Origin: Bacteroidota bacterium
GTDB lineage: Bacteria > Bacteroidota > Rhodothermia > JANXDC01
Length of the DNA stretch: 64,000 nt
Assembly (NCBI GenBank): GCA_025059945.1
Contig: JANXDC010000012.1
Coordinates: 62,001 to 126,000, forward strand
Direction of reading: 5' to 3'
This document shows positions 1 to 64,000 of the stretch, piece by piece. A model generated the notes under the pieces. It worked only from the letters and a program-made list of their open reading frames with translations. It was not told where the DNA came from and made no database searches. Made by a program: the position numbers and the translations under genes. How positions within the stretch are numbered: position 1 is the stretch's first letter; the number at the start of each line of letters is the position of its first letter.

Positions 1-206
1 TTGCGCATGACCTCGGCCTCCCGCTCCGGGGTGTACAGGGGCAGGCCTAGGCGTTTTTTCAGGGCCCCGATCTGGCAGGCGCAGCGGGCCCGCTCGTTGA
101 GCAGCTGTAGGATTTCAAGGTCCAGCGCGTCGATGCGCCGACGCCAGTCCTCCATGGCTTGCCAAAGTGATTCGGGCGATTCCGAGCCAGACAGCGTAGA
201 ATTCAT
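1..206 (-). CDS. aroQ: chorismate mutase, AroQ type (partial, runs off window start)
   Basis: Reading the minus strand from an ATG at 206 gives a 68-residue fragment with no stop before the window edge. It contains the AroQ helix-1 pattern RRIDALDLEILQLLNERA, then KKRLG and a PEREAEVM segment, with the conserved Arg of RxxID, the Arg of NERA and a Lys in place. AroQ converts chorismate to prephenate for Phe/Tyr synthesis. The start ATG overlaps the tsaD stop as ATGA (203-206), so translation is probably coupled. About 17 poorly conserved residues precede the domain; an internal ATG at residue 18 is an alternative start. Because the C-terminus is missing, it could be a stand-alone mutase or the first domain of a fusion such as PheA. 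Family assignment is firm; full architecture is unknown. Confidence 0.8.
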   Translation of the reverse strand, partial: MNSTLSGSESPESLWQAMEDWRRRIDALDLEILQLLNERARCACQIGALKKRLGLPLYTPEREAEVMR

Positions 207-1246
207 AGCGGAACCGTGGCCTGAGGGGCTAAGGAAAGCGGGCTCTGATGGCCTTGACGCAACTTAAGGTAGCCGGCCATCGCGATCATGGCCGCGTTGT
301 CCGTGCAAAAGGCCGGCCGGGGGACGTAAAGACGCCAGCTTCGTTCGGCCGCCACCTCCTGGAGCCGACGGCGCAGGGCGCGGTTGGCCGCCACGCCCCC
401 GGAGAGCACCACATGACGGTCTCCGGTCCGTTCGGCCGCTCGCAAAAGGGGCTCCAGGAGGGCCTCGACGACGGCCGTCTGAAAGGATGCGGCCAGATCG
501 GCCAGATGCTCTTGGCGAAGCCGGGTGCGCTCCGGATCCGGAAGACGCTTAAGGGCGTGAAGCACCGCGGTCTTAAGCCCGCTGAAGCTGTAATCCAGCG
601 ACGGGCCCAGATTGGGCCGGGGAAGGCGCAGAAATCGCGGATCGCCTTCTGCCGCAAGCCGCTCGATCGCCGGTCCGCCGGGATATTCGAGCCCCAACAG
701 CTTGGCCACCTTATCAAGGGCCTCCCCGGCCGCGTCGTCGCGCGTCTGACCTAAGGTGCGATGCCGAAAGGGGGCCTCAACGCGCACCAAAGCGGTATGC
801 CCCCCGGAGACCACCAAGCACAAAAAGGGAAACGGCGGGGGCTCGGGCTCCAGAAAAATCGCGTAAATGTGCCCCTCTAGGTGGTGCACGCCCACAAGCG
901 GAATCCCCAAAGCGGAGGCCAGAGCCTTGGCGAAGCTCGTCCCCACGAGCAAAGACCCGATCAGGCCAGGCCCGTAGGTGACGGCTACGGCCGTCAGATC
1001 CGCCTTGCGGATTTGGGCCTCCGCAAGAGCGCGTTCAACCACGGGCACGATCCGGCGCAGGTGCGCCCGGGAGGCCAGCTCCGGCACCACTCCGCCGTAG
1101 GGGCGATGGTCGAGCTGAGAGCTCACCACGTGCGCGGCCAACCGGCCCTCGATGAGCACGGCCGCGGCCGTCTCGTCGCAGGAGCTTTCGATGCCCAAGA
1201 TCACCCGATCCGGGGCGACGTCGTGGGCTTGACTTACCGAGAACAT
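203..1246 (-). CDS. tsaD: tRNA N6-adenosine threonylcarbamoyltransferase TsaD
   Basis: TsaD transfers the threonylcarbamoyl group from TC-AMP to A37 of ANN-decoding tRNAs, together with TsaB and TsaE (neither is in this window). The protein of 347 aa shows the family opening GIESSCDETAAAV near residues 18-30, the metal-binding HHLEGH at about 121-126, YSFSGLKTAVL, SGGVAANRALR and CTDNAAMIA near the C-terminus. Length is typical of bacterial TsaD. I chose the ATG at 1246; the frame stays open upstream only to a TTG at 1285, which would add 13 unconserved residues. The stop overlaps the downstream chorismate mutase start (ATGA). The gene is divergent from the exported protein at 1302, whose promoter lies over the tsaD start region. 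Confidence 0.95.
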   Translation of the reverse strand: MFSVSQAHDVAPDRVILGIESSCDETAAAVLIEGRLAAHVVSSQLDHRPYGGVVPELASRAHLRRIVPVVERALAEAQIRKADLTAVAVTYGPGLIGSLLVGTSFAKALASALGIPLVGVHHLEGHIYAIFLEPEPPPFPFLCLVVSGGHTALVRVEAPFRHRTLGQTRDDAAGEALDKVAKLLGLEYPGGPAIERLAAEGDPRFLRLPRPNLGPSLDYSFSGLKTAVLHALKRLPDPERTRLRQEHLADLAASFQTAVVEALLEPLLRAAERTGDRHVVLSGGVAANRALRRRLQEVAAERSWRLYVPRPAFCTDNAAMIAMAGYLKLRQGHQSPLSLAPQATVPL

Positions 1247-1257
1247 TTTTCTATACT
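1229..1257 (+). promoter_or_regulatory. sigma-70-type promoter for the gene at 1302
   Basis: TTGACT (1229-1234) and TATACT (1252-1257) are separated by exactly 17 bp, five of six matches to each consensus box. The predicted start near 1264 leaves a leader of about 38 nt before the ATG at 1302. It overlaps the 5' end of tsaD on the opposite strand. Confidence 0.6.
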
Positions 1258-1301
1258 GTCGACGTAAAAGTACAGGCCAAACCAAGCGTGGAGCAAAACC
1301 G

Positions 1302-1802
1302 ATGCGGCGGTTCTGTGGAATGGTGCTCCTGCTCCTGTGGTTGAGCTTGAACGTGCAGACGGCTCAGGCTCAGTTGCGTGCCCACCTGCCCGCAGCGTCA
1401 GGGGTGCGCCTGTTCCAACCCACTTGGCTAAGCCCGGAGCGCTTCCAGATGCGCCACAGCTACGAGTTGTCCGTCTCCTCCCTCGGCGGACAAGCCCTGG
1501 CGCTGGGCCTGTACACGAACACACTGCTCTGGTATCCGACCGAGAAACTGAGCGCGCGCCTGGATATAGGGCTGCTGCACACTCCCTTCGGGACCGGCGC
1601 CTTCCAGGGGGTCTTCGGAGGTCGTCAGTCGTATGCGCGGCTGTTCCTGCAGGGCGCAGAACTCACCTACCGCCCCTCGGAACAGACGCTTTTGCGTTTG
1701 AGCCTACAGCAATTCCCCGGTCCGATGGGGTGGAGCTGGTATAGCCCGTATTATTACGGATACTGGCCGGATTGGGGCCGGGAGCCGTGGTTGCGTAACT
1801 GA
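1302..1802 (+). CDS. exported hypothetical protein, possible small outer-membrane/periplasmic beta protein
   Basis: No family recognised. The 166-residue product begins with a textbook signal peptide (basic start, a VLLLLWLSL hydrophobic core, likely cleavage after TAQA). The mature part alternates polar and hydrophobic residues (YELSVSSLGGQALALGLYT, LSARLDIGLLHTPFG, AELTYRPSEQTLLRLSLQQF), as in antiparallel beta strands. The C-terminus is rich in Tyr/Trp (YSPYYYGYWPDW). It has its own strong promoter (1229-1257) and ends 21 bp before a perfect hairpin terminator, so it is a monocistronic unit. A short beta-barrel or envelope-associated protein is plausible but unproven. Confidence 0.7.
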   Translation: MRRFCGMVLLLLWLSLNVQTAQAQLRAHLPAASGVRLFQPTWLSPERFQMRHSYELSVSSLGGQALALGLYTNTLLWYPTEKLSARLDIGLLHTPFGTGAFQGVFGGRQSYARLFLQGAELTYRPSEQTLLRLSLQQFPGPMGWSWYSPYYYGYWPDWGREPWLRN

Positions 1803-1823
1803 GCTGTTGAAAATGACATCGCC

Positions 1824-1864
1824 CGCGGCCCGGCCCGAACAAAAGCCGGGCCGCGTTGTTTTTT
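1824..1864 (+). terminator. intrinsic (rho-independent) terminator
   Basis: Perfect 11-bp stem CGCGGCCCGGC (1824-1834) pairing with GCCGGGCCGCG (1845-1855), a 10-nt loop, then a run TTGTTTTTT (1856-1864). It lies just after the stop of the exported protein at 1802 and is oriented to stop its transcript. It is the clearest terminator in the window. Confidence 0.85.
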
Positions 1865-1892
1865 GCCCCGACGGGCTCACACGGTGTACCTT
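1863..1892 (+). promoter_or_regulatory. candidate promoter of the LytR_C-rsfS run
   Basis: TTGCCC (1863-1868) and TACCTT (1887-1892) are 18 bp apart, starting in the terminator's T-tract. The same pair of hexamers at the same spacing recurs before phoU (48734-48763). The predicted start near 1899 is only a few nt before the ATG at 1904, so this transcript would be almost leaderless. Confidence 0.45.
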
Positions 1893-1903
1893 GACAATAG
1901 CCC

Positions 1904-2374
1904 ATGTCCGGTCGACCTCGGATTGCATGGCTCTGGGACGGCGCCATCTTGCTACTGGGCGCGCTGCTGATCCTTTTGCTCTACGCGGCGCTCGCCCGTC
2001 AGGTGGTGCCTCGCGTGCTTCCTGAGCGCCCCGAACCCCATGCCGGGTTGTTCGGCGCGGTCATCCAGCTCGAGGTGCGCAACGGAACCGGGGTGCCGCG
2101 TCTGGCTCAGCGCGTGACGGAGTACCTGCAGGAGCGCGGCTTTGACGTGGTCGAATACGGCAACCACGACCGCTTCGACGTGCCGGAGACCCTGGTTATC
2201 AGCCGTACGGGGGATCAAGAGGCCGCTCGCCGCGTGGCCGTGGCTTTAGGCCTGGACCCCGAACGGGTGCTGCGACAGCCCGATCCCCAGGCTTACTTGG
2301 ATGTGACCGTGATCTTGGGGGCTGACTATAGAACGCTTAAACCCATGCGAGAGGGATATGGCATCCTTCCATAA
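1904..2374 (+). CDS. membrane-anchored LytR C-terminal domain (LytR_C) protein
   Basis: The 156-aa protein has one N-terminal membrane segment (about residues 13-30, ILLLGALLILLLYAAL) and then a periplasmic LytR_C-type domain starting near residue 53 with the signature QLEVRNGTGVPRLAQRV, followed by LQERGFDVVEYGN. The family usually sits at the end of LytR-CpsA-Psr wall-polymer ligases; here the catalytic LCP domain is absent, as in the stand-alone versions common beside rsfS in FCB bacteria. The function of the isolated domain is not established. It ends in VTVILGADYRTL, the usual final strand. The stop lies 17 nt inside rsfS, so the two are cotranscribed. Confidence 0.8.
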   Translation: MSGRPRIAWLWDGAILLLGALLILLLYAALARQVVPRVLPERPEPHAGLFGAVIQLEVRNGTGVPRLAQRVTEYLQERGFDVVEYGNHDRFDVPETLVISRTGDQEAARRVAVALGLDPERVLRQPDPQAYLDVTVILGADYRTLKPMREGYGILP

Positions 2375-2792
2375 GCAGTCTATTGCCGAGCCGCGCCGCC
2401 GTCGGCGTCTTGCCGCTGCGTCCGGTTACGCCCTGAGCCGACGGATCGCGGAGGCGATGCTCACCAAAAAAGCCGAAGACGTCGTCATCCTAGACCTGCG
2501 CGGACTTACCGATGTGGTCGATTATTTCGTGATCGGCTCCGGATCCTCCGATTTGCAGGTCAAAGCCATCGCCGATGCCATTGAGGAGGAAGTGCACAAG
2601 CACCTAGGCGAAAAACCCTGGCACATCGAGGGATACAGCAATCGGCAGTGGGTGCTGTTGGATTACGTCAACGTAGTAGCGCACGTCTTTTACGCCCCTG
2701 TTCGGGCGTACTACAATCTGGAGCGCATCTGGGGGGACGCCCCCGTGGAGCGTGTCCGGGAATCTCCCACGGCGCGCGAGCCAAACCCATGA
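2358..2792 (+). CDS. rsfS: ribosomal silencing factor RsfS
   Basis: RsfS (Iojap/DUF143 family) binds ribosomal protein uL14 and blocks joining of the 30S and 50S subunits when nutrients are scarce. The 144-aa product has the family core KKAEDVVILDLRGL, VDYFVIGSGSSDLQVKAIADAIEE, EGYSNRQWVLLDYVNVVAHVF and the terminal YYNLERIWGDAP. A basic 20-residue N-terminal extension (RRRRRLAAASG) precedes it. The gene overlaps the LytR_C gene by 17 nt and its stop overlaps the next start as ATGA (2789-2792), placing it in the middle of a translationally linked run. Confidence 0.93.
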   Translation: MASFHKQSIAEPRRRRRLAAASGYALSRRIAEAMLTKKAEDVVILDLRGLTDVVDYFVIGSGSSDLQVKAIADAIEEEVHKHLGEKPWHIEGYSNRQWVLLDYVNVVAHVFYAPVRAYYNLERIWGDAPVERVRESPTAREPNP

Positions 2793-3235
2793 GGCTGAGC
2801 TGGGGTCTTGCGATGATGTTTTGGGTAGCCTGTGCTGCACCCCATCCCCGGCCAAAGGGGGCGTCCCCCTCCACAGAGGGGGGCTTCCCACAGCCGTGGC
2901 TGCAGCTTACGCCGCCGGATAGCGCTTTGCAGTACACCTTCAGCCGGGCCAAGGTCGAATCCCTGCAGGTGCGCATCGCATATCAGCCCGTCGCCCGAGC
3001 TGAGGTGTTGGTCTGGGGTTATCTGCCAGACGGTTGCACGGAGCTACATGAGGTGCGGCAGGTCCGCCAGGGCGCGCGCATCGAGGTCGAGTTGCTCACG
3101 CGCCGCCCCGTGGGGGTACTGTGCACGCAAGCCATCCGTCCGTTTCGCTATTACGTTTTCCTGCCCGATGCGCTCTCTCCCGGACGCTACGAGTTAGTTG
3201 TAAACGGCTACATAGCTCGCTTTGAGGTACGTTAA
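2789..3235 (+). CDS. putative lipoprotein with a C-terminal beta-sandwich-like domain
   Basis: 148 residues starting at the ATG that overlaps the rsfS stop (ATGA). Residues 1-17 form a short signal with a Cys in a lipobox-like setting (WVACAAP; the -3 residue is not the usual Leu). Residues 17-40 are Pro/Gly-rich. The rest reads like a small all-beta domain: two Cys flank a strand-rich stretch (DGCTELHEVRQVRQG ... VGVLCTQAIRPFRYYVFLP) and it ends LSPGRYELVVNGYIARFEV. The pattern C-x2-L..., PF..., LPxGxYxxxVNG recurs in uncharacterised bacterial lipoproteins, but I cannot name the family with confidence. Envelope location is inferred. Confidence 0.7.
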   Translation: MRLSWGLAMMFWVACAAPHPRPKGASPSTEGGFPQPWLQLTPPDSALQYTFSRAKVESLQVRIAYQPVARAEVLVWGYLPDGCTELHEVRQVRQGARIEVELLTRRPVGVLCTQAIRPFRYYVFLPDALSPGRYELVVNGYIARFEVR

Positions 3236-3260
3236 CCCGCCTGAAGGAGGGGCTATCGCC

Positions 3261-4304
3261 ATGGTTGTGGTCATGGAACCCGGTGCCACTGAGGCCCAAA
3301 TCGAACAGGTTATCGCCCGGCTGCACGCCTTCGGTTTCGATGTGCACCGATCAAGCGGCGTAAACCAGACCGTGCTAGGGGCCATCGGGGTGCAGCCGGA
3401 CTTCGACATCCGACAGGTCAAGGTCCTCGAGGGGGTTGCCGAGGTATACCGGGTCACCACCCCGTATAAGTTCGCCAGTCGAGCTTGGAAACGCGAAAAC
3501 TCCGTTTATGAAGTCGCTGGCGTCCGCATCGGGGGCCCGGAGGTGGTGATCATGGCCGGCCCCTGCTCCATAGAGTCTGAGGAGCAGATCTTCCAGACGG
3601 CCGCCTTCGTGGCCGAGCACGGGGCTGCGTTTCTGCGCGGAGGCGCCTTCAAGCCCCGCACTTCTCCCTACGCTTTTCAGGGGCTCGGGGAGACGGGGCT
3701 GCGGCTTATGCGGCAGGCCTGTGATTGCTATGGCCTGGGCATGATCACGGAGGTTTTGGACGTATCTCAGGTGGAGCTTGTGGGACGCTACACGGATATC
3801 TTTCAGGTGGGGGCCCGAAACATGCAGAACTTCCCCCTGCTGCGGGAGCTGGGGCGGACCGACAAGCCGGTCTTCCTGAAAAGAGGGCTGGCCGCCACCA
3901 TCGAAGAGTGGCTCATGGCCGCCGAGTACATCATGGCCAGCGGCAATCCGCGCGTGATCCTGTGCGAGCGAGGGATTCGCACCTTCGAGACGGCCACGCG
4001 CAACACGTTGGACCTAAGCGCTATTCCGACGGTACAGAAATTAAGCCACCTCCCTGTGTTCGCTGACCCCAGTCACGGGACGGGTCTTCGGGACCGCGTG
4101 CTGCCCATGGCCCGAGCCGCCGTGGCGGCCGGCGCCGATGGACTCCTGATCGAGGTTCATCCAAGGCCCGAAGAAGCCAAATCCGATGGCCCTCAGTCCC
4201 TCTATCCGGAACAGTTTGCCGAGCTCATGCGGCAGGTCCGGCTGATCGCGGAGGCCATCGGACGCAGCGTGGCTGCGCATGCCGCCTCGATAGGGCGCCC
4301 CTAG
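3261..4304 (+). CDS. aroF: 3-deoxy-7-phosphoheptulonate (DAHP) synthase
   Basis: First enzyme of the shikimate pathway: condenses phosphoenolpyruvate and erythrose 4-phosphate. 347 aa of the Thermotoga/Bacillus type (family I-beta): an N-terminal ferredoxin-like regulatory domain (VVVMEPGATEAQIEQVI, residues about 1-85), then the TIM-barrel core with IMAGPCSIES, FLRGGAFKPRTSPYAFQGLG, QVGARNMQN, FLKRGLAATIEEWL and DPSHGTG. I use the ATG at 3261 because AAGGAGG (3244-3250) lies 10 nt upstream and homologues begin MxVV; an in-frame ATG at 3222 inside the preceding gene is less likely. The N-terminal domain in relatives binds Tyr for feedback inhibition. Unlike many Bacteroidota enzymes, no chorismate mutase domain is fused; one lies about 3 kb away at the window start. 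Confidence 0.94.
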   Translation: MVVVMEPGATEAQIEQVIARLHAFGFDVHRSSGVNQTVLGAIGVQPDFDIRQVKVLEGVAEVYRVTTPYKFASRAWKRENSVYEVAGVRIGGPEVVIMAGPCSIESEEQIFQTAAFVAEHGAAFLRGGAFKPRTSPYAFQGLGETGLRLMRQACDCYGLGMITEVLDVSQVELVGRYTDIFQVGARNMQNFPLLRELGRTDKPVFLKRGLAATIEEWLMAAEYIMASGNPRVILCERGIRTFETATRNTLDLSAIPTVQKLSHLPVFADPSHGTGLRDRVLPMARAAVAAGADGLLIEVHPRPEEAKSDGPQSLYPEQFAELMRQVRLIAEAIGRSVAAHAASIGRP

Positions 4305-4312
4305 CCGTCGTG

Positions 4313-4341
4313 TTGCGCCCGAACCCTCCCAGGCGTATGTT
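4313..4341 (+). promoter_or_regulatory. candidate promoter of glmS
   Basis: TTGCGC (4313-4318) and TATGTT (4336-4341) with a 17-bp spacer, in the 85-bp gap between aroF and glmS. The predicted transcript would begin near 4348, about 42 nt ahead of the glmS ATG, which leaves no room for a glmS ribozyme. Confidence 0.45.
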
Positions 4342-4389
4342 TGCCGCAGATCGGGAAGGCGGGGGGAAGCAGATAAGGAGCCCGTCAAG

Positions 4390-6219
4390 ATGTGTGGCAT
4401 CGTTGCATACGTAGGCCGCCGGGAGGCCGCTCCCATCTTGCTTCAGGGGCTGCGCCGGCTTGAGTACCGCGGCTACGATTCAGCTGGGATCGCGACCCTG
4501 TACGGGGGTGAGCTACACCTTCTCAAAACGCGGGGCAAAGTCGAGGACCTGCTTGCCCGCCTAAACGGTCGCAGCCTACCAGGCCAGATCGGGATCGCCC
4601 ACACCCGCTGGGCCACGCATGGGGAGCCTAGCGACGTAAATGCTCACCCGCATACGGACATGCGCGCGCGTCTGGCGCTGATCCATAATGGGATCATCGA
4701 GAACTACGCCGCCCTACGCACAGAGCTCGAACGAGTGGGCTGTGTTTTTCGCAGCCAAACGGACACCGAGGTCCTGGCCCATCTGATCGGAGCCCTCTGG
4801 ACGGACTGTGACCTGGAGACGGCCGTCCGGCGCGCCCTAAGCCTTGTGGTGGGGGCCTATGGGCTGGCCATCATCTCCCCGGAGGAGCCCGATACCCTGA
4901 TCGTGGCCCGCAAGGGCAGCCCGCTCATCCTCGGTATCGGGGAGGGGGAGTACATCGTGGCCTCCGACGCGAGCGCCATCATAGAGCATACACGTCGGGT
5001 GATTTACCTGGAAGATGGCGAGATGGCCGTCATCCGGCCTACGGGCTACCTGGTCAAAGACATCCAGAATACAGAGCGCACTAAGCAGATCTGCACCATC
5101 GAATGGAGCCTGGAGCAGATCGAGCGGGGCGGCTATGCGCACTTTATGCTCAAGGAGATCTTCGAGCAGCCTAGTTCGCTTGAGAACACGCTGCGAGGCC
5201 GTATCCGTCCGGGCCAAGCCGAGGTGCAGCTCGGGGGCTTGATTTCCGTGCGGGATCGGCTCTTTCGGGCCCGTCGTATGGTGCTTGTAGGCTGCGGGAC
5301 CTCCTGGCATGCGGGCCTGGTGGGGGAGTACCTGATTGAATCCTTGGCGCGCATTCCCGTAGAGGTGGAGTACGCCTCCGAGTTTCGCTACCGCGATCCA
5401 ATCCTGTATCCGGATGACGTGGTCATCGCCATCAGCCAAAGCGGCGAGACGGCCGATACGCTGGCCGCTGTTCGGGAGGCCAAGGCGCGCGGGGCGCTCG
5501 TGTTAGGCGTCTGCAACGTAGTGGGCTCCTCGATCGCACGCGAGACCGAAGCGGGCGTGTACCTGCACGCCGGGCCCGAGATCGGAGTAGCCTCCACGAA
5601 GGCGTTCACCTCGCAGGTGGCCGTGCTGGCCATGATCGCCTTGTTATTGGCCAAGGGCCGCACGCTCACCGAGGCCGAGGTGTTGGCCTATGTGGAGGAG
5701 CTTACGCAGATCCCGGAGAAGATCCGACGTATTCTCCAACTGCGCCCTGTCATTCAGGAGCTGGCCTATGAGTATAAGGACGCCACGAACTTCCTCTACC
5801 TTGGACGCGGGCCCAACTTCCCCGTCGCCCTCGAGGGGGCCCTTAAGCTGAAGGAGATCTCCTACATTCACGCCGAGGGTTACCCGGCCGCCGAGATGAA
5901 ACACGGGCCCATCGCCCTGATTGACGAGAACATGCCCGTTGTCTTCATCGCGCTACACGACGGGACCTACGAGAAGATCCTAAGCAACATCCAGGAGGTG
6001 CGCGCCCGTCAGGGTCGGGTGATCGCGATCACGGATGAACAGGACCCGGCGCTTGCCCAACTGGCCTCGCATATTGTGCAGATCCCGCGCACCCTGGAGC
6101 TCTTTACCCCGCTACTGGCCGTGGTGCCGCTGCAGCTGTTGGCTTATGAGATCGCCGTGCTGCGGGGCTGCGACGTGGATAAACCCCGCAACCTGGCCAA
6201 AAGCGTAACGGTCGAGTAG
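4390..6219 (+). CDS. glmS: glutamine--fructose-6-phosphate aminotransferase (isomerizing)
   Basis: Makes glucosamine-6-phosphate from fructose-6-phosphate and glutamine, the entry to UDP-GlcNAc for peptidoglycan and lipopolysaccharide. 609 aa, full family length. The N-terminal class-II glutaminase domain starts MCGIVAYVG, so Cys becomes the N-terminal nucleophile after Met removal; AHTRWATHG and HNGIIENY follow. Two SIS sugar-isomerase domains come next (about 290-420 with CGTSWHAG and SQSGETADT; about 460-600 with EGALKLKEISY and HGPIALID), ending in the conserved DKPRNLAKSVTVE. An AAGGAG ribosome site (4375-4380) precedes the start. All catalytic features are intact. Confidence 0.97.
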   Translation: MCGIVAYVGRREAAPILLQGLRRLEYRGYDSAGIATLYGGELHLLKTRGKVEDLLARLNGRSLPGQIGIAHTRWATHGEPSDVNAHPHTDMRARLALIHNGIIENYAALRTELERVGCVFRSQTDTEVLAHLIGALWTDCDLETAVRRALSLVVGAYGLAIISPEEPDTLIVARKGSPLILGIGEGEYIVASDASAIIEHTRRVIYLEDGEMAVIRPTGYLVKDIQNTERTKQICTIEWSLEQIERGGYAHFMLKEIFEQPSSLENTLRGRIRPGQAEVQLGGLISVRDRLFRARRMVLVGCGTSWHAGLVGEYLIESLARIPVEVEYASEFRYRDPILYPDDVVIAISQSGETADTLAAVREAKARGALVLGVCNVVGSSIARETEAGVYLHAGPEIGVASTKAFTSQVAVLAMIALLLAKGRTLTEAEVLAYVEELTQIPEKIRRILQLRPVIQELAYEYKDATNFLYLGRGPNFPVALEGALKLKEISYIHAEGYPAAEMKHGPIALIDENMPVVFIALHDGTYEKILSNIQEVRARQGRVIAITDEQDPALAQLASHIVQIPRTLELFTPLLAVVPLQLLAYEIAVLRGCDVDKPRNLAKSVTVE

Positions 6220-6232
6220 GCCTCGCGGAAAT

Positions 6233-6260
6233 TTGCTTTTCGCCGCTCGCGTCGTATATT
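6233..6260 (+). promoter_or_regulatory. candidate promoter of parA
   Basis: TTGCTT (6233-6238), 16-bp spacer, TATATT (6255-6260). The predicted start near 6267 gives a 23-nt leader to the ATG at 6290, which supports that start over the upstream in-frame codon at 6233 inside the -35 box. Confidence 0.45.
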
Positions 6261-6289
6261 GCGCCCACGCGTATCGTTTGGGGGATTCC

Positions 6290-7102
6290 ATGGCCCGTAT
6301 CGCCTTGCTCAATCAAAAAGGGGGTGTAGGCAAGACCACAACGACCTTTAACGTAGGCTCGGCCCTGGCGCGTCGCGGGTTTCGGGTCCTGCTAGTAGAC
6401 CTGGACCCTCAGGCCCATCTGACGTATCATGCCGGCATACCGGCCCACGAGCTGGAGCTGACCCTACTGGAAGTGCTCACAGGGGAGGCCACGCTTTCGG
6501 AGGTCGTCTGCTTACGCAATGAGCATCTGCATCTGGTGCCGGCTAATCTGGCCCTTTCGCGCGCCCAGAAGGTCCTCTCGGAACCTGGAGCCGAATTTGC
6601 GCTCAAAGAAGCCCTCGATGGCCACGACGGCTACGATTTCGTACTCATGGACTGCCCGCCCCAGCTGGGAATTCTGAGCGTCAACGCTCTGGTCGCCGCC
6701 ACCGGAATCCTGGTGCCCGTATATCCGGAGTTTCTCTCACTAGCCGGGCTCTCTCAGCTGCTACAGACAACCGAGATCGTGACGCGGCGTCTCAATCCAC
6801 GCCTAAAGCTTTCGGGCATTCTGATTACGAATTTTGATCAGCGCAAAAATCTGCATCATGAGGCCGCACAAAGCCTGCGGGAACGATTCCCTGAGCTGCT
6901 GTTTCGGACCTTTATCCGCACCAACGTCGCGCTGGCCGAAGCCCCCAGCTACGGACAGAGTATCTTCGAGTATGCCCCCAATTCGATCGGGGCACAGGAT
7001 TACGAGGCGCTGACCGTGGAGTTTTTGGAGCGCCTGCAGCCCAAGGAGATGCGCTATGATCCGAAGCCGCTCGGGACCGCGTCTGGCCACCAACCCGCTT
7101 GA
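6290..7102 (+). CDS. ParA/Soj-family partition ATPase
   Basis: 270-aa Walker-type ATPase of the ParA/MinD class, which positions DNA or protein cargo by ATP-dependent dimerisation on nonspecific DNA. The deviant Walker A (NQKGGVGKTTTTFNVG) is at residues 7-22, VDLDPQAHLTYH is the A' motif, and YDFVLMDCPPQLG is Walker B. NARP-like signature Lys is present in KGGVGK. The start at 6290 follows a candidate promoter. Downstream by 4 nt is a small ribbon-helix-helix protein rather than a ParB, so the pair may act as a chromosomal cargo-positioning or partition unit of the kind that uses RHH adaptors. The cargo is unknown. Confidence 0.9.
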   Translation: MARIALLNQKGGVGKTTTTFNVGSALARRGFRVLLVDLDPQAHLTYHAGIPAHELELTLLEVLTGEATLSEVVCLRNEHLHLVPANLALSRAQKVLSEPGAEFALKEALDGHDGYDFVLMDCPPQLGILSVNALVAATGILVPVYPEFLSLAGLSQLLQTTEIVTRRLNPRLKLSGILITNFDQRKNLHHEAAQSLRERFPELLFRTFIRTNVALAEAPSYGQSIFEYAPNSIGAQDYEALTVEFLERLQPKEMRYDPKPLGTASGHQPA

Positions 7103-7106
7103 TTGG

Positions 7107-7409
7107 ATGCCCCGGCATCAGCGGGCGGTCGAGGCGGTGCTTGCCTCGGCCTGGGCTGAGCCCTCCAATCAGCAGACGGCGAATCGGCGCTCGAAGCAGG
7201 ACCCCTTGAGCTGGATAGGGGCTGGAGCGGCTTATCCTCTTGAGCAGATCCTACCCGAGCGAGCCCCCGTAAAGACGCGCTCCGAATGGGTTCGGCGCAC
7301 TTATCGGCTTCCCGTAGAGGTCGCCGATGCCCTGCAGCGATACGCGCAGGAACGGCGAATCGGGGTTAGCGAAGCGCTTGTTCAAGCACTTACCCGCTTT
7401 CTCTCTTAA
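7107..7409 (+). CDS. small ribbon-helix-helix (CopG/ParD-like) protein, probable ParA partner
   Basis: 100 residues from the ATG 4 nt after the parA stop (an in-frame alternative at 7056 would overlap parA). The C-terminal 40 residues fit a ribbon-helix-helix DNA-binding fold: a short beta strand RRTYRLPVEV, helix ADALQRYAQERR, turn IGVS and helix EALVQALTRFL. The N-terminal half is Gln/Ala/Arg-rich and probably disordered, as in RHH partition adaptors where it contacts the ATPase. Fold and partnership are inferred from sequence pattern and gene order. An antitoxin role is less likely because the neighbour is a ParA ATPase, not a toxin. Confidence 0.65.
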   Translation: MPRHQRAVEAVLASAWAEPSNQQTANRRSKQDPLSWIGAGAAYPLEQILPERAPVKTRSEWVRRTYRLPVEVADALQRYAQERRIGVSEALVQALTRFLS

Positions 7410-7527
7410 GGTACCGTAACGGGTCTCGTCACGTTTTTACGCCACCTCGGGGACTCTGTGGCCGCCCGGGCGTGGTTTCGTCTTGGTGCCCTTTTTGCTT
7501 TATGGGAGCCGGAAGAGAGGCTTGGCT

Positions 7528-9417
7528 ATGGAAGCCCACCGGCCCGATCCAAGCGCTGCTGAGCAAGGGCGCATCGAGCACCCCCCCGCGGATTCCATCC
7601 CGTGCGATTCCGAGTGGCTAGAGCGGCTCGAACAAGCTGAGGCGGATGCGGACATACTGCTGCCGGAGGGCATAATCGAGGTGCCCCGGCAGATCCGGCG
7701 CCACAAGGGGTTACGCCTACGCGGGCAGGGCCTGGAGCGTACGATCCTGCGCAGTCGCGGTGGTGAGGCGCTCCTGCTACTCTCGGGGGGGGCGTTTGTG
7801 CTACAGGACCTCACGCTTGAATATGCCGGAGAGGCCAATGCGGATGTGGTCACAATAGATAACGGCTCGCTGCACATGGAGCGGGTGCGAGTCCGGGGGG
7901 GCATATGGGCGGATTTTCAAAAGCGGGGGGGGAGCGGGCTCTACGTGGCGGGTTCCGCTCAGCTCACGGCTCACGATGTGGAAGTGGGCCCTAACGATTG
8001 GCATGGGATCGAGCTAGCGGGTCGGGCGGAGGCCAGGTTATTGGCCGTCTACGCGCACCATAACCGGCGCAGCGGGGTGGCCTTCACCGAGCGCAGCCAA
8101 GGGCAAGTGGAGGCGCTCAAGTCCGAGGAGAATGAATTCGCTGGCATAGCCGTACACGATGCAGCGCAGCTGCAGCTTACGCAGAGCCACTGCACCCGAA
8201 ATGGGTATGCCGGGATCGCCTTGCAGAGCTCCGGCTCCTGCATCGTGCAGGAGAACGTGGCCGCCCACAATGGGCGACACGGCATCTTCATCGCTGAAGC
8301 CAACTCGGCCGTTGTGGAACGCAACCACTGTCTGCACAATCAGGGATCGGGAATACTGATCGCGGGTCGGGCTCAGCCCGTGGTGCTTGAGAACCGCTGC
8401 GAGCAGAATAAGAAAAACGGCATCGCCGTTGTGCGGTATGCCAAGCCTGCTCGGATCGGGCGCAACCGGTGTGTGTCCAACGGTCTGCATGGTCTGCTGT
8501 GCGCGCACCAGGCTCTGGTCTTCGCCGAAGAAAACGAGCTGCGGGAGAACGGAGCCTCCGGCTTATGCGCGGCCGAGGAGGTCCGCTTAGTGGCGGAACG
8601 GAATCGGATAGAGGGCAACGCCCGGGAGGGCATCCTGCTGCTAGGAGGGGCGCAGGCCGAACTGCTGCACAACCGGATCCACCGAAGCGGTCGGCACGGC
8701 CTCTGGGCCGCAAACCGCTCTCGGGTTCGGATAGGAGGAGGTCGAGTGGGAGCCTCCGGGGGCGTCGGGGTGCTCTGCACACAGGCTGCGGCGGCGCTTG
8801 TGGAGGATCTCGAAGTGCTCCAGAACCAGCGAGGAGGGCTATGGGCGGAGCACGAGGCCTCGGTGGAGGCGCGCCATGTCGTCTTCCGGGGCAACGGCGG
8901 GCCGGGCTGCGGTGCGGGCGGCCGCGCCCGTCTTATGTTGGAGCACGTTACCAGCGCCGAGAATGGCCAAAACGGACTTTTGCTCACCGATCAGGCCCGG
9001 GCCCGCTTGCATCGGGGGCTTTTGGAGCGTAACGCCCTCAGTGGGGCGGTCGCATACGGGGGCGCCTGGTTTGAGATCTCCGAAACCCGCCTGGCCGAAA
9101 ACCAAAACCATGGGCTGCTTCTGACCGAGCAAGCCACGACGCGAGCTCGGGATTTGGTATGCGAGCACAACGCGGGAACGGGCATCTACTTGACCGGACA
9201 AGCCGGAGGGGAGGTTTGGGGGTGTCGCTGCACAGGCAATCGCAACGGGATCTGGGTTGATCCCGCGGTGCGCGCAAGGCTATGGGAAAACACTTGCGAG
9301 GCCAATCGCCGCCTCAACCTCCGGGACCGGCGCTGGGAGGCCCGCTGGGCGCGCTGGCTCTGGGCAGTGGTGGGGCTCATCGGCTTGCTTGGCTTGTTAA
9401 GCATCCTGGGATTTTGA
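7528..9417 (+). CDS. tail-anchored right-handed beta-helix repeat protein (NosD/pectate-lyase-like fold)
   Basis: 629 aa. Residues about 55-100 resemble the pectin-lyase N-terminal strands (LPEGIIEVPRQIRRHKGLRLRGQG). From about 110 to 590 there are some twenty 22-24-residue turns built on the pattern G-[IL]-x-[LV]-x4-A-x7-N-x-[CI]-x2-N, typical of a right-handed parallel beta-helix. The final 20 residues (LWAVVGLIGLLGLLSILGF) are a single membrane segment preceded by basic and Trp residues; there is no N-terminal signal peptide, so the bulk is predicted to be cytoplasmic unless exported another way. No lyase catalytic residues are recognisable. The start at 7528 has GGAAGAGAGG upstream; a TTG at 7483 is possible. 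Function unknown. Confidence 0.75.
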   Translation: MEAHRPDPSAAEQGRIEHPPADSIPCDSEWLERLEQAEADADILLPEGIIEVPRQIRRHKGLRLRGQGLERTILRSRGGEALLLLSGGAFVLQDLTLEYAGEANADVVTIDNGSLHMERVRVRGGIWADFQKRGGSGLYVAGSAQLTAHDVEVGPNDWHGIELAGRAEARLLAVYAHHNRRSGVAFTERSQGQVEALKSEENEFAGIAVHDAAQLQLTQSHCTRNGYAGIALQSSGSCIVQENVAAHNGRHGIFIAEANSAVVERNHCLHNQGSGILIAGRAQPVVLENRCEQNKKNGIAVVRYAKPARIGRNRCVSNGLHGLLCAHQALVFAEENELRENGASGLCAAEEVRLVAERNRIEGNAREGILLLGGAQAELLHNRIHRSGRHGLWAANRSRVRIGGGRVGASGGVGVLCTQAAAALVEDLEVLQNQRGGLWAEHEASVEARHVVFRGNGGPGCGAGGRARLMLEHVTSAENGQNGLLLTDQARARLHRGLLERNALSGAVAYGGAWFEISETRLAENQNHGLLLTEQATTRARDLVCEHNAGTGIYLTGQAGGEVWGCRCTGNRNGIWVDPAVRARLWENTCEANRRLNLRDRRWEARWARWLWAVVGLIGLLGLLSILGF

Positions 9418-9547
9418 CGGCCAAGGCTCGCTCCGGGACCGGATGGCGATTTGTAACCTTTTTGTATCTGGCCTCGTAAGCGGTGGCGCGCTCTGGCCCT
9501 GGCGCGTACCTTATCGCATCGCGTTTGTTTGCGGAAGGAGGTCGGCC

Positions 9548-12500
9548 ATGCGGCGCACACGGGGGCATCTCGTAGTAGCGGTAACCTGTTTGGTCCTATC
9601 TGCCACTCAGGTCGATGCGCAAAGGGATCGTCGAACGCAGCAAGGCGCACCCCCGGCTCCGGCGATCGACTTGGCGGCGCTAAATAAGCTGCCCTGGCGG
9701 CTCATCGGACCCCATCGAGGGGGGCGTGTGGTCGCGGTCACAGGGGATCCCGCCGATCGGCTCACCTTTTACTTTGGCGCCACAGGCGGGGGCGTCTGGA
9801 AGACCACAGACGGGGGCTATACATGGCGCAACATTTCAGACGGCTTCTTTAAAACGGGATCCGTCGGGGCCATTGAGGTCGCCCCCTCCGATCCGAACGT
9901 GATCTACGTCGGCATGGGAGAATCCTGCATCCGGGGCAACGTATCCCATGGCGACGGGGTCTACAAGTCCACCGACGCCGGCAAAACGTGGCGGCATCTG
10001 GGCCTAGCCGAAACGCGACACATCGCCCGGGTGCGCGTACATCCCCAAAACCCCGATATCGTTTACGTGGCCGCCTTCGGACACGCCTTCGGGCCCAACC
10101 CGGAACGCGGCGTTTACCGGTCCAAGGACGGCGGCAAGAGCTGGGAGCGTGTGCTGTATCGCAATGAGCGCACGGGCGCAATCGATCTGGTCATCAATCC
10201 GAAAAACCCTCGGATCCTGTATGCCGCCCTCTGGGAGGCCCAGCGGTATCCGTGGACGTTCGTAAGCGGTGGCCCCGGTTCGGGGATCTTTAAATCCACC
10301 GACGGGGGGGACACCTGGGTGGAGATCACCAACAACCCCGGTCTGCCTCGGGGGCTAAAGGGCAGAATCGGGCTGGCCGTGAGCCCGGCCAACCCAGATC
10401 GCGTCTGGGCCCTCATCGAGGCCGAGGGGGAGGGCAAAGGGCTGTACCGGTCCGATGACGCGGGGGCTACCTGGCGTCGCGTCAACAACGATCCGCCGCT
10501 TTTGCAGCGGCCCTGGTATTACATGCACGTCTACGCCGATTCGCAAAACCCCGACGTGGTCTACGTGCTCAACGTGGGCTTTTGGAAATCCACCGACGGA
10601 GGACGCTCTTTTTCCCAAATTCGGGTGCCCCATGGGGACTGTCATGACCTCTGGATCGACCCTGCTGACCCGAAGCGCATGATCAACGGCAACGATGGAG
10701 GGGCCTGTGTCTCCTATGACGGGGGGCAGACCTGGTCCTCCATTTACAACCAGCCCACGGCGCAGTTTTATCATGTGACTACGGACAACCAGTTTCCGTA
10801 TCGCGTCTACGGAGCGCAGCAGGACAACTCCACGATTTCGGTGCCCAGTCGTTCCGATGAGGGCAGTATCACACAGGCCGACTGGTACGAAGTAGGTGGG
10901 GGGGAGTCGGGCTATATCGCCGTGCGGCCTGATGACCCGAATGTGGTTTTCGCCGGCAGCTACGGTGGGCTGCTTACCCGCTATGATCACCGGACCAAGC
11001 AGGTGCGAAACATCACCGTCTGGCCCGATAATCCCATGGGCGCCGGGGTCAAGGACATGAAGTATCGCTTTCAGTGGACGTTCCCGATCGTGATCTCCCC
11101 CCATGATCCAAACGTGCTCTACGTGACGGCCCAAGTGGTCCTCCGATCCACCAACGAGGGCCACTCTTGGGAGCCGATCAGCCCGGATCTTACGCGCAAC
11201 GACACGACCAAGATGGGGCCCTCCGGAGGTCCGATCACCAAGGATAACACGGGCGTGGAATATTACGGGACGATCTTCGCCTTCGCCGAATCGCCCGTAC
11301 AGCGGGGCGTTCTGTGGGCCGGCTCCGATGACGGGCTCATCCACGTTTCCCGAGATGGGGGCAAGACGTGGCAGAACGTGACCCCACCGGATCTGCCGGA
11401 GTGGGCGCTGATCTCCATTATCGAGCCGTCACCGCACGATGCGGGCACAGCTTATGTAGCGGCCACCCGTTATAAGCTGGATGATTTCCGGCCGTACCTG
11501 TACAAAACCACCGACTACGGTCGCACCTGGACCCGCATCACGAACGGCATTCCGGATGATGATTTTACCCGCGTCATCCGGGCCGATCCCGTCCGGCGAG
11601 GCCTGCTTGTGGCCGGAACCGAAACGGGCATCTACGTCTCCTTTGACGACGGGGGGCGCTGGCACAGGCTGCAGGGCAACCTGCCCGTTGTGCCCATTCA
11701 CGATCTCGTCATCAAGGACGACGATCTGGTCGTGGGCACGCACGGCCGCTCGTTTTGGATCCTGGATGACTGGGGTATCGTGCGTCAATTTACACCGGAG
11801 GTGTTCGCCGCTCCAGCCCACTTGTTTAAACCCGAACGAACAGTCCGCTTCCGGGGCGGAGGCGGTTTCGGCGGCGCTGGCGGGGCGCTTCTAGCCGGCC
11901 AGAACCCCCCGAACGGGGCCGTGATCTACTACTACCTAAAGGAACGCCCCCAGGGCGAAGTGGTGCTCACGATCCGCGATGCCCGGGGGCAACTTGTGCG
12001 TCGCTTCTCTTCGCGCGCTCCGGAGCGCTCCGAGGGGGCGGCCCCGGGGCCCACGGGAACCGAGGAGATGGGCTTCCCCGGAGGGGGACCGGCGGGTATG
12101 ATGCGTCTTCCGGCTGAGCCAGGTCTAAATCGCTTTATCTGGAACCTGCGCTATCCGGATGCGCGCACGCTGCCCGGGCTTGTGCTCTGGGCCGGCACCA
12201 CGGCTGGACCCCTAGCGGTGCCGGGCCTCTACACGGTGGAGCTCTCCGTCGACGGGCGCACGTACACGCAGAGCTTTGAGCTCCTCAAAGACCCCCGCCT
12301 GCCCACGACGCAAGAGGAGTTCGAAGAGCAGTTCCGGCTCTATGTGCAGGTTCGGGATAAGCTCTCTGAGACCCACGAGGCTATCCTGCAAATCCGGGAT
12401 CTGCGGCAGCAGCTGGAGGCTTGGGGACGGCGCGTTCAGGGCCACCCTCGGGCTCAAGAGGTGCAGGGGCTAGCGCGGGAGATCACGGCCAAACTTACGG

Positions 12501-12790
12501 CCATTGAGGAGGAACTCATTCAAACCCGCATCCGGGCCTCGCAAGATGCGCTCAACTACCCCATTAAGCTCAACAACAAGCTGGCCGCGCTCCTAAACGT
12601 GATCCAAAGCGCCGACGCGCGGCCCACTCAGCAGACGTATGAGGTATTCCGGGACCTGAGCGGGCGCGTGGACCGAGAGCTGGCGCGGCTGAGGACGGTT
12701 GTCTCGGAGGATCTGCCGCGCTTCAATCGGCTTGTGCGCGACCTGGAGCTCCCCGCCTTACAGACGCGAGTTCCGGCCACGAATAATTAG
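9548..12790 (+). CDS. exported sortilin/VPS10-like BNR-repeat (WD40/YVTN) protein
   Basis: 1080 aa, opening with a signal peptide (RTRGHLVVAVTCLVLSATQVDAQ) and an AAGGAGG site (9535-9541) 6 nt before the ATG. Residues about 40-760 hold many BNR/Asp-box repeats of the S-x-D-x-G-x-x-W type (KTTDGGYTWRN, KSTDAGKTWRH, RSKDGGKSWER, KSTDGGDTWVE, VSRDGGKTWQN), folding as one or two beta-propellers. The remaining quarter contains a Gly-rich linker, a beta domain and an alpha-helical segment (about 920-1070). Proteins of this size and plan are common secreted proteins in FCB bacteria and acidobacteria, usually annotated glycosyl hydrolase or sortilin; the actual substrate is unknown and no glycosidase active site can be assigned. 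Confidence 0.85.
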   Translation: MRRTRGHLVVAVTCLVLSATQVDAQRDRRTQQGAPPAPAIDLAALNKLPWRLIGPHRGGRVVAVTGDPADRLTFYFGATGGGVWKTTDGGYTWRNISDGFFKTGSVGAIEVAPSDPNVIYVGMGESCIRGNVSHGDGVYKSTDAGKTWRHLGLAETRHIARVRVHPQNPDIVYVAAFGHAFGPNPERGVYRSKDGGKSWERVLYRNERTGAIDLVINPKNPRILYAALWEAQRYPWTFVSGGPGSGIFKSTDGGDTWVEITNNPGLPRGLKGRIGLAVSPANPDRVWALIEAEGEGKGLYRSDDAGATWRRVNNDPPLLQRPWYYMHVYADSQNPDVVYVLNVGFWKSTDGGRSFSQIRVPHGDCHDLWIDPADPKRMINGNDGGACVSYDGGQTWSSIYNQPTAQFYHVTTDNQFPYRVYGAQQDNSTISVPSRSDEGSITQADWYEVGGGESGYIAVRPDDPNVVFAGSYGGLLTRYDHRTKQVRNITVWPDNPMGAGVKDMKYRFQWTFPIVISPHDPNVLYVTAQVVLRSTNEGHSWEPISPDLTRNDTTKMGPSGGPITKDNTGVEYYGTIFAFAESPVQRGVLWAGSDDGLIHVSRDGGKTWQNVTPPDLPEWALISIIEPSPHDAGTAYVAATRYKLDDFRPYLYKTTDYGRTWTRITNGIPDDDFTRVIRADPVRRGLLVAGTETGIYVSFDDGGRWHRLQGNLPVVPIHDLVIKDDDLVVGTHGRSFWILDDWGIVRQFTPEVFAAPAHLFKPERTVRFRGGGGFGGAGGALLAGQNPPNGAVIYYYLKERPQGEVVLTIRDARGQLVRRFSSRAPERSEGAAPGPTGTEEMGFPGGGPAGMMRLPAEPGLNRFIWNLRYPDARTLPGLVLWAGTTAGPLAVPGLYTVELSVDGRTYTQSFELLKDPRLPTTQEEFEEQFRLYVQVRDKLSETHEAILQIRDLRQQLEAWGRRVQGHPRAQEVQGLAREITAKLTAIEEELIQTRIRASQDALNYPIKLNNKLAALLNVIQSADARPTQQTYEVFRDLSGRVDRELARLRTVVSEDLPRFNRLVRDLELPALQTRVPATNN

Positions 12791-12802
12791 GGCTGACCCC
12801 GG

Positions 12803-12858
12803 CACGGGGCCCCTTTATCCCCCGTAGCTGCGTATTCAGGGGTAAGGGGGCCCTCGTG
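12803..12858 (+). repeat. long imperfect inverted repeat between the sortilin-like gene and the M28 gene
   Basis: Arms 12803-12822 and 12839-12858 are roughly complementary over 20 positions with a few mismatches, including uninterrupted GGGGCCC/GGGCCC and CCCC/GGGG blocks, and a 16-nt loop. No U-run follows, so it is not a standard intrinsic terminator; it could attenuate transcription or protect the upstream mRNA end. Confidence 0.5.
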
Positions 12859-12887
12859 CAAAGGGCTAGACAGAGGAAAGCAAGGCC

Positions 12888-15023
12888 ATGCGCGTCCGAT
12901 TGTGGCTCTGGCTTGGGGTTTTGGCCGCGCCCACCTGGGGCTCGGGGCAGGAGTTTGTCCTGCTTCCTCCGGAGCAGGTGCGATGGATCTGGCAGGAGGT
13001 TTCAGGGGATGCGGCCTATGAGCACATCCGTTACATGACCCAGTTTCATCGGCCCGGCGGCGGGGCCGACGGGCTATGGCAGGTGGCCGAGTATGTAGCC
13101 CAAAAAGCCCGCGAGTACGGACTGGAAAACATCCGGGTTATCCGCCAGCCTTACGGTTCGCGGCGCCCCTGGAACGCCCGGCTAGCCGAACTCTGGATCC
13201 TGGAGCCGGCTCCGGAGCGGGTTGCGAGCACCCTCCAGAGCCAACTTCACCTGGCCGATTACTCCGCTTCAGTCGACACTGTGGCGGAGCTTGTCGATGT
13301 GGGCGCCGGCTCCAGAGCCCAAGACTACGAGGGACGCGAGGTGCGCGGCCGCATCGTGCTCGCCCATGGACCCCTGGCGGCCGTGGTGCGCGAGGCCGTG
13401 CGCATGCGCGGTGCTTTGGGGGTGGTTTGGTTTCCCGACCCCACGCTTGAGCGCAACATAAGCTATCCGGACCAAATCAACTGGACTCGCCTGCCCACGG
13501 ACTTACCCGATGGCACCTCAGGTACTTTCGCTTTCGTGCTATCGCTGCGACAGGGGCTACAGCTGCGCGCCCGACTCAGCCGGGGGCTCTTGCGCGTGCG
13601 CGCCCTTGTAGATGCAGCCTACAGCTCCACACAGGGAGACGCACCCTGGCAGGTCATGGTCGAGGCCTATATCCGGGGCTCAGAGCCGGATCTGCCGCAG
13701 GACGTCGTGCTCACGGCTCACCTGCAGGAGGAGAAATACTCCGCCAACGATGACGCCTCTGGCTGCGCTAGCTTGCTGGAGATCGCGCGGGCTCTTAATC
13801 GGCTCATCCAAGAAGGGCGCATCCCGCGGCCGCGCCGCAACCTGCGCTTCTGGTGGGTGACGGAGATCTCGAGCCAGCGCCAGTATTTCGCCGATCATCC
13901 CGAGGCGCACCGCCGCATGTGGGTGAACCTTAATCACGACATGGTGGGCGCCCATCAGGGGCAAGATGTGCTGCGCGTGCAAAACGTCACGCGGCTTCCG
14001 GCTACGCGCTTTCACTTCTATAACGACGTGGTGGAGGCCACCCTGGAGTTCGTGGTGGCGGCCAACACAAGCGAACTGGCCCAACAACAGGCCGGCGTCG
14101 AGGGGCTGTATCCCATACCCCACCTAGCCCATCTGGGCAGCCGACATCGATACAACGCGAAGATGATCTTCTTTCACAACAACACGGACCACATGACCTT
14201 CAACGAGGCCCCCATCGGCGTGCCCGGTGTGACGTTTACCAACTGGCCCGATCACTACATCCACACCTCTGACGACGACCTCTGGAACATCGACCGAACG
14301 CAACTAGGCCGAAACGCCCTGGCCGGCGCGCTCATCGCCTACGCCATGGCCTCGGTCAAGCCCGAGAACGCGCTAGTCTACCTGTCCGAGACCATCGGCA
14401 GGGGCGCCGAGCGGCTCGCCCGCAACTTGCGCCTGGGCTTGCTCTGGATCGCCCGTGAGCCGAACCCGGATGAAGCCTACTGGCGTGCGCGCTGGCAGCT
14501 GGATTACGCCCTAGAGCGGGAGCGCATGGCCGTAAGCTCGATTGCGCAGATCGGCCCGGATCTGGAGGGGCTCGTCTCAGGGGCCCTGTCGGAGCTAGAA
14601 CGCCGGGCCGCCGCGCTGCGGGCGGAGCTTGAGAGGGCTTATCGGGTCCGCACGGGCCGACGCGGCACGCCTCCGGAGCCCGCGCTCTCGGAAGCCGAAC
14701 AGGCCCTGGCCGCTATGCGGCCCGTGCTCCTCGGAGGGCCGCGGGAATTTTTGGAAAAGCGCGCCCAACTTCCCTCCGTGCCCGGTCTGCACGGGCTGAT
14801 GGCCTTTGAGACGCTTAATGCCGTAGACGGCCGCCGCACGGGGCTGGATATCTTCCGATTTGTCGCCGCAGAGGCGCGCGAGGCGGGCGCTCATTATTAT
14901 GGATCTGTGCGACCGGAGGCCGTGCGCGCCTACTTAGAGGGCGCCGCCCGGACGGGCCTGATCCGGCTTGAGCCGGCTGGCCAAAGCCGCCGGCCCACCA
15001 GGCCCTCGGGATCGTCCTTGTAA
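12888..15023 (+). CDS. exported M28-family metallopeptidase-like protein with PA insert
   Basis: 711 aa with an N-terminal signal (MRVRLWLWLGVLAAPTWGSGQ). A protease-associated-like segment (about 130-215, RIVLAHGPLAAVVREAV) precedes the M28-like zinc peptidase core (about 265-500). Core motifs: TAHLQEEKYSANDDASGCASLLEIARAL (read as AHLQ then NDDASG), FWWVTEISS, NLNHDMVGA and the terminal His in YIHTSDDD. The bridging Asp and last His are present, but the usual H-x-D reads H-L-Q and the catalytic Glu-Glu pair reads Thr-Glu, so metal geometry or activity may differ. The C-terminal 200 residues are helical. Secreted aminopeptidase or DPP-like function is the family expectation; activity is uncertain. 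Confidence 0.8.
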   Translation: MRVRLWLWLGVLAAPTWGSGQEFVLLPPEQVRWIWQEVSGDAAYEHIRYMTQFHRPGGGADGLWQVAEYVAQKAREYGLENIRVIRQPYGSRRPWNARLAELWILEPAPERVASTLQSQLHLADYSASVDTVAELVDVGAGSRAQDYEGREVRGRIVLAHGPLAAVVREAVRMRGALGVVWFPDPTLERNISYPDQINWTRLPTDLPDGTSGTFAFVLSLRQGLQLRARLSRGLLRVRALVDAAYSSTQGDAPWQVMVEAYIRGSEPDLPQDVVLTAHLQEEKYSANDDASGCASLLEIARALNRLIQEGRIPRPRRNLRFWWVTEISSQRQYFADHPEAHRRMWVNLNHDMVGAHQGQDVLRVQNVTRLPATRFHFYNDVVEATLEFVVAANTSELAQQQAGVEGLYPIPHLAHLGSRHRYNAKMIFFHNNTDHMTFNEAPIGVPGVTFTNWPDHYIHTSDDDLWNIDRTQLGRNALAGALIAYAMASVKPENALVYLSETIGRGAERLARNLRLGLLWIAREPNPDEAYWRARWQLDYALERERMAVSSIAQIGPDLEGLVSGALSELERRAAALRAELERAYRVRTGRRGTPPEPALSEAEQALAAMRPVLLGGPREFLEKRAQLPSVPGLHGLMAFETLNAVDGRRTGLDIFRFVAAEAREAGAHYYGSVRPEAVRAYLEGAARTGLIRLEPAGQSRRPTRPSGSSL

Positions 15024-15058
15024 CACGCCGAGGCGGCCTTGCGTCCTGCCATCGGACC

Positions 15059-17425
15059 ATGCAGCCGCCTTGGACAAGCGCAGGACGCGCCATGCCGGCC
15101 CTATGGGCCGCGCTGGCGCTGGCGACGGGGATCGGCATCGGGGCGGCCACGCCTCAGCTTCATCCTGAGCTCTTCTGGATTTGCGCTCTCAAGGCGGCTC
15201 TGGGGCTTGTGCTAAGCTACCTGGGCTATCGCCTTTGGCCGCATCTGAGCTGGATCGGGATACCCCTCTGGAGCTCTCTTGCCCTTCTTTTGCTAAGCGC
15301 CGGAGCCCTTCGGTATCGATCCTTTACGGACGTGTCCGCTTGCGACATAGGGCTTCTGGCTAGCGCCTATGGCTCCGTGGAGGTGGCCCTAGAAGGAACC
15401 GTCGTGGCCGATCCGGATACCACACGTGCCGGCCTGCTGCGCTTCCGGCTTAAGGCGGAGCGCCTGCGCTTTCCCCTGGATACCTTCGTGACGGGATACG
15501 TACAGGTGCGCCTTGCGGCCCGTCCGTCTGGTGCGTGGCCGCAGCTAGCCGCAGGCGATCGCCTGGCCCTGGAGGGCCTGCTTGAGGTTCCGCCTTCTGG
15601 CCGCAACCCCGGCGGCTTTGACCTTCGGGCTCATCTAGCGCGCCAACGCGTACATGCTGTCTTGTTCGTGCGCCATGCAGGGGACTTGGTGCAGCTCGGA
15701 TCGCATCGTTCGCCTCCGGAGGCCCTCCTTCAGGGCGTGCGCCGCTGGATTCGGGGGGCCTTTTGCGCCCACGTGCCGGAGTCCGCCCGCGGGATACTGC
15801 TTGCCATCTGGCTTGGGGACCGGCGTGAGCTTGATGAAGAACTCGAGGAGGCCTTTGCGCGGGCCGGCACGCTGCATCTGCTGGCCGTATCGGGCATGAA
15901 CGTGGCGCTGCTGGCCTGGCTGGTCTACTTGGTAGTGGGAGCCTATACGGGCAGAAGACCGGAGCGGCGTCCTCTGCGGGCTGCCTTGGTGATAGGCGCC
16001 GTCCTCTTGTACGCGGCCGTAACGGGAGCTCAGCCCTCTATTGTGCGCGCTGCGATCATGACAGCGGTCGTGCTGCTGGCCGAATGCCTGGAGCGCCCCT
16101 GGACCGGCCTGAACACGCTCGGGGTTGCGGCCCTGTTGAGCCTATGGTGGCGACCCACGGACCTATGGGATCCCAGCTGGCAGCTTTCTTTTTCCGCCAT
16201 GTTGGGGTTGGTGCACCTGACCCCTCTGCTACAGACCTGGACCCGGCGGGATCGGTGGGCGGTGTGGGCTAGACCACTCGGGGACATGGTGTGGACCTCC
16301 TTGGCGGCCCAGCTGACCACAGCGCCCGTGTTGGTGGCGCACTTCGGACAGCTTTCCTGGGTGGGCCCCGTAAGCAACCTCGTGGCGATTCCGGCTACGT
16401 GGATCGCCTTCGGGGCGGGCGCCGGGGTGATCGTGGGGGCCGCGCTTCCATGGTCTGAGCCGGCCCATTGGGCCGGAGCGCTCTCCGCTTGGGGGGTGGC
16501 GGCGCTGGAGCATAGCTCCCGGTGGGCGGCCTCTTGGCCCTTCGCCTCAAGCTTTTATCATCCCGAAAACGGGTTTCTGTGGGCTGCGATCGCCCTTGCG
16601 GTTCTGGCCGTGCTGATGGCTCATAGATCCCGATGGGCTTGGCGTCTCCTCTGCGCCGCGGGCTTGGCTTACGCCGTCGGGCGTGCGACGGTGCTAATCA
16701 GGGGCCCTGAGCTACAGGTGGCCTTCTTGGACGTGGGCCAAGGCGATGCAACCGTGGTGCGCACCCCTGGAGGGCGCACCCTCGTTTTCGACGCGGGCCC
16801 CAAGACCGATACGTGGGATGCCGGACGGCGGGTGTTACTGCCCGTGCTTCGGCGCTGGAACGTTCGAGGCCTAGATGTGCTGCTGCTCTCGCATGCCCAC
16901 GTTGACCACACCGGAGGCCGAGCGGCGCTGGAGGCTGCCCTGCCCGTGCGACGCCTGCTGGGGCCAGAGGCGCGCTCGTTCTGGGGCGCCGGGGATACGC
17001 TCCATGTCGAACCCGGATTGCGCCTTTACCTGCTCCATCCGGCCCCAGAGGATTCGCTGCTAGCGGAAAACGACCGCTCCTTTGTGTTGCTCTTGCAGTA
17101 TGGCCGTACCCGCTTCCTGTGGGCTGGCGATTTGGAGCGCGAAGGGGAAAACCGCCTGCTCGAGCGGTGGGGAAACTTCCTGCGTGTCGACGTCGTCAAA
17201 GCTCCGCATCACGGCGGCCAGAGCTCAAGCCAGACGGCGTTCATTCGGGCCACCCGGCCCTCTTGGGTGGTGATCTCCGCGGGTCGGCGCAACCCCTTCG
17301 GACACCCCCATCCAGAGGTGCTGGCGCGCTGGCGGGCGGCCGGGGCTCGCATCTGGCGCACGGACGCACAGGGAGCTGCGCTCTTCGCCTCCGATGGCCG
17401 CCGGGTGCGTTTAATAAGCCGATAG
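15059..17425 (+). CDS. comEC: ComEC/Rec2 DNA-uptake channel protein
   Basis: 788 aa with the three expected parts: an N-terminal DUF4131 region with membrane segments and a soluble OB-like domain (about 60-190), a Competence domain with many helices (about 215-480; the hallmark AGTLHLLAVSGMNVALL is at about 270), and a C-terminal metallo-beta-lactamase domain (about 555-780; LDVGQGDATVV, LLSHAHVDHTGG, DVVKAPHHGGQSS). ComEC translocates single-stranded DNA across the inner membrane during natural transformation; the C-terminal domain is thought to degrade the second strand. No comEA or pilus genes are nearby. The gene is followed after 7 nt by ypdA. Confidence 0.94.
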   Translation: MQPPWTSAGRAMPALWAALALATGIGIGAATPQLHPELFWICALKAALGLVLSYLGYRLWPHLSWIGIPLWSSLALLLLSAGALRYRSFTDVSACDIGLLASAYGSVEVALEGTVVADPDTTRAGLLRFRLKAERLRFPLDTFVTGYVQVRLAARPSGAWPQLAAGDRLALEGLLEVPPSGRNPGGFDLRAHLARQRVHAVLFVRHAGDLVQLGSHRSPPEALLQGVRRWIRGAFCAHVPESARGILLAIWLGDRRELDEELEEAFARAGTLHLLAVSGMNVALLAWLVYLVVGAYTGRRPERRPLRAALVIGAVLLYAAVTGAQPSIVRAAIMTAVVLLAECLERPWTGLNTLGVAALLSLWWRPTDLWDPSWQLSFSAMLGLVHLTPLLQTWTRRDRWAVWARPLGDMVWTSLAAQLTTAPVLVAHFGQLSWVGPVSNLVAIPATWIAFGAGAGVIVGAALPWSEPAHWAGALSAWGVAALEHSSRWAASWPFASSFYHPENGFLWAAIALAVLAVLMAHRSRWAWRLLCAAGLAYAVGRATVLIRGPELQVAFLDVGQGDATVVRTPGGRTLVFDAGPKTDTWDAGRRVLLPVLRRWNVRGLDVLLLSHAHVDHTGGRAALEAALPVRRLLGPEARSFWGAGDTLHVEPGLRLYLLHPAPEDSLLAENDRSFVLLLQYGRTRFLWAGDLEREGENRLLERWGNFLRVDVVKAPHHGGQSSSQTAFIRATRPSWVVISAGRRNPFGHPHPEVLARWRAAGARIWRTDAQGAALFASDGRRVRLISR

Positions 17426-17432
17426 AGCCAAC

Positions 17433-18392
17433 ATGTACGACGTCGTCATTGTAGGCGGGGGGCCAATAGGGATCAACTGCGCCTTCGAGGCCCGCAAGCG
17501 CGATCTCTCGTATTTAGTCCTCGAAAAGGGCCCTATCGTGGCCTCTATTTGGCGCTATCCCCTGCATATGCGCTTTTTCTCGACCCCGGAGCTACTGGAG
17601 CTACAGGGTATTCCCATGACCATAGCGGGAGATAAGCCCACCCGCACCGAGGCGCTCGCCTACTATCGCCGCCTGGTACTCGACTACGGGCTCAACTACC
17701 ATACCTATGAGCCCGTCTTGGCCGTAGAGGGACAAGACGGTCGCTTTCGGGTGCACACCCACAAGGCTACCTATCAGACAGCAAAAGTCGTGCTGGCCGT
17801 TGGCGCTTTCGCTCGGCCCCGGCTGCTCCGCGTACCGGGGGAGACGCTACCCCATGTGCAGCATTTCTACACGGAGGCCCATCCCTACGCGGGCTGCGAC
17901 GTGTTGGTGGTGGGGGGCAAGAACTCGGCCGTGGAGGCGGCTTTGGATCTGTATCGGCACGGCGCCCGGGTGACGATGGCGGTGCGCAGCCCGGACTTTC
18001 GGGAGAGCGTCAAGTATTGGCTTCTGCCCGACATCCGAAACCGGATCGCGCAAGGGCAAATCCGGGCCTTCTTCGACACCTCTGTGGAGGCGATCGAGCC
18101 GGAGCGCGTCTGGTTGCGCACGCCGGAGGGACGCAAGGCCGTGCGGGCCGATTTCGTGCTCGCCCTTACGGGGCATGAGCCCGACTATGCGTTTCTGGAG
18201 CAAGCCGGTGTGGCGATTCAAGACGATCCATATCGGACCCCCGTATACGATCCCGAGACGCTTGAGACCAACCGCAAGGGGATCTACTTAGCTGGGGTTG
18301 TGCTAGGGGGGTTGCGCACGAACCAGTGGTTCATCGAAAACAGTCGCGGCCACGCCGTGCAAGTCATGGAGCACATTCGGCGGCTTTTGTGA
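17433..18392 (+). CDS. ypdA: YpdA/Bdr-family FAD-dependent bacillithiol disulfide reductase
   Basis: 319-aa pyridine-nucleotide-disulfide oxidoreductase-like flavoprotein. It has the FAD Rossmann GGGPIGINCAFEA (residues 8-20), the NADPH Rossmann VVGGKNSAVEAALDL (about 156-170) and the family-typical FFSTPELLELQGIP and GVVLGGLRTNQWFIENSRGHA. YpdA/Bdr reduces oxidised bacillithiol in Firmicutes and is widespread in Bacteroidota and relatives, which fits the proposed lineage. It lacks the CxxC of thioredoxin reductase. The gene lies 7 nt behind comEC and overlaps trmI tail-to-tail by 29 nt (18364-18392). Confidence 0.88.
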   Translation: MYDVVIVGGGPIGINCAFEARKRDLSYLVLEKGPIVASIWRYPLHMRFFSTPELLELQGIPMTIAGDKPTRTEALAYYRRLVLDYGLNYHTYEPVLAVEGQDGRFRVHTHKATYQTAKVVLAVGAFARPRLLRVPGETLPHVQHFYTEAHPYAGCDVLVVGGKNSAVEAALDLYRHGARVTMAVRSPDFRESVKYWLLPDIRNRIAQGQIRAFFDTSVEAIEPERVWLRTPEGRKAVRADFVLALTGHEPDYAFLEQAGVAIQDDPYRTPVYDPETLETNRKGIYLAGVVLGGLRTNQWFIENSRGHAVQVMEHIRRLL

Positions 18393-19155
18393 TCGGGCGC
18401 GCAAAGATCAAATAACCCGTATGCGCGACCATGCGATCTGCGGGCCGCAGCCGATCGGAGACGGCCTTGTAGGGTCGTAAGAGCAGCTCTTCTACTTCAA
18501 CAAAGCGAAAGCCGTGCGCCCGAAGCGCCTCCAAAAGCAGGCTCACCTGATTGGCCGTGGGCAGAATCGCCCCAAAAAAGCTGCCCGCCCGCAGCGCGGC
18601 CCGAACCTGGGGGAGGTACTCCCAGGGGGAGCGCACGTCCAAAAACAGCGCATCTACATCCGTTTCGCAGAAGCCCTCGGCGATGTCCCGCACGCGCCAC
18701 ACGATGCGATCCGCAAGCCCAAGCGCGGCGAGGTTTTCCCGGGCCAGGGCCTGATGCTCGGGCCGGCGCTCATAGGAGTACACGCATCCCGAAGGCCCTA
18801 CAGCCCGAGCCAGGGCCAAGGTCAGGGCGCCGCTGCCGGTTCCCGCCTCGATGACCCGAGCACCCGGCTGCACGTTGAGCCGCAGTAGAATGTAGGCCGC
18901 GTCTTTGGGGTAGATGATCTGGGTGCGGCGCCGCAGATGCTGCATGAGATCCGCCGTGCTCGGCTCCAGGACCCAATACGGAGCCCCCTTGTGGGTGCGC
19001 ACCACCGAACCCGAAGACAGGCCGATGATGGCCTCGTGGGCTAAAACCCCGTGGTGCGTGCTCAGCTGTTTGCCGGCCTCCAGCCGCACTATGTGTGTGG
19101 TTTGATCCGGGGCGATAAGCAAAACCAGGTCACCGGCGACAAACCGACGCTCCAT
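18364..19155 (-). CDS. trmI: tRNA (adenine(58)-N(1))-methyltransferase TrmI
   Basis: 263 aa. An N-terminal beta domain (MERRFVAGDLVLLI) is followed by the class-I SAM fold with GARVIEAGTGSGALTLALARAVG as motif I, VYSYERRPEH as motif II and VDALFLDVRSPWEYL as the catalytic Asp motif IV. TrmI methylates N1 of A58 in the T-loop of tRNAs, as a homotetramer, and matters for growth at high temperature in Thermus. The ATG at 19155 is used; an in-frame TTG at 19164 adds three residues. The gene overlaps ypdA convergently and diverges from the tRNA-Arg promoter at 19236. Confidence 0.93.
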   Translation of the reverse strand: MERRFVAGDLVLLIAPDQTTHIVRLEAGKQLSTHHGVLAHEAIIGLSSGSVVRTHKGAPYWVLEPSTADLMQHLRRRTQIIYPKDAAYILLRLNVQPGARVIEAGTGSGALTLALARAVGPSGCVYSYERRPEHQALARENLAALGLADRIVWRVRDIAEGFCETDVDALFLDVRSPWEYLPQVRAALRAGSFFGAILPTANQVSLLLEALRAHGFRFVEVEELLLRPYKAVSDRLRPADRMVAHTGYLIFARPITKAAECAP

Positions 19156-19235
19156 GGCTTTCAAAAACGATCGAAGAGGCGTCCTGCGAATTTGCGGTCC
19201 AGGGAGGCGGATTTGCCAATCGTCTTTTGAGCCCC

Positions 19236-19265
19236 TTGACAGGAGGACACGGGAAAACGGATATT
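19236..19265 (+). promoter_or_regulatory. promoter of tRNA-Arg(CCT)
   Basis: A perfect TTGACA (19236-19241) and GATATT (19260-19265), 18 bp apart; TATTTT two bases on is an alternative -10. The predicted start near 19272 is about 8 nt before the tRNA's first base. Confidence 0.55.
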
Positions 19266-19279
19266 TTTCCCACGCAAAT

Positions 19280-19353
19280 GCCCCGGTAGCTCAGCTGGAT
19301 AGAGCAGCGGTTTCCTAAACCGTTGGTCGCAGGTTCAAGTCCTGCCCGGGGTA
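19280..19353 (+). tRNA. tRNA-Arg, anticodon CCT
   Basis: Full cloverleaf: acceptor GCCCCGG/CCGGGGT with a G-U first pair, D arm GCTC...GAGC, anticodon stem GCGGT/ACCGT with loop TTCCTAA (anticodon CCT, reading AGG), T arm GCAGG-TTCAAGT-CCTGC, discriminator A. The 3' CCA is not encoded (CGA follows). A 7-bp hairpin at 19390-19407 lies downstream and may end the transcript. The remainder of the 371-bp gap between trmI and the RodZ-like gene holds only this tRNA and two promoters. Confidence 0.95.
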
Positions 19354-19460
19354 CGACAGGATGCCCTCCTCCCAGCTCCCCCTCTGCGCGATTCCCGGAG
19401 GGGAATCCCCCTATTTGCGGTCGTATCCCACCGACTCAGCGGAGCTCATAGATAGTTTAC

Positions 19461-19489
19461 TTGCCTTTCTTGTCGATTTGGGTTACGTT
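19461..19489 (+). promoter_or_regulatory. candidate promoter of the RodZ-like gene and ligA
   Basis: TTGCCT (19461-19466), 17-bp spacer, TACGTT (19484-19489). A transcript would begin near 19496, about 40 nt before the ATG at 19536. This argues against a start at the TTG of 19461 itself. Confidence 0.5.
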
Positions 19490-19535
19490 TTGCAACGGGA
19501 TTGGGCCGCAAGCCGGAGGAGGGGACCGGAACGAA

Positions 19536-22443
<2,908 letters not shown>

Positions 22444-22450
22444 TTCTGAC

Positions 22451-22981
22451 ATGCACCGTCTGCGTATCCGGTGGGCCTGGCGCCGCCTTCGGCGTCTTCT
22501 TCCCGGCTATCGCGCCCCCCATCCCCCACCGCTAGTGCTTTGGGTGTTGACGGCCGAGCAGTTCGGTCTGCTGCGGCCCCATCTGGAGGCCCTAGCGAGG
22601 CGATGGGGAGCAGGAGGACAGCGCTGGCTCATTTTGCAGAATGAGGCTCGATCGAAACCTCCGCCCTCGAGTTTTGAGCGCTACGTGCTTCCGCCGCAGC
22701 AGCGGTGTTGGGATGGGGGGCTGGGCGATGAGGCGCTCCGTTGGCTCGAGGCCTCGGCCTCCCGATGGGGTATCTGCTTGGAGCCCTCGGTTTCTCCAGC
22801 CGCGGCCGAAGCCCTGCTTCGATCCGGCGCTCTCTGGCGGGTCGCCCTGTCGACGCCCGCGCTGGAGGAGGTAGTCGATCTCGTATGGCAGATCCGTGAA
22901 GACGATCCCGAGCACGTCACAAGACAAATGGCCCGTTATGCGGATTGGGTTCGAGGGTTTGGGGGGGTGGGCTCCGCTTGA
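22451..22981 (+). CDS. hypothetical protein downstream of ligA
   Basis: 176 aa from an ATG 7 nt after the ligA stop. A basic, Arg-rich N-terminus (MHRLRIRWAWRRLRRLLPG) is followed by an alpha/beta-looking region (LVLWVLTAEQFGLLRPHLEALARRWG; RWLILQN; LEPSVSPAAAEALLRSG; RVALSTPALEEVVDLVWQIRE). The size, basic start and position next to ligA are reminiscent of the DUF6913 proteins found near ligA/dapA in Bacteroidota, but sequence resemblance is too weak for me to assert it. It overlaps the CBS-domain gene tail-to-tail by 46 nt. Function unknown. Confidence 0.6.
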   Translation: MHRLRIRWAWRRLRRLLPGYRAPHPPPLVLWVLTAEQFGLLRPHLEALARRWGAGGQRWLILQNEARSKPPPSSFERYVLPPQQRCWDGGLGDEALRWLEASASRWGICLEPSVSPAAAEALLRSGALWRVALSTPALEEVVDLVWQIREDDPEHVTRQMARYADWVRGFGGVGSA

Positions 22982-24147
22982 TCCAAGCGCTGAACCCGCA
23001 ACCGCAGGATCCGATGCGAGGTGGCCTCCTCGATAACGAAGCGAAACCGGTCGATAAGCAGTGTATCCCCCGCCGCGGGCACCCTGCCGGCGTGATACAA
23101 GATAAGTCCCGCCACGGTCTCTAAGGCGGGCTCCTCCGGCCCGAGACGGCGACCAAGAAGCTGTTCCAGGTCCTCCAGTCGCGTGCGGCCGTCTAGACGG
23201 TACTCCCCAGGCCCCAACGCTTGCGGACTGGGAACGGTTTGCTCCTCCTGGGGCTCTCCGATGATCTCATCGATTACGTCCCGTAGCGTTACTAGCCCCA
23301 GGGTCCCCCCGAATTCGTCGACCACGATGGCCATGTGCTGGCGTCGCTGCTGAAACAGCCGCAACAGTTCCTCAAGGCCCGTACTGGGGGGCACGAACAG
23401 AGCAGGACGAACCATCTGAATCCAAGATGGAGGATCCGGCGGACTCTGCTGCAGAAGTTCGAGCAGGTCTTTAGCGTACAAAACGCCCAGGATCTCGTCT
23501 GGGGATTCTCCATAGACGGGAATGCGAGAATATCCGGTTTCCTCAATGAGTTGACGCACCGTTTCCCAGGAGGCCGTAGCGGGGACGGCCGCCATGTCTA
23601 GACGTGATACGAGCACATCGCGCGCTGTCTTGCCTCGAAACTCCAGCAGTCCGGTGATGAGCTCCGCTTGCTCCGGATCACGAGCCGATGCGGTCTCAGG
23701 CTGGGGCATCTGAGCCGGCTGCCGAGGGCTCATGTGCCTTTGCAGGGTTCGCTCTAGCGTCCGCACCAGCGGAGAGAGCACCCAAGCTAAGGGCAAGAAG
23801 GCGAGCGCAACCCCCAATCCAATGTGCCTCCACAGGCTAGGTGCCGGACGCCGGGCCCGCCAGTCCACATAGCTTAGCGCTCCCAGAAGCCCCAAAAAGC
23901 AGACCGGCTGCCAGGCCCGGGGCAGGGGTTCCGTGATCCACCACCAGCCGAGCACCAAAGCGGCCGCGGCAACGCTCTGGGCGATCGCCGCCGAAAGGGC
24001 CCCCAAAAGGGCCAAGGGGCCCTCGGACTCCTCCGCCGGATGCACGCCACGCCGCCATTGCAGCGCGCCAAAATAAGCGCCCGCTCCGGCGAGGACCAGT
24101 ATCCCCCCCCAGATCCAGGACCAACTGGCGTGTTCTTCGGGGTCCAC
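22936..24147 (-). CDS. CBS-pair/CorC_HlyC domain membrane protein (divergent CNNM-like)
   Basis: 403 aa. The N-terminal 130 residues carry about four hydrophobic segments (IWGGILVLAGAGAYFGAL, SVAAAALVLGWWWI, VCFLGLLGALSYV, IGLGVALAFLPLAWVLSPLV) but lack recognisable DUF21 sequence. A pair of CBS domains follows (about 185-300; GKTARDVLVSRLDMAAVPA, YSRIPVYGESPDEILGVLYAKDLL, MAIVVDEFGGTLGLVTLRDVIDEIIGE), then the C-terminal CorC_HlyC beta domain (about 315-390; YRLDGRTRLEDLEQLLG). Relatives (CorC, YfjD, GldE) are implicated in Mg2+/Co2+ homeostasis. The start appears to be GTG (24147). Its tail overlaps the preceding hypothetical gene. Confidence 0.82.
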   Translation of the reverse strand: MDPEEHASWSWIWGGILVLAGAGAYFGALQWRRGVHPAEESEGPLALLGALSAAIAQSVAAAALVLGWWWITEPLPRAWQPVCFLGLLGALSYVDWRARRPAPSLWRHIGLGVALAFLPLAWVLSPLVRTLERTLQRHMSPRQPAQMPQPETASARDPEQAELITGLLEFRGKTARDVLVSRLDMAAVPATASWETVRQLIEETGYSRIPVYGESPDEILGVLYAKDLLELLQQSPPDPPSWIQMVRPALFVPPSTGLEELLRLFQQRRQHMAIVVDEFGGTLGLVTLRDVIDEIIGEPQEEQTVPSPQALGPGEYRLDGRTRLEDLEQLLGRRLGPEEPALETVAGLILYHAGRVPAAGDTLLIDRFRFVIEEATSHRILRLRVQRLDQAEPTPPNPRTQSA

Positions 24148-24248
24148 GGTGTTGTCGGGTAGCCGACTTTGCGCCGAGAATTTAGCGCACCTGGAAAAGA
24201 TGCGCTACTTCGCTGCCTGAGAGGCGCTTTCGATGCGCGGTGAGGAAG

Positions 24249-24325
24249 TGGCGCGCGCGGAGGGATTCGAACCCCCAACCGGCGGATCCGAAGTCCGCTG
24301 CTCTATCCAGTTGAGCTACGCGCGC
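24249..24325 (-). tRNA. tRNA-Arg, anticodon TCG
   Basis: Minus-strand cloverleaf: acceptor GCGCGCG/CGCGCGC, D arm GCTC...GAGC, anticodon stem GCGGA/TCCGC with loop CTTCGGA (anticodon TCG, reading CGA), T-loop TTCGAAT, discriminator G and an encoded CCA (24249-24251). The mature part without CCA is 24252-24325. Its encoded CCA contrasts with the tRNA-Arg(CCT) at 19280. The rest of the 296-bp gap to the ATPase gene holds nothing else I can identify. Confidence 0.95.
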
Positions 24326-24443
24326 GTTTGCGTTCACGACACAAGCGTGATGCCCTTTAAAGGTAATAAAGGCTCCATGCGAGGCACAAGAGCGGAACTT
24401 GCCTATTGGCTCGGGCGCGTGCCAGCTTTGCCACGTTTGGCTT

Positions 24444-26888
24444 ATGGGAGAGCTCGACACAACCGTGTCGCCGACGGGGCTCAGCGGCTCTGAGGCGCAA
24501 AGACGCCTGGAGGTTTACGGCCCTAATGCGCTTCCGGAGAGGCCGCCAGAGCCCCTCTGGGAGCGCCTGGGGCGTCAGATCCGTAGCCCCCTAGTTTACA
24601 TTCTGCTATTGGCCCTATTCATAGACGGGGCGATTTGGCTCTATGAGGGAGGGCGCGAGCTGCCCCTGGAATCGCTGGCCATCTTGGCCATTCTGCTCTT
24701 GAATACGGCTCTGGGGGTGCTGCAGGAGAAGCGCTCTGAGCAGGCGCTCAGGCGCCTTAAGGCCCTCGCGGAGCCCTCGGTGTGGGTGCTTCGGGATGGC
24801 CGTTTCACGAGGATTCCGAGCCGACAATTGGTCCCGGGCGATGTGGTGCGGCTAGAGGCCGGAGACCGCGTGCCGGCGGACGGATCGCTCCTAGAGGCCC
24901 ATGGGCTGCTCGTGGACGAAAGCCTGCTAACGGGCGAAAGCGTGCCGCAGGACAAGGGGGCCGGCGAGGAGCTATACGCCGGCACCCTGCTTGTGAGGGG
25001 CCGAGCCCTGCTAGAGGTGAGCCGCACCGGGCCGAGAAGCGCCATGGGCCGTATAGCGAGCGCCCTAAGCGAAATGCAGGAGGAGCAGACCCCATTAGAG
25101 CGTCGGCTTGCGGCCTTCGGAGGCCGGGTGGCGCGTTGGGTGCTGGTCTTGGCTTTGGGCCTCGTGGGGCTTGGGCTCCTTGTGGAGGGCTTTTCCGGGC
25201 GTGTGATCCTGTTCGCCGTAGCCTTGGCCGTGGCCGCGGTGCCGGAGGGGCTACCGGCTGTGCTGAGCCTGACCTTGGCTTTGGGCGTAGAACGCATGGC
25301 CCGCCGCAAGGCCGTGGTCCGTCGTCTTGCCGCCGTAGAGGCCTTGGGAAGCGTTACGGTCATCGCCACGGACAAAACGGGCACCCTTACGGAAAACCGC
25401 ATGGACGTTGAATCCGTTGTCGGACCCGATCCAGAGGGCGCGTTGCTGGCGATGGTCGTATGCAACGACGCCGACCTCAGAACGGGCGCCGGCGATCCGC
25501 TGGAGCTAGGGCTGCTGCGGTACGCGGCCCAGCGGCTGGATGTGGAACGGGTGCGCCGCGAAAACCCGCGCCTCTCGGAGCGCCCTTTTGATAGCACCTG
25601 GAAGTTCATGCGCGTCAGCACGCCCTCCGGAAGCTTTCTCAAAGGGGCCCCTGAGGCCCTGATCCCCCGTTTGGCCCTTCCGGCATCGGAGCAGCAGGAG
25701 CTGCTACACCAAGCGGAGCGCTACGCCGAAGAGGGGTTCCGCGTACTGGGCTTTGCGCACGGACCGGGGGAGCAAGAAGGGGAGCTACGCTTTTTGGGCT
25801 TTGCGCTGCTGCTCGATCCACCCCGAGCAGAGGTGCCGGAGGCGATCCGGCGCATCCAACAGGCCGGGGTGCGGGTCGTGATGATCACGGGCGATCATCC
25901 GGCTACAGCCCTGGCCGTTGCGCGCAGACTGGGAATGCGGGCCGAGGTCGTGGTCACGGGCCCGGAGCTGGAGCGGCTTTCGGATGCGGAGCTGCTTTCG
26001 GTGGACGTTTTCGCCCGGGTGCGGCCGGAGGATAAACTCCGCATCGTGCGCGCGTTTCAAGAGGCCGGAGAGGTGGTGGCCATGACCGGCGACGGGGTAA
26101 ACGACGCTCCGGCCCTCAAACGAGCCGACGTCGGAGTGGCCATGGGGCAACGGGGCTCGGATGTGTCCCGTGAGGTGGCGGACCTAGTGCTCCTCGATGA
26201 CAACTTCGCCACCATCGTGGCCGCGGTCGAGGAGGGGCGCAGCATCTACGAGAACATCCAGAAGTTCATTCGCTTTCTTTTTTCAACCAACCTCTCGGAA
26301 GTCCTTCTTGTGGCCGTGGGGTTGGTCTTGGCCGCCCTTATGGGTCTGCGGGATGCGGCCGGGCATCTGCTTCTGCCCCTTAGCGCGGCGCAGATCCTTT
26401 GGATCAATTTAATCACCGATGGCCTGCCGGCCTTGGCTCTGGCCCTGGACCGCAATCCCGGCGTGCTAGGGCGCCCGCCCCGATCGCCGCAAAGTCCTCT
26501 GCTGGACGGGCCCTCTTTGCGTTTCGTCGTGCTCACCGGCCTATTGAAGGCGACCGTAGCGCTGCTGCTTTTGCTGTTGTTGCCCATGCGGACGGATCTT
26601 GACAAAGCCCGAACAACCGTATTTCACTTCATGGCCGTTGGCCAGCTGTTTTTCGCCTACGCGGCCCGGCATACAGACCAGAGGCCGCTTCCCAACGCAT
26701 ACCTGCACGGGGCCGTGGCCCTGGGCATAGCCTTGCAGCTAGCCGTGGGCGTCTGGATGCCCGCTTTTGTGTCCGCTACCCCCATAGACGCTCCTCTTTG
26801 GGGGCTGCTTCTGGGTTGCGCGTTGGGGGTATGGCTTGTTGCGGAGGCCCTAGATCGCCGGCTATGGCCAGCGGTAAAAAACCCGTAA
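24444..26888 (+). CDS. P-type (P2) cation-transporting ATPase, Ca2+-ATPase-like
   Basis: 814 aa, ion pump of the inner membrane. It shows the N-terminal cation ATPase domain ([21 protein letters not shown]), the actuator TGES ([12 protein letters not shown]), M4 PEGLPA, the phosphorylation loop [13 protein letters not shown], nucleotide-domain KGAPEAL, hinge [16 protein letters not shown] and M6 [15 protein letters not shown], with about ten membrane helices. PEGLP in M4 and N-x3-D in M6 match SERCA/PMR1-like Ca2+ (or Mn2+) pumps. The nucleotide-binding domain is short, which is usual in bacteria. I use the ATG at 24444; the open frame extends to 24399 without conserved sequence. Substrate ion is inferred. 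Confidence 0.92.
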
Positions 26889-26965
26889 CAGCTTCGTCTT
26901 GGACCGTGCTCGGAAACACGCGGCGGGCTAAATTCTGGGGGCGTTCAAACGAGGAGGTTTGCTTT

Positions 26966-29563
26966 ATGAGACGCGCCTTATGGGGCTCGATCCTGGGGCT
27001 TTGGCTTGCTTCCGTCGCTGGGGCTCAGCCTGTGCCCAGGCCAGAGGCCGTGTTGGGCTTTCGGCCCGGAGCGGATTTTCAGTTGGCTGATTACGCTACG
27101 CTTCTGCGCTACTACCGAGCTCTGGATGCGGCCTCAGAGCGGGTGGAGATGCTTGAGATCGGCCGCTCGGCCATGGGCCGGCCTATGATGTTGCTGCTCA
27201 TCTCCGATGCGGAAAACCTGCGGCAACGAGAGCGCTACCGCCGCATATCGGAGCAGTTGGCCAAGGCGCGTCTTTCCGAGGAGGAAGCCCGGCGCCTTGC
27301 GCGCGAGGGCCGCGCCATTGTCTGGATCGACAACGGCCTGCATGCGACCGAGGTCGCCCCTGCGCAGCATGCACCGGAGCTGGCCTACTATTTGGCCACG
27401 GACGAAAGCCCGGAGACGCAGCGCATTCGGCGCGAGACGATCCTGCTGCTTATGCCCTGCATGAACCCCGATGGGCTCGATACGGTCGTGACCTGGTATC
27501 GTCGCCATCTGGGAACGCCCTTTGAGACGAGCCCGCTGCCATGGCTTTATCACAAATACGTGGGGCACGACAACAACCGCGACTGGTACATGCAGACGCA
27601 GCCGGAGACGCAGGCCGTAAGCCGGGTTTTGTATCGTGAGTGGTTTCCGCAGATCGTGCTCAATCATCATCAGGTGGCTCCGTTCCCGGCTCGGATCTTC
27701 GTGCCGCCGTTTGCCGATCCGAGCAACCCGAACATCCATCCTCTGATCATGCGGGGTATCACGCTTGTGGGCAACGCTATGGCGACGCGCCTGGAGCAGA
27801 AGGGTAAGGCGGGGGTGGTCTCTCGGCGCGTGTTTTCGACCTGGTGGAATGGGGGGATGCGCACGGTTCCGTATTTTCACAACATGATCGGGCTCCTTAC
27901 GGAGACGGCTCTGTACCGCTATGCCACACCGCGCTACTACGCGCCGGATGAGCTACCCGATACGTTTGCGGGGGGGCTTCCGACACGCGTGCCTACGACG
28001 GACTATCCCATGCCCTGGCTAGGGGGGTGGTGGCGGCTGCGCGACGCAGTGGAGTACATCTTTGAGACCTCGATGGCGACCCTGGATGTGGCCTCCCGAT
28101 ATCGGGAAGAGTTGCTATGGAACCTCTATCAGATGGGGCGGGAGGCGATCGAGCGGGGCCGGATGGGCTCTCCCAAAGCATGGGTGATCCCGCCGGACCA
28201 GTGGGATCCGTCGGCTGCGGTGGCGCTTGTAAACGTGCTATGGCGTGGGGGTTTAGAGGTGTGGCGGGCCGATGCGCCTTTTGAAGCCGATGGGCGGCGG
28301 TATCCGGCGGGCGCGTACATCGTTCCGGCCGCGCAGGCCTTTCAGGCATACGCGCGCGATCTGCTTGAGCCGCAGGTGTATACGGATATCCGACGGCCGG
28401 GTCAGCCTCCGGAGCCGCCTTATGATATCGCCGGTTGGACGCTGCCGAGCACGATGGGCGTACGCGTGGAGCGGATCGAGGGGCACTGGGAGCCGCCCAA
28501 AATATCCGTTATTGAAAATGAAATAAAACCCCCCGCCTCTATTCAAGGCGATGGACGTTATGTGGCCTTTAGTCCGCGTTCTAATGACAGTTTTCGCTGG
28601 TTAAACCGGGCCTTGGAGGCGGGACTGCGGGTGTATCGCAGCGCCGAAGCGGTCTCGGCTCTAGGCTCTGCGTATGGGCCCGGAACGGTTTTCGTAGATC
28701 TTCAAGGGTCCGCCGGGGAGCGCTTTTTGCGTCAGATCACGGCCGAAGGCGCTCAAGGGGTGCGCACAAATGCGCTCCCTGGGGGGGCTCGAGCTCTGCG
28801 TCGGGTGCGTGTGGGTATTTACGAGCCTTGGCGGCCGAGCATGGATGCTGGCTGGACGCGCTGGCTGCTGGAGCAGTACGGGTTTGCGTATCGTGTGTTG
28901 CGGGATCAGGATATCCGAAACGGCAACCTGCGCGCGCAGTTGGATGCGATCATCCTGCCCTCGGAGGGGGTAGCCCATCTGGTTCGGGGTTTTGAGCCCG
29001 GCACCATGCCCGAGGAATATACGGGGGGTCTGGGGGATGCGGGCTTGGCCGCCCTGCGCGCCTTTGTTCGGGAAGGGGGGACCTTGATCGCACTGGATGA
29101 GGCGGCGCAGACCGTGATGCGATACTTTGATGTGCCCGTAGCCTCCGGGCTGGAGGGGTTGCGTCGAGAGGAGTTTTACTGTCCGGGTTCGGTCCTGCGC
29201 CTCTACCTAGACGTGCGGCATCCAATCGCCTGGGGGATGCCCCCGGAGACGGCGGCTTACTTTATCAACAGCCAGGCTTTCGTGTGGCGAGCTCGTACTG
29301 GGGAGCGTCAGCCAGGGGAGGCGAACCTAGAACCCGGACAGAGCCGGGACGGGGCGACCGTGGTGGGGGTGTATCCTCGTATTCCGTTATTACAAAGCGG
29401 TTGGCTTCTAGGCGAACAGCACCTACAAGGCAAGGCTGCGGTGGTGGAGGTTAAGCAAGGTCAGGGTCGTTACGTACTGTTAGGCTTCGGGGTGCAATTT
29501 CGCGGCCAGCCGCATGCGACCTTTAAGCTCCTGTTCAACAGCCTGCTGTATGCCATAAGCTAG
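26966..29563 (+). CDS. exported M14-family zinc carboxypeptidase
   Basis: 865 aa with a signal peptide ([21 protein letters not shown]) and a GAGGAGG site (26951-26957) 8 nt upstream. The M14 core (about 35-330) has the zinc ligands in GLHATEVAP (HxxE), substrate-binding GHDNNRDW (Asn-Arg), the third ligand in VLNHHQ and catalytic Glu in GLLTETALY. The C-terminal half contains a glutamine-amidotransferase-like segment (about 640-770; [27 protein letters not shown]) common in long FCB M14 proteins. It likely trims peptides outside the inner membrane. The stretch at 28497-28600 is AT-rich compared with the rest of the gene though the frame is unbroken. Confidence 0.9.
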
Positions 29564-29600
29564 ACAGGGCAGAGGGCAAACGCAATTTTCCGTTATTGCA

Positions 29601-30593
29601 ATGAACAAAACACTGAAAAAAATTCACAAGCAAGCCCAAAAACTCAAACAGCGCATCGTACTACCGGAAGGAGAAGAAGCGCGAACCTTGAAAGCAGTAC
29701 AACTTATTTTAGAAAACCAACTAGCACGGCCCATTCTGCTGGGGGATCCAGAACGCATACAAGCCTCGGCACAGAAACTTGGACTGATCTTGGAGGGGGT
29801 CCCAATAGTATTTCCAGAGCACTCGGATCGGCTCTCCGAGTACGCCGAGGAGCTCTATCGGTTACGCAAGAGCAAGGGCATGACAAAAGAGGAGGCTTAC
29901 CGGCTAGCCAAGGAGCCGCTTTATTTCGGCGCCCTTATGCTACGCTCGGGAGAGGTTGACGGGCTCGTAGCGGGCGCCGTGCACACAACGGCTGCCGTGC
30001 TGCGGGCCGTAATGCGCGTGATCGGACTCGCCCCCGGATCATCGCTTCTGTCGAGCAGCTTTCTAATGCTCTTACCCACGGGGCAAGCCCTGACATATGC
30101 CGATTGCGGGGTGGTGCCCTATCCCACGGCCGATCAGCTGGCCCAGATCGCCATCGACAGCGCGGCTATGCACCGGCTTCTTACGGGAGAGGAGCCACGG
30201 ATCGCTATGCTGTCGTTTTCCACCAAAGGCAGCGCAGAACACGAATCGGTAAGCAAGGTGCGGCAAGCTGCGGAGTTTGTGCGGCAGTTGCGGCCGGATC
30301 TGTGCGTGGACGGGGAGTTGCAATTCGACGCGGCCTACGTGCCGGAGGTGGCCTCAAGAAAGGCGCCAGAAAGCCCCGTAGCGGGAAGGGCAAATGTGCT
30401 GATCTTCCCGAATTTGGATGCGGGCAACATCGCCTACAAGATCACAGAGCGCCTGGCGGGCGCGCGGGCGTTAGGGCCCATCTTGCAGGGTGCGGCTAAG
30501 CCCGTCAATGACCTTTCGCGAGGGGCCAGCGCCGAGGACATCGCAGACGTGGTGGCGATCTGTTCGGTAAAAAGCCTCCTCCTTTCAAGGTAG
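29601..30593 (+). CDS. pta: phosphate acetyltransferase
   Basis: Interconverts acetyl-CoA and acetyl phosphate, usually with acetate kinase (no ackA is in the window). 330 aa, the short Pta form without the N-terminal DRTGG/regulatory domains. Family sequences visible are [86 protein letters not shown] and [20 protein letters not shown]. The first 120 nt are clearly AT-rich with Lys/Gln-rich codons ([13 protein letters not shown]), unlike the rest of the gene. It starts 37 nt after the carboxypeptidase and is followed directly by a decayed nitrilase gene. Confidence 0.93.
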
Positions 30594-30598
30594 GACCT

Positions 30599-31194
30599 GT
30601 GCGCGTCGGCCCTCTGCAATATAAGGCCCCATTATGTGGACATAGCGGCCAACCTAGAGTGTGTCGACGAGCTGCTGCGCGAATACGAACATTTTGACCC
30701 GCTCGTGCTGTCGGAGCTTTTCTCGCCTCTGGATATTGCTTCAGCAGCCGTAAAGAGGCCGAACCCCTTCTAGAGGGCCCCATTAGCCGGGCTGTGCTCA
30801 CATGGGCGTGGCGCCCAGGGGCTTGTGGCGGTGGCGGGAATAGCCGAACGCGCAAGTGGACGGCTCTACAACAGCGCCCTTATCGCGGGTCCCCGGAGAC
30901 CTTACACCAAGCGAGGGGCCTCTACAGGTTTACGACCTGGGATGCTTCCGACTGGAGGTGATGATCCGCTACGAGAGCCAATCGATGGGGGGCCGAATCC
31001 GATGGCCACGAGATGCTTCGGTTTACGGGAAAAGTCAGCTCGTAAACCCTTCTGGCAACCTGTTGCTGGCGGTAGGTCGCCGCGATACGGGTCTGTTTAG
31101 AACGGGGATTGATCCCATGCTGGCCCGGGATAAGCGGATCACCGCACTAAACGACCCTTGGGCCAATCGCCGACCGGACCTGTATGAGCTATAG
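30599..31194 (+). pseudogene. decayed carbon-nitrogen hydrolase (nitrilase-family) gene
   Basis: No intact frame covers this stretch, but fragments in shifting frames line up in order with a nitrilase/amidase. From a GTG at 30599 come RVGPLQYKAPLC; after a frameshift near 30636 DIAANLECVDELLREYEHFD then LVLSELFSPLD, the usual VVxPELF strand; next frame AEPLLEGPISRAVLTWA; next VAVAGIAERASGRLYNSALIAGP; next PLQVYDLGCFRLEVMIRYE; then KSQLVNPSGNLLLAV and ARDKRITALNDPWANRRPDLY, the family's C-terminal signature. At least four frame changes are needed. The nucleophile Cys expected in VMICYD reads Arg, and the roughly 80 residues between it and KSQLVNPSG are mostly deleted. It starts 6 nt after pta and ends 11 nt before purC. 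Confidence 0.8.
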
Positions 31195-31204
31195 GAGCAG
31201 GACC

Positions 31205-32170
31205 CTAGGCGAGCCCCTGGTTCCGGAGCCAGTCGCAGACGCGCCGGTAGATGCGATCTAAGGGGGCCTCGTCATAGGCGGGCATGAAGCGCTGAGCCGT
31301 GAGGAGCTCGTAGAGTTCCACGTAGCGCCGCGCCAGCTCTAGCCGCAGGCTTTCAGGAAGCGGAGGGGGAGCTTGATCCGGATCACCCCGAAAGCCCTGC
31401 TCTAGGAGGTATTCACGCAAAAACTCCTTGGAAAGCTGTCGAGGGGGGCGGCCGCGGCGCAGCGCGGTTTCGTAGTCCTCGATGAAGAAGTAGCGTGAGG
31501 AGTCCGGCGTGTGAAGCTCATCGATCAGCAGCAGCCGACCGTGCCAATCCCCGAATTCGTACTTGGTATCCGCTAGGATAAGCCCTCGCGCGGCGGCCAA
31601 GGCGGCCCCATGTCGGTACAGGGCGAGCGCTATGGCCTCCATCTGCTCGTATACGTGGGCCGGCACAAGCCCTCGCTCGATGAGCTGTCGGGGGCTCATG
31701 TCCTGATCATGGCCCGTTATGGCTTTCGTGGTGGGTGTCACAATGGGCTCCGGCAGCGCCTCATAAGCATGCAAGCCCTCCGGCAAGCGCACGCCGCACA
31801 GCTCCCGGATCCCGCTAGCGTAGATGCGCCAGGCATGCCCAGCAAGATAGCCGCGCACGATGATCTCGACCGGATAGGGGCGGGTCCGGCGTGCGATGAG
31901 CACGTTAGGATCTGGCATGGCCACCAGGTGATTGGGGGCGATATGGCGGCTGGCCTCTAAAAAATAGGCCGTAAGCCCCGTAAGCACCTGGCCTTTTAAG
32001 GGTATGGGCTCCGGAAAGACGTAATCGAAAGCGGAGACGCGATCCGTGGTGACCAGAATAAGCCAGTCGTCCAGGGCATATGTGTCGCGCACCTTGCCCT
32101 GACGCCGTTCCCCCCAGGGAAAATGCGTCTGAAGAACGGTAGTCCGTAGCGCGCGTTCCCAGTCGATCAT
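31205..32170 (-). CDS. purC: phosphoribosylaminoimidazole-succinocarboxamide (SAICAR) synthase
   Basis: Adds aspartate to CAIR with ATP, step 8 of purine synthesis. 321 aa of the longer (yeast-like) form. Motifs: RQGKVRDTYALDDWLILVTTDRVSAFDYVF, PVEIIVRGYLAGHAW, TPTTKAITGHDQDMS, LILADTKYEFGDWHGRLLLIDELHTPDSSRYF and QLSKEFLREYL. The ATG at 32170 is used; a TTG at 32179 is in frame. It runs toward the nitrilase pseudogene and diverges from the ABC ATPase at 32288. purD is 21 kb away, so purine genes are scattered here. Confidence 0.96.
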   Translation of the reverse strand: MIDWERALRTTVLQTHFPWGERRQGKVRDTYALDDWLILVTTDRVSAFDYVFPEPIPLKGQVLTGLTAYFLEASRHIAPNHLVAMPDPNVLIARRTRPYPVEIIVRGYLAGHAWRIYASGIRELCGVRLPEGLHAYEALPEPIVTPTTKAITGHDQDMSPRQLIERGLVPAHVYEQMEAIALALYRHGAALAAARGLILADTKYEFGDWHGRLLLIDELHTPDSSRYFFIEDYETALRRGRPPRQLSKEFLREYLLEQGFRGDPDQAPPPLPESLRLELARRYVELYELLTAQRFMPAYDEAPLDRIYRRVCDWLRNQGLA

Positions 32171-32215
32171 CGTCCGCAAAGATTCGGCCCGGCCGGCTTT
32201 CGGATCAAACCCGAA

Positions 32216-32244
32216 TTGGCTCCTGCTTTAAAAAAGTGTAACTT
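32216..32244 (+). promoter_or_regulatory. candidate promoter of the MalK-type ATPase gene
   Basis: TTGGCT (32216-32221) and TAACTT (32239-32244) with a 17-bp spacer in the purC/ATPase divergent region. A start near 32251 puts the GAGGAGG site (32271-32277) and the ATG at 32288 in the leader and excludes the in-frame TTG at 32216. Confidence 0.5.
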
Positions 32245-32287
32245 CCCCGTTGACCGTCCGGGTTTGCGCAGAGGAGGCAACCTGCAC

Positions 32288-33400
32288 ATGGCGCATCTGG
32301 TGCTAGAGCGGGTCTCCAAGGTTTACGCAAGCGGCCAAGTAGCCGTGCGCGAAGTAAGTTTCGAGGTCCAAGACCGGGAGTTTGTGGTGCTCGTCGGCCC
32401 CTCGGGATGCGGCAAAACGACCCTTTTGCGCATGATCGCCGGGCTAGAGGAGATCACATCGGGCAACTTGTACATCGACGGAGTCCGGGTCAACGACGTC
32501 CCTCCCAAAGCGCGCGATATCGCGATGGTCTTTCAGAGCTACGCCCTATATCCGCACATGAGCGTCTACGAGAACATGGCCTTCGGGCTGCGGTTGCGCC
32601 GCCTGCCCAAGGAGGAAATCGAGCGCCGGGTGCAGGCCGCGGCGGCCATGCTAGGCCTTGCTGAGCTGCTGCATCGCAAGCCACGTGAGCTCTCCGGAGG
32701 CCAGCGGCAGCGCGTGGCCTTGGGCCGGGCGATCGTGCGGCGACCGAAGGTGTTCCTGTTTGACGAGCCCCTTTCTAACCTGGACGCCCAAATGCGCGTG
32801 CAAACGCGCGCCGAGCTGCTGCGGCTACACCGGGAGCTAGAGGCCACGATCCTGTACGTGACGCATGATCAAGTGGAAGCCATGACGATGGGGGATCGGA
32901 TCGTGGTGCTGAACCGAGGCGAAATTCAGCAAATCGACACTCCTATGAGGCTATACCGGTATCCCGCCAACTTGTTCGTGGCCGGCTTCATCGGAAGCCC
33001 GCCCATGAATCTCTTTACCGGACGCCTGCGTAGGGAGCAAGGCTGGATTTTTGAGAGCGACGCAGGCCCGTTGCGGGTTCGGCTTCCGGAGGCCATGACC
33101 CTCTCCGACCCTCCAGAACGAGTCGTGCTCGGGGTACGGCCCGAACATTGGGGCCTCTCCGAAGAGGCCCGCTCCGAGGGCGCGTTAGCGGGACTGGTGG
33201 AGATGTGCGAGCTCACGGGGAGCGAGGCTCTGCTGTACGTGCGCACCGAAGCCGGCCGGATCACCCTAAGGACCACATCCGAGCGCGACGTAGAACCTGG
33301 CCAAATCGTGTGGCTTTGGCCCGATCCGGAGCATCTGCACCTGTTTGCAGCGGCTACAGGCAAGGCCTTGGGGCATGGCGGTCGACGCGAGGCCGCTTGA
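32288..33400 (+). CDS. sugar ABC transporter ATP-binding subunit, MalK/UgpC/MsmX type
   Basis: 370 aa. The ATPase domain has Walker [12 protein letters not shown] (about 37-47), Q-loop FQSYALYPHMSVYENMAFGL, signature [15 protein letters not shown], Walker B VFLFDEPLSNLD and H-loop TLYVTHD-like ILYVTHDQ. A C-terminal TOBE/MalK regulatory region (about 240-360; VLGVRPEHWG) follows, typical of carbohydrate importers. No permease or binding protein is adjacent, so it may be a shared MsmX-like ATPase serving several sugar importers encoded elsewhere. GAGGAGG lies 10 nt before the chosen ATG. The next gene ends 1 nt away on the opposite strand. Confidence 0.92.
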   Translation: MAHLVLERVSKVYASGQVAVREVSFEVQDREFVVLVGPSGCGKTTLLRMIAGLEEITSGNLYIDGVRVNDVPPKARDIAMVFQSYALYPHMSVYENMAFGLRLRRLPKEEIERRVQAAAAMLGLAELLHRKPRELSGGQRQRVALGRAIVRRPKVFLFDEPLSNLDAQMRVQTRAELLRLHRELEATILYVTHDQVEAMTMGDRIVVLNRGEIQQIDTPMRLYRYPANLFVAGFIGSPPMNLFTGRLRREQGWIFESDAGPLRVRLPEAMTLSDPPERVVLGVRPEHWGLSEEARSEGALAGLVEMCELTGSEALLYVRTEAGRITLRTTSERDVEPGQIVWLWPDPEHLHLFAAATGKALGHGGRREAA

Positions 33401-33401
33401 T

Positions 33402-34376
33402 CTAAAGGCGGCGTTGTACGAGATACACGCCCACAAGGACAACGAGGCCGCCCACCATCTGGTAGACGTGCAGAGGCTCCTGAAGCAAAATCACGCCCGC
33501 GGAGGCGGCGATAACGGGTACAAGATTACCGTATACAGCTGTTCGGGCGGCCCCGATGCGCCGAATCGAGTGCGCCCACAATACGTAGGAAAGCGCTATG
33601 GCTAACAGCCCGGAGTATAGCAGTCCCAACCAAGCCCATACGGACAACCGCTCCCACCGAGGCATGGGCTCCAACGCCACCAAAGACCACAGCAAAGGCA
33701 GAGCCGGCGCCATACTCCAGAGCGTGACCTCCAAGGGGCCTATGCGCCTCACCAGAGGCCGAGAGAGCACCGTGTAGGCGGCCCAACAGCAAGAGGCGCC
33801 CACGATCAGCAGGTTGCCCCAGAGCGCATCCGCACCCAGGGAGACCTGACGGCCGCCAAAGATCACTACGAGCACAACCCCGCTAAAGGCCAGCAGCATA
33901 CCCAAAAGGGATCGCAGCCGAAGCCGCTCCTGCCCGAAGAGGTGCGCCAGAAGGGCCGTCCACAAAGGGGTGCCGGATAACACGATAGCCGCGCTGCCCG
34001 CGGTAGAGCGGGCTAAGCCCACGATAAAGCACACCTGATAGAGGCCATGGCCAATGAGCCCCAAGCCGAAGAGCGGACCCAGAGCCCGTTCTCCGCTGGC
34101 CCTCAAGCCCTCTAGCGGCTTGGGCGCCCCCAGGACCCACCCTCCCCACAGGGCGCCGAAGGCGAGCGTAAAGCGCAGGGCGTTGAACCAGAAAGGGGGC
34201 ACCTCGCGCAAAGCGGTCTTTACGACGGTGAAGTTGAGCCCCCAGATCAGGACCACGAATCCCACCCCCATCCAGGCTGGGACGAGAGGGCTCGGTCTGG
34301 GGCGGCGCCTAAGCTCTTCAAGCGAGGCGAAAGGGGCGTCCGTCTTGGACTCAGTTTCCGCAGCAGAGTTCGTCAA
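33402..34376 (-). CDS. EamA/DMT-family transporter
   Basis: 324 aa with ten predicted membrane helices arranged as two EamA repeats (first from about residue 35, [22 protein letters not shown]; second from about 180, [24 protein letters not shown]). The signature [24 protein letters not shown] lies in the first repeat. Drug/metabolite transporters of this family mostly export amino acids or other small metabolites; the substrate here cannot be told. The start is probably the TTG at 34376 with AGGAG about 9 nt upstream; an ATG at 34271 would remove a 35-residue polar leader. Convergent with the MalK-type gene. Confidence 0.87.
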
Positions 34377-34451
34377 ATCCGACGCTCCTGTAAGGAGAAG
34401 CGGCCCGTAAGTTACGCCGCTAGGGGGGCTAATGGCCAGATCCCGGAGGCG

Positions 34452-34480
34452 TTGACTAAGGAAAGCCCCTGTCGTACTTT
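34452..34480 (+). promoter_or_regulatory. promoter of fbp
   Basis: TTGACT (34452-34457), 17-bp spacer, TACTTT (34475-34480): the second-best consensus match in the window. A start near 34487 gives a leader of about 46 nt to the fbp ATG and excludes the in-frame TTG at 34452. Confidence 0.6.
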
Positions 34481-34532
34481 TTGCGCACTTGCGGGGTGTT
34501 TTTCATGCATACGCTTGAGGAGGGCCTTCGGT

Positions 34533-35576
34533 ATGACCACATCGGCTCGCGCTGCCCTCGATGTAGGGGGGAAGGTCATCACCCTGGAACAGTTTATCAT
34601 CGAGCGACAGGCGGAGTTCCCCTATGCTACGGGCGAGCTATCCCGGCTTTTGCGGGACATCGGGCTAGCGGCCAAGATCATCAACCGGGAGGTCAACAAA
34701 GCGGGGCTGGTCGATATCCTGGGCATTACGGGCCAGCAAAACGTGCACGGCGAGATGGTGCGCAAGCTCGATGTTTTTGCCAACCAAGAGCTCATTCGCG
34801 CCCTCGCTCGGGGCGGAGAATGCTGCGTGCTCGCCTCCGAGGAGGAAGAAGACATCTTGGTGCTGCCCGAATCCCCTGGTAAATACATTGTGCTGCTGGA
34901 TCCGCTGGACGGCTCCTCGAACATCGACGCGAACGTCTCCATTGGGACGATTTTTTCCGTTTACCGTCGAACCGTCTCAGATGGAGACGGGGAGGCTCTG
35001 CGTCGGGATGTGCTGCAGCCCGGCTCTCGGCAGGTCGCGGCGGGCTACGTCGTGTACGGTTCGAGTACGATGCTCGTGTACACCACAGGACACGGGGTAA
35101 ACGGCTTTACGCTGGATCCCAGCATCGGGGAGTTTTTGCTTTCCCATCCCCATATTCAGATCCCCAAACGGGGCAAGATCTACAGCACCAATCAGGGCTA
35201 TTTTCGCTTCTGGGAAGCCGGCATGCGGCAGTACATCCAGTACCTACAGGAAGAGGATAAGGCCACAGGCAGGCCCTACTCGCTGCGCTACATCGGCACC
35301 CTGGTGGCGGATGTGCACCGGACTCTGCTATATGGCGGTATCTTTCTGTATCCGGCCTCCAGCAAGGACCCCAAAGGCAAGCTGCGCCTGATGTACGAGG
35401 CCAACCCCATGGCTTTCATCATCGAACAGGCGGGGGGTAGAGCGAGCGATGGCTTTCGGCGCATTCTGGATATCGAGCCCCGGTCCTTGCACGAGCGAAC
35501 CCCGCTCATCCTGGGCAGCGAGGAGGATGTGCGCGAGGCCGAGCAGTTTCTGCAGGGAGCCAGAGGTTTTCTATGA
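34533..35576 (+). CDS. fbp: fructose-1,6-bisphosphatase, class I
   Basis: Gluconeogenic enzyme hydrolysing fructose-1,6-bisphosphate to fructose-6-phosphate with Mg2+. 347 aa. Motifs include [37 protein letters not shown], the metal-binding [37 protein letters not shown] and [17 protein letters not shown]. The GAGGAGGG site at 34517-34524 fixes the start at 34533. Its last 6 nt overlap the tail of the cytochrome c gene on the opposite strand. All active-site motifs look intact. Confidence 0.96.
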
Positions 35577-35885
35577 GCCCGCTAGATGACGCAGGTAAGC
35601 TACGAGTTGCTCCAGTTCGGCCTCGCTCAGAAAGTCGTAAGTGGGCATTACGGTGCCGGGCTTGAGTGCGCGCGCGTTGGCGATCCAGGCCTTTAGCTCC
35701 TCGTCCGTGCGCAGCGGAACGCGATCCGCAATCGGATACTGGCCCCGCAGGTCATTTCCGTGGCAGAACCAACAGCGGTTTTCATCCCACAGCCGGCGGC
35801 CGGCCTCTAGCATGGGATCGGAGGCTTGGGATCGACAGCCCAGTCCGAGCACGCAGATGAAGACAAAAGCGAAAGGACGGCGCAT
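35571..35885 (-). CDS. small membrane-anchored or lipoprotein c-type cytochrome
   Basis: 104 aa. A hydrophobic N-terminus ends in a Cys ([13 protein letters not shown]), probably a lipoprotein anchor though the lipobox is imperfect. One haem site CWFCH (about residues 38-42) and a downstream Met ligand in [26 protein letters not shown] match a class-I monohaem cytochrome c. It is likely an electron carrier at the periplasmic face. No oxidase genes are adjacent. It overlaps fbp convergently by 6 nt; the ATG at 35885 is preferred over a TTG at 35900. Confidence 0.87.
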
Positions 35886-35921
35886 AATTGTGCGCTCCAA
35901 CTAACGGGATCCCAAGTTACG

Positions 35922-36887
35922 ATGTCTTGTCGTTCTGCTCTAATTCTCCACGGAGGCGCCTGGGATATTCCGGATGCAGAGGTGCCGGATCACCTGACCG
36001 GCATGGCTCAGGCCTTGGAGGTGGGTCGACGGGCCCTGCTCGAGGGGCGCTCGGCCCTGGAGGTCGTCGTGGCCGTCATTCGGGTCCTGGAGGAGCATCC
36101 GGCCTTTGATGCAGGGGTAGGGGCGGTTCTCAACCGGGCCGGACAGATCCAACTAGACGCTGGGCTCATGGATGGCCACACGCTGGAGTTTGGCGCTGTA
36201 GCCTGCGTGCAGCGCATTCGCTATCCGATCGAGGCGGCCTATCATATCTTGCGCCATGGCCGTGGGCAGTACAGCTTGCTCGTGGGCCCGTATGCAGAGG
36301 CCTACGCCGAGGCGCATGGGCTGGAGATGGTCTTGCCGGAGTTCTTTCTCACCGAGCGGGAACGGGAACGTTTTCTGCGGCTAGAGGCGGAGGTGCATTA
36401 TCACTCCAGCCGAGCCTTCCGAGGGGGCGGTCTGCCCATGGGCACGGTGGGCTGCGTGGCGCTGGATCAAGCGGGCAGGATCGCGGCCGGCACTTCAACG
36501 GGCGGAGCCCCCTACGTTATACCCGGACGCGTCGGAGACAGTCCGCTTCCAGGTTGCGGCTACTATGCCACCTCCCATGGTGGGGCCTCGGCTACGGGCT
36601 GGGGTGAAGCGATCGCGCGCTTGTTGCTTTCCGCGGAGGCCGTGCGGGCCCTCGAAGAGGGCTTGCCGGCCCAAGACGCCGCCGAACGGGCGCTCAGGCG
36701 CCTTGTCGAGCGCGTCCGGGATCCGGACGGATATCCGGCCGCGGCGGGTCTAATTGTGCTCGACGCCCAAGGGCGCTTCGGGGTGGCCCATAGCGCACCC
36801 CGTATGGCCTATGCACGCTGGTCATCAGATGGCGACTTTTGCATGACGGTTGCTGAATCGAAACTGGATGGGGGAATGCGAGCATGA
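35922..36887 (+). CDS. iaaA: isoaspartyl peptidase/L-asparaginase (Ntn-hydrolase)
   Basis: 321 aa of the plant-type asparaginase family: a precursor that cleaves itself before a Thr, which becomes the N-terminal nucleophile. The N-terminal [38 protein letters not shown] and [14 protein letters not shown] precede the cleavage site GTVGCVALD (Thr near residue 174); the small subunit has AAGTSTGG and [18 protein letters not shown]. It hydrolyses beta-aspartyl dipeptides or asparagine. No signal peptide, so cytoplasmic. Its stop overlaps the AtuA-like gene start as ATGA, beginning a five-gene run to 42857. Confidence 0.92.
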
Positions 36888-38251
36888 AATCCTGCGTTCG
36901 TATCGCCTCCGGACAGGGGTTTTGGGGCGACTGGCCCCAGGCCCCGATCCATCAGGTGCGCCTCGGCCCCATCGATTACCTGGTCATGGACTATCTGGCC
37001 GAAGTCACGATGTCCATCCTGCAGAAGCAGAAGCTGCGCAACCCCGCGTTGGGATACGCTCATGATTTTCCGGAGTTGCTGGAGGAGATCCTGCCCGACC
37101 TTGTAGAGCGCGGCATCAAGGTCATCACCAACGCCGGTGGGGTGAACCCCTTGGCCTGCCGAGACCGGGTCCTGCAGATCGCGCACAAACGGGGTCTTGA
37201 GGTTTCCGTGGCCGTCGTACTGGGGGATGACATCCTGGACAGGCTAGATGAGCTCATCACCCAGGGTCATGAGCTGCGCAACCTGGACACTGGGGAGCCC
37301 TTGAGCGCCATTCGAGATCGCGTAGTGAGCGCAAACGTCTATTTTGGGGCGGCGCCCATCGTAGAGGCCCTGCAACAAGGGGCTCAGATCGTGATCACGG
37401 GCCGCACCACAGACACCGGCTTGACTTTGGCCCCGATGGTCTATGAATTCGGCTGGTCCTGGCAGGATTACGACCGGCTCGCCTCAGGGGTCGTGGCGGG
37501 CCACATCAACGAATGCGGGGCGCAGGCCACGGGAGGGAACTTCACGGATTGGCAGCGCGTACCCGACCTGGCCCACGTGGGCTTTCCGATCATCGAGGCA
37601 TATCCGGATGGTTCTTTTGTCGTGACCAAGCACGAAAACACCGGGGGGCTAGTCGATACCTTCACGGTGCGCGAGCAACTGCTGTACGAAATCGGCGATC
37701 CCCGGCAATACATAACCCCGGAGTGCGTGGCCGATTTTACCAGCATCCGGCTTGAGCAGGTCGGAGAAAACCGCGTGCGGGTGTGGGGGGTGCGCGGGGG
37801 GCCTCCGACGGAGTTCTACAAGGTCTCCATAGCCTACAGCGCCGGTTGGAAGGCCACAGGCACGCTTGTGTACGCTTGGCCCGAGGCCGTGGCCAAGGCC
37901 CAAGCGGCGGCCGCCATCTTGAAACGGCGCCTTGAGGATTTGGGGCTGCATGTTGAAGAGTTTCGCGCCGAGCTCATAGGCGTTAACGCCTGTCATGAGG
38001 GGATAGCCGCGCCCGTATACGATCCCAATGAGGTGGAACTGCGCCTGAGCGTGCGCTCGCACGACTACCGGGCCGTTGAGGAGTTCGGGCGCCAGATCGC
38101 CCCGCTCATCCTGACCGGTCCCTCGGCCGTGACGGGCTTCTCCGGAGGCCGGCCCAAACCCAGCGAGGTCATCGCCTACTGGCCAGCCTTGCTGCCTAAG
38201 TCCGTTGTGCAACCTCGCGTTGTGCTGGAGCGCTCTCCTGTGTCCTCATGA
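36884..38251 (+). CDS. acyclic terpene utilization AtuA-like (DUF1446) protein
   Basis: 455 aa. Visible family features: [112 protein letters not shown] and [14 protein letters not shown]. AtuA is needed in Pseudomonas for growth on acyclic terpenes such as citronellol, but most family members have no known substrate, and no other atu gene (AtuC-F carboxylase) is here. It is translationally coupled to the isoaspartyl peptidase (ATGA 36884-36887) and overlaps the ABC exporter start by 4 nt. A role in acid or amide catabolism is a guess from context. Confidence 0.85.
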
Positions 38252-40077
38252 AGCCCCTGCGCGCACTCAACCGGTACCTTCTGGCCTATTGGCGGCATTT
38301 CCTGCCGGGTCTGCTTTGCGTGCTCCTCTCGAGCCTCTTCGCCGTGCTGAGTCCGGTCCTGGTGCGTCAAGCCGTCGACACGCTTCCGGTGCTGGCCAGT
38401 TGGAGCGCCTGGGCCCATGAAACCCCCCTGGGGGAGGCCTTGCGATCGATAAGCTGGGCTCTGCTGCTGGGATACGGGCTTGCCTTGGTGGGGTTTACCG
38501 CGCTTTCCGGGTTGTTCTTGTTTCTGACGCGCCAGACGATCATCGTAGCTTCGCGGCACATCGAATACGACCTGCGCAACGCGCTCTTCGCCCACCTGGA
38601 GCGCCTGGGGGCTCGTTTTTTCAACCAACACCCAACGGGCGATCTCATGACGCGGGCCATGAGCGACATCGAACGGGTGCGCCTGTACGTGGGACCGGCC
38701 CTTATGTACACGGCCCGATCGGGCACGCTGGCCCTTTTCGCCCTGCTCATGATGATCCTCACAAGCCCCACGCTTACGTTGTACACGTTGTTGCCCCTTC
38801 CGGCCTTGTCCGCGGCGATTTATTGGGCCGCCCGCCTGCTGCATGAGCGATCCGAACACCTGCAGGCCCAGTACGCTCGGCTGACAAGCCGAGCGCAGGA
38901 AGCTTTCTCGGGCATCCGGGTTCTGCAGGCCTTCGCCCAGGAGCGCTTCGAGCAAGAAGCCTTCGCTCAAGAGTCGAGGGCCTACCAGAGACGGGCCCTA
39001 GAGCTGGCTCGCGTGGAATCGCTCTTTAGTCCCGCTATCATGTTCCTTACGGGGCTTTCGGCGCTTCTGGTGCTTTGGATCGGCGGGCGTTTCGTGATAG
39101 AGGGCCGGCTCACGATCGGCAACATCGCGGAGTATCTGATTTATCTTGCCCTGCTCACCTGGCCTGTGACGTCTGTAGGCTGGATCCTGAACATGATCCA
39201 ACGCGCCTCGGCCTCCCAAGAGCGCCTGCTGGAGGTCCTGCGCACCGAGCCGGAGGTGCAAGATCGGCCATCGCAGCAGACTAGGCGACTGGGGCGGCTT
39301 CAAGGCCACTTGATTGTGGAGGACGTCTGGTTTCGCTACGCCGAGGATCGGCCTTGGGCCCTGGCGGGGCTAAGCCTCGAGATCCACCCCGGACAGTGGG
39401 TGGCCATAGTAGGCCCGACGGGCGCCGGCAAAAGCACCCTTTTGCGGCTGCTGTGCCGGCAGTACGCCCCCGATCGGGGTCGGATTTATCTAGACGGCCA
39501 GCCCCTAGAGGAGATCCCCCTGGCCATCTTGCGCCGGGATCTGGCCGTCGTGCCCCAAGAGGCGTTTTTGTTTTCGGAGACGATCGCCTACAACATCGCC
39601 TTCGGTCGGCCCCAGTCAACGGAGGCCGAAATCGAGCACGCCGCCCGGCTGGCGGCCCTGGATCCGGAGGGCTTTCCGGAGGGACTGCAGACCTGGATCG
39701 GGGAGCGGGGGGTCACGCTATCCGGTGGGCAACGGCAGCGCCTGGCGATCGCCCGAGCTTTGCTTGTAGAGCCTCAGATCCTGCTTCTGGATGACGCCTT
39801 CGCCTCGATCGATTCGGCCACGGAGGCGACCATTCTAGAGGCCTTGCGACGCTGGCGCAAGAGCCGAACGCTTATTTTGATCAGCCATCGGATCTCAACC
39901 GTAAAGGACGCCGATAGGATCTTCTACCTAGAGCGGGGGCGTGTTTTGGAAGTCGGGGACCATGAAACTTTGCTGGCTCAGAATGGAGCTTACGCGCGGC
40001 TCTTCCGGCGCCAACTTTTGGAGGCGGAGCTGGAGGCCACAGATCCCAACGGCAGAGGCCCGAAAGGGCCACACTAG
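38248..40077 (+). CDS. ABC exporter half, degenerate-NBD subunit of a heterodimer
   Basis: 609 aa: six membrane helices (about 15-310) fused to an ATPase domain (about 345-590). Walker A is [11 protein letters not shown] (about 389), signature [15 protein letters not shown], Walker [12 protein letters not shown] (about 511-521) and H-loop ISHRIS. After Walker B the catalytic Glu is Asp (DD instead of DE), the mark of the degenerate subunit in heterodimers such as TM287/288 or BmrCD. The partner is the gene at 41058, which keeps Glu but has LSAGQ. These pumps export drugs, lipids or peptides; the substrate is unknown. The ATG overlaps the AtuA-like stop by 4 nt. Confidence 0.9.
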
Positions 40078-40108
40078 AGTGAACCTCGACTAAAGATACG
40101 CACGGAGT

Positions 40109-41080
40109 ATGGGTACGCATATCATCCCCTTGGGCACAGGATCAGCCATTCCCACGAGCAAGCGCCATCTGAGCGCGTTCGCCCTTGTGCGCGACGGTCA
40201 GATCCTGCTCTTCGATTGCGGTGAGGGCACGCAAATGCGGCTCCTCAAGGCCGGATTGAAGCGTTCGCGCGTGCAACATGTGTTCATCTCGCACCTGCAC
40301 GGGGATCATTTCTACGGCCTCATTGGGCTTATTTCCAGTTTAGAGCTCATGCAGCGGCGTGAACCCCTGTATGTATATGGCCCCAAGGGTCTAAAAGGGT
40401 ATCTGGAGTACATGTTCGCGCTCTCCGATCTGCGGCCGGGCTACGAGCTCGTGGTGCGGGAGGTCGATCCAGAGGGCTTCGAGCACGCCGTGTTGCTCGA
40501 AACCGAGGAATATTTCGTAGAGGCGCGCCCGCTGGCGCATCGGATCTTCTGTATGGGCTTTCGGTTTCAGGAAAAACCCCGTCCGGGCAAGGTCAATGCG
40601 GAGCGCGCCCGGGAGCTGGGGATCACGGAAGATTGGCAATTCAAGGCGCTTAAAGCCGGAAAGCCCGTCTCCGTTTCAGAGGGCCTGCTCATACGCCCCG
40701 AGGAGGTGGTGGGCCCGCCACGGCCGGGGGTCTCGTTTGCGTACGTGACGGATACGCGCTTCTGCCCGGGCGCGATCATGCTCGCCATAGACGCCGATGT
40801 GCTCTATCATGAGGCCACCTTTGACCATGCCCTGCAGGAGAAGGCCGAACAAACCGGACACGCCACGGCCCTAGAGGCGGCTCAGGTGGCGGCTACGGCC
40901 GGGGTGGGGCTGTTGTTGTTGGGCCATTTCAGCGCTCGCTATACAGACGTGGCCTCGCTAGTGGAGGAGGCCCGTACGGTTTTCCCCAATACGCGCGCAG
41001 CCGAGGAGCTTAAACCCATCGAGCTAAAGGCGCGCCGGAGCGCGGCGCGCGGTCCCCATGAGGGCATCCGACGTGCATAG
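40109..41080 (+). CDS. rnz: ribonuclease Z (tRNA 3' endonuclease)
   Basis: Removes 3' trailers from tRNA precursors, especially those lacking encoded CCA, which fits tRNA-Arg(CCT) in this window. 323 aa metallo-beta-lactamase. Motifs: PLGTGSAIPTSKRHLSAFAL, FDCGEGTQMRL, the zinc motif ISHLHGDHFYGL (HxHxDH), the exosite region (KPRPGKVNAERARELGI), VTDTRF, YHEATF and LLLGHFSARY. The length fits the short bacterial RNase Z. Its end overlaps the second ABC gene by 23 nt, so it is sandwiched between the two exporter halves. Confidence 0.94.
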   Translation: MGTHIIPLGTGSAIPTSKRHLSAFALVRDGQILLFDCGEGTQMRLLKAGLKRSRVQHVFISHLHGDHFYGLIGLISSLELMQRREPLYVYGPKGLKGYLEYMFALSDLRPGYELVVREVDPEGFEHAVLLETEEYFVEARPLAHRIFCMGFRFQEKPRPGKVNAERARELGITEDWQFKALKAGKPVSVSEGLLIRPEEVVGPPRPGVSFAYVTDTRFCPGAIMLAIDADVLYHEATFDHALQEKAEQTGHATALEAAQVAATAGVGLLLLGHFSARYTDVASLVEEARTVFPNTRAAEELKPIELKARRSAARGPHEGIRRA

Positions 41081-42857
41081 CATTTCCCGACGCTCCTGGC
41101 CCACCATACGGCGCCTGCTCGGGTACTTAAGACCATACTGGCCGGCTGTGGGCCTGGCCTTTGTGCTTGTAGTAGGGGTCTCCTTTCTGGGACCCTTAAG
41201 GCCAAAGTTGGTGCAGGTGGCCATCGACGCGCACGTGCTCAAGGGGGATCTTCAGGGGCTGTTGCGCGTTGGTCTCGGACTGCTGGGGCTACTTGTACTG
41301 GAGGCGTTCCTACAATTTTTCAGCGCTTATCTGACGCGCTGGATCGGCCAACAAGCCCTTTTCGATCTGCGCCAAGAGGTCTTTGGGCACATCATACGTC
41401 TAGCGCCCCGTTATTTCGACCGCACGCCCGTTGGACGTCTGGTGACACGCGTCACCAGCGACGTCGAAGCGCTTGATGATGTCTTCTCCGCTGGCGTGGT
41501 CACGATCTTGGGTGATCTGTTGCGGCTGTTTTTTATCGTTTTCATGATGTTTTGGCTTAGCTGGCAGCTGGCGCTCGTTGCGCTCTCTGTATTGCCGCTG
41601 CTAGTTGGGGCTACATTCGTTTTTCGCAAGCGCGTGGGCCTGATGTATCGGAAAGTCCGATCGGAAGTGACCCGGCTGAACGCGTTTCTGCAGGAACACC
41701 TAACAGGCATGGCCATAGTGCAGCTGTTTCGGCAGGAAGCGCGCGTCGAAGAGCGCTTTCGCCAGATCAACGACGATCACCGGCGGGCCCAGATCAAGAC
41801 GATCTTCTACTTTGCCCTCTTTTGGCCCTCTGTGCAGCTGATCTCCAGCCTAGCTACAGGGCTTGTGCTCTGGTACGGGGGCTTGAACGCCCTACAGGGG
41901 GCCCTCACGCTGGGGGTGGTGGTGGCCTTTCTGCAATACATTCAACAGTTTTTCGGTCCGATACAGGACCTGGCCGATAAGTACAATACGATCTTGGCCG
42001 CCTTGGCTGCCTCGGAACGCATCTTCGAGGTGCTCGACACCCGTGAGGTGATCCCGGATCAAGGTCGGGTGCGCGCGCTCGACGGGTTGTCGGGTTCGGT
42101 GCGCTTTGAGCAGGTCTGGTTTGCTTACACAGAAGAGTCCGGAGAGCCCCGTTGGGTGCTCCGGGATATTAGCTTTCAGGTGGAGCCCGGGGAATGCGTG
42201 GCCTTCGTGGGCGCAACGGGTGCCGGCAAAACGACCTTGATGCAACTGGTGGGCCGTTTTTATGAGCCGCAACGAGGCCGAATCTGGCTAGGGGGCGTAG
42301 ACATACGAGACCTAGAATTACCGTTATTGAGGAAATCCGTAGTCATCATCCAGCAGGATGCGTTTCTATTCAGCGGAACCCTTTGGGAGAACATCACGCT
42401 AGGCGATCCCGAAATTCAAGAACCCGAGCTGTGGCAAGCCTTAGAGGAGCTGCAGCTAACGGATTGGGTGCGCGCGCTGCCGAAGGGTCTGCATACGCCG
42501 CTTCTGGAGCGCGGCCTAAGTCTTTCGGCCGGACAGCGACAACTGGTAGCCCTGTTGCGCGCCTGGGTGCGTCGACCCCGCGTGGTGATCTTGGACGAGG
42601 CTACAGCAAACATCGACGTGCAGACAGAGGCGCGTATCGAGAGGATGCTTTCCAGCTGGCGGGGCCAGCGCACGCTCTTGATCGTGGCCCATCGGCTTTC
42701 CACAGTCGAACGCGCCGATCGGATTTTCGTGTTGCATCAGGGCCGCCTCCTGGAACAGGGCCGCCATGAGGAGCTCTTGGCCCGTAGCAACCTGTACCGG
42801 CGGCTCTATGAGCTGCAGTTTCAGGAGCAGAGCGTGCCCTCCCGTCTTGATACATAA
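41058..42857 (+). CDS. ABC exporter half, catalytically competent subunit of a heterodimer
   Basis: 599 aa: six membrane helices (about 28-320) then an ATPase domain (about 345-585). Walker A GATGAGKTTLM (about 384), signature LSAGQRQLVALLRAW, Walker B VVILDEATANID (about 508-519) with the catalytic Glu kept, H-loop VAHRLS. The Ala in LSAGQ together with the partner's Asp (gene at 38248) would build one degenerate site, while this subunit's Walker motifs and the partner's LSGGQ build the active one, as in TM288/TM287. It starts 23 nt inside rnz and ends the operon next to an AT-rich palindrome. Confidence 0.9.
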   Translation: MRASDVHSISRRSWPTIRRLLGYLRPYWPAVGLAFVLVVGVSFLGPLRPKLVQVAIDAHVLKGDLQGLLRVGLGLLGLLVLEAFLQFFSAYLTRWIGQQALFDLRQEVFGHIIRLAPRYFDRTPVGRLVTRVTSDVEALDDVFSAGVVTILGDLLRLFFIVFMMFWLSWQLALVALSVLPLLVGATFVFRKRVGLMYRKVRSEVTRLNAFLQEHLTGMAIVQLFRQEARVEERFRQINDDHRRAQIKTIFYFALFWPSVQLISSLATGLVLWYGGLNALQGALTLGVVVAFLQYIQQFFGPIQDLADKYNTILAALAASERIFEVLDTREVIPDQGRVRALDGLSGSVRFEQVWFAYTEESGEPRWVLRDISFQVEPGECVAFVGATGAGKTTLMQLVGRFYEPQRGRIWLGGVDIRDLELPLLRKSVVIIQQDAFLFSGTLWENITLGDPEIQEPELWQALEELQLTDWVRALPKGLHTPLLERGLSLSAGQRQLVALLRAWVRRPRVVILDEATANIDVQTEARIERMLSSWRGQRTLLIVAHRLSTVERADRIFVLHQGRLLEQGRHEELLARSNLYRRLYELQFQEQSVPSRLDT

Positions 42858-42894
42858 GATACATTATGTAAAGTAGAGGGAAGTGAGCTTCCTA
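42851..42894. repeat. inverted repeats between convergent ABC and pstA genes
   Basis: Perfect 7-bp arms TACATAA (42851-42857) and TTATGTA (42864-42870) span the ABC stop codon; just after them GGAAG and CTTCC flank a 4-nt loop, and GAAGTG/CACTTC offers an alternative stem. Both operons end here, so this may be a weak bidirectional terminator, but there is no clear T-run. Confidence 0.35.
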
Positions 42895-42912
42895 TCCCAC
42901 TTCTTCAGGGGG

Positions 42913-44535
42913 CTATCCGAACCGATACCTCCGGCGCAGTTGGTTGCGGATCCGGATCGCCGTCAGGTTTAAGATCAAGACCACCAGTACGAGCAGAAGC
43001 GCCGTGGCGAACACCATGGGCACGGCGGCCTCCACGTTGGGCGACTGAAATCCCACGTCGTAGATGTGAAAGCCCAGGTGCATGAACTTGCGCTCCAGGT
43101 GAAAAAACGGCGGATGATGATCGAAGGGAAGCTCAGGGGCGAGTTTGACCACGCCGACTAGCATCAGAGGGGCGACTTCTCCCGCTCCGCGGGCCACAGC
43201 CAGGATCATGCCCGTCAGAATCCCCGGACTTGCGCCCGGCAGCACTACGCGCCATACGGTCTGCCATTTTGTGGCGCCCAGCGCCAAAGAGGCCTCCCGC
43301 AGGCTCTGCGGCACGGCAGCTAAGGCCTCTTCGGTGGCCACGATCACGACGGGCACGGTCAGCAACGCCAGCGTCAACGAAGCCCACAGAATCCCCCCTG
43401 TGCCGAAGGTGGGCGTAGGCAGTCTCTCCGGATACAGAAGCCGATCGATATGGCCTCCGACGAAATACACAAAGAAGCCCAGTCCGAAGATCCCGAACAC
43501 GATCGAGGGCACCCCGGCTAGGTTGTTCACCGCGATCCGCACCGCCGATATAGCCCACCCCTGTCGGGCGTATTCGTGTATGTACAGGGCCGTTAGCACC
43601 CCGAAAGGCACAACCAGCAGGGACATGAGCAAGGTCATCATAACGGTGCCGAAGATGGCGGGCAGCACCCCGCCTTCGGTGTTCGATTCCCGGGGTTCGC
43701 TTGAGAGAAATTCCCAAAGCCGATCCGTGTATACACGGGCCTTTCCCCATAGGTCTAGATCGTTGGGAGTGTATGCGCGTACGATGGCGGATATCGGCAG
43801 CGTCCGCTCCCGTCCGTCGACGGTGCGCAGCGTAACCGTGTACCGGGCGTCTTCGGCCCTCAGGCGTGCGGCCTCAGCGGCCAGCGCGCTATAGCGCGCC
43901 TGCAGACGCTCCAGGGCCGGTCGCAGTCGGTTCTGCAGCGCCTCCTGCTCGCCGCGCAGCTGGGCTCGGCGGATGCGCAGCCGAAGGCGTTCGAGCTCGT
44001 AGTTTACGTCCCCGATCTGCCGCTTTTCCACGCCTGTGATGGCGCGATAGCGTCTGTGCGCGGCCTCGAGCTGACGCCCCAGCTCCGGCCAGGCCTCCGG
44101 ACCCTGGACGGAAAAGCTCGGGGTGCGCACGGCGTCTACGAACCCAATAAAGGGGCCCCACTCGCGGCGTTCTACGAAGACGGCATCGCGAATGCGCGCC
44201 ATCTGCGCGATCTGTTCGCGCTCCACCCACAGAAAGTCGATCCCATACAAATCCCGATTGCCCACGCGCAGCTGTAGCCTCTGGGCCCCGGCTCGACCCG
44301 GTATGGGCTCCTGACGGCGGATTTCACCTAGATACACCCGCCCGTCTTGGGTGCGGATCGCCCACAAATCGCCGGGCCAGAAGGCGAGCGTGCCCCGAAT
44401 AAAAAGCAGCCCCACAAGCCAGAAGACCATGAGCAGAAGCACGACAAGCCCGGCCCCGAGGAGCCAAATCCAGGGGGTACCGACTTGCCAGGGGGTTTGC
44501 CTGGGCGTGGAGAGCTGCTGGGATGTTGCGCGCAT
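42913..44535 (-). CDS. pstA: phosphate ABC transporter permease PstA, long form
   Basis: 540 aa; PstA is usually near 280. An N-terminal membrane helix (about 27-50, WLLGAGLVVLLLMVFWLVGLLFI) is followed by a roughly 210-residue periplasmic insert with a coiled-coil-like stretch (RLRLRRAQ..., ARYSALAAEAARLRAEDARY) before the permease core (about 255-535; GTVMMTLLMSLLVVPFGVLTALYIHEYA, NNLAGVPSIVFGIFGLGFFV, EALAAVPQSLREASLALGATKWQTVWRVVLPGA, RGAGEVAPLMLVG). Long PstA/PstC pairs of this type also occur in Pseudomonas. The ATG at 44535 has GAGG upstream and lies 5 nt after the pstC stop; a TTG at 44544 is in frame. Confidence 0.92.
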   Translation of the reverse strand: MRATSQQLSTPRQTPWQVGTPWIWLLGAGLVVLLLMVFWLVGLLFIRGTLAFWPGDLWAIRTQDGRVYLGEIRRQEPIPGRAGAQRLQLRVGNRDLYGIDFLWVEREQIAQMARIRDAVFVERREWGPFIGFVDAVRTPSFSVQGPEAWPELGRQLEAAHRRYRAITGVEKRQIGDVNYELERLRLRIRRAQLRGEQEALQNRLRPALERLQARYSALAAEAARLRAEDARYTVTLRTVDGRERTLPISAIVRAYTPNDLDLWGKARVYTDRLWEFLSSEPRESNTEGGVLPAIFGTVMMTLLMSLLVVPFGVLTALYIHEYARQGWAISAVRIAVNNLAGVPSIVFGIFGLGFFVYFVGGHIDRLLYPERLPTPTFGTGGILWASLTLALLTVPVVIVATEEALAAVPQSLREASLALGATKWQTVWRVVLPGASPGILTGMILAVARGAGEVAPLMLVGVVKLAPELPFDHHPPFFHLERKFMHLGFHIYDVGFQSPNVEAAVPMVFATALLLVLVVLILNLTAIRIRNQLRRRYRFG

Positions 44536-44540
44536 CGTCC

Positions 44541-46694
44541 TCAAGCCCGTTGGTATTTGCGCCGCAAACGAATGCGCACCAGCTCAGCGGCCGTGTTGAC
44601 CAGGAAGGTAAACGAAAACAGGAGCAGGCCCGACAGGAACAACACGCGATACAAGGTGCCTTGATACGGAGCCTCGGGTAGCTCGACGGCGATGTTCGCC
44701 GAAAGGGCTCGAAAGCCGGTAAAGGGGTTCCATTCCAGAATCGGCGTGTTACCCGTGGCCATGAGCACGATCATGGTCTCGCCCACGGCGCGCCCAAAGC
44801 CGATCATAATGGCCGAGAAAAGCCCCGAGCCGGCCGCCGGCAGCACGACCCGGAGCGTGGTCTGCCATTCTGTGGCGCCCAAGGCCAAAGAGGCGTTGAC
44901 GTACGAGCGGGGCACGCTGGAGAGGGCATCTTCGCTGAGCGTGAAGATGATCGGAATCACGGCAAACCCCATCGCGAAGCCTACCACCAACGCGTTGCGC
45001 TGATCATACGAGACGCGCAGAACCTGACGCACCCAATCCGGAAACGAGCCTCCCATCCATAGGGCTTCGATGAGGCGACCGAATTCTAAAGAGAGCCCCA
45101 AAGCGATAAGCACCAACGCTAAGACCAGAAGTGGTTCGGCGCGCCGGGGCAGGCGCTCTCGCCAGGTGTTGGGGAGCTGATGCCAGAGCAGCGCTCCCAG
45201 CACAACGACCAACGGAAGCACGAGAAAAACAGCCAGCACTCCCGGAACGGCCCGCGTCAGAAAGGGGGCCACGACGATGGCGGCCACAAAGCCCAAGACG
45301 ACGCTGGGCAGGGAGGCCATGATCTCCACAGCGGGCTTAACGAGCGCTCGCCATCGGGGGTGCAGAAACTGAGCCGTGTAGATGGCGCCCAGCAGGGCGA
45401 CCGGAACGGCGAACAGAAGCGCATAGAAGGTCCCCTTTAGCGTGCCGAAAATCAGGGGTACTAGGCTCAGCTTGGGCTCGAAGTCGTCACTGCCGCCCGT
45501 AGACTGCCACACAAAAGCGGGCCGCTCATAGCCCTCATACCAAACCCGGCCAAAGAGGGTCCGGAGCGAAACCTCGGGATGGGGGTCATGCAAGCGCCAG
45601 AACCTGTACTGCCCTGTTTCGCCCACGAGCACGATCCCATCGCCTCTGGGCAGGAGGATCCCCTTGGCCGATTTCAGACCCGTGGAGATGTTGAGCAGCG
45701 TTCGTTCCGAGGTGGCCTGCAGCAGCGCCACGTGCCCGGCAACGGTGCCGACTAGAAACCGGCGATCTCGAGCAGAAGGCGCAATCGAGCTGATCTCCCC
45801 AGATACAGAACGAAAGTCCGTGTGGGCGAGTACAAAGCGCTCGGATCCGTCAGCTTGGCGAACGTAAAAGCCTACGCGCACGCCTCCGGTTGCATCCCCC
45901 ACTACAAGGGAGCGCTCGCCGATCAGCAACGCAAGGGCGCTGACCACTAGGGGCCTCCCTTCTGGATCCACCAGGACGGTATCGAGCATGGCCGTCCAGG
46001 ATCCGGCTTCGTATCGCAACCTCCACAGCCCCCCCTGGGGTCCGGCTGCGTGTACGCTCAAACGACCTAGCGCCATCACATAAGCGGATACGGGCCCCTC
46101 CAGGATCTGCTCTATACGGCCTTCGGGGCTACCGGCGTAGAGGGCTCCGTCGGTCGCGCGGCCGATCCAAAAGCCTGTCTCCGGGTGGTATTGGGCGTCT
46201 TGAAGGGCTAGTCTTGCGGGAAGTTGCCAGAGCGTATCTAAGCTGACTCGAAGCCGAGCTTGGCCCGTATTGGCTGCCGTCCATTGGATACGCCCCAGCC
46301 AGAGCTGTCCTGTATTGCTTAAGAGCGCGGCGGCACCCGAGCGCTCATGCCACCAGGCCGCCCGCAAGGTCCCGGAAAGGCCTCCGATGGGCAGGCTGTC
46401 GAGAAGGCGTCCCGTGGGAAGCGCGCACACATACCAGGTGGGTCGCTCAGCAAGCAGGGCCAGAGCCCTCTGGGCCCCCTCCACGCCTATGGCAAGCGGC
46501 CGGGATTCGGGAGCCAGGCCGATCGGAAGGCGACCGCTGGCCTCTAGGGCAGCTCGAGCAGGCTGCCATAGGGGAAGCTGCTCTAGGAAGATGAAGACCA
46601 GTATGCCCAACACCGCCGCGATCACACCCGCACCGCCCAGGGTGATGACCCAGCGGCTTATCCGATCTATCCAGCGGGCCGATCGGGTGGCCAT
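44541..46694 (-). CDS. pstC: phosphate ABC transporter permease PstC, long form with periplasmic beta domain
   Basis: 717 aa, more than twice the usual PstC. After a first helix (about 14-36, WVITLGGAGVIAAVLGILVFIFLEQL) comes a large periplasmic domain (about 40-410) with repeated strand pairs (GAAALLSNTGQLWLGRIQW, GFWIGRATDGALYAGSPEG, RRFLVGTVAGHVALLQATS), which looks like a beta-propeller. The permease core follows (about 430-710; GTFYALLFAVPVALLGAIYTAQFL, EDALSSVPRSYVNASLALGATEWQTTLRVVLPAA, FGRAVGETMIVLMATGNTP). With PstA it forms the channel for high-affinity phosphate import. It starts 4 nt after the pstS stop. Confidence 0.92.
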   Translation of the reverse strand: MATRSARWIDRISRWVITLGGAGVIAAVLGILVFIFLEQLPLWQPARAALEASGRLPIGLAPESRPLAIGVEGAQRALALLAERPTWYVCALPTGRLLDSLPIGGLSGTLRAAWWHERSGAAALLSNTGQLWLGRIQWTAANTGQARLRVSLDTLWQLPARLALQDAQYHPETGFWIGRATDGALYAGSPEGRIEQILEGPVSAYVMALGRLSVHAAGPQGGLWRLRYEAGSWTAMLDTVLVDPEGRPLVVSALALLIGERSLVVGDATGGVRVGFYVRQADGSERFVLAHTDFRSVSGEISSIAPSARDRRFLVGTVAGHVALLQATSERTLLNISTGLKSAKGILLPRGDGIVLVGETGQYRFWRLHDPHPEVSLRTLFGRVWYEGYERPAFVWQSTGGSDDFEPKLSLVPLIFGTLKGTFYALLFAVPVALLGAIYTAQFLHPRWRALVKPAVEIMASLPSVVLGFVAAIVVAPFLTRAVPGVLAVFLVLPLVVVLGALLWHQLPNTWRERLPRRAEPLLVLALVLIALGLSLEFGRLIEALWMGGSFPDWVRQVLRVSYDQRNALVVGFAMGFAVIPIIFTLSEDALSSVPRSYVNASLALGATEWQTTLRVVLPAAGSGLFSAIMIGFGRAVGETMIVLMATGNTPILEWNPFTGFRALSANIAVELPEAPYQGTLYRVLFLSGLLLFSFTFLVNTAAELVRIRLRRKYQRA

Positions 46695-46698
46695 CGTT

Positions 46699-47751
46699 TT
46701 ACGTGGCGTCCGGGTTCAGGCCGAGCTTGCGGCGTTCGGCCTTGAGCATGTCCGTGTGCAGGGGCAGATAGCCGTCTCGGATCACGACCTCTTGTCCCTG
46801 TTTGCTGAGCACGAAGTTCAGAAACTCCCGCACGAGCGGATCCAGCTCGCCGTTGGGCTTGCGATTGACGTAGATGTAGAGCGGACGCCAGAGCGGATAG
46901 CGGCCCTTGTAGATGTTCTCCGGTGTCGGCGCATAACAGGGCTCTCCGGGCCGGGCGGCGATCGAAAGGGCTTTTACGCTTGAGGTAACAAAGCCGATGC
47001 CGCTATAGCCGATCCCGTTGGGATCCACCGAGACGCCCTGTACGACCGAGGCGGAGCCGGGCTGTTCTTTGACGTTGGCCTTGAAATCGCCCCCGCCTAA
47101 GGCGTGGTCCTTAAAGAAGCCGTACGTGCCCGAAGCGGAATTGCGTCCATACAGGGATATCGGCCGGTTGGCCCATGGATCGCGCAGGCCCAGATCTCCC
47201 CAGGTGCGGATATCTTGGGGATGGCCCAGTAGGCGCGTTTTCGAAAAGATCGCATCCACCTGGGGCAGCGTAAGGCAATCAATGGGATTGTCCTTGTGCA
47301 CAAAGAGGGCTAGCCCATCCAGGGCTACCGAGATCTCTGTGGGGGAATATCCGAAGGCCTTCTCAAAGGCGTCCCGTTCCGAAGCCTTCATAGGGCGTGA
47401 CATGGGCCCGAGCTGCGCCGTGCCTTGAATAAGCGCCGGCGGGGCCGTGGAGGACCCCTTGCCCTCTACTTCGATTTTCACGTTCGGATAGTACTTTTTG
47501 AACTCTTCCGCCCATAGGGCCATGAGGTTGTTCATCGTATCCGAGCCAATGCTCGAAAGCCTCCCGGCCACCCCGGGCTTGGGTTGGTACTCGGGCAGAT
47601 CGGGATCTACCGCTACCTGCGCTGGGGTCCCCGTGGCTCCCGGGGCGGTCTGCAGAAAGACCGAAGCGTCCACCTGACGCTCTTGTTCCGAGCGTCCCCC
47701 GCCGCAGGCGGCAAGCAGCAGGAGGACTCCAAGCCAACCGATTCGTCGCAT
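46699..47751 (-). CDS. pstS: phosphate-binding lipoprotein PstS
   Basis: 350 aa. The start at 47751 gives a clear lipoprotein signal (MRRIGWLGVLLLLAACGGG, lipobox LAAC) with AGGA upstream. The binding domain has GRLSSIGSDTMNNLMALWAEEF, GKGSSTAPPALIQG, PMSRPMKASERDAF, VHKDNP and GRNSASGTYGFFKDHAL, the SGT segment that contacts phosphate. It captures periplasmic phosphate for PstCA. First gene of the pstSCA run, divergent from pstB, with the candidate Pho box 36-80 bp upstream. Confidence 0.94.
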   Translation of the reverse strand: MRRIGWLGVLLLLAACGGGRSEQERQVDASVFLQTAPGATGTPAQVAVDPDLPEYQPKPGVAGRLSSIGSDTMNNLMALWAEEFKKYYPNVKIEVEGKGSSTAPPALIQGTAQLGPMSRPMKASERDAFEKAFGYSPTEISVALDGLALFVHKDNPIDCLTLPQVDAIFSKTRLLGHPQDIRTWGDLGLRDPWANRPISLYGRNSASGTYGFFKDHALGGGDFKANVKEQPGSASVVQGVSVDPNGIGYSGIGFVTSSVKALSIAARPGEPCYAPTPENIYKGRYPLWRPLYIYVNRKPNGELDPLVREFLNFVLSKQGQEVVIRDGYLPLHTDMLKAERRKLGLNPDAT

Positions 47752-47786
47752 AAGGGCGCGTTCCTGTATTTGGTCGACCCCCTGCA

Positions 47787-47831
47787 AAGCTAGCCTGGTT
47801 GCTTGAGAGGAAGTGTTAAGTCATCGTTAAG
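47787..47831 (-). promoter_or_regulatory. candidate Pho box and -10 element between pstS and pstB
   Basis: Read toward pstS there are direct repeats CTTAACG (47831-47825) and CTTAACA (47820-47814) with a 4-bp spacer, then a weaker CTCTCAA (47809-47803) in the same 11-bp phase, then 10 bp and TAGCTT (47792-47787) as a possible -10. Seven-bp repeats every 11 bp next to a -10 box is the geometry of PhoB sites. It lies midway in the 151-bp gap between two divergent phosphate operons and could serve both. The repeat sequence differs from the E. coli consensus, so identity is inferred. Confidence 0.45.
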
Positions 47832-47902
47832 AAAACGCAGGCCTCTTTTCGAGCTTCCCTCATGGATGCGATTTTTAATCGAAACAAAGCCCAGAAGTCA
47901 CC

Positions 47903-48724
47903 ATGGACCTTGCGCTTTCCCAACCCGTCCCCGCAAACCGCGTACTGGGGGGATCGAGCGTGAACCCACAACCCGTAAAGCTACGTACAGACTCTGTCAG
48001 CCTTTGGTACGGTTCCAGCCAAGCCCTCAAAAACATCACGATGGCCATCCCGGCCAATCAAATCACGGCGCTCATCGGACCCTCAGGTTGCGGCAAGACG
48101 ACGTATCTGCGGCTCTTCAACCGGATGAACGACCTCATCGAGGGCGTGCGCATTACGGGTCGGGTGCTCCTGGAGGAGCAGGACATCTACGCCCGTAACG
48201 TAGACGTAGTGAGCCTGCGTAAACGGGTGGGTATGGTCTTTCAGAAGCCCAACCCGTTTCCAAAGTCCGTCTACGAAAACGTCGCTTACGGGCCCCGTAT
48301 CAACGGGATTCGGGATCGCCGTGAGCTGGATCGCATCATAGAGGAAGCCTTGCGCCAAGCCGCCCTGTGGGATGAGGTCAAGGACCGACTGCACGTAAAC
48401 GCCCTGGAGCTCTCCGGAGGCCAGCAGCAGCGGCTCTGCATCGCGCGCACGCTCGCGGTAAAACCCGAGGTCATCCTGATGGACGAGCCTACAAGCGCGC
48501 TAGATCCCATCTCCACGGCCAAGATCGAAGAACTGATCGTAGAGTTGAAAGCTCGCTACACGGTGGTGATCGTTACGCACAACATGCAACAGGCTGCGCG
48601 CATCTCCGACTACACGGCCTTCTTTTATTTGGGCGAGCTTATTGAGTTCGGCGCCACCGAACAGATCTTTACAGCCCCGGCTCGCGAAGAGACAGAAAAA
48701 TACATCACTGGCCGCTTCGGTTAG
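47903..48724 (+). CDS. pstB: phosphate ABC transporter ATP-binding protein PstB
   Basis: 273 aa. Walker [21 protein letters not shown] (about 56-75), [23 protein letters not shown], signature [15 protein letters not shown], Walker [16 protein letters not shown] and H-loop VTHNMQQA are all diagnostic of PstB. It powers phosphate import by PstSCA, whose genes are divergent on the other strand; pst operons normally have pstB after pstA, so the split is unusual. A 25-residue leader precedes the conserved [13 protein letters not shown]; a GTG near residue 20 is an alternative start. phoU follows after 75 bp with its own candidate promoter. Confidence 0.95.
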
Positions 48725-48733
48725 GCGCTTACC

Positions 48734-48763
48734 TTGCCCTTCCCGGCGTGAACCCCCTACCTT
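48734..48763 (+). promoter_or_regulatory. candidate promoter of phoU
   Basis: TTGCCC (48734-48739) and TACCTT (48758-48763), 18 bp apart: the same two hexamers and spacing as before the LytR_C gene (1863-1892). A start near 48770 supports the phoU ATG at 48800 rather than the in-frame TTG at 48767. The sequence TTGTATACACAA just downstream is nearly palindromic. Confidence 0.45.
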
Positions 48764-48799
48764 CATTTGTATACACAAGTAAACGAGGGCGCATCCGGC

Positions 48800-49468
48800 A
48801 TGCACCGGCATTTCGAGCGCGAGCTTGAGCAGCTCAAGCGCGAGCTCATCCGCATGGGCAGTCTGGTTGAAGAGCAGATCGCCAAAAGTCTTGAAGCGCT
48901 GGAGCGCGACGACGACCTGCTGGCGCAGCAGGTCAAGGAGACGGACATCGAGGTTGATGCTATGGAGATCGCCATCGACAAGCGCGTTGAGCGCCTGCTG
49001 GCGCTCAACCAGCCGGTGGCGATCGATCTCCGGCTGCTGATCGCGGCCCTCAAGATGAACAACGATCTGGAGCGGATGGGCGATCAAGCGCGCAACATCG
49101 CCGAGCACGTGATCAAGATCGAGGGCGTACCCGGTGAACTCATGGAGCTTATGAATATCCGCCGCATGGCCGAGCTCACCTCCCAGATGGTGCGCGACTG
49201 CCTGAACGCCTTCATCTACCAAGATGTGGAGCTGGCCTATCGGGTTCTGGAGCAGGACGACGCCGTAGACGAGCTACACCAGCGCGTCTATCAGGTCGGG
49301 GCCGGCTACATGCGCAACAAGCCGGAGGACATAACGAACTGTCTCCATATCCTGGCCGTGGCCAAGAACCTGGAGCGCATCGCGGATTTGGCCACAAATA
49401 TAGCCGAGGACGTGGTGTTTCTGGTTGAAGCCCGAATCATCAAGCACCGAGGCCGGCTAGAGAGCTAA
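48800..49468 (+). CDS. phoU: phosphate-signalling regulator PhoU
   Basis: 222 aa, two tandem three-helix PhoU repeats (about 5-95 and 110-205). Repeat motifs E/D-x4-D (ETDIEVDAMEIAIDKRV; EQDDAVDELHQRVYQV), LRLLIAALKMNNDLERMGDQARNIAEHV and LHILAVAKNLERIADLATNIAEDVVF include the metal-cluster residues. PhoU links Pst transporter state to the PhoR kinase and restrains Pho signalling when phosphate is plentiful. It follows pstB, the usual arrangement. A candidate kinase/regulator pair lies about 10 kb away (59088-61192). Confidence 0.95.
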   Translation: MHRHFERELEQLKRELIRMGSLVEEQIAKSLEALERDDDLLAQQVKETDIEVDAMEIAIDKRVERLLALNQPVAIDLRLLIAALKMNNDLERMGDQARNIAEHVIKIEGVPGELMELMNIRRMAELTSQMVRDCLNAFIYQDVELAYRVLEQDDAVDELHQRVYQVGAGYMRNKPEDITNCLHILAVAKNLERIADLATNIAEDVVFLVEARIIKHRGRLES

Positions 49469-49483
49469 TGCCAAGGGCCGTCC

Positions 49484-50158
49484 ATGGGGATCGATCCCAA
49501 GCTCTTGGAGGACTACCTTAAGGCCATATACGCCCTAGAAGAGCAAGGTGAGCGGCCCACCACAAGCCGGCTAGCTGAGCTCATGCGGGTGACACCGGCC
49601 TCCGTGACGGATGTCATGAAGCGCATGGCGCAAGCTCAATACGTAGAGTATGTGCGCTATCAGGGCGTAAAGCTCACAGAGGCCGGTCGAAGGCGCGCCC
49701 TACAGGTGGTGCGCCGCCACCGACTTTGGGAGCTGTTTTTGGCCGAAGTCCTGGGATTTAGCTGGGATCAAGTGCACGAGATCGCCGATCAACTCGAGCA
49801 CGTCGAGTCCCCTTTGCTGGAGGAGCGCTTGGATGCGTTTTTGGGGCACCCCAAGATCGACCCACACGGTCATCCCATCCCGGATGCACACGGCCGCATA
49901 GAGCGCATCGAGGCCGTGGCCCTGGCCTCGCTTCCCGTGGGTCAGTCCGCTCGGGTCCTGGGGGCCTCGGATAGCCATCCGGATTTTCTGCGGTATCTGG
50001 CCAAGATCGGGCTGAAACCGGGAGCGCGCTTAGAGGTGGTGGAGCGCTTTGCCTTTGACGGCTCCATGCAGGTGCGCTTGGGCGAAGAGGAGCGGCTGCT
50101 GAGCGCCTACGCGGCTCAGAACGTACTCGTAGTGCCCCTTGGCCTGGGGCCCTTCTAG
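49484..50158 (+). CDS. DtxR/MntR-family metal-dependent transcriptional repressor
   Basis: 224 aa. An N-terminal winged helix (LLEDYLKAIYAL, PTTSRLAELMRVTPASVTDVMKRMAQAQYVEY, VKLTEAGRRRALQVVRRHRLWELFL), a dimerisation/metal domain with IADQLEHVES (an Asp, Glu and His where MntR has Glu, Glu and His), and a C-terminal SH3-like FeoA domain (about 145-220; LPVGQSARVLGAS, LKPGARLEVVER). Such proteins sense Mn2+ or Fe2+ and repress uptake genes. No metal importer is adjacent, so the target is unknown. It starts 15 nt after phoU and ends overlapping the outer-membrane gene by 4 nt tail-to-tail. Confidence 0.92.
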   Translation: MGIDPKLLEDYLKAIYALEEQGERPTTSRLAELMRVTPASVTDVMKRMAQAQYVEYVRYQGVKLTEAGRRRALQVVRRHRLWELFLAEVLGFSWDQVHEIADQLEHVESPLLEERLDAFLGHPKIDPHGHPIPDAHGRIERIEAVALASLPVGQSARVLGASDSHPDFLRYLAKIGLKPGARLEVVERFAFDGSMQVRLGEEERLLSAYAAQNVLVVPLGLGPF

Positions 50159-53100
50159 AAGCGCATACGCGCCTGCAGGTGCGCCCAGCCGCGCAAGGGT
50201 AGGCCCGAGCTGAGCTGGCCGTTGTATTCGGCCCACAGCTCCAGACCGGGGCGAAGCGGCCAGCGAAGACGCGCCACCCAGCGCATGTTCCAGCCCATCG
50301 TAAAGCCTTCCGTAAGGGCAAAGGCCGCCCAGCCGTAGCGCGCAAGACGCCCACCTAAGCGGCGCACCTGCATCTCAAGCTCCGCCTGAAGCGGCCCTGG
50401 ACCGAGGGAACGTTGCGCACGCGCCTCCAGGCCCCAGGCATGCACGCGGCTGCGACTTAGACGATCCCGACGCTGATCCCCAATCCCCCCTACTTGCACA
50501 TACTGCATGGGCCGCAGCTGGGCCAGCGCGCTTAGCTCCGCCCGCCAGCGCCATAAGGCGATATCGCGTCCCGGCAGGGATTCGGCCCGATTGCGCTCAT
50601 GAGTCCATTCCAGGGCCGCAACGGCATACCAACGACCTCCCACAGGAAGGCGACCGTTAGCCAGTAGGCGGTTGGACTGTTTTCTGGCTTCACCCAAAAA
50701 GGTCCTCTCTTGCGCATAGCCCCATTCATGGCGCAGGCCCATCGCCCCATCTAAGCCCCATGGCGACAGCTCCAGGCCGTGCTCCAGACCCCGGCGACGT
50801 CCCGAGAGGGCCGCCTGATGTTCCATCCGAAGCTGTCCGCTGTAGCGCCAGTGTGAGCCCTCCGACCAACGCCAGGACAACAGGCCGCGCCCCTCTAGGC
50901 CTATCTGCCGGCGATCCGAAGCCACCCAGACGCGCGCATATTGCCCTTCCCTCGGCAGCACAGCCGGCCGAAATTCATCTAGCTGCGCCTGGCCATCCCG
51001 ATTGTGGTCTTCCCAGACGTACTGGCCCAGTTCCGGCCCTACGAACAGGAAGAGCTCCTCGCGCACAGGCTGGCTTGTTCGCCCCCAAAACCAGCGAAAC
51101 CGCACCTCGCGTTCTTGGGCTAGCCCCGCCCCAGAAGGCCACCACGTAAGAAGCCCTTCGGAGGCGAATGCGCTTTGGCTTTCGCCTGCGTGGTCGCGCG
51201 CCAATCGGTAGCTATGGGCCATCTCGCCCCGGCCCCATGAGTGGCGCCAGGGGGCCGGATTAAGCTGCACGTGCAGCTCCTCAAGCTCAGAGCGCCAGCC
51301 GGTTTGAAGCCATCCCGGAAAGGAGCCGACCTCTCGGGGGCGCTCAAGCCGACGCACATACATGGATAGGCTCCAGGGTTGAGCTGAAAAGGCCGTCCAG
51401 CGCAGCCCGAGTTCCGATTCAAATTCTCGAAACGCGCCCGGCCGGCTTCCTAGCGCGCGTCGGCCCTCTGCGCGCGTCTGCATCCAGAGCGTCCATCCCG
51501 GCCCAAGGTCCCAGCTGCCCTCTAGCCCCAACCAGCCGCCCTGCAGTTGCGCTGCGCGCACCCGGTCCCGATGCTGCAGCCATCCGCCTTGGAGGCGTAC
51601 GGGTCCTAGGGGGATCGCCTCCGCTTCTGCACGCAACGCCGCAAAGTACGGCCCGTTGCGAAGCCCGGCTAGCTCCCCCTTTGCGCGATCGGCCTCCGCT
51701 TCCCATCGTATGCGGAAGCCGCTTTGGGCGGCCACTTGGTAAAGGCCGCTTCCGTAACGGAGCGTATCGGCAACCCGCACGGAACGGTCCCAGATCCCCC
51801 ACCGGTATCCCCAGTCCGGGGGCAGGGCTTCTTCGAGTCCGCCGAACTCCGGCGGACGATGGGAAAGTTCTGCGCTCCATCGCCCCGGGACAAGCGTGCC
51901 AAGGCGCCAGCTTCCCCGATACGAAAGCCCCCAAGCGGCCTGATCCGAAGTCGGCGCGAACAGCCCCTCCAGGCGCAGATGCCCCCAAGGGCCCGAGGGG
52001 AGTTCAAGGAACGCCCGATGCCGATCAAGACGCTCCGCCTGCTCAAGCACCTCATAATGGCCGCGTCCGGGTCCAACCCATCGGTAGGCGATCCCGTTTA
52101 CGGGCAGGACCAAGCGCTCATAGCTGCCCAGGCCGGCTCCTACGTATCGGAAGCGTACGGCGTAAAGGGTATCGGCCTTCTGGCCGCTCCAAGGTCGCCA
52201 AAACGAAATCCGTCGTCCATTCCAGAGGGTATCGGCCCGCACGTAACGAACAGATGGGGGCCTGTCCCCGGCCGAAACGGGCTCGGCCCTCACAGCGTGG
52301 ATCCATTCGGGATGGTCCGTCTCGCGCATCCAGCCCAGCCGGAGGCCTCGGCCAGAGGTCCCCAGTTCGACCTCTGCTCCTCCGATTGCCCGAGGCCGGT
52401 CCTCGGTTGCGTATTGAAATTCGACCTCCACGCGCGTATCTGCCCGAGGCAGACGCCGCATCGTAAACCGAAGCTCAGCTGTGGCGTAGTCCAACGTGTA
52501 ATCGCGATCGCGCTCTAGTAAGCTGCCGTTCCAGTAGACGCGCTCGGAGCCCGGCACAATCCAAATCCCCTGCTCCCCCAGGGCACCGCGGAGCAAATAG
52601 GGACCCGGAACACCCGGCTGCACCACCAGAAACTGTCGACAGAAACGGCCCCGCTCTAGTCCGGCCGCGATCTGAAGCCGCCACAGCGAGTCCCGGTAGG
52701 CGAACTCTAGCCCCTGCATGCGGCGCTGGCGAACCTGAAGCGGAGGCTTCATCTGCGCCTCGATATCGCCTAAAGCCAATCGCAGGCGCGCGCCCTCTAC
52801 GGCCAAAAAAACCCGATCCCACTGCCGAAGCGGTTGCGCGGCACCCTCGGGCAATAGCGGTGCGCTCTGATCCGATAGCAGGCCGCGTATCTGCAAACCA
52901 GGGGCTAGCTCCCCTGACAGCTCCACGCGCAAAGCTGAGCTCATCACCGGATCCTGCCCCGATCCCATCAGGACCCCCCGATGCAGATTTCCCTGAAGCC
53001 TTACGGCGCCTGAAGCCACTCTGGGCTCCTGAGAAGCCCTCATCACCGGATCCGGTTTGAGCGTCCAGAGGCTATCCAAAGCCAACTGCAGGGTATCGGG

Positions 53101-53238
53101 AAAGGCCCGTTTTGCGCTGTCTGGAGGGACCTGTTGGGCCTGAACGGGGCTAATCGGTCCGAACAGGAGCAATCCCAGCGTCGCGCCGATGCGACGTCCT
53201 CGCTTCCAAAAAGCTTCCGAGCATCCGCAGGCCCTCAT
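50155..53238 (-). CDS. large exported outer-membrane-like protein of unknown function
   Basis: 1027 aa. The start at 53238 overlaps the purD stop as ATGA, and gives a signal peptide (WKRGRRIGATLGLLLFGPISPVQAQQ). The body is rich in alternating polar/aromatic strands (LRVELSGELAPGLQIRGLL, WSLSMYVRRLERP, ALEWTHERNRAES), likely a large beta-barrel. An N-terminal section contains IVPGSERVYWNGSLLERDRDYTLDYATAELRFT, a motif seen in many FCB surface proteins. The last residues (LWAEYNGQLSSGLPLRGWAHLQARMRF) end in Phe, a common outer-membrane C-terminus. It may be an outer-membrane assembly, adhesion or export factor; I recognise no specific family. Why it is coupled to purine synthesis is unclear. 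Confidence 0.75.
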   Translation of the reverse strand: MRACGCSEAFWKRGRRIGATLGLLLFGPISPVQAQQVPPDSAKRAFPDTLQLALDSLWTLKPDPVMRASQEPRVASGAVRLQGNLHRGVLMGSGQDPVMSSALRVELSGELAPGLQIRGLLSDQSAPLLPEGAAQPLRQWDRVFLAVEGARLRLALGDIEAQMKPPLQVRQRRMQGLEFAYRDSLWRLQIAAGLERGRFCRQFLVVQPGVPGPYLLRGALGEQGIWIVPGSERVYWNGSLLERDRDYTLDYATAELRFTMRRLPRADTRVEVEFQYATEDRPRAIGGAEVELGTSGRGLRLGWMRETDHPEWIHAVRAEPVSAGDRPPSVRYVRADTLWNGRRISFWRPWSGQKADTLYAVRFRYVGAGLGSYERLVLPVNGIAYRWVGPGRGHYEVLEQAERLDRHRAFLELPSGPWGHLRLEGLFAPTSDQAAWGLSYRGSWRLGTLVPGRWSAELSHRPPEFGGLEEALPPDWGYRWGIWDRSVRVADTLRYGSGLYQVAAQSGFRIRWEAEADRAKGELAGLRNGPYFAALRAEAEAIPLGPVRLQGGWLQHRDRVRAAQLQGGWLGLEGSWDLGPGWTLWMQTRAEGRRALGSRPGAFREFESELGLRWTAFSAQPWSLSMYVRRLERPREVGSFPGWLQTGWRSELEELHVQLNPAPWRHSWGRGEMAHSYRLARDHAGESQSAFASEGLLTWWPSGAGLAQEREVRFRWFWGRTSQPVREELFLFVGPELGQYVWEDHNRDGQAQLDEFRPAVLPREGQYARVWVASDRRQIGLEGRGLLSWRWSEGSHWRYSGQLRMEHQAALSGRRRGLEHGLELSPWGLDGAMGLRHEWGYAQERTFLGEARKQSNRLLANGRLPVGGRWYAVAALEWTHERNRAESLPGRDIALWRWRAELSALAQLRPMQYVQVGGIGDQRRDRLSRSRVHAWGLEARAQRSLGPGPLQAELEMQVRRLGGRLARYGWAAFALTEGFTMGWNMRWVARLRWPLRPGLELWAEYNGQLSSGLPLRGWAHLQARMRF

Positions 53239-54515
53239 CGATGGGGCGGCGATGCGATCAGTTCCAGGGCCTTGCGGCCGATGTCGCGCCGATAGCACAT
53301 GCCGGAAAAGCGCACGACCTGCGCCGCCGCGTAGGCCCGCTCAAGGGCCTCGGCCAGCGTCCCGCCAAGCCCGGTAAGCCCCAGCACCCGGCCGCCAGCC
53401 GTAAGGAGTGCGCCTGAGGCGTCCTGACGCGTGCCGGCATGGAAGACGAGCACGCCCTCCGGCACCTGATCTAATCCCGAGATGGGGAAGCCCGTCTGAT
53501 ACGGACCGGGATATCCGGATGAGGCGAGCACCACGCAGGCAGCATAACCGGCTTCCTGTTCCAGCGCTATTCCCTCTGGCAGGTGCTCCTCCAACATAAG
53601 CTCCGGATTGCGCCACAAGGGGAGCACCACCTGGGCTTCTGGGTCACCTAGCCGGCAGTTGTACTCGATCACGTAGGGCCCCTCGTCTGTGAGCATAAGG
53701 CCTACGTAGAGAAAGCCCGTATACGGGGTCCCCTGAGCGGCCATGCCTGCGAGCGTGGGCTCCAGGATGCGCTCTCGAATGCACGCCATGGCGGCCTCGT
53801 CAACGAGCGGTGTCGGCGCGTAGGCGCCCATGCCGCCTGTGTTGGGACCGGTGTCGCCCTCGCCTATGCGCTTATGATCCTGAGCCGGAAGCAGCAGCCC
53901 ATAGCGCTCACCATCGACGAGGGCGAATACGGAGGCCTCCTGTCCCCGTAGAAAGCGTTCGATTACGACTCGCCTGCCCGCCTGACCGAAAAGCTCCCCC
54001 CGGAGCATGCGCGTGAGCACCTGTTCCGCCTCTTGGATCGAATCCGTAATGATGACCCCCTTGCCGCCGGCTAGGCCATCGGCCTTCAGCACGTAAGGGC
54101 CCGGAAAGGTGCGCAAGAACCGACAAGCCTCGGCGATCGTTCCTTCATCGAAGACCCCAAACGGGGCCGTGGGGATCTGCCATCGCCGCATAAAGGCCTT
54201 GGCAAAGGCCTTGCTGCCCTCTAAACGGGCGGCGGCCGCGCTAGGCCCCACCAGACGAAGGGATTGGCCGTGAAAGGCGTCCGCGATCCCGTTTACCAAC
54301 GGAGCCTCTGGTCCTACGACGGTGCAGTCGATGCCCTCTTGACGGGCGAAGGCCAAAAGCCCCGCTATGTCCTCGGCCGATATGGGCACGTTTTGCGCAA
54401 GCTGCGCCGTTCCCGGATTACCGGGGGCGCAGTACAGCCGAAGGCCCGGGATGCGAGAAAGCGCCCACACCAGGGCGTGTTCACGACCACCGGAACCGAT
54501 TACGAGCACCTTCAT
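53235..54515 (-). CDS. purD: phosphoribosylamine--glycine ligase PurD
   Basis: Second step of purine synthesis: joins glycine to phosphoribosylamine with ATP. 426 aa ATP-grasp enzyme. Motifs: MKVLVIGSGGREHALVWAL, YCAPGNPGTAQLAQNV, VVGPEAPLVNGIADAF, FAKAFMRRWQIPTAPF, YVLKADGLAGGKGVII, DHKRIGEGDTGPNTGGMGAYAP, YVGLMLTDEGPYVIEYNCRLGDPEAQVVLP. It follows sucC by 10 nt and overlaps the outer-membrane gene by ATGA, so these three are one transcript. Confidence 0.96.
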   Translation of the reverse strand: MKVLVIGSGGREHALVWALSRIPGLRLYCAPGNPGTAQLAQNVPISAEDIAGLLAFARQEGIDCTVVGPEAPLVNGIADAFHGQSLRLVGPSAAAARLEGSKAFAKAFMRRWQIPTAPFGVFDEGTIAEACRFLRTFPGPYVLKADGLAGGKGVIITDSIQEAEQVLTRMLRGELFGQAGRRVVIERFLRGQEASVFALVDGERYGLLLPAQDHKRIGEGDTGPNTGGMGAYAPTPLVDEAAMACIRERILEPTLAGMAAQGTPYTGFLYVGLMLTDEGPYVIEYNCRLGDPEAQVVLPLWRNPELMLEEHLPEGIALEQEAGYAACVVLASSGYPGPYQTGFPISGLDQVPEGVLVFHAGTRQDASGALLTAGGRVLGLTGLGGTLAEALERAYAAAQVVRFSGMCYRRDIGRKALELIASPPHR

Positions 54516-54525
54516 AGAGGTTTGG

Positions 54526-55710
54526 CTAAACCTGGGCGGTCAGGGCCTGCGTGACCTTTTGCGCGGCCTCTTCAAGCTCGGTAGCGGGGATCAGGTTAAG
54601 CCCGGATTCGGCCAGCATGCGCCGCGCCAAGTCCGCGTTCGTGCCCTGCAGGCGCACGATGAGCGGCACGCGCACGTCGACCTTGCGCGCGGCCTCTATA
54701 ATGCCGGCGGCCACGCGATCGCAGCGCACAATACCCCCGAAAATGTTCACCAGGATCGCCTTGACGTGGGGATCGCTTAAGATGATGCGAAAGCCGGCTT
54801 CAACGGTTTCTGGGCTTGCTCCCCCTCCTACGTCTAGGAAGTTAGCCGGCTCCCCGCCCGCGAGCTTGATGATGTCCATCGTAGCCATGGCCAGGCCGGC
54901 CCCGTTGACCATGCAGCCCACGTTGCCGTCAAGCCTGACGTAGTTTAGCCCATAACGGGAGGCTTCGACCTCCAGAGGATCCTCCTCGTTGAGGTCCCGC
55001 AGCTCCGCGTAGTCGGGATGACGAAAGAGCGCGTTATCATCAAAGCTGATCTTGGCATCCAAGGCCAGCACCCGTCCATCCCGGGTGAGCACAAGCGGGT
55101 TGATCTCAGCCAAAGAGCAGTCGAGCTCCTCATAGGCCCGATAAAGCGCCTCGATCATGCGCACCACCTGCGCAAACTGCTCACCGGCCGTAAAGCCCAG
55201 GCCGAAGGCTAGTTTGCGGGCCTGGAACGGGGCCAGCCCAACTGCGGGGTCGATCCACTCTTTGAGGATCTTCTCTGGCGCCTGGCGGGCGACCTCCTCG
55301 ATTTCGACCCCGCCTTCTGGAGAGGCCATAAGAACGTTTTGGCTTCGGGAACGATCGAGGGTGATGCCCAGATAATACTCGCGCTCTATATCCAGGGCCT
55401 CGGCGATGAAGAGCCGTCGCACGATCCGACCCTCGGGGCCGGTCTGCGGGGTGATCAACCGCGCCCCAAGCAGCGCCTGAGCCTTTTGGCGCACCTCTTC
55501 GAGGCTGCGGGCAAGCTTAATGCCGCCTGCTTTGCCGCGGCCGCCGGCATGGATTTGGGCCTTAACGACCCATGCCGAAACCCCTCGCTCTCGCTCTAAG
55601 CGCTGAGCGGCCTCTAGGGCCTCTTCTACGCTGAAGGCCACGTAGCCGTCCTGTACGGCTACACCGTAACGCTTAAGCAGCTCCTTGGCCTGATATTCGT
55701 GGATCTTCAT
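54526..55710 (-). CDS. sucC: succinyl-CoA synthetase beta subunit
   Basis: 394 aa ATP-grasp protein starting [17 protein letters not shown] at 55710, with GGAGAGCAGG about 4 nt upstream. Motifs: [98 protein letters not shown] and [19 protein letters not shown]. Carries the nucleotide-binding half of the TCA-cycle enzyme interconverting succinyl-CoA and succinate. The partner sucD is not in the window, although the two are usually adjacent. First gene of the sucC-purD-outer-membrane run. Confidence 0.96.
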
Positions 55711-55844
55711 GAGCGCCTGCTCTCCGCTTCTGGGACCGGAGCGAACATACGAAGGGCCGAAAAGTCCGGGCAACCGGGCGACAGCAGAACCGAAAGCCTC
55801 GTCGGCGTGTTTATGGGCTGGCCGTTGCGAACCCGGGATCGTGT

Positions 55845-56528
55845 ATGCAAGTGCGCTTAGCGGGCGTGACCAAGTCTTACCCGATGGGCCGTACCTCGGT
55901 GCGCGCTCTACGCGGGGTGGATCTGGAGATCCATCCCGGCCAGTTTGTGTTGCTTGTCGGCCGAAGCGGCTCCGGTAAGTCCACTTTGCTTCATCTCATC
56001 GCCGCTATGGACCGGCCTAGTGCGGGAACGATCGCGGTCGGACCCTGGCAGCTGGATCGGCTCACGGCAAAGGAGCAGGCCTCATATCGACGTCAGACGG
56101 TCGGGATGATCTTTCAGGGCTTTCATCTTATTCCCACTATGACGGCCCGCGAGAACGTCGAACTTCCGCTTCTGTTGGCGGGCTGGTCCAAAAGGGAACG
56201 CCTTCGGAGGGCCGATGCGCTTTTGGAGCTGGTGGGGCTGCGAGAGCGAAGCGCCCATCGGCCAACGGAGCTCTCCGGCGGAGAACAGCAGCGCGTCGCG
56301 ATCGCCCGCGCCTTGGCGCTCAATCCCCCTCTGTTGCTGGCCGATGAGCCCACGGGCAACTTGGATTCTCACACGGCAGCCGAAGTGCTTCAAATGCTGG
56401 CCCGCGTTCACCGAGAGGAAGGCAAAACCGTCATACTCGTTACGCACGATGTAGCCGAGGCCCAACCCTTCGCGCAACGCCTTGTCCGACTGCAAGACGG
56501 AGCGGTGATCGAAGATGTCTCCCTTTGA
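55845..56528 (+). CDS. ABC transporter ATP-binding protein, LolD/MacB type
   Basis: 227 aa. Walker [12 protein letters not shown] (about 39-49), Q-loop [27 protein letters not shown], signature [15 protein letters not shown], Walker [15 protein letters not shown]-loop VTHDVAEA. The QGFHLIPxxTxxENVxLPL segment is diagnostic of the MacB/LolD/FtsE group, which pairs with FtsX-type permeases. Its last 14 nt overlap the permease gene. Likely drives lipoprotein release, peptide export or mechanotransmission rather than import. Confidence 0.92.
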
Positions 56529-57873
56529 CCTTGTGCGGCTCGCCTTGCTGGGGCTTGCCCGAAATCGCGCGCGCACCCTCATGACCCTGCTTGGGGTATC
56601 CGTAGGGGCCATGGCCCTGTTGACGTTGCTTGCTTACGGATCGGGGCTTCGCCGAAACGCCCGCGCCCAGTTTGAGGCCCTGGAGCTATACAACACGCTT
56701 CGCGTGACCTCGCAACCGAGCCCTTTTGATACACCGGAGGACTTTCTGTATCGCTCCTTGGAGTCGGACTCCGATTCCAATCGGCCCGTAGTCCCCTTGA
56801 CCGACTCGCTTGCGGCCGTCTTGAGCCGTATTCCCGGGGTGTTGGCCGTCTATCCGGAAGTACAATTTCCGGTTCGGCTCCAGGCCAACGGCCGGGAGAT
56901 AGCCGGCGGCGTCGAGGCCGTTCCGCTTGCCTTCGCTCGGTTGCCCAGCTATCGGCCCCGATGGGGCGGTTTCTTCACGGGTCCCGCCGACACGGCGATC
57001 CTCATCTCCGCCTCCATGGCCGAACGCCTGGGCTTTGCTCGGCCTGAAGAGGCCATCGGAAAGCGCGTGCGCATGCTCACGGCCACCCTGGACTGGGGGG
57101 CCTTGCAGCGCGCCCTCTGGGGTGGATTGGGGTTCTTTAGCGGGGAGCTACCTATTCGCATCGTCTCTTACTCCGTGCGCATTCGAGGCGTCTGGGATGC
57201 CGCAGGACAGCCCATAGCGGGGGTTTTTCGGGTCGTCATGCCCTTGGAGGTGGCCCGAGGGATGCAGAAGCTTACGTTCTTTTCCACCGTGGATCTGTTG
57301 CTTCGTCGGGCCGGCGCTTCGGGCTACAGCGCCCTGCGCGTGCAGCTGGCCGACATGCGAGCCCATGACGCGGTGCGTCGGGCCATCGCCTCCCATGGGG
57401 TGTACGTGAGCAGCTTCCGAGAGCAGTTTGCCGAGCTCGACAGGCTCTTCTGGCTTGTGGACCTGGCGCTTTTCGTGATAGGCGCCATCGCCCTTCTGGT
57501 GGCCAGCTTGGGTATCGCCAACACGATGAGCATGAACGTGCTGGAGCGCTTTCGGGAGATCGGCATGCTGAAGGCCCTCGGGGCTTACGAAAGCGACATC
57601 CAGCGGCTCTTTCTGCTGGAAAGCGCTCTTCTGGGGCTCTTAGGCGGTCTGGTGGGTTGGCTTTTGGGATGGGCTATTGCGGAGGTTATCAACGCCCTGG
57701 CCAATTACTACCTGGGTCGACACGGAATACCGTATGTGGAGTTTTTCCACATTACGCCGCAGATGCTTCTGGGGGTCGCGCTGCTGACCCTTTTGGTGGG
57801 GCTTGTTGCGGGCTGGTGGCCCGCTCGGCGAGCCGGCCGTGTGGATGTGCTCGTAGCGTTGCGCCACGTCTGA
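56515..57873 (+). CDS. ABC transporter permease, FtsX/MacB type
   Basis: 452 aa. One N-terminal helix (about 13-35, LGLARNRARTLMTLLGVSVGAMALLTLLAYG), a MacB periplasmic core domain of about 250 residues (about 40-305; VLAVYPEVQFPVRLQAN), then three helices (LFWLVDLALFVIGAIALLVASLGIANTMSMNVLERFREIGMLKALGA; LFLLESALLGLLGGLVGWLLGWAIAE; MLLGVALLTLLVGLVAGWWPARRAGRVDVLVALRHV): the FtsX pattern. With the overlapping ATPase it forms a mechanotransmission-type complex. The outer-membrane partner is not nearby and the substrate is unknown. Confidence 0.9.
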   Translation: MSPFDLVRLALLGLARNRARTLMTLLGVSVGAMALLTLLAYGSGLRRNARAQFEALELYNTLRVTSQPSPFDTPEDFLYRSLESDSDSNRPVVPLTDSLAAVLSRIPGVLAVYPEVQFPVRLQANGREIAGGVEAVPLAFARLPSYRPRWGGFFTGPADTAILISASMAERLGFARPEEAIGKRVRMLTATLDWGALQRALWGGLGFFSGELPIRIVSYSVRIRGVWDAAGQPIAGVFRVVMPLEVARGMQKLTFFSTVDLLLRRAGASGYSALRVQLADMRAHDAVRRAIASHGVYVSSFREQFAELDRLFWLVDLALFVIGAIALLVASLGIANTMSMNVLERFREIGMLKALGAYESDIQRLFLLESALLGLLGGLVGWLLGWAIAEVINALANYYLGRHGIPYVEFFHITPQMLLGVALLTLLVGLVAGWWPARRAGRVDVLVALRHV

Positions 57874-57876
57874 AGA

Positions 57877-59079
57877 TCACAGGCAGGCCAGGACGTCCTG
57901 CAAGATCCGGAGGGCGGTCGTAAGCTCCTCTTCGCTGATGATCAGCGGCGGAGCAATGCGCAGTACGTTATCCGTATGCAGCGTGCCCCCGATGATCAAC
58001 CCCGCCTGCAGAGCCTTGCGCACCGCCCTGCGGGCGCCTTCTTGATCCCTGAGAACGATGCCCAGAAGCGCCCCTCGGCCGCGGATCTCCTGTACAGCCG
58101 GATGCGACTCAAGAAACCGACGCGTGGTCTGCTCAATCCAACGCGCGCGCTCCCATAGGCGCTCCTCGATAAGCACCTGAAGGGCCGCTAGCCCCGCGGC
58201 GCAGCTTACGGGGTGACCTCCGAAGGTCGTGATGTGCGATAGCGGGGGATCATGGGCTAGCGTCCACATAAGCTCCCGATCCGCAACGAAGGCCCCCAAG
58301 GGCATGCCGCCTCCAAGGGCCTTCGCCAAACACAGGATGTCGGGGATCACCCCGTAATGCTCGTAGGCGAATAACGTTCCCGTTCGACCCAGACCGGTTT
58401 GGATTTCATCGAAAATCAACAGCGCCCCTACCTCATCGCAGCGTTCCCGGACCGCTTTTAGCCATTCGGGATCAAGCGCACGCATGCCGGCTTCCGCCTG
58501 GATCGGTTCCGCAATAACGGCTGCCACGGATCGGTCTATCTGAGTTAGGTCCTTGAAGTTGTTTGGTTGTATTGTTTTCGATTGCAATAACGGTTTAAAG
58601 GGGACCCGATACCGCTCCCAGCCGCATACCGAAAGCGCTCCCAACGTGTCCCCGTGATAGGCCCCCTCCAGGCAGACCCACAGCGCGCGCCCGGTGCGCT
58701 TGCGCGCCAACTTCAGCGCCCCCTCTACGGCCTCCGCCCCGGAATTCGTAAAGTAGACGCAGTTTAGACGCTCCGCCAAATGCGCAGCCAGCGTAGAGGC
58801 TAAACGCACCTGGCTTTCTATGATAAACTCCCCGTAAACCATCACATGCAGGTGTCGGGCTAGCTGCCGCTCGATCGCCTCCAGCACCCGAGGATGCCGA
58901 TGCCCCAGGGTCGAAACCGAGATGCCCGCAATCAGATCGATAAAGCGTCGGCCATCGGTCGTTTGTATCCATACGCCCTCAGCGCATTCTACCTCCAAAC
59001 CCATCGGCTCCGGGCTGGTCTGCGCAAGGTGCTTGGAGAATTGTTTTTGTAGTGCCATAACGGATTTTGAGAAGCCCAT
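57877..59079 (-). CDS. class-III PLP aminotransferase (ArgD/ornithine aminotransferase-like)
   Basis: 400 aa. Fold-type I PLP enzyme: GISVSTLGHRHPRV, FTNSGAEAVEGALKLARK, AYHGDTLGALSVCG, LLIFDEIQTGLGRTG (cofactor Asp) and LCLAKALGGGMPLGAF with the Schiff-base Lys at residue 253, then HITTFGGHPVSCAAGLAAL. Subfamily specificity (acetylornithine, ornithine or 4-aminobutyrate) cannot be set from motifs. The ATG at 59079 has an AAAGGGGG-like site and is 8 nt after the histidine kinase stop; 59058 is an alternative. Codons for residues about 159-180 (58543-58605) are strikingly AT-rich although the frame is intact. Confidence 0.9.
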   Translation of the reverse strand: MGFSKSVMALQKQFSKHLAQTSPEPMGLEVECAEGVWIQTTDGRRFIDLIAGISVSTLGHRHPRVLEAIERQLARHLHVMVYGEFIIESQVRLASTLAAHLAERLNCVYFTNSGAEAVEGALKLARKRTGRALWVCLEGAYHGDTLGALSVCGWERYRVPFKPLLQSKTIQPNNFKDLTQIDRSVAAVIAEPIQAEAGMRALDPEWLKAVRERCDEVGALLIFDEIQTGLGRTGTLFAYEHYGVIPDILCLAKALGGGMPLGAFVADRELMWTLAHDPPLSHITTFGGHPVSCAAGLAALQVLIEERLWERARWIEQTTRRFLESHPAVQEIRGRGALLGIVLRDQEGARRAVRKALQAGLIIGGTLHTDNVLRIAPPLIISEEELTTALRILQDVLACL

Positions 59080-59087
59080 AACCCCCT

Positions 59088-60491
59088 TTACGCCGATCCC
59101 GTCGGCAAGGCAAACCAAAACCGCGAACCCCGGCCCGGCTCGCTGTGGACCTCTATGCGCGATCCATGGGCCTCGACGATCTTCTTGGCGATGCTCAACC
59201 CAAGGCCGGTGCCGCCCTCCCTGCGGGAACGGGCCCGATCAACCCGGTAAAACCGATCGAAAATGCGCGGCACATGCTCCGCCGGTATTCCCCGACCCGT
59301 ATCCTCAACCTCAACGAGCACCCGATCGCCCTTCGGAATAAGCCGCACCCAAATATGCCCCCGATCCGTATACGCCACCGCGTTCTCTACCAAGTTTACC
59401 AGGACCTGCTGCAATCGAGCCCGGTCTCCGCGTACGAAGGTAGACGGGTTCTCGTAATGCAGCTGAAGCCCCTTCTCCTGGGCCCGAGCCAGTACGGTCT
59501 CCGCCGCCTCGCGCACAAGCTCCTGAAAATCGAAGACCTCCCAGTGCAGCACGTCCTCACGGTATTCAAGGCGGGAAATCTCAATCAGGTCCGAAAACAA
59601 CCGATTGAGCCGCTCTACGTTCCGAAGCGCCCTTTGCGCGAACTCCCGGCGCTGCTCCGGGCTGAGTTGACCCGATCCCAAGGCCTCCACGTATCCCTGC
59701 AGGGCAAACAGGGGGTTTTTGACCTCGTGTGAGACATTGCCCAAGAACTCGTTTTGCAGCTGAGCCAGCCGCCGAAGCTCCTGAATTTGGGCGCGCAGCC
59801 GTTCGGCCATCCGGTTGACGTCCTCAGCCAGATCTCCTAACTCCGTGCGCTGCCGGACCACGATGCGATGGTCCAGGTCTCCCTCCGCGATCGTGCGAGC
59901 CCCCCGGGCGATCTGCCGAATGGGCTTCGTGATGCGGCTAGAGACGATCCAACTGGCCAGGGCCGCTAGCAGAATGGAGAATAGCATACCGGAGTAAATG
60001 ACCCAGCGCATCTGCCGGATCGGCTCGCTCATCTCTCGCTCCGGTATCCCGATGCGCACAATCCAGCCTCCTTCTGGAGCGCGCAGCGCCACGTAAAGCA
60101 TTCGGCCCCAGCCCAGCTCATCGCGCCAAGCATGAGCTGAGCCGGTTAAACGCAGCGCACGCACCTCGGGGGCTTGAAAAAACCCGGAATCCCGCAGCAC
60201 ATGGTTTCGATACACGTCAAGCCAGATCGACTCGCCGCGGGCGATCGTGACGTGGCGGTCCAGCTGTAAGCTGAACATCCTGAATTGCTCCGGTGCCGGC
60301 GGCCCAGAGGGGCTCCGGGCCAGCTCCGAAATCACCCAAGCCGCCTCCTGTTGGAGCCTTCGCAGGGTCTGCTGCGTGATGTTGTTCCGCAGCACCAGGA
60401 TCGCATAGGACCCCGTCATGAGGACCCCTAGCCCCACAAGGGCTAGAAAGGTGAGCGTAATACGGGCCCGCAGGCCAAGCCGCCACCTCAT
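59088..60491 (-). CDS. membrane sensor histidine kinase
   Basis: 467 aa. Two membrane helices (about 10-32 and 160-185) flank a periplasmic sensor domain of about 125 residues, followed by HAMP (about 187-240; ITKPIRQIARGARTIAEGDLDHRI), HisKA with NVSHEVKNPLFALQGYVEAL (phospho-acceptor His about 258) and HATPase_c (N box LVNLVENAVAYT; G1 VEDTGRGIPAEHVPRIFDRFYR; G2 GGTGLGLSIAKKIVEAHG). No PAS domain, unlike E. coli PhoR. Its start overlaps the regulator stop as ATGA (60488-60491), so the pair is coupled. Signal unknown. Confidence 0.94.
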   Translation of the reverse strand: MRWRLGLRARITLTFLALVGLGVLMTGSYAILVLRNNITQQTLRRLQQEAAWVISELARSPSGPPAPEQFRMFSLQLDRHVTIARGESIWLDVYRNHVLRDSGFFQAPEVRALRLTGSAHAWRDELGWGRMLYVALRAPEGGWIVRIGIPEREMSEPIRQMRWVIYSGMLFSILLAALASWIVSSRITKPIRQIARGARTIAEGDLDHRIVVRQRTELGDLAEDVNRMAERLRAQIQELRRLAQLQNEFLGNVSHEVKNPLFALQGYVEALGSGQLSPEQRREFAQRALRNVERLNRLFSDLIEISRLEYREDVLHWEVFDFQELVREAAETVLARAQEKGLQLHYENPSTFVRGDRARLQQVLVNLVENAVAYTDRGHIWVRLIPKGDRVLVEVEDTGRGIPAEHVPRIFDRFYRVDRARSRREGGTGLGLSIAKKIVEAHGSRIEVHSEPGRGSRFWFALPTGSA

Positions 60492-61192
60492 TGGAGCTCC
60501 GCGGGGTCTACGAATCGGTATCCCACTCCGCGCACGGTCTGGATGCAAGGGGCGTACGGTCCGAGTTTTTCCCGGATGTTCTTTATATGGGCGTCGACGG
60601 TGCGATCCGTCACCATCACGGCCCCCTCTTGCCAGATCTGCTCCAGAAGGGCTTCGCGGCTGTGTGCGATCCGCGGATGGCGCATAAGATGGGCTAGCAA
60701 GCGAAACTCCGTATGCGTTAGAGGCAAAGCCTGACCTCGAAGCGAGGCCCGCAGCTCCTTCAGGTGAAGCTCCAGCTCCCCGGCCCGGAGCACCTCGGCC
60801 GACTCCTCTTCCAGACGCCGCCGCAGCATGGCCTTTACGTGCGCCACGAGCACAGCTGGGCTAATGGGTTTGGTCAAATAGCCATCTCCCCCGAACTCGA
60901 CCAAACCCCGAATTTGATCTTCTTCCTCAGCACGCGCCGTCAGAAACAAAATCGGAATCTGCCGCAGACTGGCCTGCTCCCGTATGCGCCGGCAGAGCTC
61001 AAAGCCATCTATGCCGGGCAACATCACATCGAGCACAACGAGGGCGTGCTCAGGGCTGAGCCGCTGCCAGGCCTCCAGCCCATCGTACGCCACTTCGACT
61101 TCGTAGCCCTCCTGACGCAGAAAGTGCGCGATGACCTGGGCCACGTCCTCTTCGTCCTCTACGACCAAAATACGCGGAGCCGATGCGCTCAT
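60488..61192 (-). CDS. response regulator, OmpR/PhoB family
   Basis: 234 aa. Receiver domain: acidic pair in VVEDEEDVAQVI, phospho-acceptor Asp in LVVLDVMLPGIDGFEL (about residue 55), switch Thr in FLTARAEEED and Lys in YLTKPISPAVL. The C-terminal winged helix (about 135-232) has LTHTEFRLLAHLMRHP, RTVDAHIKNIREKLG and IQTVRGVGYRF, typical of PhoB/OmpR. ATGA overlaps join it to alr upstream and to the kinase downstream. It could bind the Pho box at 47787-47831, but that is only a possibility; the coupling to alr hints at an envelope or cell-wall signal. Confidence 0.94.
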   Translation of the reverse strand: MSASAPRILVVEDEEDVAQVIAHFLRQEGYEVEVAYDGLEAWQRLSPEHALVVLDVMLPGIDGFELCRRIREQASLRQIPILFLTARAEEEDQIRGLVEFGGDGYLTKPISPAVLVAHVKAMLRRRLEEESAEVLRAGELELHLKELRASLRGQALPLTHTEFRLLAHLMRHPRIAHSREALLEQIWQEGAVMVTDRTVDAHIKNIREKLGPYAPCIQTVRGVGYRFVDPAELQ

Positions 61193-62307
61193 TCCCCATC
61201 TCCCTCATAGACGCGTTCCACGCGGGCCCCCAGGCGGGTTAGCACCTCATACGGCGTCGTATCCAAAACCTCCGCCCAATGCCAGGCATGCCAGTTGGGA
61301 CTGCCAAAGAGCACAACGGGGTCTCCAAAGCGAACCGGACTTTGAGGGCCCACCTCGACCATCACGAAGTCCATGTTCACGCGCCCTACAATGGGATAGC
61401 GACGGCCGTGGATCTCAACAAAGCCTCGGTTCGAGAGCCGACGATCTATTCCGTCGGCGTACCCCGCATTAACGGTGGCGATCACCGTGGGCCGGGGCGC
61501 TCGCCAGGTGGCCCCATAGCCCACGCTTGCGCCTCGGGCCAGGCGGCGCAGCGCAACCACGCGCCCCACAAAACGCAAGGCGGGCTCCAGTCCGCTTGAG
61601 GCCTGCAAGAGGGGATTGGGGGCATATCCATAAAGGGCCAGACCGGGTCGCACCGCGTCGAAATGGGCCTCCGGATAGTGCACGATCGCGGCCGAATTGG
61701 CCGCATGCACCATCACCCCATCGGGACTCAACCTGCTCAACAGAGCCCGAAAGCGACGGATCTGCTCGCGCGTCTGTCGGTTTTCCGGTTCATCGGCGGA
61801 GGCGAAGTGCGTATACAGGCCCGCCAGACGCACCGAGGGATGGGCCTTGAGGCGCTCCCAATACGAAGGCACGCACTCCGGACTCAACCCCAGGCGCGCC
61901 ATGCCCGTGTCCACCTCTACGTGCACGGTAAGCCGATAAGCTCCCTGCAGGACCCATTCGGCCACCTCTGGGCTCGTGACGGCAAGCTCTAATCCGTAGC
62001 GTTCATACAAGGGCAGCTCCGCATACAGGGGCACGCCCAAGACCAGTATCGCCCCCTCTATGCCCGCCTCGCGTAGCTTTACGGCCTCCTGCACGCTGGC
62101 CACAGCCCAATGCTCCACGCCCACCTGCCGAAGCGCTCGGGCCACGGCAACGGCCCCATGGCCGTAGGCATCGGCCTTGACCACGGCGACAATGCGCACC
62201 GCAGGGTGCATTCGGCGACGCAGCGCGAGGAGGTTGCGCTGCACCGTCCGCAAGCACACCTGCGCCTGGGGCGCGCTAATCGGGCCTTTGTGAACGGGCT
62301 GCTTCAT
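61189..62307 (-). CDS. alr: alanine racemase
   Basis: 372 aa fold-type III PLP enzyme that makes D-alanine for peptidoglycan. The Schiff-base Lys is K44 in VVKADAYGHG; the second catalytic base Tyr lies in SVGYGATW (about residue 262). Other motifs: HVEVDTGMARLGL, AANSAAIV, AVRPGLALYGY, NAGYADGIDRRLSN, IVGRVNMDFVMVEVG. Its stop overlaps the response-regulator start as ATGA, an uncommon link between a cell-wall precursor gene and a two-component system. The threonine aldolase gene ends 47 bp upstream. Confidence 0.95.
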   Translation of the reverse strand: MKQPVHKGPISAPQAQVCLRTVQRNLLALRRRMHPAVRIVAVVKADAYGHGAVAVARALRQVGVEHWAVASVQEAVKLREAGIEGAILVLGVPLYAELPLYERYGLELAVTSPEVAEWVLQGAYRLTVHVEVDTGMARLGLSPECVPSYWERLKAHPSVRLAGLYTHFASADEPENRQTREQIRRFRALLSRLSPDGVMVHAANSAAIVHYPEAHFDAVRPGLALYGYAPNPLLQASSGLEPALRFVGRVVALRRLARGASVGYGATWRAPRPTVIATVNAGYADGIDRRLSNRGFVEIHGRRYPIVGRVNMDFVMVEVGPQSPVRFGDPVVLFGSPNWHAWHWAEVLDTTPYEVLTRLGARVERVYEGDGE

Positions 62308-62354
62308 GGAAACGGCCCAACGTTTTTAAAATAGCACGAGCCACGAGCGTCTGC

Positions 62355-63377
62355 TCAAATACGGATCCGCCTGATGCGACGCAGCGCCTCCTCGATGTCG
62401 TGCATGGAAACGTCCCGGTGCGTTACCGCGCGCACGCAGGCCGGACCGAACGGCACCATCCAGACCCCCACAGCGGCGAGCTTCCTTACGAACGCCTCCG
62501 CAGGCTGATCCAGAAGCTCAATCAGCACGATGTTCGTCTGCACGGTCTGCACCGCCACGTGCAAACCGGGGAACTCCGCCAGACCCTCGGCCAAACGGCG
62601 CGCCTTTTCGTGATCGGCTCGCAACATTTCAAGATGGCCGTTTCGGAGCGCATACAGGGCGGCTGCCGCCAGCAGGCCAACCTGACGCATACCCCCGCCC
62701 ATGCGCTTGCGGATGCGGCGCGCCTCCTGAATCGCCTCCTCAGAGGCGCACAGCAGGGATCCGGCCGGAGCGCCCAACCCTTTGGAAAAGGAGACCATAA
62801 CGGAGTCCACAAGCCGAGCCCAGGCCTGCAGGGGCTCGCCCGTGGCCACGTGGGCGTTCCAGAGCCGGGCTCCGTCCAAATGCACGCGCAAGCCCAAAGC
62901 GCGCGCTCGCTCTACCGTCTCCCGAAAAAGCTGGACCGGATAGACCGCGCCGCCGCCCCGGTTGTGGGTGTTCTCCAGACACAACAGCCGGGTGCGCGCC
63001 TCCCAGTCGGCCTCCCCGCGCACGGAGAGCTGCTCGGCCCGAATAAGACCTCGGGGGGCCGGGATGGGCCTTAGACGCACGCCCGCATAACGCTCCGGCG
63101 CCCCGCCCTCGTAATGCAGGATGTGCGCTTCGGCATCCAAGAGCACCTCTTCACCCGGTGTGGTCCAAAGCTGCAGAGCGATCTGGTTGCCCATCGTGCC
63201 GCTGGGCACAAACAGGCCGGCCTCCTGTCCGAGCAGGGCGGCCACTTCCTCCTCTAGGCGTCGCACCGTGGGGTCTTCGCCAAAGCCGTCATCGCCCATC
63301 TCCGCGCGCGCCATGGCCCGCAGCATGCCCGGCGTAGGACGCGTAACGGTGTCGCTGCGCAGATCAATGGGACGCAT
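62355..63377 (-). CDS. ltaA: low-specificity L-threonine aldolase
   Basis: 340 aa, PLP fold-type I, cleaving L-threonine to glycine and acetaldehyde. It begins [14 protein letters not shown] and shows [58 protein letters not shown] and [15 protein letters not shown] with Lys199 as Schiff-base residue. It runs toward alr with a 47-bp gap and may start the ltaA-alr-regulator-kinase-aminotransferase run. It diverges from threonine synthase (63441), so threonine-related genes sit back to back. Confidence 0.94.
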
Positions 63378-63440
63378 CCTGGACTTTTGGCCTTCTAGCG
63401 GGTCAATTTAGCGCGGCTTTGCAGAGAAAAGGGAACCTCG

Positions 63441-64000
63441 ATGCTGCTTGATTTAATCTGCAGCCGATGTGGGCTTCACCATGAGGCCGATCGACCCCAA
63501 ACGGTCTGTAGAGCCTGCGCTAAGCCGCTTTGGGCGCGCTACGACCTGCGGGCGTGCGCCGAGCGGTTGCGCCCTGAGGTTATGCGAAGCCGACCCCCCT
63601 CTCTGTGGCGCTATGCGGAGCTGTTGCCCGTCCGAGAGGAACGCAATCGCATAAGCCGACTCGAAGGCTGGACTCCGTTGCTATCGCTTAGAGGCCTAGC
63701 GCAGCGCTATGGGCAGCGCGCGCTTTGGCTGAAAGAGGAATCGCGCAACCCCACGGGGAGCTTCAAGGCCCGGGGCCTGTCGGTGGCCATCAGCCGGGCC
63801 CTGGAGTTGGGCATTCGGCACGTGGGCCTGCCTTCGGCGGGAAACGCCGCTGGAGCGGCCGCCGCCTATGCCGCCCAAGCTGGGCTGCGCTGCACGCTCT
63901 TTATGCCCGAGGATACGCCCAAGGCCAACGTGCTCGAATGCCGCCTGCTGGGAGCCGAAGTGCACCTGGTGCCGGGTACGATCGCCGACTGCGCCCGGGC
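63441..64000 (+). CDS. thrC: threonine synthase (partial, runs off window end)
   Basis: 186 codons with no stop before the window edge. The N-terminus carries a four-Cys zinc ribbon (CSRCG ... CRAC), as in the threonine synthase group that includes Mycobacterium and archaeal ThrC; then WTPLLSLRGLAQRYG, LWLKEESRNPTGSFKARGLSVAI with the PLP-binding Lys in SFKARG (about residue 110), PSAGNAAGAAAAYAA and LFMPEDTPKANVLEC. It converts O-phosphohomoserine to threonine. Divergent from threonine aldolase with a 63-bp gap. Confidence 0.93.
   Translation, partial: MLLDLICSRCGLHHEADRPQTVCRACAKPLWARYDLRACAERLRPEVMRSRPPSLWRYAELLPVREERNRISRLEGWTPLLSLRGLAQRYGQRALWLKEESRNPTGSFKARGLSVAISRALELGIRHVGLPSAGNAAGAAAAYAAQAGLRCTLFMPEDTPKANVLECRLLGAEVHLVPGTIADCAR

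Follow-up and report, generated by a model that had tools for sequence, protein, structure and literature searches.

A predicted PhoB-type promoter upstream of pstSCA at a split phosphate transport locus in a Rhodothermia genus

Gene organization of the split pst locus

The window, i.e., the whole 64,000-nucleotide stretch of contig JANXDC010000012.1 that was analyzed, belongs to a 2.14-Mb Rhodothermia genome (G000) for which a single congener (G001) was available. Two groups of phosphate uptake genes depart from a single 151-bp gap (47752-47902). Leftwards on the minus strand lie pstS for a phosphate-binding lipoprotein (46699..47751; TIGR02136, 272 bits), pstC for a long form of 717 aa (44541..46694; TIGR02138, 193 bits, just below the cut-off of 196), and pstA for a long form of up to 543 aa with an uncertain start (42913..44544; TIGR00974, 252 bits). 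Rightwards on the plus strand lie pstB (47903..48724; TIGR00972, 416 bits; alternative GTG start at 47960) and phoU (48767..49468; TIGR02135, 214 bits; possible start at the internal ATG 48800). A sequence-only reading had described pstSCA and pstB-phoU as divergent, and this was borne out by the gene coordinates and the model searches. The long PstC and PstA were matched piecewise (approximately 27-48% identity) in the 19 class relatives outside the genus, and a horizontal origin of these two proteins is possible. A gene for an MntR/DtxR-like metal regulator with a FeoA domain was also identified downstream of phoU on the same strand (49484-50158).

G000 and 39 relatives were searched for PstB, and 22 of these 40 genomes had a match at E ≤1e-80; pst stretches were analyzed from 20 of the 22, including the congener. 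The genes pstS, C, A, and B were on the same strand and in this order in 19 of the 20 class stretches, the exception being the congener. Among the best 80 named PstB loci listed, pstA was present in 74, upstream of pstB on the same strand in 72, head to head in none, and in another order in two (L075 and L113). The long PstC was identified in nine of 394 phylum genomes drawn, including both members of the genus; pstB followed pstA on the same strand in six of the other seven, and the seventh had no pstB in the stretch examined. As these 20 stretches, best 80 PstB loci, and seven long-PstC genomes held no such split outside the genus, it was observed only in G000 and G001 among the genomes examined. 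A head-to-head arrangement of pst genes, as here, is described for Bacteroides fragilis in PMC3547664, with PhoB binding to the pst promoter; the join there falls between pstS and pstCAB-phoU, in contrast to pstSCA and pstB-phoU in this genus. The split locus constitutes a small natural experiment on whether the transporter and PhoU need joint control.

Repeats and promoter element in the intergenic gap

On the minus strand of the gap, two direct half-sites in 11-bp phase form the sequence CTTAACGA-TGA-CTTAACAC (47831..47813), with the upstream half-site CTTAACGA at 47824..47831 and the downstream half-site CTTAACAC at 47813..47820. The second half-site is followed after 20 nt by TAGCTTTGC (47784..47792, minus strand), a presumed sigma-A -7 element, and after a further 32 nt by the pstS ATG. 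In sequence alone, TAGCTTTGC agrees with TAnnTTTG, the -7 element of Bacteroidota, which PMC9723704 gives as the sigma-A -7 consensus of Flavobacterium psychrophilum at -12 to -5. On that scale, transcription would start at approximately 47780, with the upstream half-site spanning -51 to -44 and the downstream one -40 to -33. The pattern TTTGN18-21TANNTTTG occurred 32 times in the two genomes of the genus compared to 12 times for its reversal, a modest sign that the TTTG/TAnnTTTG promoter type may be in use here. No sigma-70 type promoters were found in 47000-48800 and no RNA families at gathering threshold in 47600-48000.

The sequence-only reading had proposed 7-bp repeats in 11-bp phase, which held for two of them and failed for the third, CTCTCAA (47803..47809). 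As an 8-bp unit, this third repeat CTCTCAAG (47802..47809, minus strand) was rejected with one of five core bases and 0/8 identity to the congener. The "TAGCTT box" placed 10 bp after it corresponds to TAGCTTTGC, which lies 20 nt past the last real repeat.

Conservation in the congener, whose PstB is 87% identical to that of G000 and which shares the divergent pst layout, was concentrated in the half-sites and the -7 element. The upstream half-site is replaced by GTTAACGT at the equivalent place (6/8) and the downstream half-site is identical (8/8), giving 14/16 over both; the linker retained 1/3 positions, the 20-nt spacer 3/20, and TAGCTTTGC 9/9. The 20-nt distance from half-site to -7 element at pstS was the same in both genomes. 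Absence of the repeats from related pst regions had been named as grounds for dismissing the site; instead, half-sites, distance, and TAGCTTTGC were kept while the spacer diverged. The congener also displayed a perfect 11-bp tandem repeat, TTTGTAAGGTA, before pstB (L018 1453-1474), and none was seen in the G000 gap.

A random spread of similar repeats through the genome was the other ground for dismissal, and here the outcome was mixed. The pattern YTTAAYN5YTTAAY occurred without mismatch once in the 2.14-Mb genome, at the pstS gap, so that the perfect pair is unique. With ≤1 mismatch, there was one occurrence in the window against 0.50 expected and 13 in the genome against 11 for the reversed pattern, i.e., the background number. 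The repeat pair alone is thus weak evidence, and conservation decides. A wide regulon was rejected on the same genomic count together with the exact composite of pair and -7 element, which, in G000 and 99 relatives (100 genomes in all), gave four matches against six for the reversed composite; three of the four lie outside G000, in G028, G057, and G075.

The box at the regulator gene and in class relatives

Three OmpR-family regulators are encoded in G000. One is a PhoB-like regulator followed by a PhoR-like kinase on another contig (C4, approximately 322.0-323.8 kb, with the regulator gene at approximately 322.05-322.72 kb); its best NCBIfam model was PhoB with 228.8 bits, under the cut-off of 296.2, and it had a match at E ≤1e-55 in all 40 genomes (G000 and 39 relatives). 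Its DNA-binding domain carries DRTVDVHVRKIR compared to DRTVDVHIRRLR in the PhoB chains 1gxp and 3t72, which we take to be from E. coli, and the segment DRTVDVH, presumably the one that reads DNA, is kept. A second PhoB-like pair was found in the window at 59088-61192, comprising a regulator (60488-61192) with 223.5 bits on the PhoB model, also below the cut-off, and a HAMP-bearing kinase.

The architecture seen before pstS recurs upstream of the C4 PhoB-like gene and of its counterpart in the congener, as TTTAACAA TGC CCTAATGC, 20 nt, and TAACTTTAT in G000 and as CTTAACCG TAT CCTAACAC, 20 nt, and TAACTTTAC in G001. A search for the composite TTAACN6TTAACN22TANNTTTG with ≤3 mismatches, a limit chosen with the G000 phoB site already known, returned two matches in G000 (pstS and the PhoB-like gene; none for the reversed control) and four in G001 (pstS, the PhoB-like gene, and two others; two for the reversed control). 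The pstS matches are built into the search pattern, and the mismatch limit was chosen to suit a G000 phoB site already in view; the G001 phoB match, with two mismatches, is the independent one.

Among the class relatives, TTAACN6TTAAC with ≤2 mismatches was present upstream of pstS in 17 of 20, compared to 7.3% of 6000 330-nt windows from the same loci (pstS region included) and 16% of shuffled pstS regions; start codons were picked by rule, and in L125 the picked pstS start overlaps the box. The three misses (L121, L122, and L132) are all members of a single family, f9, where a PhoB-like gene stands directly before pstS, making the regulator and the pst genes neighbors there. The same pair was found in 17 of 30 phoB-like upstream regions against 12% of shuffles, these 30, which include G000 and G001, being the regions whose search gave loci; the remaining 13 required three or four mismatches. 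The relatives share ancestry, and their counts are therefore non-independent. The proposal of a PhoB-type site before pstS is thus supported by conservation in the congener, the shared architecture at the PhoB-like gene of both species, and the presence of the pair in these 17 relatives.

A TAnnTTTG-like element (≤1 mismatch) lay 19-20 nt past the box at six of 45 sites, with approximately 0.9 expected and none of 2000 shuffles reaching six; the genus that prompted the spacing contributes three of these sites, and the remaining three come from two families. At 31 nt, a distance spotted only after the fact, such an element was present at five of 45 sites (approximately 0.4 expected) in families f4 and f2. 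Across 41 named regions upstream of pstS, a TTAAC pair with ≤1 mismatch was present in ten and a TGTCA pair with ≤1 mismatch in two, a comparison that lacks a matched null and gives an impression only.

As to further targets, neither alkaline phosphatase (PF00245) nor PhoD (PF09423) had a match in the G000 or G001 genomes. On contig C5 of G000 (106415-106442; L010 1501-1528), a gene judged PHP-domain-like by eye is preceded by three repeats in 11-bp phase (TTTAAT, CTTTAT, and CTTAAC). This triple repeat was rejected as a target, the PHP-like gene having no G001 match at E ≤1e-20, although such an empty answer proves nothing.

Regulatory interpretation and relation to known Pho boxes

The most probable reading, to which we assign a probability of approximately 0.86, is that 47784-47831 (minus strand) is a PhoB-activated promoter of pstSCA, accompanied by phoBR autoregulation. 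Under low phosphate, the PhoR-like kinase would phosphorylate the PhoB-like regulator, both encoded on C4, and two PhoB molecules would occupy CTTAACGA and CTTAACAC in head-to-tail orientation. Bound PhoB would then lie at approximately -51 to -33 of the start set by TAGCTTTGC, covering the place usual for a -33 element, and could recruit the sigma-A RNA polymerase. With the same box architecture before the PhoB-like gene, the phosphate system would be self-amplifying.

The same box might also control both pst halves, as the sequence-only reading had suggested, activating pstSCA and pstB-phoU so that the transporter and its PhoU brake are set jointly. The box is flanked by both pst halves in the two species, and on the pstB side the congener has GAATTTTG, one mismatch from TAnnTTTG, 36 nt past the box. 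However, the half-sites are directional and oriented towards pstS; moreover, the nearest elements on the pstB side of G000 have two mismatches (TCTTTTCG at 47844 and GATTTTTA at 47870), and no TAnnTTTG-like element (≤2 mismatches) occurs there at 19-20 or 31 nt. Control of pstB-phoU by this box thus draws no support from the sequence, and we regard joint control as a tentative, minority possibility. A more far-reaching version, in which the class has a Pho box with its own geometry (two TTAAC half-sites 19-20 or 31 nt before TAnnTTTG, about one turn beyond the 10 bp of E. coli) and in this genus a single box sets transporter and brake jointly, appears unlikely.

Recognition by a different OmpR-family protein would leave the site in place and change its regulator. 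The candidate, whose gene (60488-61192) lies approximately 13 kb away, comes close to the C4 protein on the PhoB model (223.5 vs. 228.8 bits), but it is the C4 gene that is preceded by the box architecture in G000, as is its counterpart in G001, and that was matched in each of the 40 genomes searched, leaving this attribution improbable. That the repeats are chance AT-rich sequence with no function would agree with the background number of single-mismatch pairs genome-wide, yet is very hard to reconcile with their retention in the congener next to a diverged spacer and their recurrence before the PhoB-like gene and upstream of pstS in 17 of the 20 relatives examined.

The PhoB-activated pstSCA promoter, if correctly predicted, with phoBR autoregulation, is of an already known kind, and its spelling has parallels. 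The PhoP box of Bacillus subtilis is TTAACA-like. The repeats had been considered of unusual sequence, a description at odds with the repeated occurrence of a TTAAC core in this class and with its record in cyanobacteria (PMC1906773) and in the PhoP of a Bacteroidota member (PMC9603813). The cyanobacterial SphR box, CTTAACCT, consists of 8-bp repeats with 3-bp linkers (8+3+8) and, like the present site, displays CTTAAC-type repeats before pstS or pst operons; at least three tandem repeats occur in cyanobacteria, whereas two are present here, the third having one of five core bases (PMC1906773). In Riemerella anatipestifer, the most conserved bases of the PhoP DAP-seq motif are TTTAACA, resembling the TTAAC core here, and PhoP binds upstream of its own operon; in the accessible text, the authors compare the motif with E. 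coli ArcA and stress pathogenicity without a tie to phosphate (PMC9603813). It is from the resemblance to the SphR box and the Riemerella motif that the CTTAAC core is judged not unusual.

The E. coli Pho box likewise has head-to-tail half-sites in 11-bp phase; in contrast, its core is CTGTCAT instead of TTAAC-type, and it stands 10 bp upstream of a -10 element, the distance to the -7 element here being 20 nt (PMC4415409 and PMC1906773). In the alignment of the regulators, the DNA-contacting segment is nearly identical. Outside the E. coli lineage, a CTTAAC core is unremarkable. No Pho-box description for this class was found in the literature searched. Paired TTAAC cores in 11-bp phase, lying 20 nt ahead of TAnnTTT in this genus, provide a usable description that would let others list phosphate-regulated genes in the class. 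By eye, two relatives (G008 and G014; L134 and L135) display approximately five to six successive 11-bp TAAC-type repeats before pstS.
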